Source: an uncultured Oscillospiraceae bacterium
GTDB taxonomy: Bacteria > Bacillota > Clostridia > Oscillospirales > Oscillospiraceae
NCBI GenBank assembly: GCA_947629795.1
Contig: CANRFC010000011.1
Location: 1 to 64,000 of the forward strand
DNA length: 64,000 nt
Direction: 5' to 3'
In this document: piece by piece, positions 1 to 64,000 of the stretch
Position numbering within the stretch: position 1 is the stretch's first letter
How the letters are laid out: the number at the start of each line of letters is the position of its first letter
Program-made: the position numbers and the translations under genes
The notes under the pieces: model-generated
Seen by the model: the letters and a program-made list of their open reading frames with translations, nothing else
Told to the model about the DNA's origin: nothing
Databases searched by the model: none

Positions 1-63
1 TTCAAGGCAATGAAGAACTTAAGGATGCGAAAAATAAAAATATGGAGGTGTAAGTCAAAGATC

Positions 64-1611
64 ATGCAGATCCCAATCATAGTTGCTGTTTTGATCGCCG
101 CCGTTGTAGGCGTGGTCTGTTTCGCCCTGGGCGTTGTCTACCGCAAGAACGTGGCTGAGAAGAAGATCTCCGGCGCCGAGGAGGAGGCCAAGCGCATCCT
201 CAACGAGGCCATCAAGACTTCGGAGAACAAGCAGCGCGAGGCCATGGTCGAGGCCAAGGAGGCCATCCTGGCCGCCCGCAACGAGTGGGAGAAGGAGGAG
301 AAGGAGCGCCGCTCCGACATCCAGAAGCAGGAGCACCGCCTTCAGCAGAAGGAGGAGAACCTGGACCGCAAGACCGACAACATCGAGAAGAAGGAGGAGA
401 CCCTCCAGAACAAGATCGCCGACCTGGAGCAGGCCCGGCAGGACGTGGAGGAGCTCAAGGACCAGCAGCGCGCCGAGCTGGAGCGCATCTCGGGCATGAC
501 CGCCGAGGAGGCCAAGGCCCAGCTCCTCCAGGAGCTGGAGCAGGAGGTCACCCACGAGTCGGCCGCCAAGATCAAGGAGGCCGAGGCCCGGTATAAGGAA
601 GAGGCCGACAGTCTGGCCCGGGAGGTCATCGGCCTGGCCATCCAGCGCTGCGCCGCCGACCACGTGGCCGAGGCCACGGTGAGCGTGGTGCCCCTGCCCA
701 ACGACGACATGAAGGGCCGCATCATCGGCCGGGAGGGCCGGAACATCCGCACCCTGGAGACCCTCACCGGCGTGGACCTCATCATCGACGACACCCCGGA
801 GGCCATCACGGTCTCCTGCTTCGACCCGGTGCGCCGGGAGATCGCCCGCATCGCCCTGGAGAAGCTCATCCAGGACGGCCGCATCCACCCCGCCCGCATC
901 GAGGAGATGGTGGAGAAGGCCAAGCGGGAGGTGGACGCCACCATCAAGGCCGAGGGCGAGCGGGCTGTTTTCGAGACCAACGTCCACGGCCTGCACCCCG
1001 AGCTGGTCAAGCTCCTGGGCCGCATGAAGTACCGCACCAGCTACGGCCAGAACGTGCTCAGCCACTCGGTGGAGGTGGCCCAGCTTGCCGGGCTCATGGC
1101 CTCCGAGCTGGGAGGCGACGTCACCGTGGCCAAGCGGGCCGGCCTGCTCCACGACCTGGGCAAGGCCATCGACCATGAGGTGGAGGGTTCCCACGTGGCC
1201 ATCGGCGTGGAGCTGGCCCGGAAGTACCACGAGAGCGAAGAGGTCATCAACGCCATCGAGGCCCACCACGGCGACGTGGAGCCCCAGACCCTCACCGCCG
1301 TGCTGGTCCAGGCCGCCGACGCGGTCTCCGCCGCCCGGCCCGGCGCCCGGCGGGAGAACCTGGAGAACTACATCAAGCGTCTGGAGACCCTGGAGGCCAT
1401 CGGCGCCTCCTTCCCCGGCGTGGAGAAGTGCTTCGCCATCCAGGCCGGCCGGGAGATCCGCATCATGGTGGAGCCCGAGAAAGTCACCGAGGACCAGATG
1501 GTCCTCCTGGCCCGGGATGTGGCCAAGAAGATCGAGGACGAGATGGAGTACCCCGGCCAGATCAAGGTCAACATCATCCGGGAGACCAAGGCCGTGGACT
1601 ACGCCAAATAA
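64..1611 (+). CDS. rny: Ribonuclease Y (TM anchor, coiled coil, KH and HD domains)
   Basis: [23 protein letters not shown]...[45 protein letters not shown]...[17 protein letters not shown]; the ORF opens at 10 but the likely start is ATG 64. Confidence 0.97.
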
Positions 1612-1633
1612 CCTGCTCTCTTTCGGGAAATTC

Positions 1634-1674
1634 AGAAGCCCTGGGCGGATGTGCAGCATCCGCCCAGGGCTTCT
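1634..1674 (+). terminator. Intrinsic terminator after rny
   Basis: AGAAGCCCTGGGCGGATG-tgcag-CATCCGCCCAGGGCTTCT, perfect 18-bp stem. Confidence 0.85.
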
Positions 1675-1740
1675 TAACACTCTGGAGTGGAAGGCAGGCA
1701 AAGAGAACTTTCATTGTTGAACAGCAGGACCCAGGTGAAT

Positions 1741-1777
1741 GAAAGCGCCCCAAGCGGCTTCCGCTTGGGGCGCTTTC
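1741..1777. terminator. Hairpin between convergent genes (likely bidirectional terminator)
   Basis: GAAAGCGCCCCAAGCGG-ctt-CCGCTTGGGGCGCTTTC, perfect 17-bp stem. Confidence 0.75.
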
Positions 1778-1819
1778 ATTATGTAAGGGCGGATGGTTCC
1801 AAGTCCCCGGGTTTTTCCC

Positions 1820-2896
1820 TCAGTCCAGCTTCAGGTCCCCGTCCTTGATCCAGCCGATCTTCCGGAAGAACAGGCCGAAGGCCCAGGTGAGCAGGGCGGG
1901 GAGGACGAAGGAGATGAGGATGAGCCCGATCCAATGGAAGGCGGTGGGGGAGACGGCCACGGCCCCCACCTTCTCGACGGCCTTCTCGCTGGGAGCCAGC
2001 CACCCGGTCCACACCCCGATCTGCCCGCACAGGCCGCAGGTGCCCATGCCGGAGTTGATGGGGTCGCCGTTCATCTCCAGCTTGAACAGGCAGGTGGCCA
2101 GGGGCCCGGTGATGGCAGAGGCCAGGATGGGGGGGATCCAGATCCGGGGGTTCTTCACGATGTTGCCCATCTGAAGCATGGAGGTGCCGATGCCCTGGCT
2201 CACCAGGCCGCCCCAGCGGTTCTCCCGGAAGGACATGACGGCGAAGCCCACCATCTGGGCGCAGCACCCGGCCACGGCGGCGCCCCCCGCCAGGCCCACC
2301 AGGCCCAGGGTGTGGCAGATGGCGGCCGAGGAGATGGGCAGGGTCAGGGCGATGCCCACCAGCACGCTGACCAGGATGCCCATCCAGAAGGGCTGGAGCA
2401 TGGTGGCGTTGTTGATGAGGGTGCCGAAGGCGTCGGCGGCGGAGCCGATGGGGGGCGCGATGAGGTAGCTGAGCACCACTCCCACGAAGATGGTGACGAA
2501 GGGGGTCACCAGCAGGTCTACCTTGGTCTCCTTGGATACCGCCTTGCCGAACTCGGCGGCCAGGATGGCGATAAAGAGCACCGCCAGGGGCCCGCCGGCG
2601 CCGCCCAGGGAGTTGGCGGCCTGCCCCACGGCGGCCAGAGAGAAGAGCACCAGGGGCGGGGCCTGGAGGGCATAGCCGATGGCGATGGCCATGGCTGGGG
2701 CGGACATGGCAGAGGCGAAGGCACCCATGTTCACCAGGAACTCCACCCCCAGCTGCTGGCCCAGGGTCTTGATGATGGTGCCGATGAGCAGGGAGCAGAA
2801 CAGCCCCTGGGCCATGGCCCCCAAAGCGTCCACTCCATAGCGCCTGGCGGAGATGACGATGTTTTTCCGCTTGAGAAATTCCCGAAAGCTGTTCAT
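1820..2896 (-). CDS. PTS_EIIC_2/PfoR-like multi-pass membrane transporter
   Basis: MNSFREFLKRKNIVISARRYGVDALGAMAQGLFCSLLIGTIIKTLGQQLG...; TTGACA-16-TATAAT promoter upstream on the minus strand. Confidence 0.8.
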   Translation of the reverse strand: MNSFREFLKRKNIVISARRYGVDALGAMAQGLFCSLLIGTIIKTLGQQLGVEFLVNMGAFASAMSAPAMAIAIGYALQAPPLVLFSLAAVGQAANSLGGAGGPLAVLFIAILAAEFGKAVSKETKVDLLVTPFVTIFVGVVLSYLIAPPIGSAADAFGTLINNATMLQPFWMGILVSVLVGIALTLPISSAAICHTLGLVGLAGGAAVAGCCAQMVGFAVMSFRENRWGGLVSQGIGTSMLQMGNIVKNPRIWIPPILASAITGPLATCLFKLEMNGDPINSGMGTCGLCGQIGVWTGWLAPSEKAVEKVGAVAVSPTAFHWIGLILISFVLPALLTWAFGLFFRKIGWIKDGDLKLD

Positions 2897-3073
2897 TTGC
2901 AAAACCCCTTTTCCCGGCGAGGCACGCCTGTTTTCCCTAATTATATTCGCCGACCCGGCGGTGTCAAGCGGCAGAATAGACGAATCTGGCAGGAAAAACC
3001 GCAACCCCTTTTGCATACCCCGGAGCTTTGTCCCATAGGATGGGATATCCGGAACAGAAAGGAAGGGGTCCCT

Positions 3074-3346
3074 ATGCCCTATGAAGAGCCCAAACTCACC
3101 CACCGCCTGGTCTTGGAGAGCCGGGAGAAGCTGACAGTCTCCGGCGTGGAGGAGGTGGAGAGCTTCGACGAGACCACCATCGTCATGGACACCGCCCTGG
3201 GCGCCCTCGTCGTCCGGGGGGAGGGCCTGCACATCGAAAAGCTCAGCCTGGACGGCGGCGACCTGGCGGTGGAGGGGACGGTGGAGTCCCTGACCTACGA
3301 GGAGAGCCGGGAGCGGGGCGGCTTTTTCTCCCGGCTGTGGCGGTAG
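3074..3346 (+). CDS. yabP: Sporulation protein YabP
   Basis: MPYEEPKLTHRLVLESREKLTVSGVEEVESFDETTIVMDTALGALVVRGEGLHIEKLSLDGGDLAVEG; followed by yabQ and divIC. Confidence 0.92.
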   Translation: MPYEEPKLTHRLVLESREKLTVSGVEEVESFDETTIVMDTALGALVVRGEGLHIEKLSLDGGDLAVEGTVESLTYEESRERGGFFSRLWR

Positions 3347-4024
3347 ATGGGCTTCCGCAACGCCGACCAGCTCTGCTCCTTCCTGGGCGCCGCCGCCCTG
3401 GGGGCCGCCCTGGGGCTGCTCTACGACCTGCTGCGCATCCTCCGCGCCCGCCTGGGGGGCCGGGTCTTCTCCGCCGTGCTGGACCTGCTCTTCTGGCTCA
3501 CCGCCACGGCGTCCCTGTTCGTCTACTGCGTCCTGGCGGGAGACGGCCAGGTGCGCATCTACCTGATGCTGGGGGTGATCCTGGGCCTGTGGGCCTACTT
3601 TCCCCTGTGTAGCCGATGGACCCTCCGGGTGGGCTTCCGGGTGGCCGATGTGGTGGGCTTTTTGGCAAAATTGTGCCTTTGGCCCTGGAAAATGGTGGCA
3701 AGTTTGGGCAAAAAAATCGCCCTTCACGGAAAAAAACTCTTCCATTATGCCCGGAAATGGTATAAAATAGACCCAACTAAGGACGGGGAGGGTGAGGACC
3801 ATGCAGATCAAACGGGCAAGCTTTCTGACCAAGCTCGTGGTGCTGGCCCTGCTCATCGCCGCCTCAGTGGGTCTTCTGCGCATGCAGGAGCGCATCACCC
3901 AGGCCGAGGCCGACCGGGACGAGCAGCGCCTGAAGGTGGCCCAGCAGACCCAGATCAACGCCGACCTGCAGGACGCCGTGGAAAACAGCGACGACCCCGA
4001 GCGGCAGGCCGACATCGCCCGTGA
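3347..4024 (+). CDS. yabQ: Spore cortex protein YabQ with an abnormally long out-of-frame overlap with divIC
   Basis: MGFRNADQLCSFLGAAALGAALGLLYDLLRILRAR...; typical YabQ sequence up to ~3775, then the reading frame stays open inside divIC. Confidence 0.8.
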   Translation: MGFRNADQLCSFLGAAALGAALGLLYDLLRILRARLGGRVFSAVLDLLFWLTATASLFVYCVLAGDGQVRIYLMLGVILGLWAYFPLCSRWTLRVGFRVADVVGFLAKLCLWPWKMVASLGKKIALHGKKLFHYARKWYKIDPTKDGEGEDHADQTGKLSDQARGAGPAHRRLSGSSAHAGAHHPGRGRPGRAAPEGGPADPDQRRPAGRRGKQRRPRAAGRHRP

Positions 4025-4076
4025 CAAGCTGGGCCTGGCTGCCCCCGGCGAGAAGGTCATTATCTTTACCGATTAG
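3801..4076 (+). CDS. divIC: Septum formation initiator DivIC/FtsB family
   Basis: MQIKRASFLTKLVVLALLIAASVGLLRMQERITQAEADRDEQRLKVAQQTQINADLQDAVENSDDPERQADIARDKLGLAAPGEKVIIFTD. Confidence 0.9.
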   Translation: MQIKRASFLTKLVVLALLIAASVGLLRMQERITQAEADRDEQRLKVAQQTQINADLQDAVENSDDPERQADIARDKLGLAAPGEKVIIFTD

Positions 4077-4120
4077 CCTACTTTCTTTTGAAAAAGAAAG
4101 TAGGCAAAGAAAACTTCATT
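4077..4120 (+). repeat. Palindrome plus conserved tail, copy 1 of a dispersed repeat
   Basis: CCTACTTTCTTTTGAAAAAGAAAGTAGG+CAAAGAAAACTTCATT; 36/39 identical by eye to the reverse complement of 54791-54829. Confidence 0.75.
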
Positions 4121-4248
4121 TCCCCTTTCTTTTGAAGAAAAGAAAGGGAATAAGGAAATGGGGTTTCAAGAACGTTAAATGCGGTCCCCGCCCTTTGTGT
4201 GTGGGGCGGGGCCCGGAGAGATAAAACGGAGGAGGACGGTTCGTTCGT

Positions 4249-4719
4249 ATGGAGTTCGAAGTAGGTTCTATCGTAGAGGGAAAGGTCAGCGGGATCACCA
4301 AGTTCGGGGCGTTCATCTCCCTGCCGGAGAACCGGTCGGGTCTGTGCCACATCTCGGAGATCGCCTACACCTACGTCAATGATGTGAAGGACTACCTGCA
4401 GGAGGGGCAGGAGGTCAAGGTCAAGGTCATCGGCATCGACGACTCTGGCCGCATCAACCTGTCCATCAAGAAGGCCCAGGACCCTCCGCCTCACAGCGGC
4501 GGACCCTCCGCGCCCCGTCAGGGGGGAGGCCGCGCCCCCGGCGGCGCCCGCAGCGGCGGCACCCGCAGTGCCGGCTTCACCGGCGTGCGCAAAAGCGCCG
4601 AGCCCCAGACCTTCGAGGATAAGCTCAAGCAGTTCATGGCCTCCTCTGACAGCAAGCTCTCCGAGCTGAAGATAAACGAGCGCCGCTCCAGCCGCCGGGG
4701 CGGCGGGGGCCGGAAGTAA
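4249..4719 (+). CDS. yabR: S1 domain RNA-binding protein (YabR-like)
   Basis: MEFEVGSIVEGKVSGITKFGAFISLPENRSGLCHISEIAYTYVNDVKDYLQEGQEVKVKVIGIDDSGRINLSIKKA. Confidence 0.9.
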   Translation: MEFEVGSIVEGKVSGITKFGAFISLPENRSGLCHISEIAYTYVNDVKDYLQEGQEVKVKVIGIDDSGRINLSIKKAQDPPPHSGGPSAPRQGGGRAPGGARSGGTRSAGFTGVRKSAEPQTFEDKLKQFMASSDSKLSELKINERRSSRRGGGGRK

Positions 4720-4741
4720 GCCTACATAATTGCCGCAAAAA

Positions 4742-4772
4742 AGCTCCCTGAGACATGGTCTCAGGGAGCTCG
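4742..4772. terminator. Bidirectional intrinsic terminator
   Basis: AAAAAAGCTCCCTGAGAC-atg-GTCTCAGGGAGCTCGTTTTTT. Confidence 0.85.
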
Positions 4773-4779
4773 TTTTTTC

Positions 4780-7700
4780 TCATTGTCCGGCGTATGCCTT
4801 GTCGAACCAGGCCCGCAGCAGGGGATAGGGCAGTTCTCCCGCCGTCCCGTCCACCGTGTACCACTTTGCCTCCTGGCTGTCGCGCTGGGTCTTTACCAGG
4901 CCGTTGTCCCACACCTGGATGAGCTCGTACCAGTCGCTGTCCGAGAGGATGACACTGGCTCCGTCGGGCTCCCGGTCGGGGGCCTCGGCCCGCTCCCAGC
5001 TCGTCCCGCCGCCGCTGCGCAGCTTCTCCAGGCACTCCGCGGCGCCGGGGGTGGTCAGCTCCGATGTGACCGCCCCGCCCCCGCCGCCGGGGTCGCTGCA
5101 GGTGAGCAGCACCGGCTCGCCGTAGGTGAGGGACTCCAGGACGAGCTGGAACTCCAGGGCGGCGTAGCTGGTGGGGCTTACGTCCACCCCGTGCTCCTCC
5201 AGGTCCCGGAAGAACCACTGCCGACCCCAGATGGAGTCCAGTTCTCCCTCGTCGTTTTCAAAGGTGAAGAGGAACTCCTGTCCCTCCCCGGTTTCCAAAA
5301 AGGCCAGACAGCCGGAGAATCCGGCGTGGTCCACACCGGCCCAGCCGTCCTCGGTGAGGTAGCTCCCCCCGGCCCAGACGAACTTCTCCGGCGCCGTGGT
5401 GTGGATCTGCCCGCCGTAGCTCCAGCACCGGATCACCGTGTCCCCCAGGCGGAAGGGCCGGGGCCCGGAGAGGGAGGTGATGCGCCAGTCGTCGATGGGC
5501 ATATCGTACTCCCCGCCGCCGCCGTCCGCCAGGCGGAAGGTCCCGTCGGCCTGCTCGGTGAGCAGGGCGGCAAAGGCCGACTTGGCCTGCTCCACCACAT
5601 CCCCGGGGATCCCAGTGTCCGCCCCCTCCGCCACGTGGTCGATGACGGCCCGGTCGATCTTGTAGACCAGGATATTCTCCCCGTCAAAGTAGAGATACCG
5701 CTCCCACATGGCCCCACCGGTCTCATCGTCCCAGTCGGTGAGCCCGTTGGCGTAGAGGTACCGGCCATAGGGCTCCCACCGGAAGTAGTCCCAGTAGTTC
5801 AGCTCCGGGCAGGCCTCCAGCAGGAGCTTTTCCAGGTCGGCCTCGTACACAACCCCGTCCCGCAGGAAGAAGATCTGCCGCCCGGCGGCCAGCTCGTCCA
5901 CGCCGTCTCCGTCCAGGTCCACCTGGTGGATCACGGTGCTGTCAGCCCGGCACCGGGCCAGCAGGACCAGCGCCCCGTCCCCGTTGAAGCAATAGAGGTC
6001 CCGCAGGTACCCGTCCACCTGCTCGCTGTACTCTGCGGAGTAGTCCACATAGAACCCGTCCCGGCCAAGGAGGTCGTGGAAAAAGTACATATTGCTCTGC
6101 CCGGTGAGGAAGGCGTGATAAACGCCGCTTTCATCCTCATAGGCGGCGGTGTACTTCCCGTCCTCCGCGCCGTAGATGCACACGTGCCTGCCGTCAAAGT
6201 TCCAGCTGGCGGTATACTGGGTGGTGTCGTCCGGCCCCGGGACCTGGGTCACCGCCACCGCCTGGGCGGCGTAGGGCTCCAGGTCCTTCAGGGAGATGAC
6301 CGCCGCCGGCTCGCCGCCGGGCAGCACCGTGGGGATGGCCGGGTGCTCGCACACCTGATTGGACACGAACCAATAGGTCCCGTCCTCCCCCTCCTCCAAC
6401 GTCACACAGTACCAGTTGTTCCCGTTGAAATTGCTGTTGTGGTAGAGCCTTATCAGCGTGCTGCTGCCGGTGGTCTCCCGGGTGCCGCACAGGAAGTCCA
6501 GATAGCCGCAGTAGTTGGTGTCTCCGTGCATCCAGTAGTAGGCGTCATACTGGGCGGAGTAGGTGAAGCCGTCCAACCCCTTCTTGGCGGTGTCGGCGGA
6601 GGTCAGGCCGGTGTTGGCCTGGAGAAGCGCGTCCATCTCCGCCCCTGTCAGCTTGCTGGCGGGGCAGGGCAGGTCGTTCCAGCTCTCGTACCCAAAGACC
6701 GCCTTCAGCTCCTCCTCGGAGAAGGGGATGGTGCCGTCGCAGTAAAAGAGCTGGTAGAGGTCGATGTTCTCGGGCTTGTCATAGAGGTTGAGGGGATTGG
6801 CAAACTGGTTGCGAATGTTGTAGTACTCCCGGGTCCCGTCCCCCCAGGTGGCGTAGAGCTGGCTCTGGTTGGAGCCGGAGGAGTTGAAGAACTGCTCGTT
6901 GAACCACTCCAGCTCTTCTCCGGTGAGGGCCGCGGGCCCAAAGACCTCCACGGGAGCAACGCTCTCCGCGGGCTTGCTGCTCTCCGCGGGCTTGCCGCTC
7001 TCCGCCGGGTCCTGGGTCTGGGCCCCGGTGAAGGTGCAGGCCGCCGTCACCAGGGTGACCAATATGGCCAGGGCCACGGCTGCCGCCGCCACCCGGGGCT
7101 TTTTCGCGATGAGCTTGACCCGTTCCATAATGCCTCCTTTTCTGTCGGTCATGGTGGTGGCCGTCTGCAGGAGCCGTCCCGGCGACGCGCTCACCGCCGC
7201 CATGTCCACCAAGGTTTTTCCATAGGCCAGCCGCTCCGGCTCGCCCAGCCGGGCGATGGCCCCCTCGTCACAGGCCAGCTCGCAGTCCCGCCGGCTCAGA
7301 TCGGCCGCCCACCACACCAGGGGGTCGAACCAGTAGAGGCACAGGCACACCCCCCGCACCAGGGCCCACATCGGGTCCCGGTGCCGCAGATGGGTGAGCT
7401 CGTGGGCCAGCACGTGGCGCAGCCGACGCCCGTCCCCGGCGCAGTCGGGGGTGACGTACACCGCCGGGCGGAGCAGCCCCACCAGACAGGGGGAGGAGAC
7501 CCCGCCCGAGACAAATACCGGCACGGGGCACCCCTCCGCCGCCAGGGGCCTGGCCCCCCGGCGGGCGTGGCGGCGGAAGAAGAGGTTCACGCAGAAGAGC
7601 CACACCCCCATGAGTGCCACGCCGCACAGCCACACCACCGTGAGGACCTGCACCCAGTCCACCGCCGGAGTGGCCCCCGGGGAGAGAAGCTGTGTCCAGC

Positions 7701-8124
7701 CCCCTGCCGGGAGACTTTCCCACAGGGAGGGGGCGTCCCCATCCCCCCGGATGGGCGCTCCGGGAGAAACGGGGTCTGAATGGGTGCCGTCGGAGCCCTC
7801 CACGGGGCCTTTTTCCGGGGAGTCGGGTCCCGAAACAGGGGAGTAAACACCGCCAAAATTCGGCGTTTTTCCCGCCTCCTGCCCCTGCTGGGAGAGGGCG
7901 GGGACCCCCTCCCACCGGGGCAGAGCGGCCTGCTGGGCCGCCTGGGGCACCACATTGAGTACGCTGACCCGGGACCCCGGCAGGCTCACCGGCACCAGCA
8001 GCCGTACCGCCACCACCAGCCACAGGGCGTACTGCAGCCGCAGGCTGATCCGCCCCCGCAGCAGGTAGCGCAGCAGGGCCATCACCAGGATCAGCACCGA
8101 GGAAGTGATGAGCATTTCTCTCAT
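4780..8124 (-). CDS. BlaR1/M56-family membrane metallopeptidase with a long extracellular C-terminal region
   Basis: MREMLITSSVLILVMALLRYLLRGRISLRLQYALWLVVAVRLLVPVSL...VLAHELTHLRHRDPMWALVRGVCLCLYWFDPLVWWAADLSRRDCELACDEGAIARLG. Confidence 0.88.
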   Translation of the reverse strand: MREMLITSSVLILVMALLRYLLRGRISLRLQYALWLVVAVRLLVPVSLPGSRVSVLNVVPQAAQQAALPRWEGVPALSQQGQEAGKTPNFGGVYSPVSGPDSPEKGPVEGSDGTHSDPVSPGAPIRGDGDAPSLWESLPAGGWTQLLSPGATPAVDWVQVLTVVWLCGVALMGVWLFCVNLFFRRHARRGARPLAAEGCPVPVFVSGGVSSPCLVGLLRPAVYVTPDCAGDGRRLRHVLAHELTHLRHRDPMWALVRGVCLCLYWFDPLVWWAADLSRRDCELACDEGAIARLGEPERLAYGKTLVDMAAVSASPGRLLQTATTMTDRKGGIMERVKLIAKKPRVAAAAVALAILVTLVTAACTFTGAQTQDPAESGKPAESSKPAESVAPVEVFGPAALTGEELEWFNEQFFNSSGSNQSQLYATWGDGTREYYNIRNQFANPLNLYDKPENIDLYQLFYCDGTIPFSEEELKAVFGYESWNDLPCPASKLTGAEMDALLQANTGLTSADTAKKGLDGFTYSAQYDAYYWMHGDTNYCGYLDFLCGTRETTGSSTLIRLYHNSNFNGNNWYCVTLEEGEDGTYWFVSNQVCEHPAIPTVLPGGEPAAVISLKDLEPYAAQAVAVTQVPGPDDTTQYTASWNFDGRHVCIYGAEDGKYTAAYEDESGVYHAFLTGQSNMYFFHDLLGRDGFYVDYSAEYSEQVDGYLRDLYCFNGDGALVLLARCRADSTVIHQVDLDGDGVDELAAGRQIFFLRDGVVYEADLEKLLLEACPELNYWDYFRWEPYGRYLYANGLTDWDDETGGAMWERYLYFDGENILVYKIDRAVIDHVAEGADTGIPGDVVEQAKSAFAALLTEQADGTFRLADGGGGEYDMPIDDWRITSLSGPRPFRLGDTVIRCWSYGGQIHTTAPEKFVWAGGSYLTEDGWAGVDHAGFSGCLAFLETGEGQEFLFTFENDEGELDSIWGRQWFFRDLEEHGVDVSPTSYAALEFQLVLESLTYGEPVLLTCSDPGGGGGAVTSELTTPGAAECLEKLRSGGGTSWERAEAPDREPDGASVILSDSDWYELIQVWDNGLVKTQRDSQEAKWYTVDGTAGELPYPLLRAWFDKAYAGQ

Positions 8125-8504
8125 TTCGTCCCCTCCTCCGCCTGCCTGAGAATGTCATAGAGTTCTTCGATCTCCGAGCGGGACAGGCCCTCCCGCTCCA
8201 CCAGGGCGTTGACCAGAAGCCCCACGCTGCCGTGGTAGGCCCGGCGGAGGAGGGAGTCGGTCTCGGCGGCCACCACCCGGTCCCGCTCCACCGCCGCCCG
8301 GAAGAGCTTGGCGCGCCCCTCCTGCCGGTGGGTGAGAAGGCCCTTCTCCTCCATCCGCCGCACCATGGTGGTCACGGTGCTCTTGGCCCAGCCGGCGGAC
8401 TTCTCCAGCTCCCGGACCAGCTCCATAAGGGTCCGGTCCCCCGTCCAGAGGACCTCCATGACCCGCCACTCGCTCTGGGTCAGACTGATGGGCTCGCGTT
8501 CCAT
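8121..8504 (-). CDS. BlaI/MecI/CopY family repressor
   Basis: MEREPISLTQSEWRVMEVLWTGDRTLMELVRELEKSAGWAKSTVTTMVRRMEEKGLLTHRQEGRAKLF; 4-nt ATGA overlap with the M56 gene. Confidence 0.92.
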   Translation of the reverse strand: MEREPISLTQSEWRVMEVLWTGDRTLMELVRELEKSAGWAKSTVTTMVRRMEEKGLLTHRQEGRAKLFRAAVERDRVVAAETDSLLRRAYHGSVGLLVNALVEREGLSRSEIEELYDILRQAEEGTK

Positions 8505-8528
8505 AAACAGGACCTCCCTGAAAACGAT

Positions 8529-8550
8529 TTGGTTTACAGCTGTAAACCAA
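8529..8550. promoter_or_regulatory. BlaI-type operator 1
   Basis: TTGGTTTACAGCTGTAAACCAA, perfect 22-bp palindrome with TACA-N2-TGTA core, upstream of blaI. Confidence 0.85.
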
Positions 8551-8563
8551 GCATACCAGAAAG

Positions 8564-8581
8564 GTCTACAATTGTCAACCA
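8564..8581. promoter_or_regulatory. Probable BlaI-type operator 2
   Basis: GGTCTACAATTGTCAACC, imperfect palindrome with TACAATTGTC core. Confidence 0.6.
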
Positions 8582-8821
8582 AAAAAGGATGACAATTTGG
8601 ATACAAGGCGGGCCGAGGGGAGCCGGAGCCCAAATGCGCCGCGGTAGTGGGCCGGACGCATCAAGGCAAAGAGAGCTGGGGCCGCGATCCAAAGGGCGCG
8701 GGGGGATGGCGGGGCGGGCCTGCCGCGGGCGGGAGAGGCGGAAGCGGCAAAAAATGGGGATATTTTACAAGACTTTTCGGGGCATTGGCGGTACAATACG
8801 GGGAGAGGGGAGGGAGAGGAC

Positions 8822-9661
8822 ATGAAGAAAGAGACGAGGACGGTGGTCTACGATGAGGAGCTGCGGCTGGAGGCCTACCGGCTCACGGGGTTCGCGCGGC
8901 CCTTTCCCAACCATTTCCACGAGCACTATGTACTGGGCCTGGTGGAGGAGGGGGAGCGCCGGCTGTCCTGCAGGAACCGGGAGTACACCGTGGGGCGGGG
9001 ATGTGTCCTCCTGTTCCATCCGGGGGACAACCACGCCTGCGCCCAGAGCGACGGCGGGAGCCTGGACTACCGGGGGTTCAACATCTCCAGGGAGGTCATG
9101 CTGGAGCTGGCGGAGGAGGTGACGGGACGGCGGGAACTGCCGGGCTTTTCCGAAAACGTCCTGCGGGAGGAGGAGATCGCCTGCTGCCTGCGTGCCCTTC
9201 ATGAGATGGTGATGGGCGGGGTCTCCGGCCTGGAGAAGGAGGAGACCCTGCTGCTGCTCATCTCCGGGCTGATACGCTGCTGCGGGCAGCCCTTTGCGCG
9301 CTGCGTGCCCCGGTGTCCCCAGGAGGTGGAGCGGGCCTGTGAATTTATCCGGGCGCACTACCGGGAGCGGATCTATCTGGACCAGATCTGCCGCCACGCC
9401 GGGCTGAGCAGGTCTGCGCTGCTCCGGGCCTTTACCGGCGCCAAGGGCATCACGCCCTACCGCTACCTGGAGACCATCCGCATCAACGAGGCCAAGGCTC
9501 TGCTGGGCCGGGGGGTGCAGCCCGTGGAGGCGGCCATGCGCACGGGCTTTTCCGACCAGAGCCATTTCACCAACTACTTCAGCAGCTTTATCGGCCTGGC
9601 CCCCGGCGCCTATCGGGATATCTTCTTTGCCAGGGAGGGGGAGGAACAGGATGGGAAATAA
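8822..9661 (+). CDS. AraC family transcriptional regulator with cupin-like N-terminus
   Basis: MKKETRTVVYDEELRLEAYRLTGFARPFPNHFHEHYVLGLVEEGERRL...VERACEFIRAHYRERIYLDQICRHAGLSRSALLRAFTGAKGITPYRYLETIRINEAKALL. Confidence 0.93.
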   Translation: MKKETRTVVYDEELRLEAYRLTGFARPFPNHFHEHYVLGLVEEGERRLSCRNREYTVGRGCVLLFHPGDNHACAQSDGGSLDYRGFNISREVMLELAEEVTGRRELPGFSENVLREEEIACCLRALHEMVMGGVSGLEKEETLLLLISGLIRCCGQPFARCVPRCPQEVERACEFIRAHYRERIYLDQICRHAGLSRSALLRAFTGAKGITPYRYLETIRINEAKALLGRGVQPVEAAMRTGFSDQSHFTNYFSSFIGLAPGAYRDIFFAREGEEQDGK

Positions 9662-10559
9662 GAAAATGGCCGGACATCTGGCGGCGCTGCTGACCATCAC
9701 CATCTGGGGCACCACCTTTATCTCCACCAAGGTGCTGCTGACGCGCTTCCGGCCCATAGAGATCCTGCTGGTCCGCTTTGCGGTGGGTTATCTGGCTCTG
9801 CTGGCGGCGTGCCCCAGGAGGCTGAGGACCGGGGACCGCCGGCAGGAGCTGACCCTTGCCGCGGCGGGGCTGTGCGGGGTGTGCCTGTACTATCTGCTGG
9901 AGAACATCGCCCTGACCTATACCCTGGCCTCCAATGTGGGGGTGATCATCTCGGTGGCCCCGTTCTTTACCGCACTTCTGGCCCGGCGGGGCGCAGGGGC
10001 GGAGGAGAGGCCCCGGGCGGGGTTCTGGGTGGGCTTTGCCGCGGCTATGGCCGGGATCGCCCTCATCAGCTTCAACGGCTCCGGGCTGGAGCTGGCCCCT
10101 GTGGGCGACCTGCTGGCGGTGGCCGCCGCCCTGGCCTGGGCCTGCTACTCCCTCCTGACAAAAAGGATCGGACACTTTGGGCATCCCGTCCTCCTCACCA
10201 CCCGGAGGATCTTCTTCTACGGACTTCTGTTCATGCTCCCGGCCCTGCCTGTCCTGGGGTTCCGGCCCGGCCTGTTCCGATCCATGGACACGACCTGCCT
10301 GGTCAATCTCCTGTACCTGGGCCTGGGGGCCTCCGCCCTGTGCTTTGTGACCTGGAACTTTGCGGTGAAGGAGCTGGGGGCGGTAAAGACCAGCGTGTAC
10401 ATCTATCTGGTCCCCGTGGTGACGGTGGCCACCTCGGCGCTGGTCCTGGGGGAGCGGCTGACCCCGCTGTCGGGGGTGGGGACCGGCCTGACCCTGGCGG
10501 GGCTGCTGCTGTCGGAGTACAGACCGAAAGGGAGAGGGGAACAAGGACCTTCGGAGTGA
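9651..10559 (+). CDS. EamA/DMT superfamily transporter
   Basis: [53 protein letters not shown]...; overlaps the araC-like stop. Confidence 0.92.
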   Translation: [302 protein letters not shown]

Positions 10560-10572
10560 GAAATGCGTCCTG

Positions 10573-10964
10573 GTGATGGACGAGGCTCTGCCGGCGGGGG
10601 TGCTGGCCAACACGGCGGCCATTCTGGGCATCACCCTGGGAAAAAGGCTGCCGGAGACAGTAGGGGCCGACGTGACCGACAGAACGGGCGGCACCCACCT
10701 GGGCATCATTGAATTTCCCGTGCCCGTCCTGCGGGGGGATGCCGGGAGCATCAAGGCCCTCCGGGAGAAGCTCCGGGGGCCGGACTACGCCGACCTGACG
10801 GTGGTGGATTTTCCGACCTGGCCCAGGGGTGCAGGACCTATGAGGAGTTCATGGAGAAGATGAGGGAGACGCCCGAGGAAGAGCTGACCTATCTGGGCCT
10901 GGCCATCTGCGGGGCGAAGAAGAAGGTCAACAGGCTGACGGGAAGCATGCCCCTGCTGCGGTAG
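10573..10964 (+). pseudogene. DUF2000-like protein, interrupted by an apparent -1 frameshift at 10809-10812
   Basis: MMDEALPAGVLANTAAILGITLGKRLPETVGADVTDRTGGTHLGIIEFPVPVL...VVDF then, in another frame, SDLAQGCRTYEEFMEKMRETPEEELTYLGLAICGAKKKVNRLTGSMPLLR*. Confidence 0.75.
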
Positions 10965-11013
10965 AGCTGCTTGCGGGAGCCATGTCCCAAAGCGCGGCAG
11001 ATCCCACAAGAAA

Positions 11014-11043
11014 GGCGGGCCCCTTCTTCGGAAGGGGCCCGCC
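11014..11043. terminator. Hairpin downstream of uraA
   Basis: GGCGGGCCCCTTC-ttc-GGAAGGGGCCCGCC. Confidence 0.65.
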
Positions 11044-11065
11044 GCGCGTGCAGGGGAAGCTGGGA

Positions 11066-12442
11066 TCAATACCTGCCCAGATTGCCGGAATTGTGGCCGT
11101 CGTCGCTGCCGAAGACGTAGTCGTTGCCGGGGAGGACGGCGTTGAGGGCGATGCCGGCGATGGCGGCGATGGCCAGGCCGGTGAGGGTTACGCTGGCGCC
11201 GCCCACCTGGAAGGTGAGCCCGCCGGAGAAGCCCAGGCCGCACACCAGGATGACGGCGGCGATGATCAGGTTCCGGGAGTTGGTGAAGTCCACCTTGTTC
11301 TCCACCACGTTGCGCACGCCGATGGCCGAGATCATGCCGTAGAGGATGAAGCTCACGCCGCCGATGATGGCCGAGGGCAGCGCGCCGATGACGGCGGCGA
11401 ACTTGGGGGAGAAGGAGAGGACCAGGGCGTAGGCGGCGGCCAGGCGGATGACCCGGGGGTCGTAGACCTTGGAGAGGACCAGCACGCCGGTGTTCTCGCC
11501 GTAGGTGGTGTTGGCCGGGCCGCCGAAGAGGCCGGCCATGGCGGTGGCGATGCCGTCGCCGATGAGGGTGCGGTGGAGGCCGGGATCCTCGATGAAGTTG
11601 GAGCCCACAGTGGCCGAGATGGCGGACATGTCGCCGATGTGCTCCATCATGGAGGCGATGGCGATGGGGGCCATCACCAGGATGGCGGAGAGGTCAAACT
11701 TGGCCACGGAGCCGGAGAAGTTGGTGGCGAAGGGGGGCAGGCCCAGCCAGGCGGCCTCCTTCACGCTGGAGAAGTCCACCTGGTTGGTGAGCACGGCCAC
11801 GATGTAGGCCCCCACCACGCCCAGGAGGATGGGGATGATCTTCACCATGCCCCTGCCCCAGATGTTGCACACGATGATGATGCCCATGGCGATGAGGGCC
11901 AGCCACCAGCAGGTGGAGGCGTTGCTCACGGCGGAGGGGGCCAGGTTCAGGCCGATGCAGATGATGATGGGCCCGGTGACCACCGGGGGCAGGAAGCGCA
12001 TGACCTTGTGGACCCCCACGGCCTTGACGATGAGGGCCAGCACCAGGTAGAGAAGGCCGGCCACCACGATGCCGCCGCAGGCGTATTGCAGCTTTTCGCC
12101 CTGGGACATGGTGGCGTAGATCCCCTCGTTCATGGCGCCCATGGCGGCGAAGCCGCCCAGGAAGGCGAAGGAGGAGCCCAGGAAGGCGGGGACCTTCAGC
12201 TTGGTGCACAGGTGGAAGAAGAGAGTGCCCAGACCGGCGAAGAAGAGAGTGGTCTGGATGGACAGGGGCATGCCGATGGACTCGCCGGCGGCGCTCTGCT
12301 GGCTGTTGACCAGGATGGGCACCAGGATGGTGGCCCCGAACATGGCGAACATGTGCTGGAGCCCCAGGATGAGCATCTTGGGCACGCCCAGCGTCCGGGC
12401 GTCCCGGATGGGCTCCTGGTTCAGGTCTCGCTTGTCGTTCAT
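11066..12442 (-). CDS. uraA: Uracil/xanthine permease (NCS2 family)
   Basis: MNDKRDLNQEPIRDARTLGVPKMLILGLQHMFAMFGATILVPILV...FGGPANTTYGENTGVLVLSKVYDPRVIRLAA. Confidence 0.93.
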   Translation of the reverse strand: MNDKRDLNQEPIRDARTLGVPKMLILGLQHMFAMFGATILVPILVNSQQSAAGESIGMPLSIQTTLFFAGLGTLFFHLCTKLKVPAFLGSSFAFLGGFAAMGAMNEGIYATMSQGEKLQYACGGIVVAGLLYLVLALIVKAVGVHKVMRFLPPVVTGPIIICIGLNLAPSAVSNASTCWWLALIAMGIIIVCNIWGRGMVKIIPILLGVVGAYIVAVLTNQVDFSSVKEAAWLGLPPFATNFSGSVAKFDLSAILVMAPIAIASMMEHIGDMSAISATVGSNFIEDPGLHRTLIGDGIATAMAGLFGGPANTTYGENTGVLVLSKVYDPRVIRLAAAYALVLSFSPKFAAVIGALPSAIIGGVSFILYGMISAIGVRNVVENKVDFTNSRNLIIAAVILVCGLGFSGGLTFQVGGASVTLTGLAIAAIAGIALNAVLPGNDYVFGSDDGHNSGNLGRY

Positions 12443-12479
12443 TTCACATTCTCCTCTCTTTTTCCGGCCCTTTTTGGGC

Positions 12480-12507
12480 AAAAAAATTACCGGCTCAAAA
12501 GCCGGTA
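12480..12507 (-). terminator. Intrinsic terminator in the uraA 5' leader (attenuator)
   Basis: Minus-strand RNA TACCGGCT-UUUG-AGCCGGUA-A-UUUUUUU, between promoter and uraA start. Confidence 0.85.
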
Positions 12508-12608
12508 GAAAAAATGGAGACGCGGGGAAAAAGGGAAACATGGCCCCCGGGGAATCCGTCGGGAAACACGTGGGGCAAAAGCTCGCGCGCCGCCGAATCC
12601 CTGGTCAT
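12495..12608 (-). CDS. Putative uraA leader peptide, 37 aa, stop codon inside the terminator loop
   Basis: MTRDSAARELLPHVFPDGFPGGHVSLFPRVSIFSTGF*; strong SD AAGGGGAGGGG upstream; absent from the supplied ORF track (too short). Confidence 0.6.
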   Translation of the reverse strand: MTRDSAARELLPHVFPDGFPGGHVSLFPRVSIFSTGF

Positions 12609-12639
12609 GGCTACCCCTCCCCTTGCTTCATTGTCCCGT

Positions 12640-12668
12640 ATCATACCACACCGGATGGGGAAATGCAA
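12640..12668 (-). promoter_or_regulatory. Predicted sigma-A promoter of the uraA leader
   Basis: Minus strand TTGCAT-17-TATGAT. Confidence 0.6.
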
Positions 12669-12705
12669 GAGGGAAAATCAATTTTTGCAAAAGTCACAAA
12701 AAACA

Positions 12706-12728
12706 GGGGACGCCCGGAGGCGTCCCCT
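12706..12728 (-). terminator. Intrinsic terminator after pyk
   Basis: AGGGGACGCC/GGCGTCCCCT hairpin with an A-rich 5' flank on + (U-tract on -). Confidence 0.75.
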
Positions 12729-12749
12729 ATCATGTAAGTCAAAGTCCAC

Positions 12750-14183
12750 TCACACCACCTGGGCCTTGATGAGGTTGGTGGTGCCCCGCTCGTTCATGGG
12801 CACGCCGGCGGTGATGACCACGGTGTCGCCGGGGTGGATGGCCCCCTCTTTCTTGGCGGTCTGCACGCACAGGGCAAAGAGCCGGTCGGTGGAGTCCACG
12901 CTGCCGTAGAGGTAGGGCTGCACCCCCCAGGAGATGGCAAGCTGGCGGCGGCACTTCTCGTTGGTGGTCAGGGCGATGATGGGGCAGGGGGGACGGAACC
13001 GGGAGATCATCCGGGCCGAGTGCCCCGAGTAGGTGGCGGCCAGGATGGCGTTGGCGCTCAGGTCCATGGCGGTCATGCAGCAGGTGTGGCTGATGGCCTG
13101 GTCGATGGCCTGGGAGCCCACCTGGCGGTCCAGCTCGTACTGGCGGATGAACCGGTCCTTGTAGTCGATGGCCGCCTCGGCGGCGGTGACCGTCTTGACC
13201 ATGGTCTCCAGGGCCTCGATGGGGTACTTGCCCGAGGCGGTCTCGCCGGAGAGCATCACGCAGGAGGTGCCGTCAAACACGGCGTTGGCCACGTCGCTGA
13301 CCTCCGCCCGGGTGGGTCGGGGGTTGCGGATCATGGAGTCCAGCATCTGGGTGGCGGTGACCACGTTCTTGCCGGCGGCGGCCGACTTGGCGATCATGTC
13401 CTTCTGGATGATGGGCACCTCATAGGCGGGGATCTCCACCCCCAGGTCGCCCCGGGCCACCATCACGCCGTCGGAGGCCAGGAGGATCTCGTCGAAGTTG
13501 TCCACGCCCTCCCGGTTCTCGATCTTGGCGATGATGCGGATGTGCTCGCCCCCCCACTTGTGGAGCTCGGCCCGGATATCCAGCACGTCCTGGGCCTTCC
13601 GGATGAAGGAGGCAGCCACGAAGTCGAAGTCGTTTTCGGCGGCGAAGCGCAGGTCCTCCCGGTCCTTGTCGGTGAGGGCGGGGAGCTGGATCTTGGTGTC
13701 GGGGATGTTGATGGACTTGTTGTTGGACAGGGGGCCGCCGGAGAGGACGGTGCAGTGGATGTCCTGGCCCTCGATGCGCTCCACCGTCAGGCCGATGAGC
13801 CCGTCGTCGATGAGGATGCGGGTGCCCTTCTCCACCTCGTTGTGGAGGTTTTCGTAGGTGACGCTCACCTGCTTCTGGTCCCCCTCCACCTCCCGGGTGG
13901 TGAGGACGAACTCGTCCCCCTCCTTCAGGGTGATGGGGCCGTCCTTGAAGGTCTTGATGCGGATCTCGGGGCCCTTGGTGTCCAGAAGGGTGGCCACGGG
14001 GTAGTCCATCTCGTCCCGCACCCGCTTGAGCCGGGTGAGGGTGGCCAGCTGGCTCTCATGGGTGCCGTGGGAGAAATTGAAGCGGGCGCAGTTCATGCCG
14101 GTCTCGATGAGCTTGCGGAGCATCTCATCGCTGTCCACGGCGGGGCCCAGGGTACACACGATCTTGGTCCTTCTCATGTCCAT
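12750..14183 (-). CDS. pyk: Pyruvate kinase
   Basis: MDMRRTKIVCTLGPAVDSDEMLRKLIETGMNCARFNFSHGTHESQ...GDLGVEIPAYEVPIIQKDMIAKSAAAGKNVVTATQMLDSMIRNPRPTRAEVSDVANAVFDGTSCVMLSGETASGKYP. Confidence 0.97.
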   Translation of the reverse strand: MDMRRTKIVCTLGPAVDSDEMLRKLIETGMNCARFNFSHGTHESQLATLTRLKRVRDEMDYPVATLLDTKGPEIRIKTFKDGPITLKEGDEFVLTTREVEGDQKQVSVTYENLHNEVEKGTRILIDDGLIGLTVERIEGQDIHCTVLSGGPLSNNKSINIPDTKIQLPALTDKDREDLRFAAENDFDFVAASFIRKAQDVLDIRAELHKWGGEHIRIIAKIENREGVDNFDEILLASDGVMVARGDLGVEIPAYEVPIIQKDMIAKSAAAGKNVVTATQMLDSMIRNPRPTRAEVSDVANAVFDGTSCVMLSGETASGKYPIEALETMVKTVTAAEAAIDYKDRFIRQYELDRQVGSQAIDQAISHTCCMTAMDLSANAILAATYSGHSARMISRFRPPCPIIALTTNEKCRRQLAISWGVQPYLYGSVDSTDRLFALCVQTAKKEGAIHPGDTVVITAGVPMNERGTTNLIKAQVV

Positions 14184-14268
14184 GGTAAAAAACCTCCATA
14201 TCAAGAGAGATCGAAATTCTTCTCAGCTTACCATCCTATCATACACTCTTTTGCCCCAAATGAAAAGC

Positions 14269-14301
14269 GGCAAAACCACCAAAACGGAAGGTTTTGCCGC
14301 A
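14269..14301 (-). terminator. Hairpin downstream of the MFS gene
   Basis: GCGGCAAAACC...GGTTTTGCCGC. Confidence 0.6.
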
Positions 14302-14315
14302 ATATTCCATACATC

Positions 14316-15515
14316 TTACGTCTTCTTCCAAAGGGCCGGAAAGCCCACCGCAGCCGCGGCGGCGCCGCACAGGGCGCAGGCGGCCAGCATCCAGGACGCT
14401 CCGGCGCCGGCGGCCTGCCCCAGGTCCAGCATCTGCCCGGCCAGCAGGCTCCCCAGCACGCCCCCCAGACCGTTGGAGGCCACCATCATCAACGTCTGGC
14501 CTTTCACCTGGTCCTCAGGAGGTACCGAGTCGCTGACGTAGTACACCGACGCCGGGGTGAACACCCCGTAGCCCAGCATCTGCACCGGCTGGAACAGGAG
14601 GATGATCCCCACGGTGGGCGCCAGAAGGAGCAGGACCTCCTTGACCAGCATGAACACCAGGCTCAGCAGGAGCAGCCGGGCGCTGGAGTGCCCCCGGCCG
14701 CGCAGGGCGGCGAAGAGGAGGGAGCCGGGGAGCTCGAAGGCGGCCATGAGGAAGAGGGCCACGCCCAGCTGCCGCTCTCCGCCCCCTTTGGCCTGGAGGA
14801 TGCTGATGAGGAAGTTGGACAGGGGGAGCACGGCGGTGAGGGCCAGAGCGATGGCTGCCAGAGCCAGGGCGAACCGGGGGTTCCGCCGGAGGATCTCCGG
14901 GGTGGAGTGGGGCTGCTCTCCCCCCTTGTCCCGCCGGGCAAGCTCAGGCGGAAAGGTGGGAAAGGACCGGACCAGCAGCATCTCCAGGACCATGAGCACG
15001 GCGTGGGAGCGCAGGACGAACTCCACGCCGAAGCGCTCCACCCCCAGGCCCAGCAGCACACAGGTCACGGCGTAGGACAGGGAGCCGATGCCCCGGCCCA
15101 GGCTGTACCGGATGGGGGCCCCGGCGGTGATGAACTGCATGGCCATGGCGTCCACCAGGGGATAGGAGGAGATCTCAAAGCCCCCCAGGATGAGGAAGAC
15201 TGCCGCCGTGGCGGCAAAGCCCATGTCCGGACAGGCCGTGAGGAGCAGGCTGGTCACAAGGGAGAGGAGCAGGGAGAGATCGACGATGTGCTTCAAGGGG
15301 ACCTGGGGGTGCCGGTCGGCCCAGCCCCCCAGCAGGGGCTGGCACAGCATGCCCGCCAGGCACCGCAGGGCGCCGATGACCCCCACCTGGCCGCTGGTGA
15401 ACCCCCGGTGGAGGAGCAGGGCGGCCTGAAAGCCGCAGATGGCGGCGAACATAGCCCAAAACCCCGCCTGGAGGGCGATGTAGTGGGCGTTGAGACGCTT
15501 GACGTCGGGGATCAT
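14316..15515 (-). CDS. MFS transporter
   Basis: MIPDVKRLNAHYIALQAGFWAMFAAICGFQAALLLHRGFTSGQVGVIGALRCLAGMLCQPLLGGWADRH. Confidence 0.88.
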   Translation of the reverse strand: MIPDVKRLNAHYIALQAGFWAMFAAICGFQAALLLHRGFTSGQVGVIGALRCLAGMLCQPLLGGWADRHPQVPLKHIVDLSLLLSLVTSLLLTACPDMGFAATAAVFLILGGFEISSYPLVDAMAMQFITAGAPIRYSLGRGIGSLSYAVTCVLLGLGVERFGVEFVLRSHAVLMVLEMLLVRSFPTFPPELARRDKGGEQPHSTPEILRRNPRFALALAAIALALTAVLPLSNFLISILQAKGGGERQLGVALFLMAAFELPGSLLFAALRGRGHSSARLLLLSLVFMLVKEVLLLLAPTVGIILLFQPVQMLGYGVFTPASVYYVSDSVPPEDQVKGQTLMMVASNGLGGVLGSLLAGQMLDLGQAAGAGASWMLAACALCGAAAAAVGFPALWKKT

Positions 15516-15568
15516 AGGGAAAGCCTCCCGGGACTTTTTTCCCGCCTTCCGGCGGGATGGAGCAGAGG

Positions 15569-16645
15569 TCAGATCAGCCAGCGGCCCAGGAAGGGGATGT
15601 GGTAGATCAGCCACACCAGGGCAAAGGAGAGCAGGAAGACCGCCGCCGTGAGCAGCGGCACCGAGAGGGCCGGGTGGAAGGTCAGGGTGGTGATGCCCAG
15701 GTGGGCGAAGAGCTGGATAAACAGGTCGTGGACCAGGTAGATGCCGAAGGAGAGCCTGGCCACTCCGGCCAGGCGCTGGCGGCGGGAGCGCTCGTCACTG
15801 ACCCCCAGGACATAGCGGAACAGCACCACCACCGCCACCGAGAAGAACACGATGTTGGGGGAGAGGTGGTCGTACAGGTCCCCCACCAGGGCCCCCGCCC
15901 GGAGGGAGAGGACGCGGGTGCCCCACACGGTGACCACGGCGCCCAGGACCCCCAGGACGTAGACGATGGCCTCGGTCAGGCGGGAGATGGTGTATTCCCT
16001 CAGGTAGTACCCCGCCACGTAGTAGCCCACATAGCCCAGGACCAGGTGGACATTGAACTGGTAGTACCAGGTCCGGAGCACGGCGGTGGCATTGGGCCAG
16101 ATCCGGAAGGCGAAGGGGAGCAGGGAGACCCAGAGGAAGGTAAAGGCGAAGAAATAGTGGAAGTCGGCCTTGGAGGCCCCCCGGCAGAAGGCCCGGAGGA
16201 TGGGGGTGACGAGGTAGAGCCCCAGAATGACGTAGAGGAACCACAGATGGTAGTGGGAGGAGCCCTGCAGCACGCCCAAAACGGCGTTCCAGAAGCCCCG
16301 GAGAGTCACCGAGGCGAGCCCCTGGGCGGCGGCGTAATCCACCATGGCGTACACCGCGCCCCAGAACAGCAGGGCCAGGAAGATCCGCAGACAGTTGTGG
16401 AAGAAGAGCTTGGGCAGGGAGCGGCCGGCCTTGGGGTCCAGCAAAAACATCCCGGAGAGCATGACAAACACGGGCACACACCAGCGCACCAGGCCGCTGT
16501 ACAGGTTGAACACGGCCCAGGAGGTGGAGGTGACCGCCACGTCCGCCATGTGACTTCCGTTGACGTGGAGCACGATGACCGCCAGAGTGGCGAAGACCCG
16601 CAGCAGGTCGGCAAAGACCACCCGCCCATCCAGCTTTTGCGCCAT
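15569..16645 (-). CDS. Acyltransferase 3 family membrane protein
   Basis: MAQKLDGRVVFADLLRVFATLAVIVLHVNGSHMADVAVTSTSWAVFNLYSGLVRWCVPVFVMLSGMFLLDP. Confidence 0.9.
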   Translation of the reverse strand: MAQKLDGRVVFADLLRVFATLAVIVLHVNGSHMADVAVTSTSWAVFNLYSGLVRWCVPVFVMLSGMFLLDPKAGRSLPKLFFHNCLRIFLALLFWGAVYAMVDYAAAQGLASVTLRGFWNAVLGVLQGSSHYHLWFLYVILGLYLVTPILRAFCRGASKADFHYFFAFTFLWVSLLPFAFRIWPNATAVLRTWYYQFNVHLVLGYVGYYVAGYYLREYTISRLTEAIVYVLGVLGAVVTVWGTRVLSLRAGALVGDLYDHLSPNIVFFSVAVVVLFRYVLGVSDERSRRQRLAGVARLSFGIYLVHDLFIQLFAHLGITTLTFHPALSVPLLTAAVFLLSFALVWLIYHIPFLGRWLI

Positions 16646-16730
16646 GATACCCCTCCTTTCGCAAAACGCGGAGCTATTTTATCATAAAGGGAGAAAAGTG
16701 GCAAGGAGAACCTGCCCGATCTCCGGGTCC

Positions 16731-18077
16731 TTACAGGCTTCCCAGGAGGTGGGGGCTCTCCACGGCGGTGATCATTACCGGCCTTTCGACATTATGTAAA
16801 CCTTCCCCGGGGGCGCAGACCTCCACATAGTTGGGGGCGTGGCCCCGCCACAGGCCGGGGCGGCCGGGGACCTCCTCCTCGAAGAGGACGGGGAGGGACT
16901 TGCCCACCCAGCGCTCCAGATAGGCCCGGCGGAGGTCCTCCGCCAGGGCGGAGGCCCGGTGGGAGCGCTCCTCCTTCACCGCCTTGGGAACCTGGCCGGG
17001 CATCCTGGCGGCGGGGGTGCCGGCGCGGCGGGAGTAGGGGAAGATGTGCATGGCGGTGAAGGCGCACTTCTCCAGGAAGGCCAGGGTCCGGGCAAATTCC
17101 TCCTCGGTCTCGCCGGGGAAGCCGGTGATGAGGTCGGTGGTGAGGCCGGGGTCAACAAAAAATTTCCGCAGGAGCTCCACGCTCTCGTAGTACCGGGCGG
17201 TGTCGTATTTGCGGTTCATGCGGCGCAGGGTCTCGTCGCAGCCGGACTGGAGGGAGAGGTGGAAGTGGGGGCACAAGTTATGTAAACCGGAGACCGCCTG
17301 GCAGAAGTCCCGGGTAATGGTGCGGGGCTCCAGGGAGCCCAGGCGGATGCGGCAATCCGGCGCGGCGGCGCAGATGGCCCGGATGAGCTCACTGAGGGGG
17401 GGCTTGCCCGGCAGGTCCCGGCCCCAGGAGGAGATCTCGATGCCGGTGACCACCAGCTCCCTGTAGCCCTCGGCCTGAAGGCGGGCGGCCTCGGCCGCCG
17501 CCCGCTCCGCCGTCAGGGAGCGCACCGGGCCCCGGGCGTAGGGGATGACGCAGTAGGAGCAGAAGTTCACGCAGCCGTCCTCCACCTTGAGCATGGCCCG
17601 GGTGCGCTTCTCCAGCCCCCCGGCGGGGAGCTCCTCAAAGGTTCGGGTTGACATAATATTCCCGGTGGTGACCAGGGGCTCAGAGATAGAGAACTGCTCC
17701 GGGGTGGAACCGGTTGACATAATGTTATCAGCAGTCCGTTCCGCCCACAGCCGTTCCATGTCGTCCAGGAAGGCCAGCCGCCGGTCGGCGCCCCCCACCA
17801 GGTCCACCTCCAGCTCGGCCACCTCCTGGGGCTTGGTCTGGGCGTAGCAGCCGCACACTGCCACCACCGCCCCGGGATTGCGCTTCCGGGCCTGGCGGAT
17901 CATCTGCCTGGATTTGTGGTCGCTGACGGCGGTGACGGTGCAGGTGTTGATGATATAGGCGTCGGCGCTGCCGTCGAAGTCCACCAGGGTGTGGCCCCGG
18001 CGGCGCAGTTCGGCCTCCATAGCCTGGGTCTCGTACTGGTTGACCTTGCAGCCCAGGGTGTAAATGGCGATGTTCAT
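16731..18077 (-). CDS. mtaB: tRNA t6A37 methylthiotransferase MtaB (radical SAM)
   Basis: MNIAIYTLGCKVNQYETQAMEAELRRRGH...KVEDGCVNFCSYCVIPYARGPVRSL...HFHLSLQSGCDETLRRMNRKYDTARYYE. Confidence 0.95.
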   Translation of the reverse strand: MNIAIYTLGCKVNQYETQAMEAELRRRGHTLVDFDGSADAYIINTCTVTAVSDHKSRQMIRQARKRNPGAVVAVCGCYAQTKPQEVAELEVDLVGGADRRLAFLDDMERLWAERTADNIMSTGSTPEQFSISEPLVTTGNIMSTRTFEELPAGGLEKRTRAMLKVEDGCVNFCSYCVIPYARGPVRSLTAERAAAEAARLQAEGYRELVVTGIEISSWGRDLPGKPPLSELIRAICAAAPDCRIRLGSLEPRTITRDFCQAVSGLHNLCPHFHLSLQSGCDETLRRMNRKYDTARYYESVELLRKFFVDPGLTTDLITGFPGETEEEFARTLAFLEKCAFTAMHIFPYSRRAGTPAARMPGQVPKAVKEERSHRASALAEDLRRAYLERWVGKSLPVLFEEEVPGRPGLWRGHAPNYVEVCAPGEGLHNVERPVMITAVESPHLLGSL

Positions 18078-18101
18078 GGGCGGCTCCTTTCTGTGGGGCA
18101 T

Positions 18102-18127
18102 GGGCCGGTGAGGACGCCGACCCCTAC
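18102..18127. repeat. TGTAGGGG-type palindromic repeat, copy A
   Basis: GGGCCGGTG-AGGACGCCGACCCCTACA, shares ends with the element at 53703-53780. Confidence 0.45.
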
Positions 18128-18225
18128 ATTTCGATGCTCCGGGCGGGATTTCTGCTTGCCCTGGGCGGGGGTGTGTTGTATAATGTCCGTGGATCATTAT
18201 AACATTGAAGGGGTGGGCTTGTACA

Positions 18226-18804
18226 GTGAGCTACAACTTTTTTGCCCTCCTGGGGCGGATGAACTGCATCGACCGCTGGGGGCTCATGCGCAACACCCGG
18301 GTGGAGAACATCCAGGAGCACTCCCACATGGTGGCGGTGCTCTCCCACGCCCTGGCGGTCATCGGCCGGGAGCGGTTCGGCTCGACGGTGGACCCCGGGG
18401 AGGCGGCCATCGCGGGGCTCTACCACGACGCGCCGGAGATCCTCACCGGGGACCTGCCCACTCCGGTGAAGTACGACAACCCGGCCATCAAGGAGGCCTA
18501 CAAGGCGGTGGAGTCGGTGGCGGCGGACAAGCTCCTGTCCCTGCTCCCCCCCGAGCTGGTCCCCGCCTTCGCCCCCTATGTCCGGGAGGAGCTGGACCCG
18601 GAGCTGCTGCGGGTGGTGAAGGCCGCCGACAAGCTCGCCGCCCACATCAAGTGCCTGGAGGAGCTCAAGGCGGGCAACGCCGAGTTCCGCCAGGCCGCCG
18701 ACCAGACCAAAATGGCCCTGGTGGAGATGCATCTGCCCGAGCTGGACTGCTTCATGGAGGAGTTTTTGCCGGGGTTTGAGCTGACCCTGGACGAGCTGAA
18801 ATAA
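18226..18804 (+). CDS. YfbR-type HD-domain 5'-deoxynucleotidase
   Basis: VSYNFFALLGRMNCIDRWGLMRNTRVENIQEHSHMVAVLSHALAVIG...GLYHDAPEILTGDLPTPVKYDNPAIK. Confidence 0.88.
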   Translation: MSYNFFALLGRMNCIDRWGLMRNTRVENIQEHSHMVAVLSHALAVIGRERFGSTVDPGEAAIAGLYHDAPEILTGDLPTPVKYDNPAIKEAYKAVESVAADKLLSLLPPELVPAFAPYVREELDPELLRVVKAADKLAAHIKCLEELKAGNAEFRQAADQTKMALVEMHLPELDCFMEEFLPGFELTLDELK

Positions 18805-18817
18805 GGAGGAAATTCGT

Positions 18818-19087
18818 ATGCGCGCCATTGTCACCGTCATCGGAAAAGACACTGTGGGCATCATCGCCCGGGTGTGCACTCTGCTCTCGGAGCGGGGGAT
18901 CAACGTGCTGGACATCAGCCAGACCGTACTCCAGGAGTATTTTACCATGATCATGCTGGTGGACACCGCCGGCTCCACGGTGCCCTTTGCCCAACTGGTG
19001 AAGGAACTGGAGGAGGAGGGCAAGGCCCACGCCCTGGTCATCCATACCCAGCGGGAGGACATCTTTAACGCCATGCACCGGATCTGA
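18818..19087 (+). CDS. ACT-domain protein, UPF0237 family
   Basis: MRAIVTVIGKDTVGIIARVCTLLSERGINVLDISQTVLQEYFTMIMLVDTAGSTVPFAQLVKELEEEGKAHALVIHTQREDIFNAMHRI. Confidence 0.93.
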   Translation: MRAIVTVIGKDTVGIIARVCTLLSERGINVLDISQTVLQEYFTMIMLVDTAGSTVPFAQLVKELEEEGKAHALVIHTQREDIFNAMHRI

Positions 19088-19196
19088 AGCGGGACCCGGC
19101 GCAGGACCGGAACTGCGGCCCGGGGCAGGCTCCTTTCCGCGGGCGGCGGAGATCCGGCCTGTGCCCTGCCCGCAGGGCTCTGCGGCAGCAATACGT

Positions 19197-19229
19197 CAGC
19201 GGCCGGCACGTGCATCGTGCCGGCCGCTG
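19197..19229 (+). terminator. Terminator after the ACT gene; arms recur at 23057-23091
   Basis: CAGCGGCCGGCACG-tgcat-CGTGCCGGCCGCTG followed by TATTTTTTT. Confidence 0.85.
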
Positions 19230-19269
19230 TATTTTTTTCAGGTCCGCTTCTGAGACGGCCACAAGGGCG

Positions 19270-22200
19270 TCACAGGTATTTTTTCAGTGCCGCGCCCAGG
19301 GCGTCGAAGTCGATGGGCTTGGCCAGGTGCTCGTTCATGCCGGCGGCCTTGGCGGCCTGAATGTCCTCCACAAAGGCGTTGGCGGTCATGGCGAAGATGG
19401 GGATCCGCAGCGCGTCAGGATGTCCCAGCGCGCGGATGGCCGCGGCGGCGTCATAGCCGTTCATGACGGGCATCTGGATGTCCATCAGAATCAGGCTGTA
19501 ATAGCCGCTCTCGGAGGAGGAGAACATATCCACGGCGATCTGGCCGTTTTCGGCCTCCTCCACGGCGAGCCCGGCCATCTCCAGGACCTCCCGCGCGATC
19601 TCCCGGTTCAGGTCGTTGTCCTCCACCAGAAGGACCCGGTGCCCGGAGAAGTCATGCTGCAAAAGGGAATCCAGAGGGGAGGTCTGACCGGGCGCCTCCG
19701 GGGTCTCGTTTTTCAGGGACTTGAACGTCCGGACCAGCCCGGATTTGAATACGGGCTTGCTCAGGAAGGCGTCTACGCCGGCGGCCCGGGCCTCCAGCTC
19801 GATGTCGGACCAGTCATAGGCCGAGAGGATGATGATGGGAAGGGTGTCGCCCACCAGCCGCTTGATGGCCTTGGCGGTCTCCAGCCCGTCCATGCCGGGC
19901 ATCTGCCAGTCCAGGACGGCGGCGTAGAACGGCAGGGCCGTATTCATGGCCCGCCGGACCGCCGCGACGGCATCCTGGCCGGAGGAGCAGCCCTCGCTGC
20001 GCATCCCGATCTCGTCCAGCATGGCGCACAGGGACTGGCAGGCGCAGTCATCGTCATCCACCACCAGCACCGAGAGGTCGGCCAGCTCGGAGGTATCCTC
20101 GTCCTGCACATCCTGGACCCGCAGGTAGATGGTCACGGTGAATTTGGAGCCCTTGCCCAGCTGGCTTTCCACGGTGATGTTGCCGTTCATCATATGGACG
20201 ATGTTCTGGGCGATGGCCATGCCCAGGCCGGTGCCCTGGATCTTGCTGGTGCGCAGGTCCTCCGCCCGGCTGAAGGGCTCGAAAATGTGGGTCAGATACT
20301 CCTCGGACATTCCGATGCCGTTGTCCTCGACGATGAATTCATAGCAGGCCGTGGAGCTTGTGGGCACCGCCTGCTCCCGGACGGTGACGCTGATCTCGCC
20401 GCCGTCGGGGGTGTACTTTACGGCGTTGCTCATGAGGTTCAGGAAGACCTGCTGGATGCGCAGGCTGTCGCCGATCACATCCTCGTGCCGGATGTCCTGG
20501 ATGTGGACGTGGAGATGGTGCTTGTGGGCCTGGACCTGGGGCTGGATCATCTGGATCATGCTGCTCATCAGGTCGGACAGGCTGAACCCCTCCGAGGCCA
20601 GGCTGATGGTGCCGGATTCCACCTTGCTCATGTCCAGGACCTCGTTGATGAGGCCCAGCAGGTGCCGGCTGGAGGAGGAGATCTTGCCCAGAGCGTCCCG
20701 CACCCGGTCGGGGTCATCGACGTGGGCGGCGGCGATGGCGGTCATGCCGATGATGGCGTTCATGGGGGTGCGGATGTCGTGGGACATTTTTGACATGAAG
20801 TCGGACTTGGCGGCGCTGGCCCGGTTGGCGGCCTCCAGAGCGTCCTGGAGAAGCTGCTTCTGGGTCTGCTCCTCGTGGACGGCCTCATCCACACAGCGGA
20901 TGCCCAGGACCATCACGTGCTCCTGATCGCTCTCGCTCACGTCCACGAAGTGCATCTCAAAGAACTCCTGATCCCGGTGGTTGGGAAGGATGCGGTAACG
21001 GATAATGAAGCCCTTTTCCTCCCGGAACCGGGAGATGACCGCCTGGGGCTCACACAGTTCCAGCAGAGGCTCCCTGGTATCCGGCTGCACATAGGTGTCG
21101 AGGAAGCGCTGCATGGCCTCGGAGTACCGGTGAACGGGGGAGACGTCCGCGCCCGGGGCATCCCGCAGCCCCTTCTCCTGCCGGACCGCCGTGCTTTGAT
21201 CCCGGTCCAGGTCCACGTAATAGATCACCGCGTAGTCCTGGCTGAGGGCCGCCAGGATCTGCAGCTGAGACTTTTCCCGCTTTTGAACGGCCTCCTCCGC
21301 GGCCCGCTGCCGCCGGCGGGTGAGCCAGATCAGCATGAAGATGATGACAAGGGCCAGAACGGAGATGGACACGGCGGTGAGCACCAGCCGTGAGGCATAC
21401 AGCTGGTCGGTCAGGGTGTAGGAGTCATAGGGCATGTTGAGGTAGCTGCTGATGATGGAATCGGTGCGGTCGGAGGGGAGCTGCTTGATGGCCTTGCTGA
21501 CGATGGTGAACTTGGGGTCGTCCGGCTCCATCGTCGAGACCAGTCCCACCGCGGAGGGGGACTGGAAATCCTGCCACTGGATCAGATTGGAAAAGCGGTC
21601 ATTCTTGGATTGATAGTTGAATTCCAGATTGTTGACCAGGGTCGCGTCGGCTTCACCGTGGGCCACGGCCAGCAGGCATTGACGCACGTTGGTGTAGTAT
21701 TGGACCTCGATCTCCGTGTGCAGGAGCCCCGGCAGAGACTCCGTCCAGTAGGAGCGGCCCTGGGTCAGCGCGATCACCGGGGTGTCCAGGGCGTCAAACA
21801 CACAGTTGCGCCGCATGATGAGGATATTGTCATAGTCCAGGACCGCGCCGGTGGAGTGGAGCTCATGGTCCTGACGGACAAAATTCTCCGAAGAGCCGAT
21901 GTAGAAGTCGAGCTCACCGCGCTGCAGCAGATCCTTCCAGTTCTGGGAGCGGTCGATGGGACGCAGGGTCAGGTTCAGACCGGAAATGTCCCGGAGGGAC
22001 TCCAGAAGCCGCACATAGATCCCGCCGTAAGTCCCGTCCTTCTGGACGTAGGCAAGGGGTTCGGTCTCCTCATAAAAGCCCACCACGATCTCAGGGTCCG
22101 AAGAGGCAAAGGCACGCTCCTCCTCCGTCAGCGCCAGGGCGTTGGTATTGCTGCCCACAAGGCATTTCTGGGCGGTCGCTGCCGCCAGCTCAGGCTCGGT

Positions 22201-22920
22201 GGTGATGAGCTGCTGCATTCCGTGGTTCAGTTCCTCGAGCAGCTCCGCATTGCCCGCTTTGACGGTATAATAGAAGGGGGAGGCGTCCAATACGGACAGC
22301 AGCACCGTATCGGGGATCTGCGTGGAGGAACTGATCAGAAGCATATCGATCTGATCCGCTTCCAGCGCCGGGAGCATTTCCTCCAAAGAAGCCAGATAGA
22401 CGGGGGTATAGGTAAAGCCGTGGGCCGCGGCGAAATCGACCAGGGCCTGTTCGTTGGCGGAATTGGGGGATACCGCGATGCGGGCGCCGTTGAAGGCGCT
22501 GAAATCCTCATAGCCATAGCCGGTGTCAGCCCGGGCAAACAGGCCAAAGGAGGTATACCCGCCCACCAGCGTGGAGAAGTCCATGGTCTCATCCCGCTCC
22601 GGCATATAGTTGGTGGGAAAGAGGATATCCAGCTCGCCGCTCTCCAGCATGCCCACTGCGTCGGACCAGGTGCACTCGACGTACTCATAGGTCCAGTTGT
22701 TGATCTGGGCCAGAGCGTCGAGATAGTCGGTACAATACCCTGTGGGGCTGCCGTCTTCGTCCAGGCGGAGCAGATCATTGATCCCGCAGGGGATCCGGAC
22801 GGTCCGCGCCTCTGCCCGCACCGCCATGGCATCCAGGCCGGGAACGGTACAGAGACAAAGCGCCGCTGCCGTCAGCCAAAGGGCCGCGCGCCGTATGTAC
22901 GATTTTGCTGCCTGTTTCAT
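19270..22920 (-). CDS. BvgS/EvgS-like hybrid sensor kinase: two periplasmic SBP_bac_3 domains, TM, HisKA/HATPase, two REC domains
   Basis: MKQAAKSYIRRAALWLTAAALCL...GYCTDYLDALAQINNWTYEYVECTWSDAVGMLESGELDILFP...KSDFMSKMSHDIRTPMNAIIGMTAIAAAH...VLLVEDNDLNREIAREVLEMAG. Confidence 0.93.
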   Translation of the reverse strand: MKQAAKSYIRRAALWLTAAALCLCTVPGLDAMAVRAEARTVRIPCGINDLLRLDEDGSPTGYCTDYLDALAQINNWTYEYVECTWSDAVGMLESGELDILFPTNYMPERDETMDFSTLVGGYTSFGLFARADTGYGYEDFSAFNGARIAVSPNSANEQALVDFAAAHGFTYTPVYLASLEEMLPALEADQIDMLLISSSTQIPDTVLLSVLDASPFYYTVKAGNAELLEELNHGMQQLITTEPELAAATAQKCLVGSNTNALALTEEERAFASSDPEIVVGFYEETEPLAYVQKDGTYGGIYVRLLESLRDISGLNLTLRPIDRSQNWKDLLQRGELDFYIGSSENFVRQDHELHSTGAVLDYDNILIMRRNCVFDALDTPVIALTQGRSYWTESLPGLLHTEIEVQYYTNVRQCLLAVAHGEADATLVNNLEFNYQSKNDRFSNLIQWQDFQSPSAVGLVSTMEPDDPKFTIVSKAIKQLPSDRTDSIISSYLNMPYDSYTLTDQLYASRLVLTAVSISVLALVIIFMLIWLTRRRQRAAEEAVQKREKSQLQILAALSQDYAVIYYVDLDRDQSTAVRQEKGLRDAPGADVSPVHRYSEAMQRFLDTYVQPDTREPLLELCEPQAVISRFREEKGFIIRYRILPNHRDQEFFEMHFVDVSESDQEHVMVLGIRCVDEAVHEEQTQKQLLQDALEAANRASAAKSDFMSKMSHDIRTPMNAIIGMTAIAAAHVDDPDRVRDALGKISSSSRHLLGLINEVLDMSKVESGTISLASEGFSLSDLMSSMIQMIQPQVQAHKHHLHVHIQDIRHEDVIGDSLRIQQVFLNLMSNAVKYTPDGGEISVTVREQAVPTSSTACYEFIVEDNGIGMSEEYLTHIFEPFSRAEDLRTSKIQGTGLGMAIAQNIVHMMNGNITVESQLGKGSKFTVTIYLRVQDVQDEDTSELADLSVLVVDDDDCACQSLCAMLDEIGMRSEGCSSGQDAVAAVRRAMNTALPFYAAVLDWQMPGMDGLETAKAIKRLVGDTLPIIILSAYDWSDIELEARAAGVDAFLSKPVFKSGLVRTFKSLKNETPEAPGQTSPLDSLLQHDFSGHRVLLVEDNDLNREIAREVLEMAGLAVEEAENGQIAVDMFSSSESGYYSLILMDIQMPVMNGYDAAAAIRALGHPDALRIPIFAMTANAFVEDIQAAKAAGMNEHLAKPIDFDALGAALKKYL

Positions 22921-22956
22921 GCTCTGGTCCCCTTGCATTTAAAGTGCATTCGAACT

Positions 22957-22986
22957 ATTATATACCCGATCCGAAAAAATTGTCAA
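22957..22986 (-). promoter_or_regulatory. Consensus sigma-A promoter of the hybrid kinase gene
   Basis: Minus strand TTGACA-18-TATAAT. Confidence 0.75.
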
Positions 22987-23056
22987 TAATTCCCTTCTCA
23001 ATTATCGAACGGGGCAGAGTTTTTTGCTCTTTTGACGAACCGGGCGGAAAAACAGG

Positions 23057-23091
23057 CCGGCGGCCGGCACGTTTTCCGTGCCGGCCGCCGG
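23057..23091 (-). terminator. Terminator of the SLH protein gene; same arms as the 19197 hairpin
   Basis: CCGGCGGCCGGCACG-ttttc-CGTGCCGGCCGCCGG, T5 on the minus strand. Confidence 0.7.
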
Positions 23092-23115
23092 AGGGGTCGG
23101 AGCTTTGTTATGGGG

Positions 23116-26100
23116 TCATTTCAGCTTGAGATAGCGCTCCATGATGGCGGCCACCTGGGCCCGGGTGGCCTGGCCCTGGGGATCCAGAATGCCGTTGCCC
23201 AGTCCCTTGATAAGGCCCGCTTCCACCGCCCAACTCATGGCGTCGGCGGCGAAGGGGGAGAGGCGGTCGGCATCGGTGAAGGCGGACAGGTCGCCGGCGG
23301 TCCCGGGCCGGCCGAAGGCGCGGTAGAGCATGGTGGCCAACTGCTCCCGGGTGATGGCGGCATTGAGGCTGGAGCCGTCGGAGATACCCGTCTCCACCGC
23401 CCAGTCCAGGGCGCCGCCGTACCAGGTCTCGTCATCGGCGGGCTCCACATCCTCCACCCGAGCCAGGACGGTGAGGAGCATGGCCCGGGTCATGGGCTCC
23501 TCGGGGGCAAAGGTCCTCTCGGCGGTGCCCCGGAAGAGCTCCCGGGCGGAGACAAAGTCCACGCTGTCCTTGGCCCAGTGCTCCCCCTCCAGGTCGTCAA
23601 AGGGCTGGGCGTTGTCCACGATCTTCACGGTGGCCGAGCCGTCCAGGGTGAGGGCCACGCCGTCCTCGGTGGGCAGGGAGGTCCTGACGATCTCCTCGGT
23701 GCCGTCGGGGTGGACCAGCACGGCCACGGTGCCGGGGGTGACGTCGGCCACGGGGACCTCCACATCCACCGCCTCCGCGCCCTTGGGGAGGGTGATCTCC
23801 ACCGTGGGGGCGGACGCGGTATCCTGAGCGGCTTCCAGGGCGGGGATGGGCAGGGTCACGGCCTCGCCGCTGTCCTGGGCGGCGGCCATGGCCTGGTCGG
23901 AGAGCTCCACCTGGGCCTGGGTGGCGCCCTCAGCGTCGGTGGTGACGGTGGCGGTGGTGCCGTCAGCCTGCTCAATGTTCGTCTGGCTGGAGCCGTCGGG
24001 CTTTTCCACAGTGGTGGCGGTGGAGCCGTCGGCGGCGGTCTCGGTGGTGGTGACGGTGCCGTCCTTCTGGGTCTCCACCGTGGTGGAGGAGCCGTCGGGC
24101 CGCTCGGTGGTCTCGGTCACGGCGCCCGTCCGGTTGTTGGTGACGGTGGTGGTGACCGAGCCGTCCTCATTCTCCTGGGTGGTGGTCGTGGTGGCGGGCG
24201 AGGAGCTGCCGGAGGAAGAGGAGGGCACGCGGGACACGGTCCACTTGCCCTCGCTCTCGGTGACCCGGTAGCCCGAGGCCACAAAGCTCACCGTCTCTTC
24301 ACCCACAGTGACCTTACTGGGGTCGATGGAGAAGGTCCCGCCGGTGATGGAGATGGAGGCGTCGGGATTTGTTTCATTCGCGGCTTTCTGGATGCCGATC
24401 TCACCGGTAAACGAACCGCCCTGGATCGTTACTGTGCCTTTGGAGGCGTCCGGCTTATTATCGGTCGCATTGTTCGTAAGGGCGAAGGCGTAGCCGGTCG
24501 TAGTGGAACCGTTGCTATTGGGAGAGGTGGCGGCAGGCGTTCCGGAACCGGTAATGTCCGTTTGATCGCCCCTGATGGTCACGTTGGTGAACTTGACCTC
24601 CACGCCGGTCGCGCCGGAGATCTTGCTGTTCTCGATGGTCAATGTCTGCATGCCCTGGGCGCTGTCATCTGCATTGGTCTTGGAGTTGGAGATATACACT
24701 CCGGCTCCATCTTCCGTCGAGTCGGTGATGGTGCTGTTTTTGATGGTAAATGTACCCCCGCCGTAGCTGCCGTTCTGGTAGATGCCAAAGTACTTTGAGG
24801 TGATGGCAGCGCCGTCCAGGTTGACGGTGTTCTTGGGGCCCTGGCACCAAACGCCGATATCCTGGCTCTTGATGGTACCATAGACGTTTATCGTGGCGTG
24901 ACCTTCGTCTGCACTGTTGTTCGTCGCCAGGATCCCACCGCCGGTGGTCTCCAGCGTTGCGTCCTTCTCAACTGTGATGGCGCTGGACTTAAAACCAAAA
25001 ATGCCTGCGTCCGAGCTGTTGGTTGTTTTCAAAGTGCCGTTTTTCAGAGTAAAGGATTTCCCGGGAGAGACGAGGAAAGCGTAATCGGCGCTGGAAGTGA
25101 GGGTATTCCCTCCCAGATCCAAGGTAAGGGACTTCTTTACAGTGATCCGATTTTCGCTGGATATGTTACTTCCCGACAGTTTCACGCTGGCGCCCTCGGT
25201 GGCGAAGGGCATAAAGCTCATGTCGCTGAACGTCCCGCCGGAGATCTTGATCTTGTCAGCGTTGAGATAGGCGGAGTTCCCGTTCATGGCGGCCAGCACG
25301 CTGCTGCCGCTGCCGCAGGTAAAGGTGCCGCCCTCAATGGTCAGCTCACCCCTGTTCAGGGTGGCGTTCCCGCCGCCGTTCAGGATGCAGTTCTTATCAG
25401 AGATAAAAGTGCCCTTGGTGATATTGGCCACGTTCCAGTTCAGAACAGCCGCCTGGGCCACATTCTTGAATTCGCCGCCGTTGATGGTCAGCTGGCCGTA
25501 GTCGTCATTCTTGATGGTGTTCAGGCCGCCGTTGAAGGTGCCGCCGGCGATGGTGAGAGAGGCGTCCGCTTCATACGCGGGCTCCTTACCAGGCTGCCCG
25601 GCAGTGGAGCCGCTTTGCCAGCCGTTGGCCACCAGACTGGAATACTTTCCGGCCCCATCGGCACCCTGGTTCAACCGTCATGGTGCCGAAGTTTTTCAGG
25701 GTGTAGAAGGAATTCCCGCCGCCGTCAGAAGCGCTCGTGCTGGCTTCCTTGCTGCGGGTGAAGGTGCCGCCGCTCAGAGTGACAGTGCCGCCGGGAGCGT
25801 TGTATACGGCGGCCCTGCCGTTGCTCACGTTGTCCACCTTGCCGGAGCCGGTGACCGTCAGCTTGCCGCCCTTTTCCACCGAAATGGTGTGCTTGCCGGC
25901 CTCGTTGGTCAGGGTGACGCCCGGAGCGATGCTCAGGGTGATGTCCTTGCCGCTGCCGATGGTGATGCTCTCAGTGGCGTTTGCAGTGAGAGAGATGGTG
26001 GTGGCGCCGTTGGCCGCAGTGATCTGCTCCTGCAGGGTCTTGGCCTCCTCTGCCACCACGGCCTCCCCTTCGTCCTTGAGGTCATAGACCTCGGCTTCGC

Positions 26101-26320
26101 CTTCAGTGTCGTCCACGACGACCTCAGCCCCGTCCACGACGCCCTCAGTGCCGTCTACGACGACTTCAGTGTCGTCCACGACGCCTTGAACGCCGTCCTC
26201 GACGACCTCCACGGCCTGGTCTTTTACATCCTCCCCCTCGGTTGCCGCCGCCCCGGTGGGCAGCAAACCCAGGCACATGGTTAACGTAATTCCCAGGGCG
26301 AAATACCTCATTTTGTTCAT
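23116..26320 (-). pseudogene. Large secreted S-layer-homology surface protein, split by an apparent +1 frameshift near 25664-25666
   Basis: N-terminal part 25586-26320 (MNKMRYFALGITLTMCLGLLPTGAAATEGEDV...FGTMTVEPG) continues in another frame as ADGAGKYSSLVANGWQSG... to SLH repeats (MTRAMLLTVLARVEDVEPADDETWYGGALDWAVETGISDG). Confidence 0.8.
26095..26215 (-). repeat. 21-bp (7-aa) tandem repeat in the N-terminal region of the SLH protein
   Basis: VVDDTEV-VVDGTEG-VVDGAEV-VVDDTEG. Confidence 0.8.
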
Positions 26321-26359
26321 AAAATCTTCCATCCTTTCCTTTTTTATCCTTTTTTGGCA

Positions 26360-26377
26360 TTAACTGATTTTAGTTAA
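26360..26377. promoter_or_regulatory. Palindromic candidate operator between the SLH protein and HTH regulator genes
   Basis: TTAACT-GATTTT-AGTTAA in the divergent intergenic region. Confidence 0.4.
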
Positions 26378-26432
26378 TATCATTATAGACTAAATGCAGA
26401 TAATATGCAAGGGGAAAGTGAGGTTTTTTGCG

Positions 26433-26645
26433 ATGATATCCTACGTGCGCCTTTGGGAAACCATGAAGAGACAGGGGGTGACGCAGTACGCGCTGATCAA
26501 GCGCCACCACATCAGCCCCTCCCAGATCACGCGCCTGAAGCGCAACGAGAGCGTGAGCACTCACACCATTGAGGTCTTCTGCCGCATCCTCCATTGCCGG
26601 GTGGAGGACATCATGGAATATGTGGAGGAGGACCGGACGGAATAG
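26433..26645 (+). CDS. Small Cro/CI-type HTH regulator (YozG-like)
   Basis: [70 protein letters not shown]. Confidence 0.9.
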
Positions 26646-26647
26646 GA

Positions 26648-26676
26648 AGCAGGGGCGGCCTGAGGGCTGCCCCTGC
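26648..26676 (+). terminator. Hairpin after the HTH gene
   Basis: GCAGGGGCGGC...GCTGCCCCTGC then ATTTCTTCTT. Confidence 0.55.
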
Positions 26677-26755
26677 ATTTCTTCTTGCAACGGCCCGGGG
26701 AAACAGGTATACTATATCCGATATTCCGGCCCAAGACATACAGGAGGGACACACC

Positions 26756-28120
26756 ATGCCCATGTTCAATACATCGGAGATCCTCGATACCATCCATATG
26801 ATCGACCAGCAGCATTTAGACGTGCGCACCATCACCATGGGCATTTCTCTGCTGGACTGCTGTGACCCGGACCCCAAGCGGGCCTGCGGGAAGATTTACG
26901 AGAAGATCGTCCGCTCGGCCCGGGACCTGGTGAAGACCGGGGAGGACATCGAGGCCGAGTTCGGCATCCCCATCGTGAACAAGCGCATCTCGGTGACTCC
27001 CATGGCCCTGGTGGCCGGGGCCAGCGACACCGACGACTATACCCCCTTCGCCGTGGCCCTGGACAAGGCCCGGGCCGAGACCGGGGTGAACTTCATCGGC
27101 GGCTTTTCCGCCCTGGTGCAGAAGGGCATGACCCCTGCCGATGAAACACTCATTCGCTCCATCCCCGCCGCCCTCAGCGAGACCGAGCTGGTCTGCGGCA
27201 GCGTGAACGTGGGCTCCACCAAGGCGGGCATCAACATGGACGCGGTGGCCCTCATGGGCCGCACCGTCAAGGAGCTGGCGGCGCGCACTGCCGACGCCGG
27301 GGGCTTCGGCTGCGCCAAGCTGGTGGTCTTCTGCAACGCCGTGGAGGACAACCCCTTCATGGCCGGGGCCTTCCACGGGGTCTCCGAGGGGGACCGGGTC
27401 ATCAACGTGGGGGTCTCGGGCCCCGGAGTGGTCTACCACGCCCTCCAGAGCGTGAAGGGGGCCCCCTTCGACGTGGTGGCCGAGACCGTGAAGAAGACCG
27501 CCTTCCGCATCACCCGCATGGGCCAGCTGGTGGCCCAGGAGGCCAGCAGAAGGCTGGGGGTGCCCTTCGGCATCGTGGACCTCTCCCTGGCCCCCACTCC
27601 CGCCATCGGGGACTCGGTGGCCCGCATCCTGGAGGAGATGGGCCTGGAGACCTGCGGCACCCACGGCACCACCGCCGCCCTGGCCCTCCTCAACGACGCG
27701 GTGAAGAAGGGGGGCGTCATGGCCTCCTCCAGCGTGGGCGGCCTGTCCGGCGCCTTCATCCCGGTGAGCGAGGATGAGGGCATGATCGCCGCCGCCACCC
27801 GGGGGACCCTGTGCCTGGACAAGCTGGAGGCCATGACCTGCGTGTGCTCGGTGGGTCTGGACATGATCGCCGTCCCCGGGGACACCAGCGCCGAGACCAT
27901 CTCGGCCATCATCGCCGACGAGGCGGCCATCGGCATGGTCAACTCCAAGACCACCGCCGTGCGGCTCATCCCCGCCCCCGGCAGGAAGGTGGGGGACATG
28001 GTGGAGTTCGGCGGGCTGCTGGGCGCGGCCCCGGTGATGCCCGTCCACCCCGAGTCCAGCGCCGCCTTCATCGCCCGGGGCGGCCGCATCCCCGCCCCCA
28101 TGCAGAGCCTGAAAAATTAA
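26756..28120 (+). CDS. PFL family protein (DUF711/UPF0210)
   Basis: [51 protein letters not shown]...; RBS AGGAGGG before ATG. Confidence 0.94.
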
Positions 28121-28184
28121 GCATTCAAAGTCCTGTTTATTGGACTTCATATTTGCTATGCTGCATGAAAAAGGAGGCGCAAAT

Positions 28185-28307
28185 ATGAAGACCATATTCA
28201 AAATTGCATTTTTTCCAGTAAAACTTGCCCTGCATCTGATGGCTTTTCCCATCTCCGTTATGTTCGGATTCTTTTATGGCGTGCTGTTTAAGTACAACAA
28301 GTTTTGA
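28185..28307 (+). CDS. Putative 40-aa hydrophobic small protein
   Basis: MKTIFKIAFFPVKLALHLMAFPISVMFGFFYGVLFKYNKF*; SD AAAGGAGGCG upstream; not in the ORF track. Confidence 0.55.
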   Translation: MKTIFKIAFFPVKLALHLMAFPISVMFGFFYGVLFKYNKF

Positions 28308-28319
28308 GGGGGTGCCGGA

Positions 28320-29285
28320 ATGGCGGGGGGCAAATATGCCGCCCTGGGCAAGCGCCTGGCGGACAGCGGCCTGGAGCGGGTACGGCTGACCTTTGAGGAG
28401 ATGGACGCCCTGTGCGCCCTGCCGGCAACGGCGTACCATGACCGGCCCTTCTGGGCCAACACCTGGGTCAGCGCCCGTGCCCATGCCTGGCTTGGGGCCG
28501 GGTATGTGGTGGATCAAGTGAGCCTGGGCCGCTATGTGGAATTTGTCCGCGACCCGGTGCGGGCAAAGGCCCCCGGCGCGGGACGAAAGGACCGAGCTTC
28601 CGCACCCCCGGCCCCCAAAGCGGGGAAGGGAGCCCGGACGCCCGCTGAGAAAGCGGAGACGCATCCCTATCTGCCCCTTACGGCGGAAAATGTGGAGAAA
28701 GTCCACCGCCTGGCCATGGAAAGCCCCCAGTATGGCGGGAGCTTTGCCTTGCTCCGGGATACGCTGCGCCGCTTCCCGGAGAATACAGACCGGGAATTGG
28801 TGGCCATGAAGATCGCCGTGGTCGATGTCGTCAACTCCACCAACCTGGGGAGGTATCTCCGCTATATCACCCTGGAGGAGCTGGCGGACATCATTCTGGG
28901 CATCCGGGACTTTGATGCGCGCCTGGCCCAGGGGGACCCCGACCTGGTGGGACAGCTTGCCAAAAGCAACGGGAAGATCAACCTGTTCTCCTTTGCCTCC
29001 AAGTATTGTACTTATCACAATGCAGACATCTACGGGCGGGATGACTACTCCATCTTCGACAGTGTTGTGAAGGAAGCGCTGCCCCACTACGTCCCCGGCC
29101 TGAGAGAGGCCGCGGTGGAGAAATGGCGCACGACCTATGACTACGCCGCCTTCAGAGGGTGCATCGACGAGCTCCTGGACCGCAGCGGCATCGCTCTCCC
29201 CGCCCGGCGCCGGAAATTCGACCACTTCCTGTGGTACGCCAACCGGAAACAGGGCCTTGCGGTCGTACAGGGCCCGGAAGACTGA
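28320..29285 (+). CDS. Hypothetical two-part protein; C-terminal half with FASKYCTYHNADIYGRDDYSIFDSVVKEAL motif
   Basis: Intact 321-aa ORF with high coding quality; no confident family assignment by eye. Confidence 0.7.
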   Translation: MAGGKYAALGKRLADSGLERVRLTFEEMDALCALPATAYHDRPFWANTWVSARAHAWLGAGYVVDQVSLGRYVEFVRDPVRAKAPGAGRKDRASAPPAPKAGKGARTPAEKAETHPYLPLTAENVEKVHRLAMESPQYGGSFALLRDTLRRFPENTDRELVAMKIAVVDVVNSTNLGRYLRYITLEELADIILGIRDFDARLAQGDPDLVGQLAKSNGKINLFSFASKYCTYHNADIYGRDDYSIFDSVVKEALPHYVPGLREAAVEKWRTTYDYAAFRGCIDELLDRSGIALPARRRKFDHFLWYANRKQGLAVVQGPED

Positions 29286-29311
29286 GATCTGAGACACAGA
29301 GGTGGGACCAA

Positions 29312-30496
29312 ATGGGACTTTTTCTTCAGACCGTGCTCTTTCCCGGCGGAAATGAGCTGCTCTGCCGCTCCAAGCTCCAGGTGGCCGTCCAGAAGGAGGA
29401 ATTCAGGCTGACCCTGGGCTCCTGCCGCTGGCATCTCTATAAAAAGGGCCCCGCCGTCCTGCTGAACGACGGCTGCTGCGGCTATGAGGACCTGGCCCAA
29501 GCCCTCTCCGCCCAGCTCCCCGGCCCGGTGATGCTCCTCTACATCTATGACGACGACTTCTGGGGCTACTGGCTCTGCCAGGGGGGCCGGGAGCTGGACT
29601 CCTTTGCCGCCCTTCCCGACTATTTTGAAGCCGGCTCGCCCCCCAACAAGCTGGGCAGCGCCTCCCTGGTGGCCCAGTCCTTCGGTGTGGAGGCCAAGGC
29701 CGTGGAGAACTACCTCATCCCCTGGACAGAAGAGCGGATAGGGAGCCTTGCCTACGAAGCGGATACCGCCACCATCGGCGACTGCTGGCAGCTCACCGAC
29801 TTTATGAAGGCCCTGGGCTTTGACTACGACCTTCTGGACCCCCAGCCCCAGGTGCCCCAGGAGCCGGAGGAGCCCCCCGCGCCGGAGCCGCCCTTCCCTT
29901 CCCCAAAGCCCTTTACCGGCTATATTCCCTATACTCCCCTCCGGGAACCGGAGGACCTGCCCAACGCCGTCACCGACCGGGAGTATGCCCTGGGTCGGGC
30001 GGAGGAGGTCCTGGATGTGGCCGGGGAGGCCGTTGCCTTTTTCCGGGGGATCGAGCTTGCCGAACAGTACCGGGACGCGGCGGAGCGGTTCACCGCCGCC
30101 ATCCAGGCCCACCCGGACCGGGCGGCCCTCTACATCCTCCGCTCCTTCTGCTGGAACCAGCTGGAGGGGGCCCTCTCCGGCAGGAGCCGGAAGCCGGACA
30201 TGGACCGGGACATGGGGAAGGTGCTGGAGCTGGAGCCGGACAACGTCATGGCCCTCCGGGCCCGGTGCCCCACGGCGGGGACCACCACCCGGTATCAGCG
30301 GCACATCCGGGACCTGACCCGTCTCATGGAGCTGGACCCGGACCACTGGGACACCTACCTGACCAGCCGGGCCTACCGCTTCCACTGGGTGGGGGACGAT
30401 ACCTCCGCCCGGGCCGACCTGGAGGAGCTGGTCCGCCGGAAGGCCCGGCTCACGGTGGATCTGAACTACCTTTTAAAGGAATTCGGGATGCACTGA
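29312..30496 (+). CDS. Hypothetical protein with C-terminal TPR-like region
   Basis: MGLFLQTVLFPGGNELLCRSKLQVAVQ...YRDAAERFTAAIQAHPDRAALYILRSFCWNQLEG. Confidence 0.7.
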   Translation: MGLFLQTVLFPGGNELLCRSKLQVAVQKEEFRLTLGSCRWHLYKKGPAVLLNDGCCGYEDLAQALSAQLPGPVMLLYIYDDDFWGYWLCQGGRELDSFAALPDYFEAGSPPNKLGSASLVAQSFGVEAKAVENYLIPWTEERIGSLAYEADTATIGDCWQLTDFMKALGFDYDLLDPQPQVPQEPEEPPAPEPPFPSPKPFTGYIPYTPLREPEDLPNAVTDREYALGRAEEVLDVAGEAVAFFRGIELAEQYRDAAERFTAAIQAHPDRAALYILRSFCWNQLEGALSGRSRKPDMDRDMGKVLELEPDNVMALRARCPTAGTTTRYQRHIRDLTRLMELDPDHWDTYLTSRAYRFHWVGDDTSARADLEELVRRKARLTVDLNYLLKEFGMH

Positions 30497-30613
30497 GCCC
30501 CTCCGCAACCACCGGTTGCGGAAGTTCCAGCCTCTGCTGGTTGACCGCAACCGCCCCCAGCCCGTAAAATGGGACCATGGCACAAGCCAAATCCGGCATA
30601 GGAGGAATGAGCG

Positions 30614-31177
30614 ATGACATTGGGCGAGAGCATCACCTATTACCGCAAGCGGGCCGGCCTGTCCCAGGAGGCCCTGGCCGAGAAGGTGGGGGTGTCCCGC
30701 CAGGCGGTGAGCAAGTGGGAGCTGGACGACGCCACCCCCGAGGTGACCAAGCTGGTGGCCCTGGCCGCCGCCTTCGGCATCACCACCGACCAGCTCCTCA
30801 GCGGGGAGCTGCCCCCGGAGGAGCCCCCCAAGGAGGCCCCGAGTGCCCCTGAGCCCCAGCCCCACCGGGGCGGCGTCTGGGGGAAGATCGACCGCATGGT
30901 GGGCAAATACGGCTGGCTGGCGGGGCTCTACATCGCCCTCCGGGGCGCCGGAGTGGCCCTGGTGGGCTTCTTTGCCCGGTACATGATCTCCCGGCAGCTG
31001 GGCATGTTCGAGGGCTTTGCGGGCGGCCTGGGCACGACGGCGGGCCTGGTCAGCGGCCCCATGGATATCTTCCGGGCCTTCCGGGTCCTGGTGACCGTCA
31101 TCGCCCTGGCGGGCGCCGCCGTGGCCGTGGGCGGCATCGTCCTGGCCGTCTGCCTGCGAAAAAAGGGGAAAGATTGA
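30614..31177 (+). CDS. XRE-family regulator with C-terminal TM segments
   Basis: MTLGESITYYRKRAGLSQEALAEKVGVSRQAVSKWELDDATPEVTKLVALAAAFGITTDQLLSGE. Confidence 0.92.
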   Translation: MTLGESITYYRKRAGLSQEALAEKVGVSRQAVSKWELDDATPEVTKLVALAAAFGITTDQLLSGELPPEEPPKEAPSAPEPQPHRGGVWGKIDRMVGKYGWLAGLYIALRGAGVALVGFFARYMISRQLGMFEGFAGGLGTTAGLVSGPMDIFRAFRVLVTVIALAGAAVAVGGIVLAVCLRKKGKD

Positions 31178-31185
31178 ATCGGAAC

Positions 31186-31215
31186 GCAAGGCCCCGCCTC
31201 TGGCGGGGCCTTGCC
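31186..31215 (+). terminator. Hairpin after the XRE gene
   Basis: GCAAGGCCCCGCC-tct-GGCGGGGCCTTGC. Confidence 0.6.
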
Positions 31216-31309
31216 GCGCAAAAAGGCGCAAGAACCCCCTTTCCAATTTTCCCCGTTGGGTGTATACTAAAGACAAGCTCCCCAATCACATTTGCAGGAG
31301 GTCACAGAT

Positions 31310-32644
31310 ATGCTCAATCTCGATCTTTCCAATGTCACCCCCTTCCTCGCCGCCGGCTGGCGCACCGGGGAGGAAAAGAGCCTGAAGCAGGCCCACGACA
31401 AGCTCCTCCACGGCACCGGCGCGGGCAGCGATTTCCTGGGCTGGGTCAACCTCCCCGCCGACTACGACAAGGAGGAGTTTGCCCGCATCCAGAAGGCCGC
31501 TGAGAAGATCCGCTCCGACTCCCAGGCCCTGGTGGTCATCGGCATCGGCGGGTCCTACCTGGGCGCCCGGGCGGTCATCGAGACCCTGACGTCCAACAAC
31601 TATAACCTCACCCGCAAGGGCACCCCCGCCATCTACTTCGCCGGCAACGGCCTGTCCGCCGACGCCCTCAACGAGGTCATCGAGCAGGTCAGGGACGTGG
31701 ACTGGTCCATCAACGTCATCTCCAAGTCGGGCACCACCACCGAGCCCGCCGTGGCCTTCCGCATCTTCAAGAAGCTCCTGGAGGACAAGTACGGCAAGGA
31801 GGGGGCCAAGGGCCGCATCTACGCCACCACCGACGCCAAGCGCGGCGCCCTCAAGGGCCTGGCCGACAAGGAGGGCTACGAGGAGTTCGTAGTGCCCGAC
31901 GCCGTGGGCGGCCGGTACAGCGTCCTCACCGCCGTGGGCCTGCTGCCCATCGCCGCCGCCGGCATCGACATCGAGGCCCTCATGGCCGGCGCCCGGGAGG
32001 AGATGGACCTGCTCCAGAAGCCCGGCATGGACAACCCCGCCTGGCAGTACGCCGCCGCCCGCCACGCCCTGTATGAGAGCGGCAAGAAGGTGGAGATCCT
32101 GGCCGCCTACGAGCCCGCCTTCCGCTTCTTCGGCGAGTGGTGGAAGCAGCTCTTCGGCGAGACCGAGGGCAAGGAGGGCAAGGCCCTCTTCCCCGCCAGC
32201 GTGGAGTTCACCGCCGACCTCCACTCCATGGGCCAGTATATCCAGCAGGGCGAGCGCCTGATGGTGGAGACCGTGGTCCGCTTCGACAAGGCCCGGACCA
32301 AGGTGTCCATCCCCGACGACCCCGAGAACGTGGACGGCCTGAACTTCCTGTCCGGCAAGGGCCTGGACTTCGTGGCCGAGCAGGCCCTCCGGGGGGTCAT
32401 CCTGGCCCACGTGGACGGCGGCGTGCCCAACATCCTGCTCACCGTCCCCGCCCGGGACGAGCGGTGCCTGGGCGCCCTCATCTACTTCTTCGAGTTCGCC
32501 TGCGGCCTGTCCGGCTACCTGCTGGGGGTCAACCCCTTCGACCAGCCCGGGGTGGAGGCGTACAAGAACAACATGTACGCCCTGCTGGGCAAGCCCGGCT
32601 ACGAGAGCCAGCGCAAAGAACTGGAGAAGCGTTTGGAGCAATAA
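31310..32644 (+). CDS. pgi: Glucose-6-phosphate isomerase
   Basis: [49 protein letters not shown]...[19 protein letters not shown]...[20 protein letters not shown]. Confidence 0.97.
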
Positions 32645-32787
32645 GAGGCCCCAAGAGGCCTGAGCCGCGGAGATTTGAAATTTTCTGTGAATTCCTACAA
32701 AACAGTTGCAACCTCGGCGGAAAAATGGTAGGATAATAGCAGAAGCCAAGCACCCCTTCGGGGAACAAACATAAGGAGTGATCAACT

Positions 32788-33201
32788 ATGGTTCGAGTCA
32801 TCATGGGGGTCAAGGGCACGGGTAAGACCAAGCAGATGATCGACCTCATCAACACCGCCGTGAAGAGCGAGAGCGGCAGTGTGGTGTGCATCGAGCGGGG
32901 CACCAAGCTGACCTACGATATCCCCCACGCCGTCCGGCTGGTGGAGTCCAAGGATTATGCCATCAGCAATTTTGACGTGATGCGGGGCTTTATCAGCGGC
33001 CTCCATGCGGGCAACTACGATATCACCCACGTCTTCATCGAGAGCCTGACCAAGATCGTGGGCTCCGACCCGGAAAATCCCCGGGTGGAGCAGTTCCTGG
33101 ACTGGCTCAACGAGTTCGGCGAGAGCAACGGCATCAAGTTCACCGTCACCATCTCGGCCGACACCGAACTGGCCAGCGAGGGCGTGCGCAAGTATTTCTG
33201 A
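32788..33201 (+). CDS. Small P-loop protein of unknown function
   Basis: MVRVIMGVKGTGKTKQMIDLINTAVKSESGSVVCIERGTKLTYDIPHAVRLVESKDY; Walker A-like GVKGTGKT. Confidence 0.75.
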   Translation: MVRVIMGVKGTGKTKQMIDLINTAVKSESGSVVCIERGTKLTYDIPHAVRLVESKDYAISNFDVMRGFISGLHAGNYDITHVFIESLTKIVGSDPENPRVEQFLDWLNEFGESNGIKFTVTISADTELASEGVRKYF

Positions 33202-33221
33202 GAATCGCCAAAACAGAGAAA

Positions 33222-33251
33222 GAGCCCGGACCGCCGGTCCGGGCTCTTTTG
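33222..33251 (+). terminator. Intrinsic terminator
   Basis: AGAGCCCGGACC-gcc-GGTCCGGGCTCTTTT. Confidence 0.85.
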
Positions 33252-33267
33252 ATCTCCGAGCGCAAAG

Positions 33268-33291
33268 GAGCCTGGGCGGCAGCCCAGGCTC
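33268..33291. terminator. Hairpin downstream of lepB
   Basis: GAGCCTGGGC-ggca-GCCCAGGCTC. Confidence 0.6.
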
Positions 33292-33305
33292 CTCTCTTTT
33301 TCTGC

Positions 33306-33902
33306 TTATTCCACCCCGCCGAAGTGGGAGAAGGGGAAGAGCACGCACCAGACCTTCCCCAGCACGTACCGCTCATCCACCGTGCCCAGATGCACGTCCC
33401 GGCTGTCGGTGGAGTGGTTCCGGTTGTCCCCCATGACGAAGATGGAGCCCTCGGGCACCGTCAGGTCCACGTTGGACATGGACGGGGTGGAGATCCGGGG
33501 GTCGTTCATGGGCTCGTTGATATAGGGCTCGTCCAGCTCGGTCCCGTCCACCGTCACCGTCCCGGCGTCGTAGTCGATGACCACGTGCTGGCCCCCGGTG
33601 GCGATGACCCGCTTGACCACGGGGGCGGCCATAAAGGAGGACTTGCGCAGCACCACCACGTCCCCCTGGGCGGGCTTGTAGCCGATGGACTGCAGCAGGA
33701 GCATGTCCCCCTGATGCAGGGTGGGCACCATGGAGGAGCCCTGTACCCCGATGAGCCGCCCCACCAGGGTGGACAGGAGCACCAGGGCCACCAGGATCAC
33801 AGTGAGGGTCTGGACCCAGAAATAGAGGTCGGTCTTCCACGAGCCCTTCTCCTGGCCCTCCTGGGGCTCCTCCCCCTGGGGCAGGACCTGGTCCTCGGCC
33901 AT
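33306..33902 (-). CDS. lepB: Signal peptidase I
   Basis: ...[71 protein letters not shown]...FVMGDNRNHSTDSRD. Confidence 0.95.
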   Translation of the reverse strand: MAEDQVLPQGEEPQEGQEKGSWKTDLYFWVQTLTVILVALVLLSTLVGRLIGVQGSSMVPTLHQGDMLLLQSIGYKPAQGDVVVLRKSSFMAAPVVKRVIATGGQHVVIDYDAGTVTVDGTELDEPYINEPMNDPRISTPSMSNVDLTVPEGSIFVMGDNRNHSTDSRDVHLGTVDERYVLGKVWCVLFPFSHFGGVE

Positions 33903-34024
33903 ACGCACACCTCCAAGTTCTCAAAACGGATGCCCCTATGATACCACACCGCCGGCCAAAAATCAACTGCCCCCATGTGAGGGGCCCGATGGCACCGCGC
34001 GCCGGGTCCCGGGGCCCGGCCTCC

Positions 34025-36301
34025 TCAGCCCGGCAGGCGCAGCACGGCGGCCCCCGCCGGAGCCAGCTCCCGCTCCCGCCCGTGGCAGGAGAAGAGCAGC
34101 ACCTGCCGCTTCCGGGCCACCGTATCCAGGACTTCCACCGCCCGGCGGGCCCGGTCGTCGTCAAAGGCGTCCAGCACGTCGTCCAGCACCAGAGGACAGG
34201 GCTCCTCTGCCGGGAGGGCTAGGTCGCACAGGGCCAGCCGGGCCGCCAGATAGAGCTGTTGGGCGGTGCCTCCGGAGAGGGTCAGGTCCCTCCGGGGGAC
34301 CGCCCCGCCCTCCTCCCGGGCGGCGGCCCTGAAGTCCCGTTTCACCGCCGCCGCGGCGTACCGCCCGCCGGTGAGAGCATGGAGGTACTCCCCGGCCCGG
34401 GCGTTGAGGGCGGGGGAGAACCGCTCCCGCAGAAGGGAGTCGGCCTCCTGCAGGCCCTCCAGGGCCAGGGCCAGGGCCCGGTACTCCCCCTCCCGCCGCT
34501 CCAGCTCCTCCCGGAGCTGGCTCCGCCGGGCGGTGAGCTCCGCCGGGTCCCCCAGGGTCCCCAGGGCCCCGGAGAGCTGGGCGGCGTTGTCGCTGAAGCG
34601 GTGCAGGTCGGCGTTCACGGTGTTCAGCCGGGCCTCCAGCTCCCCCCGGTCCCCCTGGGGGGCCTGGACGGGCACAGGAGAGATCTCCACCGCCGGGAGG
34701 GCGGAGAGGACCTTCTCGGCCGCCGCCGCGTTGGTCTGGGCCAGGCGCAGAGCCTCCCACCGCTCCAGGGCCCGATCCAGGGCCTCCTCCGCCCCGTCCA
34801 GGTCGGTGACCCGGGGGTCGAAGGCCCGCACAAAGTCCATCAGGGCCCCGGCGGCCTGGTCATACTGGGCCTGGAGCCCATCCCGCCGGGCGCTGACAGC
34901 TCCAAACTCCCCCTCCGCGTCCCGGGCGGCGGCGTATTTCCGCCCGTAGTCGGCGGCCTTCTCCAGAATACCCTCGGGGGTGGAGACGCCGTATTCCGCC
35001 AGCAGCGCGGCGGCCCGTTTCCCCTTGCCGCGGCCTTTCACCACGGCGATGGCCCCGCCGATGGCCGCGCCCAGGAGGGCGCAGGGGAGGAGGACCCACA
35101 GCATAGAGCCAAGGCCCGCCACACAGCCCTCCGTCAGCCCCAGGGCAAAGCCCAGCTGGGCCAGGGGCCCGGGTATGATGCAGGCCAGAGCGGCGCCGGA
35201 AAGAGCGCCCAGGAGCGCTCCCAGCAGCAGGAAAAGGAGGAGGGAGGACCGCCCCTGCAGCCGCCGGACCTGGTCATGGTCGGCCTGGGCTTTCGCCGCC
35301 GCCTGGTCGGGGTCCAACCCGGCAAAGTGGGGGTCGCTCTCCAGCGCGCCCTTTGCTTTTTCCGCCTGACTTTGGGCGGTGAGCAGAGCCTCATTCTGGG
35401 CCAGTAGAGACCGGTTCAGGCCGTGTAGAAGCCCAAAATCGGCCTGACCGCGCCGCAGATTTTCGGCGTTTGGGAGCCCCTCCACGGCCTTTTGGGTCTC
35501 CATGAGGGCCCTCTGGGCCCGGCTCAGCTCCTCCAGAGCTCCCGCCCGCCGCTGGGCCTGCTGACTGCGCTCAAAGTGGTCAAAAGCCGCCAGCCTGCCC
35601 TCCAGATCGGCCTTTTCGGCCTCCAGAAGTTCCCGTTTTCCCTGGGCCTCCTGACAGCGGCGCAGGGTGTCCTCCTGCCGGTCCAGGGCGGCGTCCACCT
35701 CGGCCAGCTCCCCCTCCAGCCGGGGCAGCAAACCGTTGCGGCTGTTGGACTTCCGGCGGTTGAGCCAGTCCTTCAGCCGCCGCTCCACCTGGGAGTAGGA
35801 GACCTCCTCCTCTCCGGTGCCGGCCAGGGCGGCCACCCGCTTTTCCAGGTCGGCGCTGGAGCTCAGAAGGGCTCCCTCCTCTCCCACGAAGGCGGTGCGC
35901 TCAAATACCTCCCGGCTTACTCCCACAAGGGTCTCGCCGCAGTTGTCGGCGGTGAGGCCGGCCACAGTTTCGCCGGTGGCGGTCCACACCGCGGAGAAGG
36001 CCCCCCAGGCCGCAGAGCCCTTGGGCCCCCGGTAGAGGGTGAGCCGCCGGCCTTGCCACTCCAGCTCCAGAGTGCCCTCCATGGCCGCCCCCGACCAGGG
36101 CTGCCAGCGGCCCTTTTCGGCCAGGTGGCCCTCCCTGTCCCGGTCCCGGGCGGGGAAGCCGTAGAGCATGGCCCGGAGGAAGGCGCACCAGGTGGATTTT
36201 CCCGCCTCGTTGGGGGCCTGGATGAGGGTGAGCCCGGCGCCGGGCTCCAGCACTGCGCGGTCCAGGCGGCCGAAGGTGGCGGTCATTTTCAGGATCTTCA
36301 T
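34025..36301 (-). CDS. YhaN/SbcC-like AAA ATPase with coiled coil
   Basis: MKILKMTATFGRLDRAVLEPGAGLTLIQAPNEAGKSTWCAFLRAMLYGF...LTLSGGTAQQLYLAARLALCDLALPAEEPCPLVLDDVLDAFDDDRARRAV. Confidence 0.88.
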   Translation of the reverse strand: MKILKMTATFGRLDRAVLEPGAGLTLIQAPNEAGKSTWCAFLRAMLYGFPARDRDREGHLAEKGRWQPWSGAAMEGTLELEWQGRRLTLYRGPKGSAAWGAFSAVWTATGETVAGLTADNCGETLVGVSREVFERTAFVGEEGALLSSSADLEKRVAALAGTGEEEVSYSQVERRLKDWLNRRKSNSRNGLLPRLEGELAEVDAALDRQEDTLRRCQEAQGKRELLEAEKADLEGRLAAFDHFERSQQAQRRAGALEELSRAQRALMETQKAVEGLPNAENLRRGQADFGLLHGLNRSLLAQNEALLTAQSQAEKAKGALESDPHFAGLDPDQAAAKAQADHDQVRRLQGRSSLLLFLLLGALLGALSGAALACIIPGPLAQLGFALGLTEGCVAGLGSMLWVLLPCALLGAAIGGAIAVVKGRGKGKRAAALLAEYGVSTPEGILEKAADYGRKYAAARDAEGEFGAVSARRDGLQAQYDQAAGALMDFVRAFDPRVTDLDGAEEALDRALERWEALRLAQTNAAAAEKVLSALPAVEISPVPVQAPQGDRGELEARLNTVNADLHRFSDNAAQLSGALGTLGDPAELTARRSQLREELERREGEYRALALALEGLQEADSLLRERFSPALNARAGEYLHALTGGRYAAAAVKRDFRAAAREEGGAVPRRDLTLSGGTAQQLYLAARLALCDLALPAEEPCPLVLDDVLDAFDDDRARRAVEVLDTVARKRQVLLFSCHGRERELAPAGAAVLRLPG

Positions 36302-37383
36302 GGGATATCCTCCCCATTCTCCAGGGCGGCCAGGCCGAAGCGCACCGCCCGCTCCAGGTCGGCGCGCTCCTCCTCGCTTTGGGCCCCGGCCAGCTTTTGC
36401 CGCATCTGCCGCAGGAACAGGCCGGTGAGGCTGTCCTCCCCCTCCCGCGCCCACAGGTCCCGGGGGACCTGGGTGTGGTCCCGGAGGGTCAGGGCCCAGC
36501 ACAGGCCCTCTCCGGCGGCCCGGAGGGCGGCCAGGTCCAGGCGCTCTGCCTGGCCGGTGAGGAGCACCCGGCAGATGTCCCGGGGGTCGCCGGCGGCCAG
36601 GGCGGCGCGGAGGGCCTGGGCCGGGTCCCTCCCGGTGAGGTCGCAGCGCAAAATCTCGTATTTCCGCTTACACAGGGGCAGAAACTCCGCCGTGACGGCG
36701 TTGTGGTCGTCGATGGTGACCCAGAGGGCCCCCTTGGGGCCGGTCTCGTCAAAGCCCCGGCCCTCGGGGCAGCCGGGGTAGGCCCAGGATGTGTCCCCCT
36801 CTTTTTGTAGGCCGCTGAAGGCGTGGATGTGCCCCAGGGCCAGGTAAGTAAGGCCGCTTTGGGCGATGTCCGCCCTGGGGATGGGGCCGTAGCGGCCGGC
36901 GCCGTCCACGTCCCCGTGGAGGACGGCCAGGGCCGGCTTGCCCTCCGCCGGGGCCCGGAAGCCCGCCAGGGGGGAGTCGTCCCGGTAGGGGGCGGTAAAG
37001 GCGGCGCCGTAGACCGTGCAGCCGGGGAGCTCCACCTTGTGGAGGGCGGCGTCCCGGAAGATGAGGACGTTTTTGGGCCAGAGATCCCTGGCGTAGAGGG
37101 AGGTCTGGGCGTAGAAGTCATGGTTGCCGGGGGCGATGAGCACCGGGGCGGGGATGCGCCCCAGGGCCGCTGAGAGGGCCTGGGCGGTCTCCCGGTAGGT
37201 CTGCCGGTGGTCCAGCAGGTCTCCCGCCAGGAGCACCAGGTCGGCTCCCCGCTCCAGGGCGGCGTCGGCCAGGGCGTCCAGCAGTTCCCGCTGCTCAGAG
37301 CGGCGCTGACGGGCCTGGTCGGCGGTGAGGGCGGCGAAGGGGGCGTCCAGGTGCAGGTCGGCGGCGTGAAGGATGTGCAGCAT
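36298..37383 (-). CDS. YhaO/SbcD-like DNA repair metallophosphoesterase
   Basis: MLHILHAADLHLDAPFAALTADQARQRRSEQRELLDALADAALERGADLVLLAGDLLDHRQTYRETAQAL. Confidence 0.92.
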   Translation of the reverse strand: MLHILHAADLHLDAPFAALTADQARQRRSEQRELLDALADAALERGADLVLLAGDLLDHRQTYRETAQALSAALGRIPAPVLIAPGNHDFYAQTSLYARDLWPKNVLIFRDAALHKVELPGCTVYGAAFTAPYRDDSPLAGFRAPAEGKPALAVLHGDVDGAGRYGPIPRADIAQSGLTYLALGHIHAFSGLQKEGDTSWAYPGCPEGRGFDETGPKGALWVTIDDHNAVTAEFLPLCKRKYEILRCDLTGRDPAQALRAALAAGDPRDICRVLLTGQAERLDLAALRAAGEGLCWALTLRDHTQVPRDLWAREGEDSLTGLFLRQMRQKLAGAQSEEERADLERAVRFGLAALENGEDIP

Positions 37384-37393
37384 GGCGGACCTC

Positions 37394-38173
37394 CTATTCC
37401 TCGATGTCCACCCGCTCCACGCCCACGCAGACCCGGTTGTCCACGTCGATGGTGAAGAGGACGGCGTTGAGCTTGCAGGGGCCGGGGGCGGCCTCGTACA
37501 GGCGGGGGAGGCCCCCCAGGAAGCGGTTGATGGACAGCTCGGGCCTGATGCCCAGCACCGAGTCCGTGGGTCCGGTCATCCCCAGGTCGGTGACGAAGCC
37601 GGTGCCCTTGGGCAGCACCCGGCAGTCGGCGGTGGGCACATGGGTGTGGGTCCCCCACACCGCCTGGACCCGGCCGTCCAGATACCAGCCCATGGCCCCC
37701 TTCTCGCTGGTGGCCTCGGCGTGGAAGTCCACCGCCACAAGGTCGGCGTCCATGTCCCGGAGGGCCCTGCCGGCGGTGAAGAAGGGGTTGTCGGCGTTGC
37801 TGTCCAGCTCGCACCGGCCGATGAGGTTGACCACCCCCAAGCGCACGCCGCCGGGGCCCTCAAAGACCCCCCAGCCCCGGCCGGGGCAGCGGCTGGTGAA
37901 GTTGGCGGGGCGGAGGACGCGGGGCTCGGCGTCCAAGTAGTCGGCGATCTGGGCCTTGCTCCAGGTGTGGTTGCCCAGGGTGATCACGTCGGCCCCGGCG
38001 TCCAGCATGGCCTGGGCCTGCTTGGGCAGGACCCCGATGCCGGCGGCGTTCTCCCCGTTGACCACGGTGAAGTCCACGCCTTTCAGCTTTTGCAGAGCCC
38101 GCAGCCGGCGCGAGAGCAGGTCCAGGCCCCCCTCGCCCACCACGTCGCCCACAGCCAGAAGATGGATGGTCAT
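37394..38173 (-). CDS. YmdB family metallophosphoesterase (TIGR00282)
   Basis: MTIHLLAVGDVVGEGGLDLLSRRLRALQKLKGVDFTVVNGENAAGIGVLPKQAQAMLDAGADVITLGNHTWSKAQI. Confidence 0.94.
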   Translation of the reverse strand: MTIHLLAVGDVVGEGGLDLLSRRLRALQKLKGVDFTVVNGENAAGIGVLPKQAQAMLDAGADVITLGNHTWSKAQIADYLDAEPRVLRPANFTSRCPGRGWGVFEGPGGVRLGVVNLIGRCELDSNADNPFFTAGRALRDMDADLVAVDFHAEATSEKGAMGWYLDGRVQAVWGTHTHVPTADCRVLPKGTGFVTDLGMTGPTDSVLGIRPELSINRFLGGLPRLYEAAPGPCKLNAVLFTIDVDNRVCVGVERVDIEE

Positions 38174-38296
38174 AGCTTGTCCTCCTCGGGAAATTCATGT
38201 AAGGCTATTATACGTGATTTTGGGGAAAAGCGCAATTGGAATTGGGGCGGGTCCCGCCGGCTGCCCCGGGAAATTGTAAACTTTCCTTGAATCCCC

Positions 38297-38325
38297 TTGA
38301 AATTTACCATGGAAAGGACTATGAT
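38297..38325 (+). promoter_or_regulatory. Sigma-A promoter of htpG
   Basis: TTGAAA-17-TATGAT. Confidence 0.75.
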
Positions 38326-38328
38326 GGG

Positions 38329-38355
38329 TTAGCACTCCAGGAATTGGAGTGCTAA
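38329..38355 (+). promoter_or_regulatory. CIRCE element (HrcA operator)
   Basis: TTAGCACTC-N9-GAGTGCTAA, exact consensus. Confidence 0.97.
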
Positions 38356-38398
38356 TACTTCGTTTTCAATAAATTAACGATATACGGAGGCAAAAACC

Positions 38399-40324
38399 AT
38401 GGCAAAGAAGCAGTTCAAGGCGGAGTCCAAGCGGCTGTTGGACCTGATGATCAACTCCATCTACACCCACAAGGAGATCTTCCTGCGGGAGCTCATCTCC
38501 AACGCCAGCGACGCGGTGGACAAGCTGGCCTACAAGGCCCTCACCGACGATAAGGTGGGCGTCAAGCGCAAGGACTTCCAGATCTTCCTCACCGCCGACA
38601 AGGCCGAGCGGACCCTGACCATCGCCGACAACGGCATCGGCATGACCAAGGAGGAGCTGGAGAAGAACCTGGGCACCATCGCCCGCAGCGGCTCCTTCCA
38701 GTTCAAGCAGGAGATGGACAAGGCGGAGAATGCCCCCAAGGGGGCCAAGGCGGTGGACATCATCGGCCAGTTCGGCGTGGGCTTCTATTCCGCCTTCATG
38801 GTCGCCGACCGGGTGACGGTGCGCTCCCGGGCCTACGGCGCCGACGAGGCCTGGGAGTGGCAGTCCGACGGGGCCGACGGCTACACCGTGGAACCCTGTG
38901 ACAAGGCGGACGTGGGCACCCAGGTCATCCTCCACCTCAAGCCGGACACCGACGAGGACAAGTTCAGCGAGTACCTGGAGGAGTACCGCCTTCAGGAGCT
39001 GGTGAAGAAGTACTCCGACTACGTCCACACCCCCATCCGCATGGAGGTCACCAAGTCCCGCCAGAAGGAGAAGCCCGAGGGCGCCGGGGAGGACTACAAG
39101 CCCGAGTGGGAGGACTACCGGGAGGTGGACACCCTCAACTCCATGGTCCCCCTGTGGCAGCGGGCCAAGAGCAAGGTAAAGAGCGAGGAATATAACCAAT
39201 TCTACAAGGAGAAGTTCGGCGACTGGGAGGAGCCCCTGGCCACCATCCACATCTCCGCCGAGGGCCAGATGGAGTACAAGGCTCTGCTCTTCATCCCCGC
39301 CCGGGCCCCCTACGACTACTACTCCAAGGACTATGAGAAGGGCCTCCAGCTCTACTCATCCGGGGTGCTCATCATGGACAAGTGCCCCGAGGTGGTCCCC
39401 GACCACTTCTCCTTCGTCAAGGGCGTGGTGGACTCCCCCGACCTGCCCCTGAACATCTCCCGGGAGACCCTCCAGCACACCCGGGCCCTCCACATCATCC
39501 AGGGCAGCGTGGAGAAGAAGGTGAAGGCCGAGCTGCTGAAGCTGCAGAAGGAGGACCGGGAGAAGTACCTGAAGTTCTGGAAGGGCTTTGCCCGGCAGCT
39601 CAAGTACGGCACGGTGAACGACTACGGCGCCCACAAGGAGGTTTTGCAGGACCTGCTGATGTTCCACTCCTCCCATGGCGACGAGCTCACCACCCTGGCC
39701 GAGTACGTGGAGCGGATGAAGGAGGGCCAGGAGAACATCTTCTACCTCTGCGCTGAGAACCTGGAGATGGCCAGGAACCTGCCCCAGGCCGAGCGGGTGC
39801 TGGACAAGGGCTATGAGATCCTGTACTTTACCGACGAGGTGGACGAGTTCGTGGCCAACACCCTCCAGAAGTACGGCGAAAAGCCCTTCAAGGACGCCGG
39901 GGCCGCCGACGCCCTCCCCGAGAGCGACGAGGAGAAGGCCGACGCCGAGAAGAAGGCCGAGGCCAACAAGCCGGTGCTGGACTTCGTGAAGGAGGCCCTG
40001 GGGGACAAGGTCTCCGACGTGCGGCTCTCCAAGGTCCTGAAGTCCGGGGCGGTGTGCCTGTCCACCGACGGGCCCATGAGCCTGGAGATGGAGAAGTATT
40101 TCCGCAAGATGGGGGACGACCTGGGAGGCATGAAGGCCCAGCGGGTGCTGGAGCTCAACGCCGACAGCGCCGTCTACGGCGCCCTGGCCCAGGCCGTGGC
40201 CCAGGACCCGGACAAGGCGAAAAAGTACGCCGAGCTCCTCTACGACCAGGCCCTCATCATCGCCGGCCTGCCCATGGAGGACACCGCAAGATACACCGAG
40301 CTGGTCTGCTCACTGATGGTGTGA
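38399..40324 (+). CDS. htpG: Molecular chaperone HtpG (Hsp90)
   Basis: MAKKQFKAESKRLLDLMINSIYTHKEIFLRELISNASDAVDKLAYKAL...LTIADNGIGMTKEELEKNLGTIARSGS. Confidence 0.97.
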   Translation: MAKKQFKAESKRLLDLMINSIYTHKEIFLRELISNASDAVDKLAYKALTDDKVGVKRKDFQIFLTADKAERTLTIADNGIGMTKEELEKNLGTIARSGSFQFKQEMDKAENAPKGAKAVDIIGQFGVGFYSAFMVADRVTVRSRAYGADEAWEWQSDGADGYTVEPCDKADVGTQVILHLKPDTDEDKFSEYLEEYRLQELVKKYSDYVHTPIRMEVTKSRQKEKPEGAGEDYKPEWEDYREVDTLNSMVPLWQRAKSKVKSEEYNQFYKEKFGDWEEPLATIHISAEGQMEYKALLFIPARAPYDYYSKDYEKGLQLYSSGVLIMDKCPEVVPDHFSFVKGVVDSPDLPLNISRETLQHTRALHIIQGSVEKKVKAELLKLQKEDREKYLKFWKGFARQLKYGTVNDYGAHKEVLQDLLMFHSSHGDELTTLAEYVERMKEGQENIFYLCAENLEMARNLPQAERVLDKGYEILYFTDEVDEFVANTLQKYGEKPFKDAGAADALPESDEEKADAEKKAEANKPVLDFVKEALGDKVSDVRLSKVLKSGAVCLSTDGPMSLEMEKYFRKMGDDLGGMKAQRVLELNADSAVYGALAQAVAQDPDKAKKYAELLYDQALIIAGLPMEDTARYTELVCSLMV

Positions 40325-40348
40325 GAAAAGATCGCAACGTTGAGAAGG

Positions 40349-40377
40349 GGGGGCCTCCGGCAGCGCCGGAGGCCCCC
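40349..40377 (+). terminator. Intrinsic terminator after htpG
   Basis: GGGGGCCTCCGG-cagcg-CCGGAGGCCCCC then T7. Confidence 0.9.
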
Positions 40378-40392
40378 TTTTTTTATTTCCTC

Positions 40393-40421
40393 TTGACAGG
40401 AGATCCCTCCCATGGTAATAT
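40393..40421 (+). promoter_or_regulatory. Sigma-A promoter of the SPFH operon
   Basis: TTGACA-17-TAATAT. Confidence 0.75.
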
Positions 40422-40423
40422 CT

Positions 40424-40448
40424 AACTGATATCAAAACGATATCAGTT
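40424..40448 (+). promoter_or_regulatory. Palindromic operator candidate at the transcription start
   Basis: AACTGATATC-aaaac-GATATCAGTT, perfect 10-bp arms just downstream of the -10. Confidence 0.65.
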
Positions 40449-40462
40449 TGGAGGAATGACAT

Positions 40463-41506
40463 ATGGAACGGGAACACATCGTGGAAAAAGAATTGCGGCC
40501 CATGAACGGGGCGGTGGCCCTGTTGCTGCTCCTGCTGGGGATCGCGGCGTCCACGGCGGTCTTCATCTTCGGGGTCGTCAACCTGGTGCGGGCCGAGCGG
40601 GTATGGGGCCCCACCCCCTACGGGGCCATCGGCGGGACCCTTCTGGTCCTGGGCATCCTGGGGTGGATCGTCTTTCCCATCCTCATGGCGGGGCTGAAAA
40701 TCGTCCGTCCCAACGAGGCCCGGGTGTTTCTCTTCTTCGGCCGGTACTACGGTACCATTAAGCAGGCGGGGTTTTATTATGTAAACCCCTTCTGCACCAC
40801 TTTTTCTCCGGCCTATGAGCAGGCCGTGACCAAGGCCAAGCAGAAGGCCGAGGCCATGGAGGCCGAGGGGAAGCTGAGTCTGGTCCAGGTGAAGCTGACC
40901 AAGAACATCTCCCTGAAGACCCAGACCCTGGACAACGGCCGGCAGAAGGTCAACGACGTGCTGGGCAACCCCATCATCATCGGCGCGGTGGTCATCTGGC
41001 GGGTGGCCGACCCCACCCTGGCCGTCTTCGCTGTGGAGAACTACGGGGAATTCCTGTCCATCCAGGCCGACTCCACCGTGCGCAACATCGCCCGGCTGTA
41101 CCCCTACGACGTGTTTGACGACGACCCGGACAACGACGGGGTGAAGGAGAAGACCCTCCGGGGCAGCGCCATGGAGATCGCCCAGAGCATGAAGGAGGAG
41201 CTGCAGAAGCGGGTGGCCGATGCCGGCCTGGAGATCGAGGAGGTGCGCATCACCCACCTGGCCTACGCCGAGGAGATCGCCGCCGCCATGCTCCAGCGCC
41301 AGCAGGCGGTGGCCATCATCGCCGCCCGGCAGAAGATCGTGGACGGGGCCGTGGGCATGGTGAAGATGGCCATCGACAAGCTGGGGGACGAGGAAGTGGT
41401 GGTCCTGGACGAGGAGCGCAAGGCCGCCATGGTCTCCAACCTGCTGGTGGTGCTCTGCGGCAATAAGGACGCCCAGCCCGTGCTCAACAGCGGCTCCATC
41501 TACTGA
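40463..41506 (+). CDS. SPFH/Band 7 domain membrane protein
   Basis: [31 protein letters not shown]...[36 protein letters not shown]... Confidence 0.93.
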
Positions 41507-41507
41507 G

Positions 41508-41768
41508 ATGGACATCGAGCGCAAGGAAGAGCAGCTCCGGGAGCGGCTGGACCGCATCGCCCAAATGGAGGCCGAGGTCCTCCGCCGGGAGAAGGAGCTC
41601 AAGGCCAGGGAGAGCGCCAGAAAGCAGGTCCTTCTGCGGCTCTCCGCCACCCTGTGGAACGACGTGGCCGCCCTGGCCGAGGAGGACTTCCGCTCCATCA
41701 ACGGGGAGATCGAATTCCTGCTCACTCAGGCCGTCAAGGCCCGCCGAAAGGGCAAAGGGGACGAATAG
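41508..41768 (+). CDS. Arc-type ribbon-helix-helix DNA-binding protein
   Basis: MDIERKEEQLRERLDRIAQMEAEVLRREKELKARESARKQVLLRLSATLWNDVAALAEEDFRSINGEIEFLLTQAVKARRKG. Confidence 0.75.
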   Translation: MDIERKEEQLRERLDRIAQMEAEVLRREKELKARESARKQVLLRLSATLWNDVAALAEEDFRSINGEIEFLLTQAVKARRKGKGDE

Positions 41769-41790
41769 GGCCCCGGGAAATAAAAAAGCA

Positions 41791-41832
41791 GCAGCCTGTC
41801 AAAAAGCCGGAAAAGGCTTTTTAACAGGCTGC
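41791..41832. terminator. Bidirectional terminator between convergent genes
   Basis: GCAGCCTGTcAAAAAGCC...GGCTTTTTaACAGGCTGC. Confidence 0.8.
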
Positions 41833-41850
41833 TTTGCGCTTTTGGGACGG

Positions 41851-43596
41851 TTATTCGCTTACCACGGCGGGGAGCTTGCTCTGGGGCAGGTCCGACGGAT
41901 CGCCCGGGGAGTGGGAGACCGCTGCCGCCGGGGTGTCGGCGTTATCGGCCTGGGCGATTTGGCCGTCCTCGGAGGCCGAGGCGGGCTCCCCCTGGGGCTC
42001 CACGGCTATGGGCTCGCCGTCATAGGGGACGGTGCCGTCCAGGTCGGTCCGGGCGGGCTCGGTCCGAGGTTCGGTGACGGCATTGGCCACGGCGCCGGGG
42101 TGGGGGGCGGCGGTGAGCCCGCCGGGCTGGGGCTTTTTCTCCACCTGGGGCTCCACGGCTATGGGCTCCTCCCCGATGAGGGCCCCACCGGGGAGCTTGT
42201 CGGGAAGGTCCTGGACCTGGGCCGGGGCGGTGTCATAGGTGGTGGCGGCGTCGGCCACGGCGCCGGGGTGGGGGGCGGCGGTGAGCCCGCCGGGCTGGGG
42301 TTCTTTCCCCACCTGGGGCTCCACGGCTATGGGCTCCTCCCCGATGAGGGCCCCGCCGGGGAGCTTGTCAGGAAGGTCCTGGACCTGGGCCGGAGCGGTG
42401 TCGTAGGTGGTGGCGGCATTGGCGGCCACCTGGACCAGGATGGCGTCGTCCTCCGGGTCCAGCTCCGCCAGGACGGACAGGATGTGGTCGTCGGTGCCGG
42501 TGAGGGTGAGCTCGATGCGGTTGCCCCTCTCGTCCACCCCCCAGCCGGCCATGACGTCGCCGCACTTGGGGTCGGTCTCGGGGAGGGCGTTGAGGCGGTC
42601 CATCAGAGCGTTCAGGTGGGTCAGGGAGTACTTGACCTCCCGGAAGGCCACTTTATCGCTGCCCGCCCAGTCCTGGACCTCCAGGAAAAACGCCTTGTCG
42701 GCCTGGGCGGAGACCTCCTGGGTGACGCTGATGACCAGGGTCCCGCTCTTGTCAATGTAGCTGCCGCCGTACCAGTCGGGGTAGGCGTCCTCCCCGAAGT
42801 CGGCCCGGAACCGGGCCATGAGGGCCTGGTAGGCGGCGGCCGCCTCTTCCTGGACGGCGGCGTCCCCCTCATAGGCGTCACCGGGGAGGGCGCCGGTGTT
42901 GATATGCAGCTCCTTCTGGGAGAAGGTCTTCAGGGCGTCCAGGGTGAAGGGGTCGCCGGCGTCGGCTATGGAGTGGTAGAACTTCCACCACTTGGCCCAG
43001 GTCATCTGGTAGCCGATGGCCTGATATTCGTCGATGTCCGATTGGCTGAAACCCGCGTCCCCCAAGGCCTGAGCCAGTTCGTCGGGGGTCATGTCCTTGT
43101 CCCGGTCGCCGGTGTCGCCGCTGCCGGTGGCCACGGTGATCTCCTGGGAATAGTTGCCGATGGCGCCGGCCTCGGCGAGGACGAAGCTGTGGAGCTTGAG
43201 GGCCTCGATCCCTTGGGGCCCAAGGGTTTCCAGACTTTGGGAGGGCGGCGCGGAGACCGCCGGGAGTTCGGAGGAAACAGGCAGGGGAGAGGAGACCCCG
43301 GGGGCATCAGAGGACGAGAAACCTTGGGGCCCAAGGGTTTCCGGGCCCGGGGCAGGGGTGGCCTGAGCGGCGGGGCGGAGGGCCTGATAGGCCGGCCAGG
43401 CGCACAGAAGGAGGGCGGCGCAGGCCGCCAGAGCCCCAAAATTGCGGAAAAAATGGGGTCTCATGGGCCCTGTCTTGGGCGCGGCGGAGGTCTCCACCCG
43501 GGCTTTTTCGGCCTCCAGCCGGGCCCTTAACGAGGCCATGGCGGAGGGGGAGGGTCGGAGCTGACGGTTCATGGAGCGTAGCAGGTCATCCATCAA
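41851..43596 (-). CDS. Anti-sigma-like membrane protein with repeat-rich extracellular tail
   Basis: MMDDLLRSMNRQLRPSPSAMASLRARLEAEKARVET...FFRNFGALAACAALLLCAWPAYQAL; start overlaps the sigma factor stop. Confidence 0.75.
   Translation of the reverse strand: MMDDLLRSMNRQLRPSPSAMASLRARLEAEKARVETSAAPKTGPMRPHFFRNFGALAACAALLLCAWPAYQALRPAAQATPAPGPETLGPQGFSSSDAPGVSSPLPVSSELPAVSAPPSQSLETLGPQGIEALKLHSFVLAEAGAIGNYSQEITVATGSGDTGDRDKDMTPDELAQALGDAGFSQSDIDEYQAIGYQMTWAKWWKFYHSIADAGDPFTLDALKTFSQKELHINTGALPGDAYEGDAAVQEEAAAAYQALMARFRADFGEDAYPDWYGGSYIDKSGTLVISVTQEVSAQADKAFFLEVQDWAGSDKVAFREVKYSLTHLNALMDRLNALPETDPKCGDVMAGWGVDERGNRIELTLTGTDDHILSVLAELDPEDDAILVQVAANAATTYDTAPAQVQDLPDKLPGGALIGEEPIAVEPQVGKEPQPGGLTAAPHPGAVADAATTYDTAPAQVQDLPDKLPGGALIGEEPIAVEPQVEKKPQPGGLTAAPHPGAVANAVTEPRTEPARTDLDGTVPYDGEPIAVEPQGEPASASEDGQIAQADNADTPAAAVSHSPGDPSDLPQSKLPAVVSE
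42085..42420 (-). repeat. Two tandem copies of a 168-bp (56-aa) unit
   Basis: AATTYDTAPAQVQDLPDKLPGGALIGEEPIAVEPQVxKxPQPGGLTAAPHPGAVAx repeated twice; DNA offset 42091 to 42259 = 168. Confidence 0.9.
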
Positions 43597-44101
43597 ACAT
43601 TTCTCCTTTCAGCAGGTCCCGGAGCCGGTCCCGGCCCCGGCTCAGGCGCATGCGCACCGCGCCGGGACCCAGGGAGAGGGCGTGGGCGATCTCCCCGGTG
43701 GAGAGCTCCTGGAAATAGAAGAGGTACAGGGGCAGGCGGTAGTCCTCGGGCAGGCTCTCCAGGGCCTCCCACACCCGGCTCTCCCGGGGGTCCCGGAAGA
43801 GGGGCGGGTCGGGGAGCTCCCCGGCCGGGGCCTGGTCCAGGGGGACGGTCCTCTGCCGCCAGGAGGAGGCGGTGACCCGGCGGCTCAGGTTCAGGGTGGT
43901 GCGCAGCAGCCAGGCCTTGCGGTGCTCCTCGTCCCGGAAGGTCTTGCCGGCGCGGAACAGGGCCAGAAAGACCTCCTGGAAGACGTCGTCGGCGTCGGAG
44001 CGGGAGCCGGTCTTTGCCAGGGCCAGGCCGAAGACCATGGACTGATAACGTTGGATCACGGCGTCGAAGGAGCCGTCCGCGCGCAACGGCTGTTCCTCCA
44101 T
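43586..44101 (-). CDS. ECF-type sigma-70 family RNA polymerase sigma factor
   Basis: MEEQPLRADGSFDAVIQRYQSMVFGLALAKTGSRSDADDVFQEVFLALFRAGKTFRDEEHRKAWLLRTTLNLSRR. Confidence 0.93.
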   Translation of the reverse strand: MEEQPLRADGSFDAVIQRYQSMVFGLALAKTGSRSDADDVFQEVFLALFRAGKTFRDEEHRKAWLLRTTLNLSRRVTASSWRQRTVPLDQAPAGELPDPPLFRDPRESRVWEALESLPEDYRLPLYLFYFQELSTGEIAHALSLGPGAVRMRLSRGRDRLRDLLKGEMFDG

Positions 44102-44199
44102 GGGCGCCACCTCCTTTCACCATGAACTCGTCTTTGGAGGGGGAAATGTCACAGAGCTCTGAAAATTTTCCGCAATTTTATTTCCTGCTATAAATTACC

Positions 44200-44229
44200 A
44201 GTGGGCCCCGCTCCGGAGGCCCACTGGCT
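44200..44229 (-). terminator. Hairpin downstream of the LRR gene
   Basis: CCAGTGGGCC...GGCCCACTGG. Confidence 0.55.
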
Positions 44230-44264
44230 TTGAAAGGTCCGTTTTTTATTGTGCAGACCGGGGC

Positions 44265-46604
44265 TCACTTTGCCAGGTCACGGTGGAGGAAGGTCACGAT
44301 CTGTCCCCTGGTGCAGGTGGCGTCCGGGGAGAAGGCGGTCTCACTGGTGCCGGAGGTGACTCCGTTCTCCACCGCCCAGGCCACAGCCGGGGCGTAGTCC
44401 GCTCCGCTGGGCACGTCCTGGAAGCTGCTGCCGGAGGCCGCGGGGCTGCCCGCCAGCTTCCACAGATAGGTCACGGTGGCGCTCCGGGTGCAGGGGGTGT
44501 TGCCGTGGAAGGTATCCCCCGTGACCAGTCCCTTCTCCTTGGCCCACAGCGCCGCCTTGTAATAGTAATCGCCGGAGGAGATATCGCTGAACGAAAGGCC
44601 GGAGGCGGGCTCGGGGGACCCCTTGGCCCGCCAGAGGAAGGTCAGGATCTGGGCGGTGGTGCAGGTGGCGTTGGGGGAGAAGGCGGTATCGGAGGTGCCG
44701 TTGGTGATGCCCTGTTCCACCGCCCAACTCACCGCGTCCTCGTAGTAGGCGCCGGCGGGGACGTCGGAAAAGGCGATCTTCCCGGCGGAGGGGAGGGCCG
44801 GCGCGGTACTGTTGTAGTGAACGGTGACACGCTCCCGCAAACTGGATTTTCCGAAGGAAATGGCGTTCCACTGCTCCTCTGTGCCGGCGTAGTAGACATC
44901 TTTCATGTGGCCCCCGAAGATGTAATCTCCGATGCTGGTGACGCTGGCGGGGACGGTCAGGCTGGTCAGGGTGTTGGGGGTCGCCATGTTCCCAATGCGG
45001 GTGACGCCCTCCGGGATGGTCAGGCTGGTCAGGCCGGTGCAGCCGGCGAAGGCCCCGTACTCGATGGTGGTGACGCTGGCGGGGATGGTCACCTCGGTCA
45101 GGCCGGAGCAGCCCCAGAAGGCCGAATTCCCGATGGTGGTGACGCTGTCGGGGATGGTCACGCTCTGCAGGTTGGAGCAGCCGTAGAACGCCCGGTCACC
45201 GATCTCGGTGATGTGGTCGGGAATGGTGAAGCTGGTCAGGTCGGTCCGGTCCTGGAAGGCCCCCACGCCGATGCTGGTCATGCCGGCGGGGATGCTCGTG
45301 CTCTGCAGGGGGCAGTTGGTGAACACGCTGTTCCCCAGGCTGGTGACGCTGTCCGGGATGTCCGCACGCTTCAGGCTGGTGCAGCCGAGGAAGGCCATGT
45401 CCTGGATGGTGGTGACGCCCTCCGGGATGGTCACGGCCTCCAGACTGGTGCAGCCCATGAAGGCCTGCCTCCCGATGGTGGCGACGGTGCCGGGGATGGT
45501 CACATCGGTCAGGCCGGTGCAGTCCATGAAGGCCAGGTCCCCGACGGCGGAGACGCCGCTGCCGATGGTCACCCGCTTCAGGCCGGAGCAGCCGTTGAAG
45601 GCCGCTGTCCCGATTTGGGTCACGCTGCCGGGGATGGTCACGCTCTCCAGAGCGGTGCAGCCGTTGAAGGCGCCGTAGTCGATGGTGGTGACGCTGTCCG
45701 GAAGGGTCACGCTCTTGAGACTGGTACAGCCGTTGAAGGCCGAGTTGTCGATGGTGGTCACGCCGTTGGGGATGGTCACCTTGGTCAGACCAGTGCAGCG
45801 GCCGAAGCCCCCGACGAGGGTCACGGTGTCGGAAAGGACCACCTCGGTCAGGTCAGGGTTATCGTAGAAATTCGTCACCTGGGTCACGCCGGAGGGGACG
45901 ACCAGGCTGCCGGAGCACTCGAATCCCGGCCGGAGGGTCATGATCAGGGTGGGGGAGCCGTCCATGTCGATGAAGCCCTTCAGCTCGAAGATGTCCTCGT
46001 AGCAGTAAAAGTCCCCCGTTTCATCGTGGTAGTCCGGGGCCATGTCCCACATCTTCCAGGTGGCGTCGAAGAAGATCCACTTGCCGTCCGCAAAGGCCGC
46101 GTTCCAGCCGTGGGGGCCGCTCTTCTGGACGTCGGAGTTGGACATTCCGCCGAAATCGGCCACCGGGATCCCGGCGATGGTGCCCATGAGCCGGCACAGG
46201 TCGGCGTAGCCCTCGCAGACGGCGCGCCGTCCCGCATAGGCGAAAAGGGCGCCGCCCCCCTCGCCGCGGTCATCATACATGACATTTTGGGACACCCAGT
46301 CGTAGATGGCCTTGATCTTCTGGGTGTCGGTGGACTTGCCGGCAGTGAGGCTGTCGGTGAGCTCCACGATCTCCTGGAATACTTCCTCCCTGCTCTGGGC
46401 GAAAGTCCACGCCTCATGGCTGTCGGAGAAGCCCGCCTGCTCCAGCGTGGCGGGTCGGGCGGGACGCCGGGGGGCGTCAGGCAGCTCGGAGAGCACCTCG
46501 TGCCCGGGCATATTGGACGTGTTGATCCTGGCCGCCAGGGCCGGGGCGGTCAGAGCCAGCGCCATGACCAGGGCCAGAGCCAGGGCTGTGATCCGTTTCT
46601 TCAT
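44265..46604 (-). CDS. Secreted surface protein: transglutaminase-like domain, BspA-type leucine-rich repeats, SLH repeats
   Basis: MKKRITALALALVMALALTAPALAA...QKIKAIYDWVSQNVMYDDRGEGGGALFAYAGRRAVCEGYADLCRLM...ITEIGDRAFYGCSNLQSVTIPDSVTTIGNSAFWGCSGL...FSDVPAGAYYEDAVSWAVEQGITNG. Confidence 0.92.
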   Translation of the reverse strand: MKKRITALALALVMALALTAPALAARINTSNMPGHEVLSELPDAPRRPARPATLEQAGFSDSHEAWTFAQSREEVFQEIVELTDSLTAGKSTDTQKIKAIYDWVSQNVMYDDRGEGGGALFAYAGRRAVCEGYADLCRLMGTIAGIPVADFGGMSNSDVQKSGPHGWNAAFADGKWIFFDATWKMWDMAPDYHDETGDFYCYEDIFELKGFIDMDGSPTLIMTLRPGFECSGSLVVPSGVTQVTNFYDNPDLTEVVLSDTVTLVGGFGRCTGLTKVTIPNGVTTIDNSAFNGCTSLKSVTLPDSVTTIDYGAFNGCTALESVTIPGSVTQIGTAAFNGCSGLKRVTIGSGVSAVGDLAFMDCTGLTDVTIPGTVATIGRQAFMGCTSLEAVTIPEGVTTIQDMAFLGCTSLKRADIPDSVTSLGNSVFTNCPLQSTSIPAGMTSIGVGAFQDRTDLTSFTIPDHITEIGDRAFYGCSNLQSVTIPDSVTTIGNSAFWGCSGLTEVTIPASVTTIEYGAFAGCTGLTSLTIPEGVTRIGNMATPNTLTSLTVPASVTSIGDYIFGGHMKDVYYAGTEEQWNAISFGKSSLRERVTVHYNSTAPALPSAGKIAFSDVPAGAYYEDAVSWAVEQGITNGTSDTAFSPNATCTTAQILTFLWRAKGSPEPASGLSFSDISSGDYYYKAALWAKEKGLVTGDTFHGNTPCTRSATVTYLWKLAGSPAASGSSFQDVPSGADYAPAVAWAVENGVTSGTSETAFSPDATCTRGQIVTFLHRDLAK

Positions 46605-46650
46605 ATATAAGGCTCCCTTTCTTCGCTTTGCGCGATTTTTCCTGGGAAGA

Positions 46651-46899
46651 TCATGACTGCCGCAGTTCCTCGTACATTCCCCCGGCGTCGGTCTTGCCGA
46701 CGATCTCCTTCACGTCCAGCACCCGGATGGTGGTGGTGCGTGCCCCAAAGGTGAGAGCCAGTATGTCGCCGGGCTTTACCTCGTAGGAGGCCTTCACCGG
46801 CCGGCCGTTGGCCGTGACCTTGCCGGCGTCGCAGGCCTCGTTGGCCACGGTGCGCCGCTTGATGAGCCGGGAGAGCTTGAGCCATTTGTCCAAACGCAT
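46651..46899 (-). CDS. rqcP: S4-domain RNA-binding protein RqcP (YabO)
   Basis: MRLDKWLKLSRLIKRRTVANEACDAGKVTANGRPVKASYEVKPGDILALTFGARTTTIRVLDV. Confidence 0.92.
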   Translation of the reverse strand: MRLDKWLKLSRLIKRRTVANEACDAGKVTANGRPVKASYEVKPGDILALTFGARTTTIRVLDVKEIVGKTDAGGMYEELRQS

Positions 46900-46958
46900 G
46901 GGGATACCACCTTTCCGGAAAACAGTCGAAATACGGGGAGACAGGAGGATAGGAGAAA

Positions 46959-46986
46959 CCGGCTCCGGCAGAAGCCGGAGCCGGTC
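46959..46986 (-). terminator. Hairpin after hup
   Basis: ACCGGCTCCGGC-agaa-GCCGGAGCCGGT. Confidence 0.65.
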
Positions 46987-47005
46987 TTGAAACGCGGGAG
47001 GAAGA

Positions 47006-47281
47006 TTACTTGGAGACAGCGTCCTTGAGGGCCTTGCCGGCCTTGAAAGCGGGAAGCTTGGAGGCAGGGATCTTGATCTCCTTGCCGGTCTGGGGGTTGC
47101 GGCCGGTGCGGGCGCCGCGGTTCTTCACCTCGAAGGAGCCAAAGCCGACGAGCTGGACCTTGTCACCCTTGCACAGGGCCTCGGTAACGGCCTCGATCAC
47201 GGCGTTGACAGCGGCCTCAGTGTCCTTCTTGGACAGGCCGGCCTTCTCGGCGGCGGCGGCGATGAGTTCAGACTTATTCAT
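47006..47281 (-). CDS. hup: HU family DNA-binding protein
   Basis: [89 protein letters not shown]. Confidence 0.97.
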
Positions 47282-47329
47282 GTGTGTTTCCTCCTGTTTT
47301 TTCTTTCGGCGCCAGGGGCGCCTTTATAC

Positions 47330-48142
47330 TTAAGGCATATTGCCATTAAGTCCGTCCATATGTTTGGCCTGATCCCAGAGCTTGTCCAGTTCGGCCAGGG
47401 TCATCTCCTGCATGTCCTTTCCCTGGGCGCGGGCCAGAGCCTCGACTCTGGCGAAGCGGGAGATGAACTTTTCGGTGGCGGCGTTGAGACATTCCTCGGG
47501 GTCGGCCTCCACGAAGCGGGAGACGTTCACGGCGGCGAAGAGCAGGTCCCCCAGCTCCTCCTCCACATTGGAGTGCTCCGCCAGAGCCTGTTTCAGCTCC
47601 CCCAGTTCCTCGGAGAGCTTGTCCACTGCGCCGGCGGCGTCGTCCCAGTCGAAGCCGGCCTTTTTCGCCTTTTTCTGCACCTTCTCGGCCCGCCACAGGG
47701 CGGGGAGGGACTTGGCCACCGAGGTGAGGGTGTCGGTATAGGTCTCCTGATGCTTCTCCTCCCGCTTGAGCTGATCCCAGTTGATCAGCACCTCGGCGGA
47801 GTCGTGGACCGACACGTCGCCGAAGACGTGGGGGTGGCGGAAGATCAGCTTCTTGCAGATGCCGTCGGCCACGTCGTCCAGATCAAAACGTCCGGCGTCC
47901 TTTTCGATGCCGGCGTGGAAGACCACCTGGAGGAGCACATCCCCCAGCTCTTCCTTCAGGTGCTCGGGGCTTTGCTCGTTGATGGCCTCGATGACCTCGC
48001 AGCTCTCTTCGATAAGACCCCGGCGCAGGCTCTCGTGGGTCTGCTCCCGGTCCCAGGGGCAGCCCCCGGGGGCGCGGAGGATGGCGACGATCTCCTCCAG
48101 GTCCTGAAGTCCGTAGTGATCCTTCCTCTGAAAATCTATCAT
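47330..48142 (-). CDS. mazG: Nucleoside triphosphate pyrophosphohydrolase MazG
   Basis: MIDFQRKDHYGLQDLEEIVAILRAPGGCPWDREQTHESLRRGLIEESCEVIEAI. Confidence 0.95.
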   Translation of the reverse strand: MIDFQRKDHYGLQDLEEIVAILRAPGGCPWDREQTHESLRRGLIEESCEVIEAINEQSPEHLKEELGDVLLQVVFHAGIEKDAGRFDLDDVADGICKKLIFRHPHVFGDVSVHDSAEVLINWDQLKREEKHQETYTDTLTSVAKSLPALWRAEKVQKKAKKAGFDWDDAAGAVDKLSEELGELKQALAEHSNVEEELGDLLFAAVNVSRFVEADPEECLNAATEKFISRFARVEALARAQGKDMQEMTLAELDKLWDQAKHMDGLNGNMP

Positions 48143-48240
48143 ATTCTGCCTCTCAATTCAAGGGGTTTTCAGAAAAAAGATGGAAAAAACCCCGATTTTA
48201 TGGGCCAAATCCCACAGAAAGAGGGAGATGGCCGGAAAAT

Positions 48241-48290
48241 TTACCAAAGCGCGCCGTAAAACCCCTGCCTTTAGGCATGGGGAGTGTCAA
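48241..48290 (+). mobile_element. Solitary IS200/IS605-like right end (remnant or non-autonomous)
   Basis: AAACCCCTGCC-TTTA-GGCATGGGGAGTGTCAA: subterminal hairpin followed by TCAA; no TnpA/TnpB ORF nearby; left boundary uncertain. Confidence 0.6.
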
Positions 48291-49936
48291 CGGATATGGA
48301 GCAATTTGCCGATCTTGTCCCCCTTGGGCATGAGGGCCAGGTCCTCCTTGGACAGGACCCGCAGACACAGGATGAGGACCAGGTAGACCACCACGCCCAC
48401 CCCGATGGCGGCCACGGTGGACAGCCGGGGGGAGAGCTTCAGCGGCCCGGTGAGCAGGCCGAAGCAGGCCCAGGCGGCCAGGGCCATGACGGCGGCGGCG
48501 GCCAGGGGCTTGCCCACGCACCGGAGGATGTTGGGGGGCCGGCGGACGCCCCGGCGGATGAAGAAGAGCTCCAGGACGTCGATGATGATGAAGCAGCACA
48601 GGGTGCCCACGGGGGCGCCGTAGATGCGGATGTCCGGGTTGCCCACCAGAAGGTAGTTGACGATGATCTTGGTAATTCCCCCCACCACCACCGCCAGGAT
48701 GGGCAGGTTCACCATGCCGTTGGCCTGGAGGATGGAGTTGCACAAAAGCTGGAGGGCCACGAAGATGGAGGCCAGGCCCAGGGTGGACAGGAGGGGGCCG
48801 GCGATGGAAGTGTCGATGGCGGGGAAGAGCAGGCCCATGATGCCCTTCCCCAGGGCGAACAGGCCGAAGCCCATGGGCAGGGCCACGATGAGACCCACCC
48901 GCACCGCCGACTCGCTGACCCGCTGGGCCTGGCGGTAGTCCTTCCGGGTGAGGGCGGCCGAGACGGCGGGGATGATGCAGGCCGTCAGGGGGACCATCAT
49001 GGAGAAGGGCAGGTTGTAGATGGACATGGTCTTGGAGTAGATGCCGTAGAGCTTCCGGGCGGCGTCCAGGGCGGGGCCGGTGCCGTCGGCTTCCAGGGCC
49101 AGGCCGTCCACCGTCCGGAACACGGTGGTGAGCTGGCTCATGACCAGCTTGGTGTCGATGAGGGTGACCAGGGAGGTGGCCGCCGAGCCGATGGTGATGG
49201 GCACCGCCAGCTGGAGAAGGCGGCGGAAGATGACGCCGGAGGAGTCGGGGCGGTCGGAGCCCCGGAGCCGGCCGGTCTGGCTCCGATGGCGGAGGAAGAC
49301 GAAGATGAGGAACACCAGGGCCACGGCGCTGCCGAAGGACACGCCGATGATGGCCCCCACGCTGCCCATCTCAGGCTTGTTGGCCCGGACGAACCAGAAG
49401 GCCAGGGCCAGGCCCAGGATGAGCTTGCAGCCGGCCTCGATGACCTGGGAGATGCCGGTGGGCCACATGTTGAAGTGGCCCTGGAAGTACCCCCGGAAGG
49501 AGGAGATGATGCACACGCACAGCACCGACGGGGCCAGGGCGATGATGCAGTTGACCGCCTCGGGGTTGCTGATGACCACGTCGGCCATCTGGTGGGAGAG
49601 GACGGTCATGCAGAAGAAGCTGATGAGCCCCAGGGTGAGGAAGGTGAGGAAGGCCACCCGGAAGACCTTCTCCACCTGATTGCGCCGCTCCAGGGCGTTG
49701 GCCTCGGAGATGGTCTTGGACAGGGCCACGGGGAGGCCGGCGGTGGAGATGGTGAGGAAGAAATTGTAGATGTTATAGGCGGCGTTGTAGTCCCCCATCA
49801 CCTCGTCGGGGAGGATGTTCCCCAGAGGGATGCGGAACAGGGCGCCGATGGCCTTGACGATGAGGGAGCTGGCCGCCAGGATGGCCGCGCCGCCGAAGAA
49901 GGTGTTCTTTTTTTGGGATTCAGACAAATTTTCCAC
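48287..49936 (-). CDS. spoVB: SpoVB/MurJ-like polysaccharide or lipid II flippase (MOP superfamily)
   Basis: MENLSESQKKNTFFGGAAILAASSLIVKAIGALFRIPLGNILPDEVMGDYNAAYNIYNFFLTISTAGLPVALSKTISEA. Confidence 0.88.
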   Translation of the reverse strand: MENLSESQKKNTFFGGAAILAASSLIVKAIGALFRIPLGNILPDEVMGDYNAAYNIYNFFLTISTAGLPVALSKTISEANALERRNQVEKVFRVAFLTFLTLGLISFFCMTVLSHQMADVVISNPEAVNCIIALAPSVLCVCIISSFRGYFQGHFNMWPTGISQVIEAGCKLILGLALAFWFVRANKPEMGSVGAIIGVSFGSAVALVFLIFVFLRHRSQTGRLRGSDRPDSSGVIFRRLLQLAVPITIGSAATSLVTLIDTKLVMSQLTTVFRTVDGLALEADGTGPALDAARKLYGIYSKTMSIYNLPFSMMVPLTACIIPAVSAALTRKDYRQAQRVSESAVRVGLIVALPMGFGLFALGKGIMGLLFPAIDTSIAGPLLSTLGLASIFVALQLLCNSILQANGMVNLPILAVVVGGITKIIVNYLLVGNPDIRIYGAPVGTLCCFIIIDVLELFFIRRGVRRPPNILRCVGKPLAAAAVMALAAWACFGLLTGPLKLSPRLSTVAAIGVGVVVYLVLILCLRVLSKEDLALMPKGDKIGKLLHIR

Positions 49937-49965
49937 AGCCTTTCCGGGTCCTGTGTGATGGCCGC

Positions 49966-51270
49966 TTATTTCCCGAAGAGCAGCGGCAGGGCGTAGTCGG
50001 CCACCTCCCGCCGGGTGCGCTCGGCGTCGATGGTGAGGAACTCCCCATGTTCATATATGACCTTGCCCCGGCACATATTCAGCTCCACGTCGCCGCCGTG
50101 GGCGGCGTAGGCGATGTTGTTGACCGCATCGTGACAGGGGGTGAGGGAGAGGGCGTCGGCCTTCAGGAGGACCAGGTCGGCCCACTTGCCGGCCTCGATG
50201 CTCCCGGTGTCGGAGCGGCCCAGGGCCCTGGCGCCGTTCACCGTGGCGAAGGAGAGGGCGTCCCAGGCGGTGAGGGCCAGGGGGTCGCGGCGGACTCCGT
50301 TTTGCAGCAGAGCGGCCAGCTTCATATCTTCAAACATGTCGGTGGTGTTGTTGGAGGAGACCCCGTCGGTGCCCAGGGCCACGTTGACCCCGGCCTTCAG
50401 CATGTCCACGATGGGGGCCACCCCGGAGCCCAGCTTCAGGTTGGAGGCGGGGTTGTGGACGGCGGTGACGCCCTTCTCCGCCATGATGGTCCAGTCCTCG
50501 GGCTCGGTCCACACGCAGTGGGCGGCGGTGGCCCGGACATCGAACATGCCGCATTTGGCAAAGTACTGGATGGGGGTCAGGCCGCCGTGGCGGGCCTTGC
50601 ACTCCTCGTGCTCCTTCTGGGTCTCGGAGACGTGGACGTTGACCCCGATGTTGTGGGTCCTGGCGTAGTCGCCGATCCACTGGGCCAGGCCCTCGGGGGA
50701 GGTGTACTCGGCGTGGAGGGAGGAGTCCACCAGGATGCGGCCGCCGTCGTGGCCGTGCCAGGCGCGGAAGAGGTCGTCCTGGAGCTTGCAGTCGGTGCAG
50801 GCGGCCTCGGAGAAGTGTTCCCCGAAGAAGACCGCGCCGATGCCCAGATTGCCGCTGACGCCGGCGTGGTCGACGGCCTGGGCCACGGTGAGGGTGTGCA
50901 TATACATGTCGCAGATGCAGGTGGTGCCGGAGGCGATCATCTCCATGAGCCCCAGGTCGGCGCAGGCCCGGATGGCCCGGTCGTCCCACTTGGCCTCCAC
51001 GGGGAAGATGAAGTTGTTCAGCCAGTCGTGGAGGTCGTGGCCGTCGCCGTAGCCCCGCATGGCGGTCATGGGCACGTGGGTGTGGGCGTTGACCAGGCCG
51101 GGAAGGAGGATGCCCCCCTTGCCGTCGATGACCCGGTCAAAGGTCCCCGCGGGCTTGACCGTGCCCACGGAAGCGATCTTGCCGCCGTCCACGGCCACAT
51201 AGGCGTTCCGGAGCATGGTCCGCGCCGGGTCCATGAGCACGGCGGTGACGTTTTGAAAGAGGATGGCCAT
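49966..51270 (-). CDS. Amidohydrolase of the MTA/SAH deaminase family
   Basis: MAILFQNVTAVLMDPARTMLRNAYVAVDGGKIASVG...LPGLVNAHTHVPMTAMRGYGDGHDLHDWLNNFIFPVEAKW. Confidence 0.92.
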   Translation of the reverse strand: MAILFQNVTAVLMDPARTMLRNAYVAVDGGKIASVGTVKPAGTFDRVIDGKGGILLPGLVNAHTHVPMTAMRGYGDGHDLHDWLNNFIFPVEAKWDDRAIRACADLGLMEMIASGTTCICDMYMHTLTVAQAVDHAGVSGNLGIGAVFFGEHFSEAACTDCKLQDDLFRAWHGHDGGRILVDSSLHAEYTSPEGLAQWIGDYARTHNIGVNVHVSETQKEHEECKARHGGLTPIQYFAKCGMFDVRATAAHCVWTEPEDWTIMAEKGVTAVHNPASNLKLGSGVAPIVDMLKAGVNVALGTDGVSSNNTTDMFEDMKLAALLQNGVRRDPLALTAWDALSFATVNGARALGRSDTGSIEAGKWADLVLLKADALSLTPCHDAVNNIAYAAHGGDVELNMCRGKVIYEHGEFLTIDAERTRREVADYALPLLFGK

Positions 51271-51288
51271 ATCAAATGGCTCCTTTCC

Positions 51289-51534
51289 TTAGATTCGGGC
51301 CAAAACCGCCTGGGCCCGTTCCAGGTCCTTTTGGTTTACATAAATTCGATATTCCCGGCCGGGCCGGATGCCCAGGGAGCCCACCCGTGCCTGGTCGAGG
51401 GGATGGGGAGAATCCGGGTCCCGCATCTTGACACTGTACTCGATCCCGGAGGATTCCAGGGCGGTCTTCACCGCGCTGAACCGGGCGGGGTCCCGGGTGA
51501 GGGCAACCTCAGCCCGGTTGAAGGCAGTTAACAT
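51289..51534 (-). CDS. Small DUF2007-like protein
   Basis: MLTAFNRAEVALTRDPARFSAVKTALESSGIEYSVKMRDPDSPHPLDQARVGSLGIRPGREYRIYVNQKDLERAQAVLARI. Confidence 0.65.
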   Translation of the reverse strand: MLTAFNRAEVALTRDPARFSAVKTALESSGIEYSVKMRDPDSPHPLDQARVGSLGIRPGREYRIYVNQKDLERAQAVLARI

Positions 51535-51538
51535 AATA

Positions 51539-52363
51539 TCACATCCGTTTCAGGCAGGCCAGGATGAGGGCGGAGAACCTGTCCCGGGCGGCCTCGGCGG
51601 CGGCGTTGACCTCCTCCCCGGAGAGGGGCTGGTCCAGGATGCCGGCGGCCATGTTGGAGAGCAGGGTGAAGCCCAGGATGTCCATGCCCGCGTGGGCGGC
51701 GGTGATGGCCTCGGGAGCGGTGGACATGCCGCAGGCGTCGCCACCCAGGAGCCGGGCGGCCCGGACCTCGGCGGGCGTCTCGAACTGGGGGCCGGGGAAG
51801 TACATGTACACGCCCTCCCGCAGGGGGATGCCCAGGTCCTTGGCGCAGGAGCGGGCCACGTTCTGGAGGGCGGGGGTGTACACATGGGACATGTCGGGGA
51901 AGCGGGTGCCGAACTGGGGCAGGTTCTCCCCCCGGAGGGGAGACTCCAGGAAGAACTTGATGTGGTCGGTGATGAGCATGATATCGCCCACGTTCCAGTT
52001 CACGTTGGTGCAGCCGGCGGCGTTGGTGACGATGAGCTTGGAACAGCCCAGGAGCTTCAGGACCCGCACGGCGTAGCTGACGTCCTCGTAGGAGTAGCCC
52101 TCGTAGTGGTGCATCCGGCCCTGCATCACCGCCACCTTCTTGCCCGAGAGGGTGCCGAAGACCAGTTGGCCCTTGTGCCCGGGGGCGGTGGAGACCTGGA
52201 AGTGGGGGATGTCGTGATAGGACACGCAGATGGGGTCTTCCACGATGTCGCCCATGTAGCCCAGGCCGGAGCCCAGGACCATGGCGATCTCGGGGGTGAA
52301 GTCTCCGATGCGGGCACGGATGACCTCGGCGCTCTCCTGATAGTACGCGAAGGGATAGCTCAT
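51539..52363 (-). CDS. punA: Purine-nucleoside phosphorylase (PNP/MTAP family)
   Basis: MSYPFAYYQESAEVIRARIGDFTPEIAMVLGSGLGYMGDIVEDPICVSYHDIPHFQVSTAPGHKGQLVFGTLSGKKVAVMQGRMHHYEGY. Confidence 0.95.
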   Translation of the reverse strand: MSYPFAYYQESAEVIRARIGDFTPEIAMVLGSGLGYMGDIVEDPICVSYHDIPHFQVSTAPGHKGQLVFGTLSGKKVAVMQGRMHHYEGYSYEDVSYAVRVLKLLGCSKLIVTNAAGCTNVNWNVGDIMLITDHIKFFLESPLRGENLPQFGTRFPDMSHVYTPALQNVARSCAKDLGIPLREGVYMYFPGPQFETPAEVRAARLLGGDACGMSTAPEAITAAHAGMDILGFTLLSNMAAGILDQPLSGEEVNAAAEAARDRFSALILACLKRM

Positions 52364-52432
52364 GTGGAAACATCCTTTCCTTTCAGTTTGAATGGGATGA
52401 TGGTATTTTACACCGTTTTTCGGGAAAAAGCA

Positions 52433-52468
52433 ACGCCGGGGCAGCCTCTTTCGGCTGTCCCGGCGGTT
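52433..52468 (-). terminator. Hairpin after the M20 gene
   Basis: CGCCGGGGCAGCC-tctttc-GGCTGTCCCGGCG with flanking A/T runs. Confidence 0.7.
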
Positions 52469-52476
52469 TTTCCTGT

Positions 52477-53664
52477 TCAGCCCAGCTTCCCGGTGAGGTA
52501 ATCCGCGGCGTATTGGGCGTGGAGAGCGGCCATGATGGGCAGGGCGTCCTCGTCGAAGTCCACCCGGTCGTTGTGGGCGGCCCGGCAGGTGTCGGGCTTT
52601 GCCTCGTTCCGGGTGCCCACGTAGGCGTAGACCCCGGGGACCACGGCCTGGAAGTCGGCGAAGTCGTCGCCGCCGCAGCTCAGGGGACGCTCCGTGACCA
52701 GGGCCTGGGGCCCGAACAGGCCGGTGACCGTCCCGGCCACCTCCCGGCACACGTCGGCGGGATTCACCAGGGGGGAGGCGAAGTCCTCCCACTCCACCTC
52801 CGCCGTGCCGCCGTAGAGCTTGGCAATCTCCGTGCACAGGGCGTCCAGCTCACCGTTGGCCTGGGCGCGGGTCTCGGCGGAGAAGGCCCGGGTGGTGCCC
52901 TCCAGCACGGCGGACTCGCAGACGATATTGTAGGAGGTCCCGGCGTGGAGCTTGCCCACCCCGATGATGAGGGGGTCCACCGGGGAGGTCCGGCGGGTCA
53001 CCAGGGCCTGGAGGGAGACCACGATCTGGCTGGCGATGTACAGGGCGTCCACCCCCAGGTGGGGAGTGGAGACGTGGGCGGCCTTGCCCTGGATCCTGAT
53101 GGTGAAGTGGTCCACGCTGGCGTTGTTGGGGCCGGCCTTCACCCCAACCTGGCCCACAGGCAGGTCGGGGGCGGTGTGGATGCCGAAGACCCGGCCGGAG
53201 CCGTTGACCACCCCCGCCTTTACGAACTGCTTGGCCCCGTAGCCGATCTCCTCGGCGTGCTGGAAGCACAGGCGGACCTCACCGCCGAAGTCGGCCCTGT
53301 GGGCCCAGAGCAGCCGGGCCGCACCCAGGAGCCCGGTGGCGTGAAGATCGTGGCCGCAGGCGTGCATCTTCCCCTCCTCTTGGGAGCAGTAGTCCAGCTC
53401 CGGGTGGAGCTCCTGGATGGGCAGGGCGTCGATGTCCGCCCGGAGGGTGATGACCCGGTCGCCGGGCCCCTCGCCGTGGAACACGGCGAAGACTCCGGTG
53501 TTGTCGATGCGCCGATGGTCGGTGATGCCGATGTCGTCCAGCTCCTGCTCGATGCGCTCCGCCGTCCAGAACTCCTCCCGGCTGATGCAGGGGTGGCGGT
53601 GGAACTCCCGGCGCAGGGCGGTGAGGGCGGGGGAGAGGGCTTCCGCCTCTTTACGAAAATCCAT
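52477..53664 (-). CDS. M20 family amidohydrolase/metallopeptidase
   Basis: MDFRKEAEALSPALTALRREFHRHPCISREEFWTAERIEQELDDIG...MHACGHDLHATGLLGAARLL. Confidence 0.94.
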   Translation of the reverse strand: MDFRKEAEALSPALTALRREFHRHPCISREEFWTAERIEQELDDIGITDHRRIDNTGVFAVFHGEGPGDRVITLRADIDALPIQELHPELDYCSQEEGKMHACGHDLHATGLLGAARLLWAHRADFGGEVRLCFQHAEEIGYGAKQFVKAGVVNGSGRVFGIHTAPDLPVGQVGVKAGPNNASVDHFTIRIQGKAAHVSTPHLGVDALYIASQIVVSLQALVTRRTSPVDPLIIGVGKLHAGTSYNIVCESAVLEGTTRAFSAETRAQANGELDALCTEIAKLYGGTAEVEWEDFASPLVNPADVCREVAGTVTGLFGPQALVTERPLSCGGDDFADFQAVVPGVYAYVGTRNEAKPDTCRAAHNDRVDFDEDALPIMAALHAQYAADYLTGKLG

Positions 53665-53702
53665 GGCAAAGTCTCCTTTTGCAGTCAAAATTCCGGAAAA
53701 GC

Positions 53703-53780
53703 GGGCCGATGGGGGCGGTGCCCGCCAGTGGCGGGCGATACCGCACGACCGAGCCGAAGGCGAGACCATCGGCCCCTACA
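53703..53780 (-). repeat. Complex palindromic repeat, TGTAGGGG-type, copy B
   Basis: Outer arms GGGCCGATGG/CCATCGGCCC enclosing GCGGTgCCCGCC-agt-GGCGGGCgatACCGC, ending CCCCTACAAA. Confidence 0.6.
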
Positions 53781-53836
53781 AACGAGCGCAGCCGCCCCTG
53801 CAGCGTTTGGCGGCGGGGGCGGCTGGGGTAAAGCGC

Positions 53837-54730
53837 TTAATACTGGAAGGCGGGGATGTACAGGCCGTGGTAGATGTCCTGGATGGCCTGGGCGGTCTCG
53901 GCGGACTGGTAGGCGGAGAGGACCTTCAGGTAGGTCTCGTTCTGGAGGTCGGCGGTGCGGCAGGCGATGATGTTGATGTAGGGGTTGTCGCTGCCGGGCT
54001 CCACGGTCTCGGTGCACACGGCGTCGTCGGGAGTCAGGCCGTGGTCGGAGGCGTGGGCACCGTTGATGAAGGCGCCGGCCACGTCAGGCAGCAGGGAGGC
54101 GGTGTTCTCCGCGCCCACCTCCACGAACTCCAGGTTCAGGGGATTGTCGGTGATGTCCTTCAGCTCGGGCATATAACCGGCCTCGGGGTCCACGCTCAGC
54201 ACGCCCTGGGCCTCCAGGATCTTGAAGCAGCGGCCCTCGTTGGTGGGGTCGTTGGGCACGGCGATCTTGTCGCCTTCCTTCAGCTCGGAGATGTCGGTGA
54301 TCTTCTCGGAGTAGAAGCTCAGGGGGGCGATGATGGTGTCGCCCAGGACGGTGATGTCATAGCCGTACTGGTCGATCTCGTTGTTGAGGTATGCCTTGTG
54401 CTGGAAGGCGTTGAGGTCGATCTCCCCGGCGTTCAGGGCGTCGTTGGGCAGCTTGTACTCGGCAAACTCCACGATCTTGACCTGGATGTTGTCCTTCTCC
54501 AGCAGCTCGTTGACGGTGTCCCACTGGTCGTTGTTGGCGCCCACCACGCCCACGGTGACCACGGTGAGCTCGGCGGCGGGGGCGGGAGTCTCGACGGCGG
54601 CCTGGGTCTCGGCGGGCTGGCTCTCCGCGGGAGCGGGAGTGGGGGTGGCGGCGGTCCCGCCGCCGCAGGCGGCCAGGGACAGGGTCAGGGCGGCGGACAG
54701 GGTCAGAGCCAGGATGTTCTTCTTTTTCAT
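53837..54730 (-). CDS. metQ: Methionine ABC transporter substrate-binding lipoprotein (NlpA family)
   Basis: MKKKNILALTLSAALTLSLAACGGG...LTVVTVGVVGANNDQWDTVNELLEKDNIQVKIVEFAEYKLPNDALNAGEIDLNAFQHKAYL. Confidence 0.95.
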   Translation of the reverse strand: MKKKNILALTLSAALTLSLAACGGGTAATPTPAPAESQPAETQAAVETPAPAAELTVVTVGVVGANNDQWDTVNELLEKDNIQVKIVEFAEYKLPNDALNAGEIDLNAFQHKAYLNNEIDQYGYDITVLGDTIIAPLSFYSEKITDISELKEGDKIAVPNDPTNEGRCFKILEAQGVLSVDPEAGYMPELKDITDNPLNLEFVEVGAENTASLLPDVAGAFINGAHASDHGLTPDDAVCTETVEPGSDNPYINIIACRTADLQNETYLKVLSAYQSAETAQAIQDIYHGLYIPAFQY

Positions 54731-54790
54731 TTTGGTTTCCTCCTTAATGGGATCTGAAATAGTTTTCGTGAAACGGAATGGCCTTAGATG

Positions 54791-54830
54791 GAAGTTTTCT
54801 TTGCTGACTTTCTTTTTCAAAAGAAAGTTA
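54791..54830 (-). repeat. Palindrome plus conserved tail, copy 2 of a dispersed repeat
   Basis: Minus strand TAACTTTCTTTTGAAAAAGAAAGTCAGCAAAGAAAACTTC; begins at the metI stop codon. Confidence 0.75.
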
Positions 54831-55508
54831 GTGAGACGTTTTTTTCACCACCGCGTTGCCGATGGTCTGGACCAGGCTGACCATGATGATAATGATGATG
54901 AGCACGGTCCACATGATATCGGTATACCCCCGGCTGTGGCCGTAGGAGATGGCGAAGCTGCCCAGTCCTCCGGCGCCGATGGCTCCGGCGATGGCGGTGA
55001 AGTTGATCAGGGAGATGAGGGTGATGGTCACCCCCCGGGCGATGCCGGGGATGGCCTCCTTTAGATAGACCCGGGTGATGATCTCCCAGGGGGAGCAGCC
55101 CATGGACTGGGCGGCCTCCAGGAGCCCGGCGGGCACCTCGGACAGGGCCCCCTCGATCTGCCGGCCCAGGAAGGGCACGGTGGCGAAGGTCAGGGGGATG
55201 ATGGCGCCCTTCACGCCGATCCCGGTGCCCATGATCAGCCGGCTGAGGCCCAGCAGGATCATGGCCAGCAGGATGAAGGGGATGGAGCGGAAAATGTCGC
55301 AGATCTTGTTGAGGATGAAGTGGACGGGGCGGTTCTGCAGGATGGCCCCGGGCTTGGTGGCGAAGAGGAGCACGCCGAAGGGGATGCCGATGACCACCGC
55401 CAGCACGCCCACGATGCCCACCATCTGAAGGGTCTCCCGGAAGGCCTGCCAGAACTGGTCGGAGCGCTCCACCACGTGGGGCATGATGGAAGTCAAAAAC
55501 TCAGCCAC
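54828..55508 (-). CDS. metI: Methionine ABC transporter permease
   Basis: [82 protein letters not shown] start overlapping metN. Confidence 0.95.
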   Translation of the reverse strand: MAEFLTSIMPHVVERSDQFWQAFRETLQMVGIVGVLAVVIGIPFGVLLFATKPGAILQNRPVHFILNKICDIFRSIPFILLAMILLGLSRLIMGTGIGVKGAIIPLTFATVPFLGRQIEGALSEVPAGLLEAAQSMGCSPWEIITRVYLKEAIPGIARGVTITLISLINFTAIAGAIGAGGLGSFAISYGHSRGYTDIMWTVLIIIIIMVSLVQTIGNAVVKKTSH

Positions 55509-56532
55509 GCTTCAACACCTCCACTACCACGTTTTTCTCACTTAAGTACCCGATGGCCTCCCTGACCCGGTCGCCGCTGATGACGGCCACCAGACCGCCC
55601 AGGGACTGGCCGCCGATGATCTCCACGTTGCTGAAGATGATGTTCACATCCACGTTGAATCGGCGGGAGATCTCGGAGATGGTGGCCTCGCTGACATTGC
55701 TGTGGCCGTAGTTGAGCCGGGCGATGACCGCCCCCGGCGCCAGGGCCGTCATGGGGTCGTCGGCGGCGATGAGGGCCTCGATCTTTCCCAGGTTGGAGGT
55801 GGTGGACACGAAGGAGCGGGTCACGCTCTGCTGGGGGCTGGAGAACACGTCGAAGACGGTGCCCTCCTCCACCACGGCTCCCGCGTCCATCACCGCCACC
55901 CGGTGGCAGATCTCCTTGACCACTGCCATCTCGTGGGTGATGACCACCACGGTGATGCCCGTTTTCCGGTTGATGTCCTGGATGAGGTGAAGGATGGACT
56001 GGGTGGTCTGGGGGTCCAGGGCGGAGGTGGCCTCGTCACACAGGAGCACCTTGGGGTCGCTGGCCAGGGCCCGGGCGATGGCCACCCGCTGCTTCTGGCC
56101 GCCGGAGAGCTGGGAGGGGTACGCATCCGCCTTGTCGGGAAGGCCGACCATGTCGAGAAGGTCCATTACCTTCTTACGTACCACCTCCTTTCCCAGTCCG
56201 CTGCCCTTCAGGGGAAAGGCCACATTCTGCGCCACCGTGCGGGAGGGCAGGAGGTTGAACTGCTGGAAGATCATGCTGATCTTTTTCCGCTCCTGCCGCA
56301 GGTCCTTCTCCCCCATGGCGGTGAGCTCCTTGCCGTCCACCGTCACCGTGCCGGCGGTGGGCTTCTCCAGCAGGTTGATGCACCGCACCAGGGTGGACTT
56401 GCCTGCCCCGGAGTAGCCGATGATGCCGAAGATCTCGCCGTCGTCGACGGTCAGGGACACGTCCCGGACGGCGTGGACCTCGTTGGCGCCGGTAAAGGTC
56501 TTGCTCACATGGTCTAAGGTTATCACGGTCAT
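55501..56532 (-). CDS. metN: Methionine ABC transporter ATP-binding protein with NIL domain
   Basis: [67 protein letters not shown]...[37 protein letters not shown]. Confidence 0.96.
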
Positions 56533-56559
56533 CCCTCGTTTCAAAAGTTCAAAAGAAAA

Positions 56560-56587
56560 AGTGGGAAGCGCCTACGCGCTTCCCACT
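56560..56587 (-). terminator. Intrinsic terminator in the metNIQ 5' leader (attenuator)
   Basis: Minus strand AGTGGGAAGCGC-gtag-GCGCTTCCCACT then TTTTCTTTT. Confidence 0.9.
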
Positions 56588-56620
56588 CTCAACAGTCCAG
56601 GTCGCCGGACACAGCCGGTT

Positions 56621-56719
56621 TTATAGAGACACGATGGAGTTGGTGGCGCGCGAAAGCGTGGGCATCGGCATCATCGCCATGTCCATCATCTCCATCATCA
56701 TGCCATAACCATGAGTCAT
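56621..56719 (-). CDS. Putative methionine-rich leader peptide (32 aa, 10 Met)
   Basis: MTHGYGMMMEMMDMAMMPMPTLSRATNSIVSL*; SD AAGGAGG upstream; lies between promoter and terminator ahead of metN. Confidence 0.8.
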   Translation of the reverse strand: MTHGYGMMMEMMDMAMMPMPTLSRATNSIVSL

Positions 56720-56753
56720 GATCGGCGCGCCTCCTTCCTCGTTGTTTTTCGTT

Positions 56754-56782
56754 ATACTACCATCCAAAGTGCCCGGTGTCAA
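56754..56782 (-). promoter_or_regulatory. Sigma-A promoter of the metNIQ leader
   Basis: Minus strand TTGACA-17-TAGTAT. Confidence 0.8.
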
Positions 56783-56811
56783 TAGGAAAAATTTCTTTTT
56801 GGTGAAAAACG

Positions 56812-56846
56812 CCAAAGGGAGACGCCCCAAAAGCGTCCCCCTTTGG
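56812..56846 (-). terminator. Hairpin after the stalk-domain protein gene
   Basis: AAAGGGaGACGC-cccaaaa-GCGTCcCCCTTT. Confidence 0.6.
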
Positions 56847-56855
56847 AATAAAGTC

Positions 56856-58340
56856 TCACTCCAGGGGAGAGATGCCCAGCAGGCCGTTGACCTGCTCGGG
56901 GTCGGTCAGGTCCACGATGGCGGCTCCGGCGGGGGGCTCGGTCACCGGGGCGGCGGCGCCCTTGGCGTAGCCGCCGGAGAAGGTCAGGTCCATGTCGATC
57001 AGCGGGATGGCCAGGCCGTCCTGAGCAATGGAGGAGGTCATCTGCATCTTGCCGCTCATCTGGTCCTTCTCGTCCACGCTCATGACCACCAGCGCGCTGG
57101 CGGCCATACTCTGCTCCGATATGGTCATGTTGACGATCATGTCATAGGCCGTCACCGCGCCGTCCTTCATGGTGAGGGCAAGCTCCATCTTGTTCAGTCC
57201 GCCGTCGATGGAGGAGACATATTTGTCCCCGTCCTGGATAAAGCCTGCGTCGGACAGGGCCGAGGCCAGGTTCTCGGCGGAGGACTTGAAGACTTCATAG
57301 GACACGCCGTAGTCCTCGCTGCTGACCGTGTTGAGGGTGAGGGCGTTCAGGAAAGCCTTCGCTATGGTCTCGTAGTCCATGCCGCCGCTCTGCTTGATGA
57401 GCTGGGACATGTCCATGCCGGACCCCGCCAGCAAGGCATTCATGTCCATGGAGTACCAGGCGTTGGGGTCCAGCCCGGCGCTCTCCAGGGCGGCGCCGGA
57501 CATGTTCATGTACAGCGTGCCCTTGTCCAGGTCGCCCCGGAGCTGCATGTTCATGCCCTGATCCTTCAGGCTCTCCAGCATGGCCTGCTCGGCGGCGGTG
57601 GCCTGGGCGTCGGGAACACCGGCCTCGCCGGCGTCCTGCTCTGTCATGGCGGCCAGCTGGGTCATATCCAGCTTCATGTTCATGGCCATCTCCACCTTGC
57701 TCGTTCCCTCGGTGGCGCCCTGGGCGGTGACCGACAGGGGCATATTGAGCCCCAGCATGGACATAGACCCGTCCATGGTCAGATCACAGTCCCAGATGCC
57801 TTGGCTGTACTTCTTGGCGTAGTTGTTGAACTTCTCCAGATAGGTGAAGCTCTTGCCCTGGGCGGCCTGGGCCACCAGCTTGTCGGTGTCCACGATGATG
57901 GCGGTGCGGTTTGCCTGGTCCCAGCCCACGGTGCAGTCCAGGGCCTGGGCGGCAAAGCGCACGGGGACATAGGTCCGCCAGGTGGCGTCGTCCAGGTAGG
58001 GGGCCACGTCCATGACCAGGGGGGTGGTCACCCCGTTTTCGGTGACGCTGGCCTGGGTGGAGCCCAGGGTCATGGTGATGGTCTTGCCGTCCCGGGTGGC
58101 GGTGACCACGCCGTTGTCGTAGCCCACCTCGGCCCCCAGGGCCTCGAACACCGCCCGGAAGGGCAGGAAGGTCCGGTCGTTCTTCAGCACGGGCACGGCG
58201 TCGGTAAAGGCCAGGGGCTGGCCGTCCAGCTGCACCCCGATCACCGAAGCGGTCTCCTCGGCGGCAAAGGCGGAGGAGCAGCCCAGGGCCAGCACGGCGG
58301 CAGCGCCCACGGCGGCAAGGCGGGAGAGGAACCGTTTCAT
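56856..58340 (-). CDS. Secreted protein with copper amine oxidase N-terminal (stalk) domain
   Basis: MKRFLSRLAAVGAAAVLALGCSSAFAAEETASVIGVQLDGQPLAFTDAVPVLKNDRTFLPFRAVFEALGAEVGYDN...WRTYVPVRFAAQALDCTVGWD. Confidence 0.88.
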   Translation of the reverse strand: MKRFLSRLAAVGAAAVLALGCSSAFAAEETASVIGVQLDGQPLAFTDAVPVLKNDRTFLPFRAVFEALGAEVGYDNGVVTATRDGKTITMTLGSTQASVTENGVTTPLVMDVAPYLDDATWRTYVPVRFAAQALDCTVGWDQANRTAIIVDTDKLVAQAAQGKSFTYLEKFNNYAKKYSQGIWDCDLTMDGSMSMLGLNMPLSVTAQGATEGTSKVEMAMNMKLDMTQLAAMTEQDAGEAGVPDAQATAAEQAMLESLKDQGMNMQLRGDLDKGTLYMNMSGAALESAGLDPNAWYSMDMNALLAGSGMDMSQLIKQSGGMDYETIAKAFLNALTLNTVSSEDYGVSYEVFKSSAENLASALSDAGFIQDGDKYVSSIDGGLNKMELALTMKDGAVTAYDMIVNMTISEQSMAASALVVMSVDEKDQMSGKMQMTSSIAQDGLAIPLIDMDLTFSGGYAKGAAAPVTEPPAGAAIVDLTDPEQVNGLLGISPLE

Positions 58341-58476
58341 GGAAAGAACCTCCTAAAGTTAAATTTGGCAAGTCCATTATAGCCCATTCCGCCGGGGAAA
58401 ACAACCCTGAAAGAGAAACCGCCCGGCGCCGCCGGAAAAATAAGTCCTGCCGGGAGCTATCCCCCCTCTTGACGCG

Positions 58477-58506
58477 CAAGGCCGGGCCAAATTTGGCCCG
58501 GCCTTG
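58477..58506. terminator. Perfect 30-bp palindrome downstream of the E3 gene
   Basis: CAAGGCCGGGCCAAATTTGGCCCGGCCTTG. Confidence 0.65.
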
Positions 58507-58591
58507 TGCTGTCTTGCAGAGAGGAGAGAGGGAGGAGGGAGGGACAGCTCTTGCCCCATCAGGGAAGGAGCGCAAGGGCGTCCCCGCCGGC

Positions 58592-60241
58592 TCAAGAATG
58601 GAAGTGGAGCATCCCGACGCCCAGCCCCAGGGCGGACTCCTGGATGGCCTCCGAGGTGGTGGGATGGGCGAAGATCACGTCGGAGAGCGCTTGGGCGGTG
58701 AGCCCGGCGGAGAGGGCGGCGGTCACGGTGGAGATCAGGGCGCTGGCGTCCGGCCCCACGATGACGCCGCCCAGCAGCTTCTGGGTCCGGGCGTCACAGA
58801 CCAGCTTGACAAACCCCACGCCCTCGCCCATGATCTGGGCCTTGCCGTTGGCAGAGAAGGGGAAGGTGCTCACCTTTACGTCCATACCGGCGGCGCGGCA
58901 GGCAGCCTCGGTCCTGCCCACGCAGGCGACCTCAGGGGCGGTGAAGATCACGTTGGGGATCTGCGCATAGTCCACGTGCCGCTTCCTGCCCAGGATGGCG
59001 TCCACGGCCGCGATGCCCTGGCGGGAGGCGGTGTGGGCCAGCATGAGCTTGCCGGTGACGTCGCCGATGGCATAGATGTCGGCTCCGGTGGTGCGCATGG
59101 AGTCGTCAATGACCACAAAGCCCCGGCGGTCGGTCTCAACGCCCACGGTATCCAGGCCGAGGCCGTCGGTGGACACCTTCCGGCCGGTGGCGGAGAGAAC
59201 GGTCTCGCAGGCGATGCGGTGGGTCTGGCCGTCCTTTTCAAAGGTCACGATGCTCTGGCCGGAATCGGTGCCCAGGACCTCTGTGACCCGGCTTCCGGTG
59301 TAGATGCGGATGCCCTGCTCCCCGGCTTCCTTCAGGATGAGGGCCTCGGCGTCCCCGTCGGTCTGGCCCATGATGTGGTCCAGAAACTCGATGACGTAGA
59401 TCTCCACGCCCATGGCGCTGTACAGGAAGGCAAACTCCATGCCGATGACGCCGCCGCCGATGATGGCCATGGAGCGGGGCAGGTCCTTGAGCTCCAGCGC
59501 GTCGGTGCTGTCCAGGAGCCTGGCGCCGCTGACGGGGAAGGGGGCCGGCGCGGGCACGCTGCCGGTGGCGAGGATGGCCTTCCGGAAATCGACGACCTGG
59601 ACGCCGCCGTCGGGCAGCTTGACCTGGGCCGTCCCGGGGGCCCGGAAGGAGGCCTCGCCCCCCAGGATCTGGACGCCGGCGCCGGAGAGCAGGCTCTCCA
59701 CGCCGCTGCGCAGGTCGGAGCAGATCTGTTCCTTCCGGCTCTGGACCTGGGCCATGTCGAGGACGGGAGATGCCGTCTGGACGCCGAAACGGGAGGCCTC
59801 CCGGACCATCCGGCAGGTGTTGGCGGACTGGATCAGGGCCTTGGTGGGGATGCAGCCCCGGTTGAGGCAGGTGCCGCCCAGAAGGTCCTTTTCGGCCAGG
59901 ATGACCTTCTGGCCGAACTTGGCGGCGTACAGGGCGGCCACATAGCCGCCGGGGCCGCCGCCGAGGATGAAGAGGTCGGCGGACATGGGCTCCCGGGGCA
60001 CGTCGGCCTCGGAGAGCTCCTCGAATTCAAACAGGTCCTGGCCGGAGGTGACCTCATCCCCCTCCCGGATCAGCAGCTCGGTGATCCGGCCGGGGCCGGG
60101 GGCCTTCACAGGGCGGTTGCCCTTGCCCGTCTCCACGTTGGCAAGGGTGGTGCCGCCGCTGACCACCTGGCCTTGCTCCACCTCGATGGTGCCGACGATG
60201 GCCGGCTTTTTCCCCATGACGGGGGTCATTTTGATCCTCAT
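58592..60241 (-). CDS. lpdA: Dihydrolipoyl dehydrogenase (E3) with N-terminal lipoyl domain
   Basis: MRIKMTPVMGKKPAIVGTIEVEQGQVVSGGTTLANVETGKGNRPVKAPGPGRITELLIREGDEV...DLFILGGGPGGYVAALYAAKFGQKVILAEKDLLGGTCLNRGCIPTKALIQ. Confidence 0.95.
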   Translation of the reverse strand: MRIKMTPVMGKKPAIVGTIEVEQGQVVSGGTTLANVETGKGNRPVKAPGPGRITELLIREGDEVTSGQDLFEFEELSEADVPREPMSADLFILGGGPGGYVAALYAAKFGQKVILAEKDLLGGTCLNRGCIPTKALIQSANTCRMVREASRFGVQTASPVLDMAQVQSRKEQICSDLRSGVESLLSGAGVQILGGEASFRAPGTAQVKLPDGGVQVVDFRKAILATGSVPAPAPFPVSGARLLDSTDALELKDLPRSMAIIGGGVIGMEFAFLYSAMGVEIYVIEFLDHIMGQTDGDAEALILKEAGEQGIRIYTGSRVTEVLGTDSGQSIVTFEKDGQTHRIACETVLSATGRKVSTDGLGLDTVGVETDRRGFVVIDDSMRTTGADIYAIGDVTGKLMLAHTASRQGIAAVDAILGRKRHVDYAQIPNVIFTAPEVACVGRTEAACRAAGMDVKVSTFPFSANGKAQIMGEGVGFVKLVCDARTQKLLGGVIVGPDASALISTVTAALSAGLTAQALSDVIFAHPTTSEAIQESALGLGVGMLHFHS

Positions 60242-60244
60242 AGC

Positions 60245-60688
60245 TTATTCCTTCTCCAGAACGGGCTCTTCCATCTTGACGCCGGCGGAGAGGCTGTCCC
60301 CCACGGGGCACTGCTTCTCCACCATCTTGATGAGCTGCTGGAGCTGCACGGCGGGGGCGTCGGACTTGATATGGAACACGGTGCGGATGCTCTGCACGCC
60401 GGGGCGCACCTGAGGGTCGGCGCCGGAGAAGCCGTCCGAGTCCAGAAAGCCCTCGATCTCCACCCGGATGTCGTCAAGCACGATGCCGTAGAAATCGGAA
60501 AATACGATGGCGGTGATGGTCTTGCAGGCGGCGGCGCTGCACAGCAGCAGCTCCACCGGGTTCATGCCCTTGTTGTCGCCGCCCGACTCCTCGGGCTCGT
60601 CCAGAAGGATCTTGAAATCCCGGGCGCAGGCCTCCACCTGCAGGTTTTCCTTGCGGGAGGCGGAGACCTTGTAGGAATGTAATGCCAT
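60245..60688 (-). CDS. OsmC family protein
   Basis: MALHSYKVSASRKENLQVEACARDFKILLDEPEESGGDNKGMNPVELLLCSAAACKTITAIVFSDFYGI. Confidence 0.92.
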   Translation of the reverse strand: MALHSYKVSASRKENLQVEACARDFKILLDEPEESGGDNKGMNPVELLLCSAAACKTITAIVFSDFYGIVLDDIRVEIEGFLDSDGFSGADPQVRPGVQSIRTVFHIKSDAPAVQLQQLIKMVEKQCPVGDSLSAGVKMEEPVLEKE

Positions 60689-60712
60689 AAAATCATGCTC
60701 CTTTCTTGGGGC

Positions 60713-62806
<2,094 letters not shown>

Positions 62807-62986
62807 AGATCCGATCCCTCCCTTGACAATAGGATACCCGGGGCGCTGCAGACGGTAAGGATATTCTCATGGGGAGCTGTATCCTGGATCATACCGCAGG
62901 CCCGGAGGGCCGCTGCGGTATTTCATTTAAAGTCAATATTATAACACATTTTTTCGCTCCTGTCCCGGATAATGCCTTTTGTAGCA

Positions 62987-63024
62987 GTATGGCGGCCGCA
63001 GTGAGCTAACACACGGCCGCCATA
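62987..63024 (-). terminator. Hairpin between the symporter and regulator genes
   Basis: TATGGCGGCCG...CGGCCGCCATA. Confidence 0.65.
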
Positions 63025-63058
63025 CCTTATGAGTTCAGAATGTTGACGCTTTCCGGGA

Positions 63059-64000
63059 TCAGGCGGCAGTCTTGTTGGCGAGGACCTTCTCCAGCCAATC
63101 CTTGCCTTCCACAAAGCGGGAGACCAGGAAGCAGACCACGTAGTCGCCGGCGGAATTGATCATGGTTCCGGGAGGGTCCACCAGGTTGCCGATGGCCACC
63201 AGGATGGGGAAGGCGACCTCGATCTGCTGGGGGAAGAACAGGGAAGCCACGATGTACTCGCCGATGTAGCCGCCGCCGGGCACGCCGGAGCAGCCCACGG
63301 CGGAGAACACCACCACCAGGATGACCATGGGCAGCATGTTCCAGGTGAAGGGCTGGCCCAGGGCGCCCATGACAAAGGCGATCTTCAGAACGCCGGAGAA
63401 GCAGCCGCCGTCCATGTGCATGGTGGCGCCCAGGGGGCACACCAGGTCGGCGATGTCGTGGCTGATGCCGGTGTCATAGGCCTCGTTGACGTTGGTGGGG
63501 ATGGTGGCCACAGAGGAGCAGGTGCCCAGAGAGGTGATGACGGGGCGCAGGATGTGCTGGAACATCACCTTGGGGCCGTTCTTGCCGCCGCCGATGTAGG
63601 CGAACAGGGGCCACATGGTAAAGATGTAGATGAAGGAGAGGGGATAGAAGATGAGCATGGCCCGGCCGTAGGATACCGTCACCGCGGAGCCGTAAGTGGC
63701 CAGCAGGTCGGCAAAGATGGCGAAGAAGGCGATGGGGGCGATCTTCATGATGATGCTGATGAACTTCATCATGACCTGGGTCAGGGAGTTGAGCCACTGA
63801 CCCACGGGGCACTCGTCGCCGCCGCACATCTGGGTGGCAAAGCCGAAGAGGATGGAGAACACGATCAGGGGGAGCATGGCCTTGCGGCTGAGCAGGCCCA
63901 CGAAGTCGTTGGTGGTGAAGAAGTTGACGATCATGGTAGCCAGGTCGGCGTGCTCGCCCACTTCCTCAGTGGCCATGTTCTGCCAGGGCTCCAGAACAGG
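63059..64000 (-). CDS. Dicarboxylate/amino acid:cation symporter (DAACS), 5' end truncated by the window edge
   Basis: ...FVGLLSRKAMLPLIVFSILFGFATQMCGG...VATIPTNVNEAYDTGISHDIADLVCPLGATMHMDGGCFSGVLKIAFVMG. Confidence 0.92.
   Translation of the reverse strand, partial: PVLEPWQNMATEEVGEHADLATMIVNFFTTNDFVGLLSRKAMLPLIVFSILFGFATQMCGGDECPVGQWLNSLTQVMMKFISIIMKIAPIAFFAIFADLLATYGSAVTVSYGRAMLIFYPLSFIYIFTMWPLFAYIGGGKNGPKVMFQHILRPVITSLGTCSSVATIPTNVNEAYDTGISHDIADLVCPLGATMHMDGGCFSGVLKIAFVMGALGQPFTWNMLPMVILVVVFSAVGCSGVPGGGYIGEYIVASLFFPQQIEVAFPILVAIGNLVDPPGTMINSAGDYVVCFLVSRFVEGKDWLEKVLANKTAA

Follow-up and report, generated by a model that had tools for sequence, protein, structure and literature searches.

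A probable UTP-sensing transcription attenuator of the pyrBI type in the uraA leader of an uncultured Oscillospiraceae bacterium

Pyrimidine control in the Firmicutes is taught as PyrR-based. The PyrR-dependent pyr attenuators of this phylum (RF00515) act on genes of the same pathway as the leader described here; however, they require PyrR and an RNA loop, both of which are missing here, and do not involve translation. In Escherichia coli, the pyrE attenuator (rph-pyrE) is UTP-controlled and has a translation stop near a terminator that is preceded by U residues; the leader there is the end of the large gene rph, whereas the leader described below is a dedicated short open reading frame (ORF). 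According to the accounts of Roland et al. (1988) given in PMC5021804 and PMC4824070, RNA polymerase (RNAP) pauses at low UTP in E. coli pyrBI, and the ribosome then suppresses the terminator. Within the Firmicutes, the Bacillus subtilis vmlR/tlrB-type attenuators share with our leader an upstream ORF (uORF), RNAP pausing and an intrinsic terminator (PMC9226507), but they depend on an antibiotic-stalled ribosome and an antiterminator switch, whereas here no antiterminator is present and the genes concern pyrimidines. In B. subtilis, and by inference in Firmicutes, RNAP runs ahead of the ribosomes and there is little ribosome-coupled attenuation (reviewed in PMC10953045 and PMC7858274), the "runaway transcription" proposal of Johnson et al. 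(2020) as these reviews summarize it. Because Firmicutes RNAP is said to outrun ribosomes, an attenuator that depends on the ribosome catching up is unexpected in Clostridia.

Here, we analyzed a window of 64,000 nucleotides of DNA from an uncultured Oscillospiraceae bacterium, in which uraA on the minus strand is preceded by a leader that very likely attenuates transcription in response to UTP, in the manner of E. coli pyrBI and pyrE (Table 1). The initial annotation had described a promoter, a Shine-Dalgarno (SD) sequence, an ORF and an overlapping terminator, and all of these parts were found in the minus-strand sequence as it gave them. As claimed, the TGA straddles the junction of loop and 3' stem, taking in two loop bases and one stem base, and the hairpin with its U7 tract was also detected by a terminator scan. 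The leader before the hairpin is indeed pyrimidine-rich, with 19 T and 18 C in 50 nt, and among the 15 terminators of the window this one has the highest T count in the preceding 50 nt (19; mean, 10.4). The pyruvate kinase gene upstream ends in its own terminator, and uraA is therefore a separate transcription unit. The promoter hexamers of the window leader, which are of the sigma-70 type, score under the threshold of the promoter tool; sister genomes carry TTGACA or TTGCAA and TATAAT-like boxes at the same positions. The sequence ...AATGA is conserved around the expected start site of the leader transcript, and TTTTTTTGCCC follows the U tract in nearly all sister leaders. The uraA product is an NCS2 protein that is probably specific for uracil; uracil permease is its nearest named equivalog, but the score lies below the cut-off of that model. 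The uraA reading frame could extend upstream as far as an ATG at 12541 (MFPFFPASPFF...; 12541-11066, minus strand). We prefer the start at 12442 because the open frame in several sisters is too short for the extension.

Table 1. Features of the uraA leader and its surroundings in the window
Feature	Position	Strand	Basis
Promoter TTGCAT (12668-12663), 17-nt spacer, TATGAT (12645-12640)	12640-12668	-	Sequence; equivalent boxes in sister leaders
SD AAGGGGAGGGG of leader ORF	12614-12624	-	Sequence; GGAGGG-type SD in sisters
Leader ORF, 37 codons, ATG 12608, MTRDSAARELLPHVFPDGFPGGHVSLFPRVSIFSTGF then stop	12495-12608	-	Hairpin-relative position conserved, amino-acid sequence not
U/pyrimidine-rich tract, candidate UTP-sensitive RNAP pause region (core 12538-12508)	12508-12557	-	Base composition
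Intrinsic terminator hairpin TACCGGCT-TTTG-AGCCGGTA, -12.1 kcal/mol	12488-12507	-	Sequence and terminator scan
Leader stop codon TGA, within terminator hairpin	12497-12495	-	Sequence
A-U7 tract (U7, 12486-12480), then GCCC	12476-12487	-	Sequence
uraA, 458-aa NCS2 nucleobase permease, ATG 12442	11066-12442	-	Nearest named equivalog uracil permease
uraA SD GAGGAG	about 12456-12451	-	Sequence
Terminator of upstream pyruvate kinase gene (gene 14204-12750)	12702-12731	-	Terminator scan

The working model, in which UTP-dependent pausing, occlusion by the ribosome and induction by pyrimidine shortage are proposed by analogy with E. coli pyrBI, would run as follows. RNAP would start at the leader promoter and a ribosome would bind at the strong SD of the leader. 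When UTP is plentiful, RNAP would pass the U-rich tract undelayed and ahead of the ribosome, the hairpin would fold, and transcription would end at the U7 tract before uraA. At low UTP, RNAP would be slowed while crossing the U-rich tract, which reaches back about 50 nt from the hairpin, and the ribosome would draw level. Translation would then proceed to the stop codon, which lies inside the hairpin or, in many relatives, abuts its 5' foot, and the ribosome would cover the 5' arm. With the arm covered, RNAP would read through into uraA and more uracil would be imported. Since such a device requires RNAP to be ahead of the ribosome under normal conditions and to be caught up when UTP is short, the uraA leader would provide a natural test of runaway transcription.

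We searched for uraA in 60 related genomes and also considered 83 more distant uraA loci. An ORF with an SD, overlapping a terminator, was present in 15/15 same-genus uraA leaders, compared with 6/300 dinucleotide shuffles of the same regions, and in 22/83 of the more distant loci, compared with 11/1660 shuffles; these counts carried no requirement for T content. A few further leaders were recognized by eye among the distant loci (L108, L166 and L168), so that 22/83 is a lower bound. The distant carriers include Oscillibacter, Pseudoflavonifractor, Lawsonibacter and other Oscillospiraceae, among them the named strains Pseudoflavonifractor capillosus An386a (L098) and Pseudoflavonifractor sp. 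60 (L105). The leader architecture upstream of uraA is not due to chance. Related genomes are not independent, and the best guard is the recurrence of the architecture with unrelated peptides and hairpins, together with the codBA duplicates described below. Conservation of the ORF-terminator overlap, which the initial annotation had named as a check, holds in every sister, and the overlap recurs with unrelated peptides in other genera. Within the genus, differences between leader ORFs at codon positions 1, 2 and 3 number 277, 258 and 297; since they are spread evenly, the leader peptide is not the conserved feature. In two metagenome-assembled genomes labeled Spirochaetales (L095 and L155), uraA shares about 73% identity with that of the window and has a similar leader, by transfer or misbinning.

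A covariance model (R2) built from 11 uraA leaders was run on the 60 whole genomes. At E < 1e-7, the E-values being rough, it matched only uraA leaders (11) and five codBA leaders (L241-L245), which precede a cytosine permease-cytosine deaminase operon; CodB scored over its equivalog cut-off. The next matches had E > 0.002, and those inspected were simple terminators at unconnected loci. The leader of the window itself is among the more divergent ones and matched R2 only at E = 0.55, so that its membership in the family rests on architecture and synteny. A similar leader, MRKGSGSEERFSFPRLRGRSLSFFFFEWLFFRFLQSRRLCRPVFLCRE then stop, with a 25-T tract, precedes the pyrF-pyrE operon of genome G012. 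The gene downstream is in each of these settings (uraA, codBA, and pyrF-pyrE in G012) a pyrimidine gene. The codBA operon of L258, a relative outside the genus, has no leader. The codB match is split in two pieces in G001 (G001:C46) and G008 (G008:C29) with the leader intact, reflecting decay or assembly error, and an in-frame TGA lies within codB of G001.

The 50 nt before the hairpin contain on average 22.3 T in the leader family, a set chosen by kinship alone, compared with 9.5 at 35 control terminators (p = 1.5e-8). C is not raised over these 50 nt, and the T enrichment peaks from about -30 to -1 relative to the hairpin; at the level of sequence, a U-rich region lies upstream of the terminator. 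Codon choice follows the same pattern, with a TTT:TTC ratio of 55:7 in leader codons versus 96:278 in uraA and a ratio of codons ending in T to those ending in C of 147:76 versus 683:3897. The preference for TTT over TTC in the leaders, and its reversal in uraA, argue that U itself is selected and not phenylalanine. We consider it unlikely that attenuation, though mediated by the ribosome, uses the U-rich tract mainly as a NusG (TTNTTT) pause that synchronizes RNAP and ribosome, the signal being translation speed or another non-UTP cue. B. subtilis vmlR is a documented case of NusG pausing at TTNTTT combined with attenuation under uORF control (PMC9226507), and the motif is present in 19 of 30 tracts from leaders selected by T content, compared with 14.2 expected from composition. 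However, this excess is small and the enrichment is for U as such, the targets are confined to pyrimidine uptake, salvage and synthesis, and there are no conserved stall codons or peptide.

Less probable still is an attenuator controlled by PyrR, by another protein or by a ligand, as in a riboswitch. PyrR control is usual for Firmicutes pyr genes, and other genera of the order have both the PyrR protein and RF00515. However, no PyrR binding loop had been recognized by the initial annotation, and our searches agree: the window leader has no Rfam match, RF00515 has no match in 16 same-genus genomes, and the PyrR protein is absent from 16/16 of these, which gave only weak, partial phosphoribosyltransferase matches. 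A PyrR element or riboswitch was rejected on these grounds. The leaders also have no conserved RNA fold besides the terminator and its outer helix; no consensus fold emerged from alignment A1, in which unrelated stems were mixed. Same-genus leaders keep this outer helix, AUGGGC...GCCCAU, around the terminator and U tract (alignment A2, columns 48-53 with 98-103). It includes two compensated pairs, and its formation is possible only after read-through.

Most Lachnospiraceae without the leader also lack PyrR; PyrR loss alone therefore does not predict the leader, and the presence of PyrR is a weak explanation for leader absence. Of the tested genomes with a uraA leader, only that of L148 (G077) encodes PyrR. 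In the window genome (G000, 98.6% complete), no aspartate carbamoyltransferase (ATCase), dihydroorotase or orotate phosphoribosyltransferase (OPRTase) was found above family cut-offs or beyond weak paralogues, and the organism is therefore probably a pyrimidine auxotroph. As its genome seems to be without pyrB, pyrC and pyrE, uracil import is probably important to it.

Hairpins near pyrC were considered separately. The intragenic hairpin CCCGG...GAGCCGGG of G006 and G008 was rejected as the same device, being made by conserved PGF...REPGF codons and occurring in PyrR-bearing genomes too. In the 5' part of pyrC (L179-L182, L185 and others), the PGFxDVHVHxREPGF codons form a hairpin that resembles a terminator and has a T run behind it, and in several PyrR-less genomes U-rich codons precede it; the hairpin may be a coding by-product. 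In L181, L182 and L185, a terminator CCCACGG...CCTCGTGGGATTTTTT lies about 200 to 100 nt before pyrC, the first gene of a pyr operon, and a few dozen nt past the operon promoter; no leader ORF is obvious there.

The placement of the leader stop codon is a further regularity. The stop ends at +1/+2 of the stem in 20/37 leaders and at the hairpin foot or beyond in 36/37; stops other than at +1/+2 lie mostly inside the hairpin and past it in 3, and the ORFs of L012, L013 and L093 run through the hairpin, as pyrL does. The ORFs start 55 to 101 nt before the hairpin; they have a ribosome-binding site and finish within the intrinsic terminator, at its edge or shortly beyond it. For ordinary genes of these loci, the median end is at -9 (9 nt before the terminator), with 3/29 inside the hairpin. 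Short distances between stop and terminator are common at Firmicutes gene ends, a point against the attenuator reading. The nearness of ordinary stops to terminators in these genomes would suit an ordinary short ORF with a normal terminator (a small protein gene) or a leader that aids uraA translation by reinitiation, in either case without regulation. We nevertheless regard this as highly improbable, more so than control by PyrR or a ligand: the leader stop lies in the hairpin and not before it, the peptide is unconstrained, transcription from the promoter has to pass the terminator to reach uraA, and both the U tract and the restriction to pyrimidine operons are left unexplained.

Pairing of the terminator 5' arm with upstream leader RNA was compared with shuffles in 30 leaders selected by T content. 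It was 0.23 versus 0.47 in shuffles and lower in 27/30, so that no antiterminator was detectable and an antiterminator switch was rejected. We give almost no credence to an amino-acid attenuator (a Phe/Ser leader acting via a terminator/antiterminator switch): the U-rich ORFs do encode many F, S and L, but TTT far outnumbers TTC although both encode Phe, several leaders have few F, the antiterminator is missing, and the target genes are unrelated to amino acids. The leaders show neither the single-amino-acid run nor the terminator/antiterminator switch of trp/his-type attenuators. Peptide-specific stalling and amino-acid sensing were likewise rejected, given the unconstrained peptide and the preference for TTT over TTC.

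Of the described systems, E. coli pyrBI with its leader pyrL is closest to the UTP-sensing attenuator proposed here. Both have a promoter, an SD, a short ORF across a U-rich tract and an intrinsic terminator, and a tail of T7-8 followed by GCCC. Measured by the same script, pyrL gave T50 14, Y50 31, stop +47 and tail TTTTTTTTGCCC. It belongs to another phylum, and its stop lies 47 nt past the hairpin 5' edge, whereas uraA-type stops lie mostly in the hairpin or at its foot; the uraA-type U tract is richer (22 versus 14 T in 50), the targets here are uptake (uraA) and salvage (codBA), and the expected start site here lacks a UUU that would permit reiterative transcription. By eye and by script, no peptide or hairpin similarity to pyrL was seen, and only the tail T8GCCC matches. 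This comparison suggests that the leader works like pyrBI, on other genes, without visible homology to it. The pyrBI-like, UTP-sensing reading of the initial annotation gains support from the U at synonymous positions, the missing antiterminator, and codBA as the other strong matches, with UTP pausing as the part drawn by analogy.

A literature search, in which subscription journals were mostly not covered, found no report of such a leader in Firmicutes. We favor, with some reserve, the broader view that this attenuator evolved independently, is widespread in PyrR-less Oscillospirales and senses UTP to control the uptake and salvage of pyrimidines (uraA and codBA, in occasional cases pyrFE), and that in it runaway transcription would be the "off" state, pausing under UTP starvation the only occasion for the ribosome to catch up, and the loss of uncoupling the nucleotide sensor. 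It would give a large group of PyrR-less gut Clostridia a probable route of pyrimidine control, and transport and cytosine salvage would join the targets of pyrBI-type control. Elsewhere in the window (4780-8550, minus strand), an ORF for a BlaI-like repressor overlaps that for a membrane peptidase of M56/BlaR1-like type, which is extended by a long stretch at its C terminus.
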